Positions 1-23,226 of a stretch of DNA of 23,226 bases are shown piece by piece. Source of the stretch: a virus; IMG/VR virus record IMGVR_UViG_3300002100_000001, positions 1-23,226 of that record, one strand, 5' to 3'. Each line of letters starts with the position of its first letter. Within the stretch, counting starts at the first letter, position 1. The notes beneath the pieces were generated by a model. The model saw only the letters and a list, made by a program, of their open reading frames with translations. It made no database searches and was not told where the DNA came from. Position numbers and translations under genes: made by a program.

Positions 1-13
1 CGTGTACTGGCAT
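1..13 (-). CDS. possible start of the next minus-strand gene (partial)
   Basis: Only an ATG and three further codons (M-P-V-H) are visible before the window ends. The ATG is preceded on the minus strand by an A-rich stretch (TTAAAAAACAACT), which resembles the leader of other genes here, such as the tail tube gene. It lies about 100 bases downstream of the last fibre-like gene. Nothing can be said about function, and the call rests on position and leader alone. Confidence 0.25.
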
Positions 14-64
14 AGTTGTTTTTTAAGGTTTGATTACTTTGTTGAATATTGATAAAGGCGTACA

Positions 65-105
65 AGAGTGCGACGCAACCGGGTTAAATAGTAGTACTGC
101 ACTCT
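65..105. repeat. inverted repeat downstream of the last fibre gene
   Basis: AGAGTGC at 65-71 and GCACTCT at 99-105 are perfect 7-base inverted repeats around a 27-base spacer. They lie just past the stop codon of the fibre-like gene on the minus strand. Neither side is followed by a run of T, so this is not a textbook intrinsic terminator. It could still be a weak transcription end point or a protein-binding site. The 114 bases around it hold no other gene apart from a possible start at position 13. Confidence 0.35.
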
Positions 106-114
106 GGTTCATAA

Positions 115-660
115 TTAAACTGTTCTTATTTTGACAAATCCATCAGTGTGATAAAGTCCCCCGATGGGAATACCTTCCGCAGCAGCTTCTGTATCATTCG
201 CATAATTTTTCGATTCTTCTACAGTCAACACTCCTCCCACATCGTTCACGCCGAAATACCATTTTGTTCCATTCAGCGACCAACGGTATAAAACAGTAGG
301 AGAACCTTCATCGGTTTGTATGGTTTGCGCTGCCCCTAAATCAGTTACTCCTAATAACCATTTTGTTCCATTTCCTGCTGACTGAAGGATAGCAGCACCG
401 GAACCGCCAGAGCCGGAGGCGGGCAATAACGCCTCAAACGCATCTTTTAATTCCGTGAGGGTTCCTGAAAAAGCACTTCCTGAAATGGTTATATTATCAC
501 TGAGTGCCATACTCCTTACCTCTGAATCAATTCTGAATGAAACAGAAGTTGAATCCACCCATAAATGAACAGGGGAGGTAATAATTATCTGTTCCTCATC
601 GCTTTGGGAGTAGCTTAAATTCCCTTCTGCCGTTGCGGCTATGATGATTGTTTTTGACAT
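115..660 (-). CDS. short tail fibre-like protein
   Basis: This 181-residue protein has no catalytic motif and looks like a small virion appendage or fibre protein. A glycine/serine linker (residues 80-90) is followed by two copies of a short repeat, GNGTKWLLGVTDLG (97-110) and LNGTKWYFGVNDVG (129-142). Such repeats probably form beta structure. The end, with NYAND at 152-156 and GIPIGGLYHTDGFVKIRT at 163-180, resembles a short C-terminal module I recall from several phage and Bacteroidota surface proteins. The recall is from memory and was not searched. The gene starts 2 bases after the protease gene stops, so the two are likely cotranscribed. Other possibilities are a fibre chaperone or a baseplate accessory protein. 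Confidence 0.7.
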   Translation of the reverse strand: MSKTIIIAATAEGNLSYSQSDEEQIIITSPVHLWVDSTSVSFRIDSEVRSMALSDNITISGSAFSGTLTELKDAFEALLPASGSGGSGAAILQSAGNGTKWLLGVTDLGAAQTIQTDEGSPTVLYRWSLNGTKWYFGVNDVGGVLTVEESKNYANDTEAAAEGIPIGGLYHTDGFVKIRTV

Positions 661-662
661 CT

Positions 663-1376
663 TTATTTAAGTGTTTCTTTTATGATGCACACTACAGGGT
701 TTTCATTTGAAAGCCTCTGGAATGCTCTTTTTTGATTGATTGAATAATTTATAGTTGCTGTATCATTCTGAATTACTCCACGACTATTTGTGCCGTTCCA
801 CCAAATGCCTACTGAGTTATAAGAAACACCCATTATCGGAGCTATCCCGTTAGAACCAGGATTGTATTCATTTACTTTTTTACCATCTACCCACAGCGAC
901 TGATGATAAAGCCCTAGTGTGTGCCCTGCTTCGTGAGAAATGGCTTCTGCCACCGCTTTTTCTTTATTGCCCAATAGATGAGAGAACACAAAAGCGGGTG
1001 TATTATCACCCCATGAAAACGAACCGACAAAGGCAGTACCGCCTACTCCTTTAGGAAGAAATTCATTAGAACTTGTTACAACAATTCTTACTCTCTTTGT
1101 GGGATTGAATGAATTATAAACTGCTTCGTTGGTTGTTACTAAAATGTTGAAAGGTTTAAAATCATAACTCACTGAATCAACACAGTACTTTATTTGTTCA
1201 GGGGTCAGGGCTGAAGCGGGTGCAGTAAAGGGAGTATCATAAACGTTCCAGTTTGTGCTGTCTACATAGTAACCGTCAAAATCTAACAGAATCACTCCTT
1301 TAGGTACGTTAAATTTTAAGTCCAGTTTCGAGCAGGAAAGAAGGGTAAGGATTAATATGTAGGGTAAGTATCTCAT
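663..1376 (-). CDS. predicted lipoprotein zinc metalloprotease (metzincin)
   Basis: The 237-residue product begins with a short signal peptide ending in LTLLSC. The lipobox cysteine is C15, so the mature protein should be lipid-anchored. The zinc-binding motif HEAGHTLGLYH spans 148-158 and fits HExxHxxGxxH, with ligands H148, H152 and H158 and catalytic E149. The IMG at 181-183 (M182) fits the Met-turn of metzincins. The upstream ILLDFDGYYVD (29-39), DFKPFNILVTT (72-82) and GGTAFVGSF (112-120) segments resemble secreted Bacteroidota metalloproteases of the reprolysin-like type. There are no extra C-terminal domains, so this is a minimal catalytic unit. The start codon overlaps the previous stop as TAATG, tying the gene to the fibre operon. 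Predicted activity is cleavage of a surface protein or glycoprotein. Whether it rides on the virion or decorates the infected cell is unknown. Confidence 0.85.
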   Translation of the reverse strand: MRYLPYILILTLLSCSKLDLKFNVPKGVILLDFDGYYVDSTNWNVYDTPFTAPASALTPEQIKYCVDSVSYDFKPFNILVTTNEAVYNSFNPTKRVRIVVTSSNEFLPKGVGGTAFVGSFSWGDNTPAFVFSHLLGNKEKAVAEAISHEAGHTLGLYHQSLWVDGKKVNEYNPGSNGIAPIMGVSYNSVGIWWNGTNSRGVIQNDTATINYSINQKRAFQRLSNENPVVCIIKETLK

Positions 1377-1594
1377 TAATTAATGTCAATAGTGTCTACT
1401 GATGCTCTTGCTGTTATTGATGCTTGTTGTGCCCTGTATTCCTTTAAAACATCTTTTGCGTGATCTGCCAGTTTCTTTTTTGCAAACAGCGTTTTGGTTA
1501 GTCCGCTATCTGAAGTCCATGCGTAAACAGAAGCAAAAGCTTCTACTAACTCTGCTGAAATATTATCGGGTACTGATATAGTTATGTTTGCCAT
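1376..1594 (-). CDS. small protein of unknown function in the fibre operon
   Basis: I do not recognise this 72-residue protein. It begins with a short beta-like stretch (MANITISVPDNI) followed by an alpha-helical, basic middle part (about residues 14-58, with FAKKKLADHAKDVLKEY at 37-53). There is no signal peptide or membrane segment. It starts 3 bases after the 705-residue fibre gene ends and its stop overlaps the protease start (TAATG), so translation is probably coupled to both. A small virion or tail-assembly accessory is possible from context only. Confidence 0.7.
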   Translation of the reverse strand: MANITISVPDNISAELVEAFASVYAWTSDSGLTKTLFAKKKLADHAKDVLKEYRAQQASITARASVDTIDIN

Positions 1595-1597
1595 TGT

Positions 1598-3715
1598 TTA
1601 GTTATTTGCTATTATATTCCATTTACTGCCGTCACATTGAATCATCACATATTTGTACTGAGAGGACAGAACATAAGTCAATGCCCCGTCTATTGTCTCG
1701 CTTCCATTACCGTCTATAGTAACCGTATTGGCTGAAGCATCTGTTTTTTTAAACACGTATATTCTTGATGCTGCTGAAGACACAAGTGGTAGCAAAAAGG
1801 TTATATTACCTGCTGTTGCGTCGCCTAATAAAGTGAACCTATCGTTGGCTGCTACATTATAATTAGCCGTCTTGGATATTGTTGGGAAAATTGTACCGTG
1901 AGCCCCTTGCCGATCAAGTCTGGCAATGGTTCCATTGACATCACAGGCGGCTATTTCAGTAGTTGTGGAAGCAACGAAATAAGCAACAGGTATTTTGGGC
2001 GAATCGGTGAATGTTTTCGTGCCTGCAATAGATTGAGTACCGGTTGTCAGCACGCCACCAAATAGATTAGAAGCAGGCTGTAAGGTGAGGGTGCTTCCCG
2101 AAATGCTTGCGCCTTGCGCATTGGGAGAAGAGCCGATATTAGCTAAAGCGGTTACACCCTTACCGCCTCCGGTTGCAACTACTTTTCTTGTAGTTTCATG
2201 CCAGCTTGTACCGTCATAGAATAAGACTAAAACATCATCGGCGGCGGCTGTATAATCGGCACTGCCAGATAATAATATTTTAGCTGTTCCTGCGCCTCCA
2301 GAAGTATTATGTTTGATTGTTGGTGTACCTGTGAACAAAAGGATTATCCTGCTTCCTGCCTGCCAGTTCGTTGAGGTTATTGCGTTTATTTGGGTGTTGC
2401 CTGTGATTACAAACGTATTGCCATCATTGCCTAGCGTAAGGTCATTAGCGGCTGCTACGTTGGCTCCTTTGGCTTCTTCCCATCTGCCGCCTGTGATAGC
2501 TAAGTATTTATTATTTCCTGTAATTGTTCTATTCCCTGCTAGTGTGCCGTCTGTATTGTAAATGTTAGTGTCAGTAATGGATGGTAAAGAATAGAAACCT
2601 TTTGTACCTCCGCTATCCGTACCGTAATATTTTGAGTTTCCCGGAGTTGCGCTGTCGCCTGAAAGCTTTAGCCCTGAGCTATCCGATGTAATCGACATTT
2701 GTGTTTTTGCATCGGCAACTATGGAAGGTGTACCGTCATTATACGTAAAGTCTATCGTGTTGGAATCGGTTAAGATTGTACCTACATCATCCTGAGCATT
2801 CTCTGTCGTATAAGCTGCCGGTATCGTTGGTTTGTTAGATAAGTCGTTATAGTCTCCTGAACTGGCAACGGTGGCAAGACCCGTTATTTTTGCGGCTGCT
2901 ATTGAGTTAATAGAAATTTGAGGCGTGGCATCATCATAGGTAAACTCACTGCTTAAAATAGTTCCTACTGCGTCCTGCGCCTGTTCATCGGTGTAAGAAG
3001 TACCCCCTCCTATCTGCACATACGCTACTCCATCCCAATACCATGATGTACCTTCTGCTTTGGCTACGTAGATAATGTTTTCAAATCCTGTTGCGGGAAG
3101 GGAAGCTTCGTCATCAAAGAATCTAACAGGAATATTATAATAACCCCTGTCCGGTGTAGATTCAGTTCCATAGTATTTATAAACGTCTACATCTTGTTCA
3201 ATGTCTGTAGTAACAACAATAGGCGGTATCAGGTAGGCTGATAAATCCATGTCATCCAAAGCATACCCGTAGTAAGGTTCTCCTATCTCAAAACCATCAA
3301 TAGCGTTTACGTCTGATGTGGGGAAATATGACTTGTAAGGATCGCCAATCTTGTAAATAAAAAGCAGGTTGGAGCTATCAAAACCTACTGTCGCAAAGTC
3401 TATGGTTTGAAGGGCAATGCCTGCAAAGGCTTTGTTTGCAAATACATTCGTTCCCGGTGTGGTCTGTAAATCATCGGGTATCTGGTTATCCGCAATGCCT
3501 GACAGGTCAATGTTCTGTGAAGCAAAATAAAAGTAGGCTTCATCCTTTTCAAATCCTGCAATAGCGTTTACCTGTTCGCTTGGATTATAGGATAGGAAAG
3601 GATCGCCGATCTTTACAATTCTTAGCGTATTGTTTGCACTGACGCCGCAATCCTCAAAAGCAATATTCTCTCTTGCGATTACAATTGTGGGGCGATATGC
3701 AAAGATGTTAATCAT
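1598..3715 (-). CDS. large tail fibre / receptor-binding protein
   Basis: This 705-residue modular protein reads like a trimeric tail fibre. It has three kinds of internal duplication. KIGDP(F/Y)xSY modules occupy 35-72 and 122-159, YYGT modules 180-196 and 362-378, and (E/D)xAQDxVGTIL modules lie near 241-268 and 302-333. A segment around 430-510, with GNTFVITGN and DGTSWHETTR, and the C-terminal part 612-705, with TVTIDGNGSETIDG at 664-677 and DGSKWNII at 695-702, resemble beta-rich repeats found at the ends of many phage fibres. GTQSIAGTKTF (559-569) is also fibre-like. The start overlaps the stop of the FN3 protein as TAATG. It probably contacts the host surface; the receptor cannot be inferred. 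Confidence 0.82.
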   Translation of the reverse strand: MINIFAYRPTIVIARENIAFEDCGVSANNTLRIVKIGDPFLSYNPSEQVNAIAGFEKDEAYFYFASQNIDLSGIADNQIPDDLQTTPGTNVFANKAFAGIALQTIDFATVGFDSSNLLFIYKIGDPYKSYFPTSDVNAIDGFEIGEPYYGYALDDMDLSAYLIPPIVVTTDIEQDVDVYKYYGTESTPDRGYYNIPVRFFDDEASLPATGFENIIYVAKAEGTSWYWDGVAYVQIGGGTSYTDEQAQDAVGTILSSEFTYDDATPQISINSIAAAKITGLATVASSGDYNDLSNKPTIPAAYTTENAQDDVGTILTDSNTIDFTYNDGTPSIVADAKTQMSITSDSSGLKLSGDSATPGNSKYYGTDSGGTKGFYSLPSITDTNIYNTDGTLAGNRTITGNNKYLAITGGRWEEAKGANVAAANDLTLGNDGNTFVITGNTQINAITSTNWQAGSRIILLFTGTPTIKHNTSGGAGTAKILLSGSADYTAAADDVLVLFYDGTSWHETTRKVVATGGGKGVTALANIGSSPNAQGASISGSTLTLQPASNLFGGVLTTGTQSIAGTKTFTDSPKIPVAYFVASTTTEIAACDVNGTIARLDRQGAHGTIFPTISKTANYNVAANDRFTLLGDATAGNITFLLPLVSSAASRIYVFKKTDASANTVTIDGNGSETIDGALTYVLSSQYKYVMIQCDGSKWNIIANN

Positions 3716-5040
3716 TAAAAGTTCACAGTTGTATTAGCAAAGAATCCGCTGTACTCGTTTCCGTTGGAGTGTATGTATTTAAATGCCTGACCATTATAGT
3801 CTGACGGGAAGTCTATGATTACACCGGTAACGGTAATGCCTCCGATCGTTACCCTTATCTTCATGGTCATTGGCGTGCCTGTTCTAACCGCAATAGCATT
3901 GAATTGGAACTGTCTAGTAGCCGAAGTAGTGGAAGCAGCCCCATTCACCCCTGCCTGATTATCTGAAGAGGCGCTTACGAATGTTAGGATGGTGTCAAAT
4001 GCTGCACCCACTGCCGGATAGGTCGTTGCACTGGCAGAGGAATAATCAGAATCGGTGTATTGTGTGCCGTCACCTATAGCTTTAATCCTGAACCAATACG
4101 TAGAACTTGAAGAAAGCCCGGATGCTGTGTATGTCGTTTCTCCCGCCGCCGGTGTGTCCAGCGTTGTCCATGAAGTGCCGTCTGTTGATATTTCCAAAAG
4201 GAAACTGCTTTCGTTTAAGATGCGTGACCAGAACAGGTCTATTTCTGATGAAGATCCCGGCTGCGCCGTAAGTCTTGGCGTTGTCAGTTTACTACCCGTG
4301 TAGAACAGATGGTTATCTATTGGCTGATTGGTAAATGTGGCCGCAAGATTACCCGCCGTATCTTTTACTGCGCTACCTGTATAGTTTAATAGCGGTACGT
4401 ACAAAGGCGGTATGTTCTGATTTAGGATGATGGTAACGGTTGTTCCCGAAATGGAAACGTGGTTGATTGTGTATCCTGGTAAACTCCATTGGGTCGTAAG
4501 AGCGCTGGATACCGTCTGCAAGGTTTCGTTATACGTAAGAACAATAACGCTAGGCTGACCAATGGGAACTTCTGCGCTTGAAAGAACAGGCGGTGTTGTG
4601 TCTACTCCGGCTTCTGTGGTAGTGTCTGACGCCTGTGAATAACCGGAATCCAGAAAACCTGATGCGGTTGCCTGTAGCCAGTAATAATAAAGCGTTCCCG
4701 GCGCAAGCCCTGTATCATTAAACAAAAGGGATGAACCAGTATAGATTAATTCCGCATCTGAAAATAAAGAGGTTTCGCTTCTGTATAACTTATAAGCGGT
4801 TGCGGAAGTAACGGCAGGCCATGAAGCGTCTATTTCATCATCTGCGATTACCGCAAGGGAAAGAGCAGGTGTTGAAAGCTGTGTAGACGAACCCAAAGCG
4901 CCTAAAAAGGTAGAAAGGGCAGACAGTGGCACTTTTACAGTTTTGTCCACTGAAACCATGTATAAAACGACTAGATCAGAAGGCGCTAAATCGCCATATC
5001 CTGAAAAGTCTGGTAGTTCATTTACTCTTACGTCTGCCAT
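3715..5040 (-). CDS. tail tip protein with fibronectin type III domains
   Basis: The product is 441 residues. The first ~45 residues (NELPDFSGYGDLAPSDLVVL at 7-26, then KVPLSALSTFL at 36-46) resemble the attachment end of phage fibres. An FN3-like domain follows at about 57-143, with the WPAVTSATAYKLYRS and LAPGTLYYYWLQA signatures. Residues 148-240 look like a bacterial Ig-like (SwmB/Big_5) fold, with DTTPPVLSSA and KDTAGNLA. A second FN3 lies at 252-341, with LSSSSTYWFRIKAIG. The last ~95 residues are an uncharacterised beta-rich end. Such Ig/FN3 domains commonly give weak carbohydrate adhesion on phage tails. It overlaps both neighbours by one base (TAATG), indicating a single translational unit with the hub gene and the big fibre. 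Confidence 0.8.
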   Translation of the reverse strand: MADVRVNELPDFSGYGDLAPSDLVVLYMVSVDKTVKVPLSALSTFLGALGSSTQLSTPALSLAVIADDEIDASWPAVTSATAYKLYRSETSLFSDAELIYTGSSLLFNDTGLAPGTLYYYWLQATASGFLDSGYSQASDTTTEAGVDTTPPVLSSAEVPIGQPSVIVLTYNETLQTVSSALTTQWSLPGYTINHVSISGTTVTIILNQNIPPLYVPLLNYTGSAVKDTAGNLAATFTNQPIDNHLFYTGSKLTTPRLTAQPGSSSEIDLFWSRILNESSFLLEISTDGTSWTTLDTPAAGETTYTASGLSSSSTYWFRIKAIGDGTQYTDSDYSSASATTYPAVGAAFDTILTFVSASSDNQAGVNGAASTTSATRQFQFNAIAVRTGTPMTMKIRVTIGGITVTGVIIDFPSDYNGQAFKYIHSNGNEYSGFFANTTVNF

Positions 5041-6605
5041 TATGCCTCCCTATGGATTTTACCTGTGGTACGGTGAATGAATAATTTGGCGTACTGTGCC
5101 AGATCGCCTGAAATGACAGGCAGTTCAGAAAACACAATACTTCCTTTGTCTATGTTTAAATCACCTACTACCTTGTTGTCCTGAATGGTGTTGTAGGTGT
5201 TACGTATGTTTGAAATATCCCTGCTGTTTACCGTTATCCCGTTTTGAATCTGTGACAGGGTGCCAGCGGTTTTCTTGTCGGAAATCTCTACCTGGTACTT
5301 GTATTCGTCAACAAGGTTTCTGGTGCAGGAAACAATGGCTATTTGTTGATCTACTGCTAAATCATCATCTTCTATGGTTACTTCCATGCCTACCCCTATT
5401 ACCCTGCTTCTGCGCTTCATGTAGTAAGCATCGAAGTCGATGGTATAGGAGTATTGAGGTTGTGATATTTTTGCGATTAGTTTGTTGGCGGCTTTGGCCA
5501 GTTCTCTTTCTGCGGCCGTGATGTAAGACTGAGGCATGAAAATGTCGTGAAAAACATACTTATCGCCTACCTGTGGCTTTAAAATATCGGATGGAATTTC
5601 CAGCGCTTTTTCTTCTGTGTTGGGAAGTATGACAATCTCTTTTGAATTGCCGTTAAAGGACTTTATTTTGAACGTATATCCCGCCAGTTGCCCCGTGTTA
5701 AAGGTTAGTTTTGCTTCAACCCCTGGTAACAGGTATTGGTTTAGGTCGAAATCTATAGAGGTATCAAAAAACTTATACTTATCCGTTACGGCTGTGACTT
5801 TTCCTATTCTGTGTGGATAGATGTCTTCAAAGACTACCGTGTCTTCAATGATGCCCTGTGAAGTGTTAGCTTCCACGTAATCAACACCGCCTGTCATTTT
5901 TAGCCGTGTGGTGTTATTACGGTAGCCTACAGGAAGGTTTTTAGTTGAACCATAGGCATATAGCACTGTGACTAGTTTAGAGCCAGCAAGAGGTAGTTTT
6001 GTGATGTTTAATAGCCCTTTGTTTCTGCCATGCCGGAAGCGAAGGTTTGAAACCTGTCTTCTTTTGGAAAGGTGTATGGTCTTACCCTCTACCCACCATT
6101 CTAATTCAAATTCTTCAGCGAGCCTTTGAAGGACGGTTAAGCAGTTTTCTTTAGAGAAGGTGAGGTTTTTATAAATGGTGGCTTGTACATCGCCTTTTTT
6201 CCATCCCGGCGAAACACGGTTTGCGTTAGCAATCAATAAATCAATAAACCCCCTTGCATTGTTCATTAGGGGGAAGTCTGTTTCCCTTAAGGAGTTATCA
6301 TCACCTAAGAACAGGTATTGCGCTTTGGTCAGGTCGAAGTATTCAGCCTCCATTTTAAAGGAGTACTGAAAGGAGTTTTCACCTAATTTCTTTGCCTGTG
6401 GGGTAGTGTTTAACTTATATAACTCGCCATAGACAGTGCAGTAATCGCCGTGTTTAAAGCCGCCTTCGTGGTTAAGGGTAAATGACAGGTTCAATACGTT
6501 CTCCCCCATCATTTGTTTAACCTGTGAAGAGTTTTGATCGGGCTTGATTTCTTCAACTGATGTTTCCACGCCTGCAACGGTTCGATATAGAATGATGCTG
6601 TCCAT
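5040..6605 (-). CDS. tail hub / Tal-like baseplate protein
   Basis: This 521-residue protein follows the Dit-like gene directly (TAAATG junction), the normal place for the tail-associated hub (gp27/Tal family, Prophage_tail type). The N-terminal ~370 residues look like the hub fold: LTVLQRLAEEFELEWWVEGK (about 158-177) is a typical segment of such hubs, and beta-strand-rich blocks follow. The C-terminal part, with DISNIRNTYNTI and then a segment ending IHRTTGKIHREA, may connect to the tip proteins. I see no clear lysozyme or peptidase motif, so a lytic activity is not supported. It should form a trimeric ring closing the tail tube. Confidence 0.75.
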   Translation of the reverse strand: MDSIILYRTVAGVETSVEEIKPDQNSSQVKQMMGENVLNLSFTLNHEGGFKHGDYCTVYGELYKLNTTPQAKKLGENSFQYSFKMEAEYFDLTKAQYLFLGDDNSLRETDFPLMNNARGFIDLLIANANRVSPGWKKGDVQATIYKNLTFSKENCLTVLQRLAEEFELEWWVEGKTIHLSKRRQVSNLRFRHGRNKGLLNITKLPLAGSKLVTVLYAYGSTKNLPVGYRNNTTRLKMTGGVDYVEANTSQGIIEDTVVFEDIYPHRIGKVTAVTDKYKFFDTSIDFDLNQYLLPGVEAKLTFNTGQLAGYTFKIKSFNGNSKEIVILPNTEEKALEIPSDILKPQVGDKYVFHDIFMPQSYITAAERELAKAANKLIAKISQPQYSYTIDFDAYYMKRRSRVIGVGMEVTIEDDDLAVDQQIAIVSCTRNLVDEYKYQVEISDKKTAGTLSQIQNGITVNSRDISNIRNTYNTIQDNKVVGDLNIDKGSIVFSELPVISGDLAQYAKLFIHRTTGKIHREA

Positions 6606-7097
6606 TTAGGTGGTTAGATACCTCCCCGTCTCGTCTATGAGTCTAAGTGTGGCTGCACTTGGATTGGGTTCGTTTTCCCTTAATGTTAACGTGAAAACAT
6701 AGGCTGTGAACTTATCGCCTTCGAGTGTAAGGCCGTCTATTTTTTGCCATATGCTACAGTCCCTGTATTCTAGTGTTGTGTATGATTTATCGTGCGCAGC
6801 AACAGCAATAGAGTGAAAGCCTGGCAGCATGAGTTGAGCTATTAGGGCATTGTAGTTGTCGAAGAAGTCTGCTCTGTCATCCGTTAATATGGCGCACCTG
6901 AGTTTGATAGTTCTGGATGCGAACTTTGGCGTAGATAAATCAACGTCTAACCCATGCTGGTCAGGCCAGTTATATTCTGTGGAATCTTTTCTGGGAGCGT
7001 ATTTTAAAAAGTCTGTTGTGCCGTCAAGGATTATGGTTTTATACCCTACTCCCAAATCAACACCGTCTAATGTCCAATAACCAGAAATATTAGGCAT
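6606..7097 (-). CDS. distal tail (Dit-like) protein
   Basis: The product is 163 residues. Gene order (tape measure, this gene, hub) and size match a small distal tail protein. The sequence is beta-rich, with YWTLDGVDLGVGYKTIILDG near the start and a central ASRTIKLRCAI strand of the kind found in Dit N-terminal domains. There is no catalytic motif. It is the first gene after a 153-base gap behind the tape measure gene, so it may have its own promoter, but none is convincing. Family assignment comes mainly from position and is therefore moderate. Confidence 0.68.
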   Translation of the reverse strand: MPNISGYWTLDGVDLGVGYKTIILDGTTDFLKYAPRKDSTEYNWPDQHGLDVDLSTPKFASRTIKLRCAILTDDRADFFDNYNALIAQLMLPGFHSIAVAAHDKSYTTLEYRDCSIWQKIDGLTLEGDKFTAYVFTLTLRENEPNPSAATLRLIDETGRYLTT

Positions 7098-7250
7098 AGT
7101 TTACAGTGGCTTTTTCTGTTCTGCAAACTATAGTATAGGCTTATGTTTGTTGGGTTTATAAAAGCAACTTAGAGCGTAGTTGATTAAACTTTTACGCAAT
7201 CTTTACCCCTTCGTTACGATAGAAGTTAATTAGTGTGTCTTTTACATCTT
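7098..7250 (-). other. intergenic gap between tape measure and tail tip genes
   Basis: This is the longest gap in the tail block and contains no open reading frame of useful size on the minus strand. It holds a hairpin at 7174-7197 (GCGT and AGTT pairing with AACT and ACGC, with a 3-base bulge). It also has an AT-rich TATACTATAGTTTG stretch about 40 bases before the Dit-like start, which is only a partial match to the TAnnTTTG box. It may carry a regulatory signal separating the two blocks. Confidence 0.3.
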
Positions 7251-10200
7251 TTAAAAATCTACTTTAACCTTACCGGCAAATATCACACTACTGAATAAAT
7301 CATTATTTTTTTTCAATTCTGCTACTGTTGCTGCTGTATTGAACTGTATAGCGTTTAATCTATCCAGTGACTGCCTTGCAACTGTCAAGGATTCTATGGC
7401 CGTTAACCTGATCCCGCCCATTTGACCCGCTAAAAGTTGTGCTGTTTCTTCCTGTATATTTTTGATGGCTCCCTGAAGGGAATTAGCATTACTATTTTGA
7501 GTGCCTAAAAAATCAATACCAGATACCTTTTGAAGCTTTTCAAACTGACTGTTCGCAGTTTCTATGATTGCATTAAACTTGTCGTTCAGGGCTTTTACTT
7601 CACTTTCTGTTAGCTCGCCGTTGCTGTCTGCTGATGCGGCAAATTCATCAAAGAATTTTTTTAATGGTTCTTCAAGGAATTTAAACTTCAGTGAATTGAG
7701 GATTGCTTTTTTCATCAAGTCCTCAAATGTTCCTGCAAAGTCCTTAGCGCTGTTTAACCCTTTGGCAAAGCCGTCTACTATTGAATCGGAAATAGAATCC
7801 GCTGTTGTGCCGGTTAATAATTCCTGCATCCTTTGCCTGTTCTCCAATAGCAAAGCATCAATGTCCGCTCCTTCTGCTTTTATTTTTTGTAGCTGTTCAA
7901 ATAAAGCCTTTGCATTATCGGTCAATTGACCTTTAGTAAATAGCTTTTCTATCTCTTCAAAGGTCTTACCTGCAAGGGAAGAAAATTCATTTACAACATC
8001 CGTTTTCTTACCAAATCCAAGCAAACTTCCCACAGCCCCTAAAAGTCCAGATCCGCCCGTTTTTTCGGTGTGCTGCCCTGAAATGAACTGCTCTTTTTGT
8101 AGCTTCTTTAAAAGTTCATCATAAGTAGAAGAAACAATTTTCTTTTGGTCTTCAAGCAATTTTTTTTGATCTTCTAAGGCTTGAAGAGTTGTCTTATTTA
8201 AAGTAACCTGTAATCTTTGACGCTCTCTGTATTGCTCATTGATTTCAAATTCACCTATTAATAATCTGGTCTGAAAGTCGGCCATTTCTTTTGCGGCCTG
8301 CTTTTTGGAATCAGACATTTCTTTAAACGTACCTACAATGCTGCTGATAGCTGCAATGCCGGCAGATATTATATTTCCGGTTGCTGCTATTTGCCCAATA
8401 CTATCACCTGTGGCCTGTGCTGCTTTTAAATCTTTCAGCCCCTGTGCAATGTTCTGCACTCCGCTTATCAGTGAAGCTACGGTTGAAAGGGATTTTCCCA
8501 GCTCACCGTTAAAAGAAGAAACGGCGGTAGAAAGGTTGCTAAAGGTGCTGCTTAAAGTCCCTGCACTTTTTATTATCTTATCAAGGTTCGTAGAGGCCTT
8601 GTCAGTGTTTATTATAAGTGATTCAAGTTGCTGGATAGCCGATTGTACGGCTGCAATCGTTTCGGGTGTAAGATCTGTCTTCACCTGTGTTTTAGGATCA
8701 ATGGTGAAGCCATCCGCAAGAATCTTTTTTAGTTCAGTAAGCCTGTCTTTTAAGTCCTTTTTGGTGAAGCGGATCAAATCCTGACCTAGCTTTTTAAACA
8801 GATCTGTTTGCCTTGCAAATGAGTTCTTTAAAGCTTCTGTTTCCTCTGATTGATTTTGCTGCAAAGCCTCTAACCTTCTGTTATATTCTTCTTCGGTCAA
8901 ATGCTCCCGTTCATTCTTCAAGGCTTTGAATAAATCCTGGTACTTTTTATCCAATACAGACTTAGCATCTGCAAAGTTGGCTGTTTGTTGCAACAGGTTT
9001 TTAAAGTCTTCAATCTGCTTATCGGTTTGCTGCTTTTGAAATTCAGCCATCGACTTCATCAGGGATTTGAACTTTTCCGCATCCCCAACGTTACCGATGC
9101 CTAAAGCAATTTTAGGAGTAAGCTTAGCGAATTCAGACCTTAAAAAATCTCCAAAAGAAGTAAAGCCTTTGAGTTGTTCAGCAAACATTTCATTGGCCTT
9201 TTCGATGCCTATTTGCTTTTTGGCTTCTTCGAATTGTTCAAAGATTGCCTTTTGCTGTTCCAGATTCTGTTTTAACTTTTCTGCATCCTGCTTAAGATCA
9301 AAGTTTTTCAGTTCTGTATTCCTTGCATCATTAAGCGTGTTGATATCCAGTTGACCTATTTTCTGGCCTCTGCCGGTCTGTTCAACTTTTTTATTGAATT
9401 CATCAATCTTTAAAATAGCCTGATCGTATTTTTCATTGATCTTATCCAGTTCTGATTGTTCTTTAACTAAACCGGATTGGGTGGCACCTCTTTTTAAATC
9501 TTCAATCAGTTGCAGTAAGTCCTTTCTTTTTTCAAGTATCTGGTTTAGCTTATTTTCTTCGGTTTGCTCTGATCGGATAGTAGATTTTGACTTTCCACGA
9601 ATAGCCTCTAATTCTTTCTCTTTAGCTGCTATCTGATCCTGAAAATTCTTATACTCTTTTGAATTGGTGGATTGTGCCGACTGTTGGTCTTTTAAGGCTT
9701 TTATTTCGTCTTCAATTACGGCAATGGTTCTTTTTTTGGCTTCTTGCTTTTTATCCTCCCCTTTTAATTCTCCATCCAAGACCTGGTTTACAACAGTATC
9801 TATCTCTTTTATTTTGTCTTCTTCAGCCTTAATTAATCTATCGAGTGCTTTATTGGCCCCCGTAAACAACTGAACATCCGTCCCTGTTGCAGTTTGTAGC
9901 TTATTGCTATTTGTTTGCTTTTGTAGCCTTAAGTCAACCAAGTTGGAAAGCGATTGCTGTTTTTTAGCATCTCCGGCCTCTTTTACTGCTTTTCGCTCTA
10001 AGGCTTTTATGTACTCATTTATGGATTGAGTGACCTGCTGTGTCTTGACATTTTCTAAGGAGATATTGCCTAAGTATTCAGGGGAAATACTGTTTATTTT
10101 CTGTATAGCCTGTAGTCGTTCGGATTTGCTCTTGGTTTCATCCTGTGCAACTTTTACAAGACTTTCCACTTCCAATCTTTCCTTTAAGACCTGCTTTTGA

Positions 10201-13200
10201 GATTCCGATCTAATATCATTTAGTAACTTTTGTTTATCAACCGCCTGATCTGTGGATTTATTCAAAATTAACAGCGCACTTACTACTGCAGCGATACCCG
10301 TAGCTACTGCCACGTAAGGATTAGCCAGCATAGTACGGTTTAGCAGCTTCATAGCAGCCTCACTTAACAGCATAGCCCTTAGCCGCAAGGTTTCTGCAAT
10401 GGTATAACCTTGTGTTACGCTGGTTTGAATCGCCTGTACTGCTGTTGTAGCAATTACCGCTGCTTTGTATGATCCATAGGTTACTACCAGAACTTTTAAA
10501 ATATCCAGCACCTTGTCGTAGTTCTGAACAAGGGAAGTGGCAGCACCAATAGCCCCTGCAAACACACCTTCGTTACTCTGACCAATGTTATTTAACATCT
10601 GGTTCCATGCGTCCGAAAGGTTGCTTAGTTGTCCGGTAAGCGTTTTAGATTGCGCCTCCATCAATCCTCCAAACTTTGAACCTTCAGCCGTCAGGTTTTG
10701 AAAGGCTTTTTCTATATCAGAGAATGACACCTTAATATTTTCACCACCCTGCGCTAATTGATCTGCTGAAAATTTGGTGACTTTTGCCAATTCTTCATAG
10801 ATCGGGATACCTCTTTGTGCAAATTGTTTTAAATCGACTAATGTTGCTTGCTGCTGCGTTTTGATCGTTCCAAACAGATAAGCGATTTCTCCAATCGGCG
10901 CACCAATACCTGCTGAAATATCGCCTAAACTTCTTAGCGTACCTTTTATTTTATCCGCTTCAATACCAAAGGCAAGTAATTGTTTTGTAGCGCCTGCGAC
11001 GTCTTTTAGTTCAAAGGGTGTGGTGGCTGCAAACTGTGTGACTTCAGCCATCAGCTTGTCAGCTTTTTCCTTACTACCTAGCATAGTCGTAAACGCCACG
11101 TTTAATTGCTGAAACTCACCTCTAACCCTGACAATATCTTTTACAAAGCCGGTAGCTGTGGTTAGCGTAGCATAAGAGGCAATAGCAACGGCCACCTGTT
11201 TTGCAAGGTTCTGCGTCTGCTCAAACTGGGAGTTTATTTTTTTGATTTCTCCATCCAGCCCACGGATATTATCAGCCATCTTCCGGCCTATGTCGCTTCT
11301 TCTATCCACCTCACTTAAAGCGGCGTACTGATTCTTTAATTCGTTAAGCTTAGCTACTTTTTCATTGAGTGAACCAGCGGCGTTTTGCGCTACCCGCTGA
11401 AATGCCTGGTTGATCCGTTCTACCTCCCCTTCTACCCTTTGAATATTAGCAACCAACCCCGCCCCGATATTTGAATTACGGTCTATTTCGGATAGTTCTG
11501 CAAATTCTTTTTTAAGCCTGTCCAGTTCTGATAGCTTCTCATTTAACGAACCTGTTTTAATGGGAATATCTACAGGAGGCAGTTCAAGGGAAGTTCGAAG
11601 GCGTTGAATATCCGCTTCCACTGCTGTCGTATCAAGTCCTTTAGCTTTAAGTTCGATGGTTTGCGCTTCAAGGTTTGAGATTTCCTGTAAAAGTTCGTTG
11701 TAGGTCTTTTGAAAGGCTTCATCATTTAAGGATGCAGTGCCGGTCAGGTGAAAGTCGTTTAACTGATCCAGCTTTTGCTGTGCCCTGTCCAGTGATGCGG
11801 TCAACGAAGTAGTGTCAATGTCACCGATCTTTAAACTGATGGCTGCTGATTTAAGGCCTTCTACCTTGTTTCTAAGAGAGGCAAAGGCGGCATTAAAGGA
11901 AGTGTCGTCTATACCATCCACCTTGATCTGAAAGCCTGCGGAAGCGTCTAAAAGGCGCTGTTTTAAAGAAGAAATATCCCGATCCAAGACCGTTGTATCA
12001 ACACCTTTGGCTTTTAGCTCAATGCTCTGTGTTTCCAGCACCTTTACTTCGTCGGAAATAGTCTGGTAGCCTTTTTGAAACGCCTCAATATCAAGGGAAG
12101 CAGAAGTCTTGATTGAGATGTTTTCAAGGCTTGCTACTTGCGTTTTGATCCTGTCCAGCGAGCTTTGAAGGACAGAGGTATCTATACCGTTTAATTTTAG
12201 TTCAAATGTGGTGTCCTGAAGCTGAGAGATACGGGCTTTTAAGTCATCGAAGGACTTTAAAACGCTTGTTGTATCAACGGGGCGCACCCTTATATTCACC
12301 TCGGTTCCATCTACCGCTTTCACCTGATTTAATACGCTATTCAGGGCTTTGGAAAGTTCAGTAAGATTCACGGTTCCCTGCCTGAGTTCTACAGGCTGCG
12401 CTTTAATTTCTTCGATCTTTTTTTGAACCTTCGTTAAGGCAACATCTAACTGAGTGGTATCAATTCCTTTGGTTTTAAATTCCAAAGACTGCGCTCTTAG
12501 GTTTTCAAGGTGTTTCTCTAAAGTGATAAGTGAGGAATCGTCAACCTTAACCTTAAACACTTCATCAGATAAACTATCCACCTTTGAACGAATGGCGGTA
12601 ATATCACGGTCTAGGGTAGTGGTATCAATTCCCTGCGCTTTTAACTGAATACTCTTTGTTTCCAGCACTTTTATTTCATCTGTAATGGTTTGGTAACCTC
12701 TCTGGAATGCGTCAACATCCAAATTAGCAGAGGCGTTTATAGATATATTTTCAAGGCTTGAAACCTGTGTTTTGATTTTATCCAGTGAACCTTGCAGGGA
12801 TGCGGTATCCACGCCACTAACTTTTAGTTTGATGGCCGTGCTTTGAAGTTGGGCAATACGGGCTTTAAGATCGTCAAAAGACCTTACAACGGTTTCTGTA
12901 TTTACCGGGAGGATATTAATGGCTACCCGTGTGCCGTTGATCCGCTGCGCCTGTTCCAGCACATTGTTTAAAGCTACGGACAGCGGGGCAAGATTGACCG
13001 CGCCTGCCCTGAGTTCTACGGGTTCAGATTTGATCTTATCTATTTTTTCCTGAACCTTTACTAAGGCTGCATCTAATTGGGTCGTATCTACTCCCGCTGC
13101 TTTAAATTGCAGGGATTGGGCCTTTAAGGTTTCCAGCCGCTTTTCAAGTGTGGCAAGCGAAGAATCGTCAACTGTGATCTTCAGGGCCTGCCTTTGGATG

Positions 13201-14021
13201 CTTGCCGCCTGCGTGCGGATGGCAGTAATGTCTTTTTCAATTTGGGTAGTATCAATTCCTTCTGCTTTCAGTTGGATTTTTTCACTTTCCAACACTTTTA
13301 AGCTTTCCTGCAAGCGGTCATATTGCTGCTGGAACTGCGTTATATCTAAAGTGGCAGCACTATTTAAGGTCAGCCCTTTTAAGGTTTCAAATTCCTTCTT
13401 TGCTTTATCTATGGCAGCGGTCAGGGAAGTAGTGTCTACTCCTTTTACTTTCAGGTCTAGTGCGGTTTGGTTCAGTGAATCAATCCTTGTCTGAAGGCTG
13501 GTAAAGGCTTTTTCAACCGATGCGGTATTAATGCCGCCTACTTTTAGTTGAAGTGATTGACCGCTTATCTTGTCGAACTCTGTTTGTACGGACTCAAGGG
13601 CGTTTAACAGCGGGGAAACATCCACCTTGCCTGTTTTTAAATCTAAGGGTGAATTTTTTATGCGTTCAATTTCTGCTAAAACCTTATCCAGAGAGGATGT
13701 TAACTCCGAAGTATCAAAGCCTTTTGATTGCAGTTGTAGACTTTGGGATTTAAGGGCTTGTATTTGACTTTGCAGGGCGCTTAAATGCTGCACCTGTGAC
13801 TCAATATCCTTATCCATGCCACGGATAATTCCAGCGCTTTGTAAAATACTTTGTGCGATCTGTTTTTGACCCTGCGCCGCCTGCTGTTGTATCTGGATTT
13901 GTTTTTTGGTCGAATCCTGTATCTGGCTGGTGATCTTCTGCATATCGGTATCGAAATCCGTAGTATCAATACCTGCTTTCCAAAAAAGCGAACCTTCGCC
14001 GCCTGTTATATCAATTGCCAT
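7251..14021 (-). CDS. tape measure protein
   Basis: The product is 2256 residues, very long for a tape measure, and is the ruler that fixes tail length. The start (GSLFWKAGIDTTDFDTDM at 10-27) is typical. Residues ~76-815 are coiled-coil repeats built on a 209-residue unit. Residues ~940-1130 carry the conserved TP901-type core (FAATTPFELKDVAGATKQLL, then FAQRGIPIYEEL). Hydrophobic stretches lie near 1170-1200 and 1232-1255, probably for DNA entry through the cell envelope. The rest is charged coiled coil, rich in K, E and Q. No peptidoglycan hydrolase motif was recognised. It begins 3 bases after the frameshifted chaperone reading frame ends. At about 0.15 nm per residue the tail would be near 340 nm (family rule, inference). 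Confidence 0.95.
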   Translation of the reverse strand: MAIDITGGEGSLFWKAGIDTTDFDTDMQKITSQIQDSTKKQIQIQQQAAQGQKQIAQSILQSAGIIRGMDKDIESQVQHLSALQSQIQALKSQSLQLQSKGFDTSELTSSLDKVLAEIERIKNSPLDLKTGKVDVSPLLNALESVQTEFDKISGQSLQLKVGGINTASVEKAFTSLQTRIDSLNQTALDLKVKGVDTTSLTAAIDKAKKEFETLKGLTLNSAATLDITQFQQQYDRLQESLKVLESEKIQLKAEGIDTTQIEKDITAIRTQAASIQRQALKITVDDSSLATLEKRLETLKAQSLQFKAAGVDTTQLDAALVKVQEKIDKIKSEPVELRAGAVNLAPLSVALNNVLEQAQRINGTRVAINILPVNTETVVRSFDDLKARIAQLQSTAIKLKVSGVDTASLQGSLDKIKTQVSSLENISINASANLDVDAFQRGYQTITDEIKVLETKSIQLKAQGIDTTTLDRDITAIRSKVDSLSDEVFKVKVDDSSLITLEKHLENLRAQSLEFKTKGIDTTQLDVALTKVQKKIEEIKAQPVELRQGTVNLTELSKALNSVLNQVKAVDGTEVNIRVRPVDTTSVLKSFDDLKARISQLQDTTFELKLNGIDTSVLQSSLDRIKTQVASLENISIKTSASLDIEAFQKGYQTISDEVKVLETQSIELKAKGVDTTVLDRDISSLKQRLLDASAGFQIKVDGIDDTSFNAAFASLRNKVEGLKSAAISLKIGDIDTTSLTASLDRAQQKLDQLNDFHLTGTASLNDEAFQKTYNELLQEISNLEAQTIELKAKGLDTTAVEADIQRLRTSLELPPVDIPIKTGSLNEKLSELDRLKKEFAELSEIDRNSNIGAGLVANIQRVEGEVERINQAFQRVAQNAAGSLNEKVAKLNELKNQYAALSEVDRRSDIGRKMADNIRGLDGEIKKINSQFEQTQNLAKQVAVAIASYATLTTATGFVKDIVRVRGEFQQLNVAFTTMLGSKEKADKLMAEVTQFAATTPFELKDVAGATKQLLAFGIEADKIKGTLRSLGDISAGIGAPIGEIAYLFGTIKTQQQATLVDLKQFAQRGIPIYEELAKVTKFSADQLAQGGENIKVSFSDIEKAFQNLTAEGSKFGGLMEAQSKTLTGQLSNLSDAWNQMLNNIGQSNEGVFAGAIGAATSLVQNYDKVLDILKVLVVTYGSYKAAVIATTAVQAIQTSVTQGYTIAETLRLRAMLLSEAAMKLLNRTMLANPYVAVATGIAAVVSALLILNKSTDQAVDKQKLLNDIRSESQKQVLKERLEVESLVKVAQDETKSKSERLQAIQKINSISPEYLGNISLENVKTQQVTQSINEYIKALERKAVKEAGDAKKQQSLSNLVDLRLQKQTNSNKLQTATGTDVQLFTGANKALDRLIKAEEDKIKEIDTVVNQVLDGELKGEDKKQEAKKRTIAVIEDEIKALKDQQSAQSTNSKEYKNFQDQIAAKEKELEAIRGKSKSTIRSEQTEENKLNQILEKRKDLLQLIEDLKRGATQSGLVKEQSELDKINEKYDQAILKIDEFNKKVEQTGRGQKIGQLDINTLNDARNTELKNFDLKQDAEKLKQNLEQQKAIFEQFEEAKKQIGIEKANEMFAEQLKGFTSFGDFLRSEFAKLTPKIALGIGNVGDAEKFKSLMKSMAEFQKQQTDKQIEDFKNLLQQTANFADAKSVLDKKYQDLFKALKNEREHLTEEEYNRRLEALQQNQSEETEALKNSFARQTDLFKKLGQDLIRFTKKDLKDRLTELKKILADGFTIDPKTQVKTDLTPETIAAVQSAIQQLESLIINTDKASTNLDKIIKSAGTLSSTFSNLSTAVSSFNGELGKSLSTVASLISGVQNIAQGLKDLKAAQATGDSIGQIAATGNIISAGIAAISSIVGTFKEMSDSKKQAAKEMADFQTRLLIGEFEINEQYRERQRLQVTLNKTTLQALEDQKKLLEDQKKIVSSTYDELLKKLQKEQFISGQHTEKTGGSGLLGAVGSLLGFGKKTDVVNEFSSLAGKTFEEIEKLFTKGQLTDNAKALFEQLQKIKAEGADIDALLLENRQRMQELLTGTTADSISDSIVDGFAKGLNSAKDFAGTFEDLMKKAILNSLKFKFLEEPLKKFFDEFAASADSNGELTESEVKALNDKFNAIIETANSQFEKLQKVSGIDFLGTQNSNANSLQGAIKNIQEETAQLLAGQMGGIRLTAIESLTVARQSLDRLNAIQFNTAATVAELKKNNDLFSSVIFAGKVKVDF
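11577..13796 (-). repeat. 209-residue tandem repeats inside the tape measure gene
   Basis: The glycine of the (G)xDT motif recurs at residues 101, 310 and 519, exactly 209 residues (627 bases) apart. The sequence VDDSSL begins at 284 and again at 493. Flanking segments match too: SFDDLKARI recurs in the second and third units and LENISI likewise. A fourth, partial copy (about residues 700-815) lacks the first part of the unit. Each unit contains several shorter LK-x(2)-G(I/V)DTT-x-L elements, a motif also present once near the N-terminus (GIDTTDF, residues 17-23). The copies differ clearly in DNA, so the duplications are not recent. Confidence 0.85.
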
Positions 14022-14024
14022 AAT

Positions 14025-14740
14025 TTAAGTCTTTTTAAAAAAGTTTCTAACTGCCTTTACATCCTGGTCTACTACTGTATCATTTTTTGTTTCTTCCTTC
14101 GTTTCGTAGGAAGGGATGGTAGCCAGCAGCATGTTTAAATTCACATAACTCACCGTCCATAACACTTCCTCGTAAGAAAACCTGAAATATTTTATTACAC
14201 CTCCTACAAGGTGCCAGAGGCTATTTAACTCCCCTGGTTTTCTGGATTCATCTCCATTATGTTTGTGCCTATTATGGAGATTATACAGCCTATAAAATCC
14301 GAAACGTTCATTTGCTGAACCACCACCGAAAACACCTGCATCAGTTCTTTTGAGGTTAGTTGGTATAAAAAGAAATTCACAAGCGATTTAGGAGGTTCTT
14401 TCTTTTCGTTGGTCACAGTGATAGCTACTATCTCAGCCACCTGCTTGCAGTGTCGCTGCATCAGTTCGAAATTGAGGGTCAAAAAGTGTTGCTTATCTTC
14501 AAGCCTCTCTTTAGTGAGCATTTCTTTATCAATGGATAATAGCCGCTCTGATACACGAATTAAAGAACCCAAAACCAAAGGCTTTATTTCAAATACCCGT
14601 TTTTCCTGCCTTATTTTTAGTTTGACTAAAAGGCGCTCATACCAGTTTTTAGCCGGTGTGTCTATGGTGAGGATAACGGGCTTTTGCAGGATGGTTTCTG
14701 CTTCTCGGGCTTTGATCTGTTGTGTAGTTTGTTGGTTCAT
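14025..14740 (-). CDS. tail assembly chaperone GT, -1 frameshift product
   Basis: After the run GGGG at 14234-14231, shortly before the stop of gene G, the -1 frame stays open for 68 codons and ends at TAA 14027-14025. Translation through a -1 slip gives a 238-residue fusion of G with a C-terminal T domain. That domain (SLWHLVGGVIKYFRFSYEEV, then LWTVSYVNLNMLLATIPSY) has the shape known from phage T extensions. In the phage lambda system the G:GT ratio controls tape measure loading. There is no ATG at the start of the extension, so only slippage makes it. A weak hairpin at 14198-14213 lies 17 bases downstream. The exact slip codon is inferred as GGG. Confidence 0.85.
14225..14740 (-). CDS. 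tail assembly chaperone G
   Basis: The 171-residue product sits directly upstream of the tape measure gene and downstream of the tail tube gene, the standard place for protein G. It is mostly alpha-helical (for example SLIRVSERLLSIDKEMLTKE and LQ-rich segments), lacks membrane or catalytic motifs, and ends in a run of residues that overlaps the -1 frame. It is expected to bind the tape measure with GT so that the tube subunits polymerise around it. It has its own ATG at 14740, downstream of a terminator, so its expression depends on readthrough or an unseen promoter. Confidence 0.85.
   Translation of the reverse strand: MNQQTTQQIKAREAETILQKPVILTIDTPAKNWYERLLVKLKIRQEKRVFEIKPLVLGSLIRVSERLLSIDKEMLTKERLEDKQHFLTLNFELMQRHCKQVAEIVAITVTNEKKEPPKSLVNFFLYQLTSKELMQVFSVVVQQMNVSDFIGCIISIIGTNIMEMNPENQGS
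14231..14234 (-). other. candidate -1 ribosomal slippage site (GGGG)
   Basis: In frame 0 the codons are CAG GGG AGT TAA. The tRNA on GGG can move back one base and pair with GGG again, after which reading continues as GAG TTA AAT. The +1 frame closes at once (GTT AAA TAG), so only -1 fits the open extension. It is not the classical X-XXY-YYZ heptamer, so the site is a candidate and not proven. Confidence 0.6.
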
Positions 14741-14745
14741 ACTAG

Positions 14746-14786
14746 AAAAAAAGCCCTAAGCCTTTTTTGTATAGGCTTAAGGCTTT
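14746..14786 (-). terminator. intrinsic terminator after the tail tube gene
   Basis: On the minus strand a 12-base stem (AAGCCTTAAGCC with GGCTTAGGGCTT, one mismatch) has an 11-base loop, and the stem's 3' arm runs into seven T (14752-14746). This is a strong rho-independent terminator shape. It lies in the 70 bases between the tail tube stop and the start of chaperone G, so it would reduce transcription of the chaperone and tape measure genes relative to the heavily used tube and capsid genes. Confidence 0.85.
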
Positions 14787-14810
14787 ACTTAGGTTAGTTT
14801 ATCAGGATTA

Positions 14811-15326
14811 TTAAACTGCGTACTTGATAGAGTATGCCGGTGTTGCTGCCTTTGTTGGGGTCAGGATCGTAGCCTTAAGAGAAATTTGGGCAATTTGATC
14901 CTTAGCAAAAGCGGAATTGAATGTTGGGAATACAGAAGCCCGTACAATCAAAAACTGATCACCGTCACCGTTTATAATCTTCAGTGATTTTTCCTGAGCC
15001 GTCACACCACCCACAGGGGCATGATAGATATAAGGATCACCGCCAGTGCCTGCACCAGTTACTGTACCGCCAAACATTTCTTCCATTTTGGTAGGAGAAA
15101 AGTCTACGCAAATCCAGCTAATAACGTTAGAGCCAGCCTGCGTTTTTGCAAGTACAGGGTCTGTTTGTTCTTCGATGAAAAATTCCTGCTTTGTTCCTTC
15201 GGCGCCTTCCCATTTCATAGAACCTTGAAGGGTGCTGCCTAATTCTACCCATGTAGTGCCAATGTCGCCATCACCTGCGATGTCTGCAAAGGATACTGAG
15301 GTTAAACCATTACCGTATGTTGCCAT
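14811..15326 (-). CDS. major tail tube protein
   Basis: This 171-residue beta-rich protein begins MATYGNGLTSVSFADIAGDG and continues with TWVELGSTLQGSMKWEGAE, a style common to phage tail tube subunits. A strand-rich ending with KATILTPTKAATPAYSIKY follows. It stacks as hexameric rings around the tape measure. The position between the tail terminator and chaperone G, an A-rich leader with no Shine-Dalgarno motif, and the strong terminator right after it all agree with a highly expressed structural gene. The assignment is by position and character rather than a catalytic motif. Confidence 0.85.
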   Translation of the reverse strand: MATYGNGLTSVSFADIAGDGDIGTTWVELGSTLQGSMKWEGAEGTKQEFFIEEQTDPVLAKTQAGSNVISWICVDFSPTKMEEMFGGTVTGAGTGGDPYIYHAPVGGVTAQEKSLKIINGDGDQFLIVRASVFPTFNSAFAKDQIAQISLKATILTPTKAATPAYSIKYAV

Positions 15327-15355
15327 TTTTGTCTAGTTTTTGTTTTTTTAAAAAT

Positions 15356-15772
15356 TTAGTTTACGTTGAATGCATAGAAGTCTATGCGGATATTGATGAA
15401 ATAACTTTTACTCTCTGCGTCTTTGATGGGTTGACTTACCTGCTGCCATTCCAGATAATAATCCCGTTTTTGTCGAACGTTTTTCAGTAGGGTCACAGCC
15501 ATGTCCGTGAGTTCGTCCAGCCTTGCGTAATCGGGTTTTTCTGTTTGTATGCCGCCTTCCTCAATAATCAGGGAAGGGACATAGATGTTTACATTACCCA
15601 CGCAACGCTGTAAAGAATCATTACCAATCGGAAGGGAGTTCACGACTATATCTTCTTTTGTGCTTGCGGCCGGACGTTCTCCTTTACGAATCTTGCCGGT
15701 GATCTCTGAGGCAAGCGAACTACCTGAAAGCAACTGATACAGGATCGTAAGAACATCTAATGTTGTTTTCAT
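15356..15772 (-). CDS. putative tail terminator (tail completion) protein
   Basis: The product is 138 residues with no catalytic motif. It sits between the HK97 gp10-like gene and the tail tube gene, the usual place for the tail terminator that caps the head-proximal end of the tube. The start ATG overlaps the previous stop by four bases (ATGA), so the two genes are probably translationally coupled. The sequence combines a helical N-terminus (DVLTILYQLLSGSS) with a strand-rich end (YFINIRIDFYAFNVN), compatible with the alpha/beta fold of known terminators. The family could not be confirmed by motif. Confidence 0.62.
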   Translation of the reverse strand: MKTTLDVLTILYQLLSGSSLASEITGKIRKGERPAASTKEDIVVNSLPIGNDSLQRCVGNVNIYVPSLIIEEGGIQTEKPDYARLDELTDMAVTLLKNVRQKRDYYLEWQQVSQPIKDAESKSYFINIRIDFYAFNVN

Positions 15773-16194
15773 GATCTTAGTTTTTCCAGTGATTTTTTTA
15801 GATCACTTTCAGCCTTCAGGCCCGATGCGGTCAGTACGTCAAAACCTAAAGCTTCCACGGCTGCTGCGTAGTCCATTCCTGCTACCACGATCAACACAAA
15901 ACCTACGGGGTATCTTGCAGCGATCTTGCTTATCACATCTTCACCTATTTTGGAGCCTTCACCTGTACCGGGAAAAGTAATTGCTACTTGTTCGCCGTTT
16001 TTCAGTATCACGTAACCGATCGAGCTTCTCAGGTTGCCGGAGTGATCCTTGTAGGTGTTGTTATTACGGGCATTGGTGATGAACTGTTCTCCTGTACTTT
16101 GCAGCTTTGAAAGCAGCGCCTCCTCTATTCTTCGCTTCTTTTCCAAAAGCACTTTTCTTACATCTGAAGCGGTGAACTGTGGAGTTACAGCCAT
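15769..16194 (-). CDS. HK97 gp10-like tail component
   Basis: The product is 141 residues. The segment FITNARNNNTYKDHSGNLRS (58-77), followed by SIGYVI, is a typical signature of HK97 gp10-like proteins (PF04883), which act at the head-tail junction. The C-terminal AGMDYAAAVEALGFDVLT part also fits the family. The start overlaps the previous gene by 10 bases and the stop overlaps the next start by 4, so the neck genes form a tight block. Confidence 0.85.
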   Translation of the reverse strand: MAVTPQFTASDVRKVLLEKKRRIEEALLSKLQSTGEQFITNARNNNTYKDHSGNLRSSIGYVILKNGEQVAITFPGTGEGSKIGEDVISKIAARYPVGFVLIVVAGMDYAAAVEALGFDVLTASGLKAESDLKKSLEKLRS

Positions 16195-16520
16195 ATCTTT
16201 TGATTTAGCTGACCCCTGTCAAAGCGTTTTACCGTTCCCTTAGCTTTTAGAACCGGCGTACCCGTATTATCCACTTCCCATACTTCCACGTAAGCCCCAA
16301 AAGCGATTGAATTACCAAGCGGCATATACACTACACCGTTATACGCTACCTGCTGACCGTCTGCGGCCTGAATTAACCCTCCACCTCTTCCGTCTGATGG
16401 TTCGTACCTGCAAATCCTTTCGGTAACGCTTGCGGATGGAGTAGTCCAATTCCCGTTACTATCCTGCGTAGCTGCGCCTGCGGTGGTCAGTTTCAGGATA
16501 TGGGGGTATTGCTTTACCAT
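16185..16520 (-). CDS. putative head closure (stopper) protein
   Basis: This 111-residue, strand-rich protein has a small SH3-like or beta-barrel look. VVYMPLGNSIAFGAYVEVWE and GTVKRFDRGQLNQKIWL are notable segments. By order it follows the adaptor and precedes the gp10-like gene, where head closure proteins usually lie. Its start overlaps the adaptor stop (ATGGTAA). Function is from gene order; the sequence itself gives no decisive motif. Confidence 0.6.
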   Translation of the reverse strand: MVKQYPHILKLTTAGAATQDSNGNWTTPSASVTERICRYEPSDGRGGGLIQAADGQQVAYNGVVYMPLGNSIAFGAYVEVWEVDNTGTPVLKAKGTVKRFDRGQLNQKIWL

Positions 16521-16822
16521 CTGTTTGAAGCGTCTTTAATGGTCGGCTTGAGCGTATTGGATAAGTCATTTTTGTCCAACAGGTAAGAAAGCCTCCGCTC
16601 TACGGCCCCACGGTCGTATTTAACAGAATAGCCGCCTTCGGAAACGTCTGGTGTGGAAAGTATTCCTTGTAACACCTCTATAGCACACTTGTCTATAGCT
16701 GTTGCGTTATCCTTAGAGTAGGTGGCGCTTCCTGACACTTCCTGATCGATCAATACTTTTTCAAGCGTTGAATCATCTACGGAAAGTTGCAAGGCGGCTA
16801 TTAAGGCTTCTTTGTTGGTCAT
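16514..16822 (-). CDS. putative head-tail adaptor protein
   Basis: This 102-residue, mainly helical protein directly follows the major capsid gene. That fits the adaptor that docks under the portal. The preferred start is the ATG at 16822; the codon just before it (TTG) is in frame but an unlikely start. Residues such as AIDKCAIEVLQGIL and DRGAVERRLSYLLDK form amphipathic helices. There is no recognised motif. It overlaps the next gene by 7 bases. Confidence 0.6.
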   Translation of the reverse strand: MTNKEALIAALQLSVDDSTLEKVLIDQEVSGSATYSKDNATAIDKCAIEVLQGILSTPDVSEGGYSVKYDRGAVERRLSYLLDKNDLSNTLKPTIKDASNRW

Positions 16823-16836
16823 CAAAGAACTATTAA

Positions 16837-17922
16837 TTAGAATGCAAGAGTTGTTGAAAGCAGGTACACATTTTCCACAGCTTCAAAGCCAGGGAAAGCG
16901 TTAAATTCTACTTTAGTGTACTCTCCAAAAGGTTCGTTCTGGCTCCACTTAGAGATCAATGCCCGGTTGAACGTAGCATAGCTAACATTACCAACAGGGG
17001 TTAACTGCTCTTGTGCAAGTGCGTTGTGAATTTTACCTAAAGGCCCGGCAGGAACGAATACAGCATTCGTTTGGCTGAAAGGCTTAGTAGCAGTCTTTGT
17101 ACCATCCGATTCTACTGAGATTTGCTCATTTACAATTTCAATTACCGGCAGTTGCATAGCCTGCAAATAGTTGTTTACGCGATCCAGGGTAGCAACAGCA
17201 GCGCCTTTTTGTAATTGGTTGAAAGAAACCAATGAATTAATCACCTGCGTACAGGCAGCGAACTTCAGCCACACGGCCCGGCTCATTAAGATCTTTTCAA
17301 ACATCTTTCCTTCTCCCTCACCCAATTCAACGATTGTTTGAATGTCTGTGATCGGGGTAGCAGTGGCAGAAGTCGCCCAGTTTACGGCAGCGTTTTGTTT
17401 GTTGCCAGTAGGCATACCCAAATCAAGGGCAGTCGTAGCCACATAACCATCAGGGTTATTGGAAAGGCTGATTGTGATCTTACCGGTAGAAACGGCTTCC
17501 AAAGCCATCATGTCCACCTTTTTATGAGCAGAGTTTCCAGCCTTGCGAACGTCGCCAAATAACAGGTCTAAGAGTTGTTGCTTTTTGGCGTTTTCTTCCA
17601 AAGGAAGTTGTTGCAGGGCGTAGAAGTTGCGGTAGTCGGATTCATCCATCTTGAATTTTTCAGCAATGGCAGGAATCTCACCGGAGAGTTTAGAAATTGT
17701 GTCCCGGCTTCTGAGTGGGGCAGAAGAACCACGGGCAATAATAGAGGCGGCAGCTTCGATTGTAGAAGAACCTAGTACGCTAACGTAGGTAAGGTTCAAT
17801 TGAGGTGTGCCGAATGTAAAATACTTGGGATACCAAACAGGAGCAAATTTGTCCAGGCTGTTATCCACGATGGTTTGCAGCTTATCGCTGTAAGAACCAA
17901 ATACAGATTTAATTTGTGCCAT
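16837..17922 (-). CDS. major capsid protein
   Basis: The product is 361 residues, in the normal size range for an HK97-fold capsid protein of the gpE type. The order scaffold, decoration, capsid, connectors is standard. The segment PLRSRDTISKLSGEIPAIAE (69-88) with the following KFKMDESDYRNFYALQ resembles the extended loop region of E-like capsid proteins. The C-terminus (FPGFEAVENVYLLSTTLAF) is strand-rich. It carries no visible cleavage-protease neighbour, so any maturation cleavage would come from elsewhere or not occur. It forms the icosahedral shell. Confidence 0.88.
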   Translation of the reverse strand: MAQIKSVFGSYSDKLQTIVDNSLDKFAPVWYPKYFTFGTPQLNLTYVSVLGSSTIEAAASIIARGSSAPLRSRDTISKLSGEIPAIAEKFKMDESDYRNFYALQQLPLEENAKKQQLLDLLFGDVRKAGNSAHKKVDMMALEAVSTGKITISLSNNPDGYVATTALDLGMPTGNKQNAAVNWATSATATPITDIQTIVELGEGEGKMFEKILMSRAVWLKFAACTQVINSLVSFNQLQKGAAVATLDRVNNYLQAMQLPVIEIVNEQISVESDGTKTATKPFSQTNAVFVPAGPLGKIHNALAQEQLTPVGNVSYATFNRALISKWSQNEPFGEYTKVEFNAFPGFEAVENVYLLSTTLAF

Positions 17923-17936
17923 TTTTTATGTCCTGT

Positions 17937-18293
17937 TTAGAATGAGTTAGAGTATGTGATACGTGGTAATTTGGCGATGATAGCGGCAGTTTTAGAAGCA
18001 GCATGAGAAACCCTGCGCTTATAAACTACACCTTCCAAAACGACTACGACTTCTGCATCGTCGGCAATTACTATATCGTTCATCAATAGGCCGGTTGGGG
18101 TATCGGCATCGGCATCTACTACGGTAGCCTTGCGGGTGCTTTCATCAACGATGATAGCGGTTCCTGCGGCCAGCGTAGCGCCTGCGGTAAGGCCGGTGGC
18201 ATCCAGAGAAGCACCGCCCTGAAGTACGGTGTCGACACGCTGGAAAACCACAGTACCGTTTGAGGCGGTTGTTTTTACTGGAGTTAAACCCAT
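17937..18293 (-). CDS. head decoration protein
   Basis: This 118-residue, glycine- and alanine-rich beta protein begins MGLTPVKTTASNGTVVF and contains GGASLDATGLTAGATLAAGT, features like those of lambda D-type decoration proteins (the region TAGATLAAGTAIIVDE is characteristic). It lies between scaffold and capsid genes. It would bind the outside of the mature capsid. It is slightly larger than lambda D (about 110 residues), which is not unusual. Confidence 0.75.
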   Translation of the reverse strand: MGLTPVKTTASNGTVVFQRVDTVLQGGASLDATGLTAGATLAAGTAIIVDESTRKATVVDADADTPTGLLMNDIVIADDAEVVVVLEGVVYKRRVSHAASKTAAIIAKLPRITYSNSF

Positions 18294-18320
18294 TTTGAAT
18301 TATTTTTTCGTTTTAATGAT

Positions 18321-18911
18321 TTATTTTTTGTCCTTTCCTGCCCATGATTTAATATCATTCTCCACGTTATCTGACTTTAGAGTGGTTGTACCTCCTACGG
18401 GTGTAGATGATTGGGAAAACCCCTGATTGACTAACTCCTGTTTGACGGCTGTAAAATCTGCTTCAATGTCGGCAAGTACGGTGTCTAGCTGATCTTCGCT
18501 TTCAAGGGTGCGCCCTTTGATGAAGGCGGCGGGTATTTTCTTTTCAGAAACCTTTTTTAAAAGCGTGTCCTGAAGTGCCTGCGTTTGCTTTTCTTTTTTA
18601 AGGGATTCGATCTCTTTTTGAAGAGAAGTAAACATAGTTTTCAAATCAGGTTCGTCAGTAGATTCCTCTTGCTTTGGCGTCTTTGGCTGTTCGGTTTTCT
18701 TTTGCTTGCTTCTTTGCCAGTCGTCGTATTTAGCGAGTTCGGCAAAGGGGTGCAGGTCGTTTAATTCGTCCAGCTTTGCGTCAATTTCAGATTCGTCAGT
18801 GATTTTTGTGGCTAGTTTATCCGCTATAGCGTCTATCCTTGCTTGCGAGAGATTCTTTACACCTAAAGTCTCTAGTTTAGCCTTTAGTTGTAAGGTGATT
18901 TTTTCCTTCAT
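18321..18911 (-). CDS. scaffolding protein
   Basis: The 196-residue product is rich in K, E, Q and D with few aromatics. Residues 88-122 (DLKTMFTSLQKEIESLKKEK and on) form a likely coiled coil, after a proline-rich linker (QPKTPKQEESTDEP, 75-88). Scaffold proteins are typically acidic/basic helical rods that bind capsid protein and are then lost. It is the first gene of the capsid block on the minus strand, right after the plus-strand island. A TATAAT-like box lies about 31 bases upstream of its ATG. Confidence 0.82.
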   Translation of the reverse strand: MKEKITLQLKAKLETLGVKNLSQARIDAIADKLATKITDESEIDAKLDELNDLHPFAELAKYDDWQRSKQKKTEQPKTPKQEESTDEPDLKTMFTSLQKEIESLKKEKQTQALQDTLLKKVSEKKIPAAFIKGRTLESEDQLDTVLADIEADFTAVKQELVNQGFSQSSTPVGGTTTLKSDNVENDIKSWAGKDKK

Positions 18912-18941
18912 GGATAAAAAGAACTTTGTTTGGAAGTGTAA

Positions 18942-18947
18942 ATTATA
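18942..18947 (-). promoter_or_regulatory. possible promoter box for the scaffold/capsid block
   Basis: On the minus strand TATAAT (18947-18942) lies about 31 bases before the scaffold ATG. A CTTTCA element 17 bases further upstream is only a poor match to a -35 box. Because the plus-strand island cuts the head operon, a promoter here would let the capsid block start afresh. Confidence 0.3.
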
Positions 18948-19029
18948 AGGGAGTTAAAAGGTGTGAAAGTTTATGAAGTCAACTAAAAACGGAGTTGATT
19001 ATATAGTAGTATTTCACAAGTTCTTTGAG

Positions 19030-19037
19030 TAAATTTG
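19030..19037 (+). promoter_or_regulatory. Bacteroidota-type -7 box (TAAATTTG) of the reverse island
   Basis: TAAATTTG fits TAnnTTTG exactly. The matching -33 TTTG is not found at the usual 17-23 base spacing, and TTG at 18995 is too far. The box would start transcription just ahead of the ATG at 19062, close to the start of the first plus-strand gene. Confidence 0.45.
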
Positions 19038-19061
19038 AGGTATGAAAACAACTACACACGC

Positions 19062-19241
19062 ATGATAGATGCTTTAATTGAACAAGTGCAACACATGTCG
19101 CACATTGGTCGCAAAACCACTTACATTTTAGTCAGTAAAAATCAGTTTAAGGTATTGAGCAAAAAAGTCAAACCTTATCGTTTGGTTAACAGACTGCGAA
19201 AAACCTCACAATTACCTCCGGTCAGGGTTTGTAAATGGTAA
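19062..19241 (+). CDS. small basic protein of unknown function
   Basis: I do not recognise this 59-residue protein. It starts MIDALIEQ and is strongly basic in the middle and end (KNQFKVLSKKVKPYRLVNRL and RKTSQL). The ATG at 19062 is preferred over the TTG at 19035, because the latter is part of the TAAATTTG box. It is on the plus strand, against the surrounding late genes, and about 150 bases from the scaffold start. No membrane segment or motif is seen. DNA binding is conceivable from charge but not supported. Confidence 0.5.
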   Translation: MIDALIEQVQHMSHIGRKTTYILVSKNQFKVLSKKVKPYRLVNRLRKTSQLPPVRVCKW

Positions 19242-19251
19242 TTTTGCGGTT

Positions 19252-19449
19252 ATGCTTCACTATTCGGGAGACATAACCGGCATGCAACTGGCACTGCTGG
19301 CAAGGCATTATATATGGATGTACCATAAACCAGGAGATGAGGAAGTAAGAGTGCCTTTTATTGATTTGGTTAAGCGAAAAAGAAGGTATGTAAAGTTTGT
19401 AAAGGACAGTAATATAACAGAATGGATATTTATAGACCTCGTTGACTGA
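19252..19449 (+). CDS. small protein of unknown function
   Basis: This 65-residue protein begins MLHYSGDITG and includes LARHYIWMYHKPGDEEVRV; the end is FIDLV-rich (VPFIDLVKRKRRY and IFIDLVD). It starts 10 bases after the previous plus-strand gene and is likely in the same transcript. No family was recognised. A longer minus-strand frame overlaps it (19222-19542), but the plus-strand frame has neighbours on its own strand and a normal ATG, so it is preferred. Confidence 0.5.
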   Translation: MLHYSGDITGMQLALLARHYIWMYHKPGDEEVRVPFIDLVKRKRRYVKFVKDSNITEWIFIDLVD

Positions 19450-19451
19450 TA

Positions 19452-19478
19452 TTTGTTTTATTGAAATTCTTTTATAAT
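19452..19478 (+). promoter_or_regulatory. possible promoter of the zinc-ribbon gene
   Basis: TTTG at 19452-19455 and TATAAT at 19473-19478 are separated by 17 bases, a good spacing for a vegetative promoter. They lie just ahead of the zinc-ribbon gene. The first part falls after the stop of the previous plus-strand gene. Confidence 0.45.
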
Positions 19479-19500
19479 ATAGTGACCTCAAAACTACCTT

Positions 19501-19806
19501 ATGCCCGATCAAATACACTGCCCCAAATGTAATTCTACTCAACTAACGGCGAACAAACAGGGATTTTCAGCCGGAAAAGCGGCGGCAGGTGCAATGCTTA
19601 CAGGTGGTGTAGGAATACTGGCAGGAACTATCGGGTCTGGTAAAGTAAAAATCACTTGTTTAAACTGTGGACATGAGTGGAAACCAGGAGAACATAATAA
19701 GCCTGTTCAGGACTTAAATAAACCGCTTACATCGGGTGGTAAAATAGCGTTGATCTTTCTTTTGATTTGTATTATAGCAGTGGTGGTGATTATTGTGAGG
19801 CGTTAA
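19501..19806 (+). CDS. zinc-ribbon membrane protein (possible moron)
   Basis: The product is 101 residues. Two CxxC pairs (C7/C10 and C53/C56, in CPKC and CLNC) make a zinc ribbon split by a glycine-rich hydrophobic insert (GKAAAGAMLTGGVGILAGTIG, split here as residues 25-45). A transmembrane helix occupies about 80-99 (ALIFLLICIIAVVVIIV) and the last residues are RR. Proteins of this pattern occur in phages and bacteria; their function is not known to me. It points opposite to the late genes and has its own promoter-like sequence, so it may be expressed during lysogeny. It converges with the head morphogenesis gene with a 34-base gap. Confidence 0.8.
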   Translation: MPDQIHCPKCNSTQLTANKQGFSAGKAAAGAMLTGGVGILAGTIGSGKVKITCLNCGHEWKPGEHNKPVQDLNKPLTSGGKIALIFLLICIIAVVVIIVRR

Positions 19807-19840
19807 GGCAGCTTAGCTTAGTTGTAAAACTTTTGAGGCT

Positions 19841-20884
19841 TTATTTTATTAAATGTTTGTTGTCCTTATACCAATACGGTAACGACTTATAGCCTTTAAT
19901 TCTCTCTGCATTATCAGACACGTACTGGTTAAACTGATTTGGCATCTCGTCTAATCCCTTTACTTGTGGTAGTGGTTCGCCTGATAGTATTTTATCTTCA
20001 TACTTGTCGTATTCTTCATCACTCATTTGTATAGCAGTTTGAAAGCAGATGCAGAACGGGTGCCATTTGCGCCATTTAAAATCCTTTGGATAGTCACCGG
20101 CTAAGGTGTCACAGATATCAAATTCAGGATGGTTGTGTGAGGTTTTAATGTGTATTCCGATCACAAAAGGAAGCTGCTGCCACCTGTTCCAATCAGCCAT
20201 AGAATAAGCGCCGTTTGTTTCGCTGGCTGTTAATCTTAAGGCATTCTTATAGCTACTACGATATACGCCTCTACCAGGATGGAACTCTCTTGCCGCCTTA
20301 CTTAATTTTAATTCTCCTTTTGCGTCCCTTACCCTTCTAAATAGCTTGTCTGGATTATTCAGAAATTGTTTTAAATCCCTTGCTATTTCGGCTGCTGGTT
20401 TGCCTTCAGATATTCCTATTGCCAGTCCTCCTTCGAGTTGTGTTTTAAACGGCTCCAGAGAGTTCCAAACCCTATCCGACAGGTTAAGTCCTTTTTCTTT
20501 TCGCTTGATAAATTCGTCAAGCGCTGATTTATTCGGGTCATAGAGAATCTTAACCGCTTTTTTGGATGGTGTTTTTCCTGCAAGGCGCTTGTCTACTATT
20601 AAATTGTTCTTTTGGTTGGATAGGTCCCAGGATTCCTTTATTGAATTGATCAAAGTAGTAAATATCCAGCCATGCAGTTTTTTTAATTCACGGTCAACAA
20701 CGGCCTGTAGTTTTGGGTACTTGGATAGCTTAAATACGCCTTCTTTTAGGGTAATGGTGGATGCGGTAAGCGATATATCAATTATAGAACCTTCATACAA
20801 TGCTCTTATCTTCTTTGCGTTCCTTGCTATGATGCGAAGATTCTTTTGTTCAAAGTCTTTTGATAGTTCTTCGTTAGTGGGCAT
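19841..20884 (-). CDS. head morphogenesis protein (Mu F / SPP1 gp7-like)
   Basis: The product is 347 residues. The family features are in the second half: ASETNGAYSMADWNRWQQLP (220-239), CDTLAGDYP (258-266) and HPFCICFQ (275-282). The histidine and cysteines here are the conserved positions of PF04233. Such proteins sit inside or at the portal and help load DNA or the head interior. The N-terminal half (about 1-150) is a charged helical region. It follows the portal and small membrane genes, as expected, but the scaffold gene is separated from it by the plus-strand island. Confidence 0.88.
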   Translation of the reverse strand: MPTNEELSKDFEQKNLRIIARNAKKIRALYEGSIIDISLTASTITLKEGVFKLSKYPKLQAVVDRELKKLHGWIFTTLINSIKESWDLSNQKNNLIVDKRLAGKTPSKKAVKILYDPNKSALDEFIKRKEKGLNLSDRVWNSLEPFKTQLEGGLAIGISEGKPAAEIARDLKQFLNNPDKLFRRVRDAKGELKLSKAAREFHPGRGVYRSSYKNALRLTASETNGAYSMADWNRWQQLPFVIGIHIKTSHNHPEFDICDTLAGDYPKDFKWRKWHPFCICFQTAIQMSDEEYDKYEDKILSGEPLPQVKGLDEMPNQFNQYVSDNAERIKGYKSLPYWYKDNKHLIK

Positions 20885-20899
20885 TATCCAATTCCTTTT

Positions 20900-21133
20900 T
20901 TACCATTTAGCGGGTTTATTCCAGTAATCCTCACCTTTGAACCTAATAGCTACTCTGTATAAGAACAGGTAAACAGCATACACAATAGGACAGATGTTTA
21001 AATATGGCAATAGAGCCAATCCTAAACCTATTAAACGCTCTTTTCTTGTCCATGCTTCGTTAGATGCCTTACACAAGTATTTGCAGGAGAAATAAGCCGC
21101 TATAAGGGCTATCAGGTAAAGTTTGATATTCAT
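20900..21133 (-). CDS. small membrane protein, two helices
   Basis: The product is 77 residues with two hydrophobic helices, near 5-21 (LYLIALIAAYFSCKYLC) and 34-63 (LIGLGLALLPYLNICPIVYA onwards), and a charged tail (RFKGEDYWNKPAKW). Size and layout are compatible with a small holin-like or accessory membrane protein, but no family is recognised. It ends 15 bases before the head morphogenesis start and follows another small gene. Confidence 0.65.
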   Translation of the reverse strand: MNIKLYLIALIAAYFSCKYLCKASNEAWTRKERLIGLGLALLPYLNICPIVYAVYLFLYRVAIRFKGEDYWNKPAKW

Positions 21134-21143
21134 GGTTTAGATT

Positions 21144-21305
21144 TTACGGTATTCCTTCAGTCTGTTCATCCTGACCGCTTCTTAACGGGTTGGATTTACT
21201 CTTTTCCTGCTGCTCCTGCCATAACTTCATCGATTCATAGGATAGCTTCTTTAAGGCTTCCTCTATCTTCTGTTCTTGGATAATATCTGGTTTTTCATCA
21301 GGCAC
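21144..21305 (-). CDS. small charged protein, GTG start
   Basis: This 53-residue frame is too short for usual ORF calling. It starts at GTG 21305, two bases after the TGA stop of the upstream 64-residue gene, and ends at TAA 21146-21144, 10 bases before the next ATG. It fills an otherwise empty gap and is charged and helical (QKIEEALKKLSYESMKLWQE at 12-31). No ATG lies in frame upstream, and the first in-frame ATG is at residue 26. Function unknown. Confidence 0.5.
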   Translation of the reverse strand: MPDEKPDIIQEQKIEEALKKLSYESMKLWQEQQEKSKSNPLRSGQDEQTEGIP

Positions 21306-21307
21306 AT

Positions 21308-21502
21308 TCAGTTGTTTTGACTCTTACGATTAATGTTAGTTGAATGAGCAGCTATCTTTTCAATAAATTCCTTTTCTTTAATCCAGTCTTTACCGTAGTA
21401 TTTTGTTTTAACCTTGTACTCCGACTCCTTACGGTAAAAGGCTGTAGCTACATAAATACCCGCTAAAAAGCCTAGTATCATTCCTGCAAATACCTTATCC
21501 AT
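21308..21502 (-). CDS. small membrane protein, one helix
   Basis: The product is 64 residues with an N-terminal membrane helix (VFAGMILGFLAGIYVATAF, 4-22) carrying GxxxG-like spacing, followed by a charged cytoplasmic or periplasmic tail (EYKVKTKYYGKDWIKEKEFI). It is preceded by AGGAGG four bases before the ATG, one of the few clear Shine-Dalgarno motifs in the window. Family unknown; could be a holin, spanin-like or exclusion protein. Confidence 0.65.
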   Translation of the reverse strand: MDKVFAGMILGFLAGIYVATAFYRKESEYKVKTKYYGKDWIKEKEFIEKIAAHSTNINRKSQNN

Positions 21503-21557
21503 ACTTCCTCCTTCTTACATAACCTATAACGAATAATATGGTAAGGCAGTAGAACAT
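21495..21557 (-). CDS. possible 20-residue membrane peptide coupled to the portal
   Basis: The ATG at 21557 overlaps the portal stop as TAATG, the same junction used at 5040, 3715 and 1376. The frame encodes 20 residues (MFYCLTILFVIGYVRRRKYG): a short hydrophobic helix with a basic end. It overlaps the start of the next small membrane gene, whose Shine-Dalgarno motif lies inside it. Too short to call with confidence. Confidence 0.35.
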   Translation of the reverse strand: MFYCLTILFVIGYVRRRKYG

Positions 21558-22966
21558 TATATCTGCTGTTCGGTTATTTGCTGTAATGCACCGGCGCTTT
21601 CAGCTTCGTCTTTTAATTGCTGTTCTTCAGCCTCTTTATCTTCTACTAATGGGTTAAGGTTAACGGCTGTCTTTTGGCTTAATATCTTGCCTGTTACCGC
21701 CTCGGTAAGTACCTGAATGGATTCCTGATCGTTCTTTGGAAGGAAGTATTCAAACTTTGGTTTCACTGAAAGGGTCAATCCTTTTTCAAGTCCTACGTTG
21801 ATCTTTGCAAGGGCCGCTAATAAAAAGTTGATACGCCTTTGTACTGATTTACCAAAGTTCTCTTCCTTGTCGGCTGCTTTTAAGTGAGCGCCTAAGAATA
21901 AAAGTTTTAACGCAATACCTGACATAGCGCCGATGCTTCTCATGGATTCAAAAGAAACATCGGGGGTTGATGTCATTTGATGAATTATCCTGTTTAGATT
22001 TTCTTGTTCCAGTTTTACCGATTCGGGTGAACGATCCCAGGAAATTGTTTTTACATCAGAGCCTTCGCCGGTCAATTCCAATAGCTTCCCGTTTTCGCCT
22101 TTTGCGGCAAACCCATTGATTGTGCCTTTTGCAACTAGCATAGGGAAACCGAAATATTTATTGGTGTCGCCGTGGTCTGATATGGATTCTTCCATTCTTT
22201 CAATAGACTTCTGAACTTCTGCCCACTCCGGCCTATCCTGCGAGTAATAAATAACAGGTATCTTACCAATAGGCACTAATGGCTTTTCTTCTTTCTCGAT
22301 AGTCCAATTACCTTCCTTCTTTGACATGAATACGTTTTGATCTGCCATATACACATCAAATCGTTCTACATTCTTGCCGTTTACGCTTATAAAATAACTC
22401 CTGCCAAATGCCACCATATCACCCGTCATGTTATATACCGGATAAAGAGTATCACCAAGAGAAGGTGCAACAACTCTCATTCTTAGTCTATACTTAGAAC
22501 CCTGAAGCGGTGTGTTATTCCAATAATTATCATCGGCTTTTTCTGTGTACCATAGTTCAGCGCATTCACACTCGCTCATCATTAGTTTAGCCAGTCTTTT
22601 GCTCTCATAATCCAGTTTATTATCTGTCCACGTTTTCTTTAAGACTTTTAAAAGGTTTTCCTCATCCTTTCCGTCAGGATGAGCGTTTAATTCAATAGGA
22701 TTGCCACAAAGAAAAGCAGCCGCCATCCTTACTATCTCCCTTTGATATGGGATAGGTATTCTGATTACCGGCTCAATTTTGGTTTCCGTTTCGCTGATCT
22801 TAACTGTTTTATCCTTCCTCTTAGTGCTATCCATAACAATATGATTATCTATGTCATATTGTGCTATGAGGTCATTGAGTTCTTTAGATTGCGGCTTTTC
22901 AGAAATTATAGCATTTCTTAGATCGTCTATATTCGTTAAATAGCTTTTCAACTGTTCTAATTCCAT
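21557..22966 (-). CDS. portal protein (SPP1 gp6-like)
   Basis: The product is 469 residues from the chosen ATG at 22966, 11 bases after the terminase stop. A longer frame starting at 23053 would overlap the terminase gene by 76 bases and adds sequence that looks like out-of-frame translation. PYQREIVRMAAAFLCGNP at 73-90 and the following body fit the SPP1 gp6-like portal family (PF05133), which forms the dodecameric ring at one vertex for DNA passage. Size and place between terminase and head morphogenesis gene agree. The C-terminus is rich in E and Q and ends with QQI. Confidence 0.88.
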   Translation of the reverse strand: MELEQLKSYLTNIDDLRNAIISEKPQSKELNDLIAQYDIDNHIVMDSTKRKDKTVKISETETKIEPVIRIPIPYQREIVRMAAAFLCGNPIELNAHPDGKDEENLLKVLKKTWTDNKLDYESKRLAKLMMSECECAELWYTEKADDNYWNNTPLQGSKYRLRMRVVAPSLGDTLYPVYNMTGDMVAFGRSYFISVNGKNVERFDVYMADQNVFMSKKEGNWTIEKEEKPLVPIGKIPVIYYSQDRPEWAEVQKSIERMEESISDHGDTNKYFGFPMLVAKGTINGFAAKGENGKLLELTGEGSDVKTISWDRSPESVKLEQENLNRIIHQMTSTPDVSFESMRSIGAMSGIALKLLFLGAHLKAADKEENFGKSVQRRINFLLAALAKINVGLEKGLTLSVKPKFEYFLPKNDQESIQVLTEAVTGKILSQKTAVNLNPLVEDKEAEEQQLKDEAESAGALQQITEQQI

Positions 22967-22977
22967 CTGTGTTTTTA

Positions 22978-23226
22978 TTAAAAACTGAAATAATTTATTG
23001 CGCTTGATGCCTGTTGCCTCATTACTTCCCGCATGATAACCGCCACCAAACAATCCACTTCGTCATCGTGTTCAGCGTTAGGAAATGAGGTTAACTGATT
23101 TAAAAATGATTCGTTCCAATGCCCCTGCTGAAGTGATACACGGCCTGCTTCTACCTTAGGGCTTACGATATGCACCCTTGTTAACTTATCGTCTTTAGGG
23201 GCTTCTGATTCAATTATGTTTAAGTT
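22978..23226 (-). CDS. terminase large subunit, C-terminal part (partial)
   Basis: The reading frame is open to the window edge and shows the last 82 residues. VEAGRVSLQQGHWNESFLNQ is followed by FPNAEHDDEVDCLVAV; the HDDxVD part is the C-terminal nuclease motif of phage large terminases, which cut and package DNA. The GTG at 23175 is internal, as the frame continues upstream without a stop. The ATPase half is outside the window. Confidence 0.88.
   Translation of the reverse strand, partial: NLNIIESEAPKDDKLTRVHIVSPKVEAGRVSLQQGHWNESFLNQLTSFPNAEHDDEVDCLVAVIMREVMRQQASSAINYFSF

Follow-up and report, generated by a model that had tools for sequence, protein, structure and literature searches.

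A lipid-anchored metzincin encoded next to the tail-fibre region of a probable Bacteroidota phage: relatives, predicted localisation and possible role

Why does a phage encode a lipid-anchored protease among its tail-fibre genes? The question is raised by a viral contig fragment of 23,226 nucleotides (IMG/VR record IMGVR_UViG_3300002100_000001), referred to here in its full length as the window, where a gene on the minus strand (663-1376) encodes a protein of 237 amino acids. This protein starts with MRYLPYILILTLLSC-SKLDLKF, a short hydrophobic signal peptide (residues 1-15, 1332-1376, minus strand) ending in the lipobox LLSC (residues 12-15) with Cys15 as the residue predicted to be lipidated; lipoboxes are also found in its viral relatives. 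Only about 11 residues separate Cys15 from the first strand of the catalytic domain, as judged from the sequence and the structural model, and the protein ends shortly after that domain. The preliminary description of this DNA had listed an HExxHxxGxxH zinc site at residues 148-158, an IMG Met-turn and a lipobox ending at Cys15, and all three are present in the translation, as HEAGHTLGLYH (residues 148-158, 903-935, minus strand), PIMG (residues 180-183, 828-839, minus strand) and LLSC. It had also proposed translational coupling to the fibre operon by TAATG. The overlap is real (1378-1374, minus strand), but its partner is a 72-amino-acid ORF (1376-1594, minus strand) that separates the protease from the fibre-like gene, whose stop is at 1598, and not the fibre-like gene itself. 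The latter (1598-3715, minus strand, 705 amino acids) matches BppL_N at the cut-off, shows a weak depolymerase match in its C-terminal part and has a homologue in the sister phage described below. Promoter scans gave results at chance level.

The identity of the protein as a lipoprotein metzincin is secure. The Pfam family Reprolysin_3 (PF13582) was matched with 24.1 bits for a cut-off of 22.4, whereas PHROGs holds no family for the protein and all NCBIfam matches were below cut-off. An alignment of 60 sequences, comprising the window protein with viral and cellular sequences, indicated that the zinc ligands His148, His152 and His158, the catalytic Glu149 and Met182 are invariant in all 60. 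The AlphaFold2 model (pLDDT 84.9 and about 95 around the active site, pTM 0.80) was superimposed on P-I snake venom metalloproteinases, adamalysin II, ADAM-8 and archaemetzincins with Z scores of about 10 to 11.5 over roughly 125-150 residues, the best alignment having a Z of 11.5 and an rmsd of 3.5 over 145 residues, and the best solved match in Foldseek was ADAM-8 (2.5e-5). Fold and zinc-ligand conservation had both been named beforehand as the points on which the proposal could fail; the predicted fold is that of a metzincin and the ligands do not vary. A chance motif is ruled out by the Reprolysin_3 score, the relatives with up to 52% identity, the invariant residues and the predicted metzincin structure. 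The protein is almost certainly a metzincin-fold lipoprotein and very probably an active protease.

Cellular contamination could be discarded on the basis of the structural genes found upstream of the fibre region (portal, major head, head-morphogenesis, tape-measure and tail proteins) and of a syntenic sister phage (L126/L127), which has kept the gene order and shares 45-85% identity with the window in common genes. The phage is a siphovirus-like phage of Bacteroidota, its host probably belonging to the family Chitinophagaceae, and no integrase or lysogeny gene was seen in the window fragment. In the sister phage, the fibre gene is directly followed by a homologue of the 181-amino-acid gene that comes after the protease in the window (115-660, minus strand), after which the contig ends. 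The 72-amino-acid and protease genes are both absent at this site, and no protease homologue was found anywhere in the whole 30-kb sister-phage record; absence from the same site indicates that the protease is an accessory gene. The site is occupied in L126 (14683-14785) by a short truncated copy of the start of a 148-amino-acid gene, which suggests a recombination scar. A prophage of Chitinophagaceae whose tail genes are related encodes a spanin-like lipoprotein and a GH19 endolysin after its fibre region, which makes a fibre-to-lysis interval the probable location of the window gene.

Several other features of this genome were recorded. Both viral contigs stop within about 120 bases after the same 181-amino-acid gene (window 1-115 and L126:15231-15286), perhaps marking a hard-to-assemble or variable region, and the 181-amino-acid protein itself contains an internal repeat (NGTKWLLGVTDLG / NGTKWYFGVNDVG). 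The tape-measure protein (7251-14021, minus strand) has 2256 amino acids, with an N-terminal half made of repeated segments (KGVDTTxL...), compared with 1914 amino acids in the sister phage. A zinc-ribbon-like protein with a membrane span, encoded inside the head module but in reverse orientation to the structural genes (19501-19806, plus strand), is likely to be the product of another cargo gene. The G+C content is 0.385 for the protease gene, 0.418 for the window and 0.395 for the portal gene, a difference too small to argue for transfer.

A single-sequence scan of viral contigs found no relatives of the protein; 42 other viral loci were recovered by a profile search of IMG/VR, and only with the three-sequence alignment A1 as query. 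The best identities to the window protein reach 52% in viral contigs and Chitinophagaceae genomes. Most viral relatives of the lipoprotein type have 280-340 amino acids and keep the zinc ligands, and a thrombospondin-3 (TSP3) spacer, a calcium-type repeat, is visible between lipobox and catalytic domain in the viral lipoproteins L004-L041 (scored as TSP_3 in L012). The window protein and L042 (222 amino acids) are devoid of this spacer. Tail-sheath genes occur in some carriers, indicating that the metzincin gene crosses tail types; many carriers are large, contractile-tailed phages. A second metzincin is present in some phages (L018, L022, L032 and the record of L042); in L018 (9593-12494) and L032 (9635-12495), a TSP3 lipoprotein and a 479-amino-acid secreted metzincin flank a conserved 144-amino-acid protein with a signal peptide, possibly a protease set with its partner or inhibitor. 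The protein had been called unusual and stripped, which does not hold for this phage alone: dozens of viral contigs encode such lipoproteins, a 222-amino-acid viral relative is equally short, and a 199-amino-acid lipoprotein-plus-metallopeptidase had been reported in Maribacter phage Molly (PMC8776804). Among 50,697 public phage records, only Synechococcus phage S-CRM01 has a homologue at E ≤ 0.01, and a distant one. The relatives are under purifying selection, with dN/dS of 0.10-0.22 in 9 of 10 pairs, dS being saturated in the tenth.

Homologues were also present in 87 of 296 Chitinophagaceae genomes, mostly as secreted proteins of about 530 amino acids. The relation to secreted Bacteroidota enzymes that had been suggested at the outset is borne out by this family. 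The one member tested, L046, has a PPC region scoring slightly below cut-off together with a type IX C-terminal sorting domain; both are missing from the window protein. A branch of the tree with support 100/99.9 separates this secreted family from a group made of the window protein, 24 viral lipoproteins and four Lacibacter proteins (L166-L169). The Lacibacter proteins are TSP3 lipoprotein metzincins of about 310 amino acids, encoded at a conserved chromosomal locus where no phage genes are found, and their grouping with the viral ones indicates that the lipoprotein type is not phage-specific. The window protein is a short variant of this phage/Lacibacter clade. Since the 479-amino-acid viral proteins, one 363-amino-acid viral protein and, in the first tree, cyanophage proteins are placed outside the lipoprotein clade, phages probably took up the metzincin domain several times. 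The first tree pairs the window protein with L042, a union of two long branches that was given no weight. The long branch of the window protein might also be read as the trace of a decaying or chance gene without function, which is extremely improbable with its zinc ligands and Met182 intact, a high-confidence model and purifying selection acting on its relatives.

The cellular homologues and the chromosomal lipoprotein form in Lacibacter lend some weight to the idea of a cargo gene serving the lysogen or infected cell, namely an ordinary secreted-type protease for nutrition or matrix turnover captured from a Lacibacter-like host lipoprotein, and the gene is indeed dispensable between sister phages. 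We nevertheless hold this to be unlikely in view of its position inside a late structural operon in the window, a fragment in which neither an integrase nor a lysogeny gene was seen, and of the many carriers that are large, contractile-tailed phages.

Where such a lipoprotein would end up is suggested by the residues following the lipidated cysteine. Surface lipoproteins of Capnocytophaga carry the signal C-X-K-(D/E)2, which varies between genera of the phylum (PMC5080379). We scored K/R at +3 with D/E at +4 to +7 after the cysteine in the phage proteins and in two sets of controls from Chitinophagaceae genomes, SusD homologues (surface) and BamD (periplasm-facing). This pattern was found in 28 of 29 SusD, 0 of 28 BamD and 21 of 23 distinct script-parsed N-termini of phage lipoproteins, the control being a narrow one made of a single family on each side, with a few BamD rows that are possibly misparsed ORFs (L212, L216). 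An unparsed type (L035/L036) reads CNRNKSVD and has no acidic residue of the pattern, while in L038 the script read one cysteine too early and the N-terminus, examined by eye, fits the SusD-like pattern. A first background set of lipoproteins, made by pattern, consisted mostly of ordinary signal peptides with a cysteine and was replaced by SusD and BamD. In the window, the putative surface-export signal CSKLD (residues 15-19, 1320-1334, minus strand) combines a lysine at +3 with an aspartate at +5; with one acidic residue only, it departs from the canonical Capnocytophaga signal. The earlier argument that a lipid anchor speaks for a cell-surface role is strengthened by this SusD-like signal after Cys15, and from these residues we consider it likely that the protein is exposed on the host outer membrane.

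The genes surrounding the protease in its carriers are of several kinds. In many of them (L004, L011, L012, L015, L018, L025, L026, L030, L032, L038 and L039 are examples) it is surrounded by long genes of fibre-like or other structural kinds; a similarity of the neighbours was shown to tail families for L025 and L026, and for L030 to a family of virion structural proteins. Together with the place of the window gene in a fibre operon, this arrangement would suit a protease of the virion, borne by the tail tip or the fibres, that cuts surface proteins or matrix at entry; help for entry or escape through the matrix is what the authors of PMC8776804 proposed for Molly. A signal peptide and a lipobox, though, would direct the product across the envelope of the host and so away from the cytoplasm, where tails are assembled, and the SusD-like signal after the cysteine and the absence of a fused fibre domain add to making this reading unlikely.

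Directly beside the protease, L016, L024 and L026 encode small membrane proteins and a lipoprotein that has a membrane span at its C-terminus. These lipoproteins (L016:2519-3061, L024:2050-2592, L026:10838-11413), which have a lipobox, adjoin the metzincin and lack a good family match, may in our reading of their sequences be u-spanin-like. A GH19 endolysin is located within 4 kb of the protease in L026 and L038. The enzyme could accordingly be imagined as a lysis helper, a late outer-membrane protease weakening the outer envelope, capsule proteins or adhesins for complete lysis and dispersal, and the proximity of spanin-like, holin-like and GH19 genes in these carriers, as well as the lysis genes that follow the fibre region in a related prophage, are compatible with it. 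Yet lysis cassettes in the related prophages L164 and L165 work without the protease, the gene is absent from the sister phage and in several carriers a long distance separates it from the lysin gene, which leaves this role rather unlikely. About ten carriers (L005-L010, L013, L014, L019-L021, L023) have neither fibre nor lysis genes beside the protease.

Three roles had been suggested in the preliminary description, namely helping infection, freeing progeny and blocking other phages. The reading that we prefer is that of a late, surface-displayed protease trimming the surface proteins of the infected cell for progeny release and/or exclusion of rivals, to which we give a probability of roughly 0.45. 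Under this reading, the fibre-to-lysis interval contains an accessory (cargo) gene for a reprolysin-type metzincin with no room for a blocking prodomain. Its position and the TAATG overlap suggest expression together with the late tail genes; lipidation at Cys15 and the SusD-like signal would then place the enzyme in the outer leaflet of the outer membrane of the host, where it could cleave surface proteins of the infected cell. Progeny would not be trapped on receptors or matrix at lysis, and rival phages might be unable to adsorb. That the substrates are the host's own surface proteins is, taken separately, somewhat better than an even bet. Against this late surface protease stand the single acidic residue of the window signal in place of the canonical K-(D/E)2, the ten or so carriers without adjoining fibre or lysis genes, the distant S-CRM01 relative located among head genes and the chromosomal lipoproteins of Lacibacter; moreover, the sequence is just as compatible with a role in nutrition or matrix degradation.

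With relatives in dozens of other phage contigs, the lipoprotein metzincin is a tool to which phages resort repeatedly, probably to trim proteins of the host surface. More tentatively, and on balance doubtful, Bacteroidota phages may have recruited metzincins repeatedly, drawing on two subfamilies or more, and tagged them anew as surface-displayed lipoproteins that shave receptors and other proteins from the infected cell, a receptor-destroying, superinfection-excluding class undescribed in phages. If this is right, phages use the surface-lipoprotein export route of their host to place a protease outside the infected cell, as an enzymatic counterpart both of receptor-destroying enzymes and of superinfection-exclusion surface lipoproteins, and such enzymes would make the search for the protein receptors of Bacteroidota phages tractable.

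Comparison with known systems places the protein more precisely. It has in common with the M12B adamalysins/reprolysins of snake venoms and ADAM proteins the predicted fold, the HExxHxxGxxH motif and the Met-turn, but comes from a prokaryotic virus, has no disintegrin parts and shares only 11-19% identity with them. Members of the M12B family feature an N-terminal prodomain with a cysteine switch. The window protein has neither, the 11 or so residues between lipid anchor and catalytic domain leaving no place for a prodomain; it is thus a reprolysin-like domain and not a full ADAM or snake venom metalloproteinase. The secreted reprolysin-like metallopeptidases of Chitinophagaceae have a homologous catalytic domain, with up to 52% identity, but differ by a non-lipoprotein signal peptide, by PPC and type IX sorting domains (in the one tested) and by their separate branch. 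The Lacibacter TSP3 lipoproteins share the lipobox, the reprolysin-like domain and the clade of the phage proteins, and differ by their chromosomal locus and by the spacer. The S-CRM01 protein (AEC52989.1) is phage-encoded and has a homologous catalytic domain (32% identity), but it is a protein of 636 amino acids with an annotated PPC domain and no lipobox, encoded among head genes and placed on a separate branch.

A Listeria metzincin of phage origin (PMC8235301) is reported to act, as proposed for the window protein, at the cell envelope, and is accompanied by a TIMP-like lipoprotein; there the lipoprotein is an inhibitor-like partner and not the protease. The closest parallel in design is the protein of phages Molly and Colly (PMC8776804), likewise a short phage protein joining a lipoprotein signal to a metzincin domain, with a lysine and acidic residues after the cysteine. 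The Colly_1 copy (QQO97377.1), with the N-terminus CSKEE and located 3 kb from a tail-fibre gene, is matrixin-like (PF00413), whereas the window protein is reprolysin-like. Only the HExxH region of the two aligns, profile comparison aligns the signal peptide only, and membership of the window protein in the Molly/Colly family was rejected for want of significant similarity beyond these two parts. Since this matrixin-type lipoprotein is unrelated to the window protein, Bacteroidota phages have acquired surface-type lipoprotein metzincins at least twice. A phage lipoprotein metallopeptidase is already known from the remark on Molly; the reprolysin-like clade, its spread and its surface signal are new as far as our searches show, and the single remark on one Maribacter phage belongs to a wider pattern.
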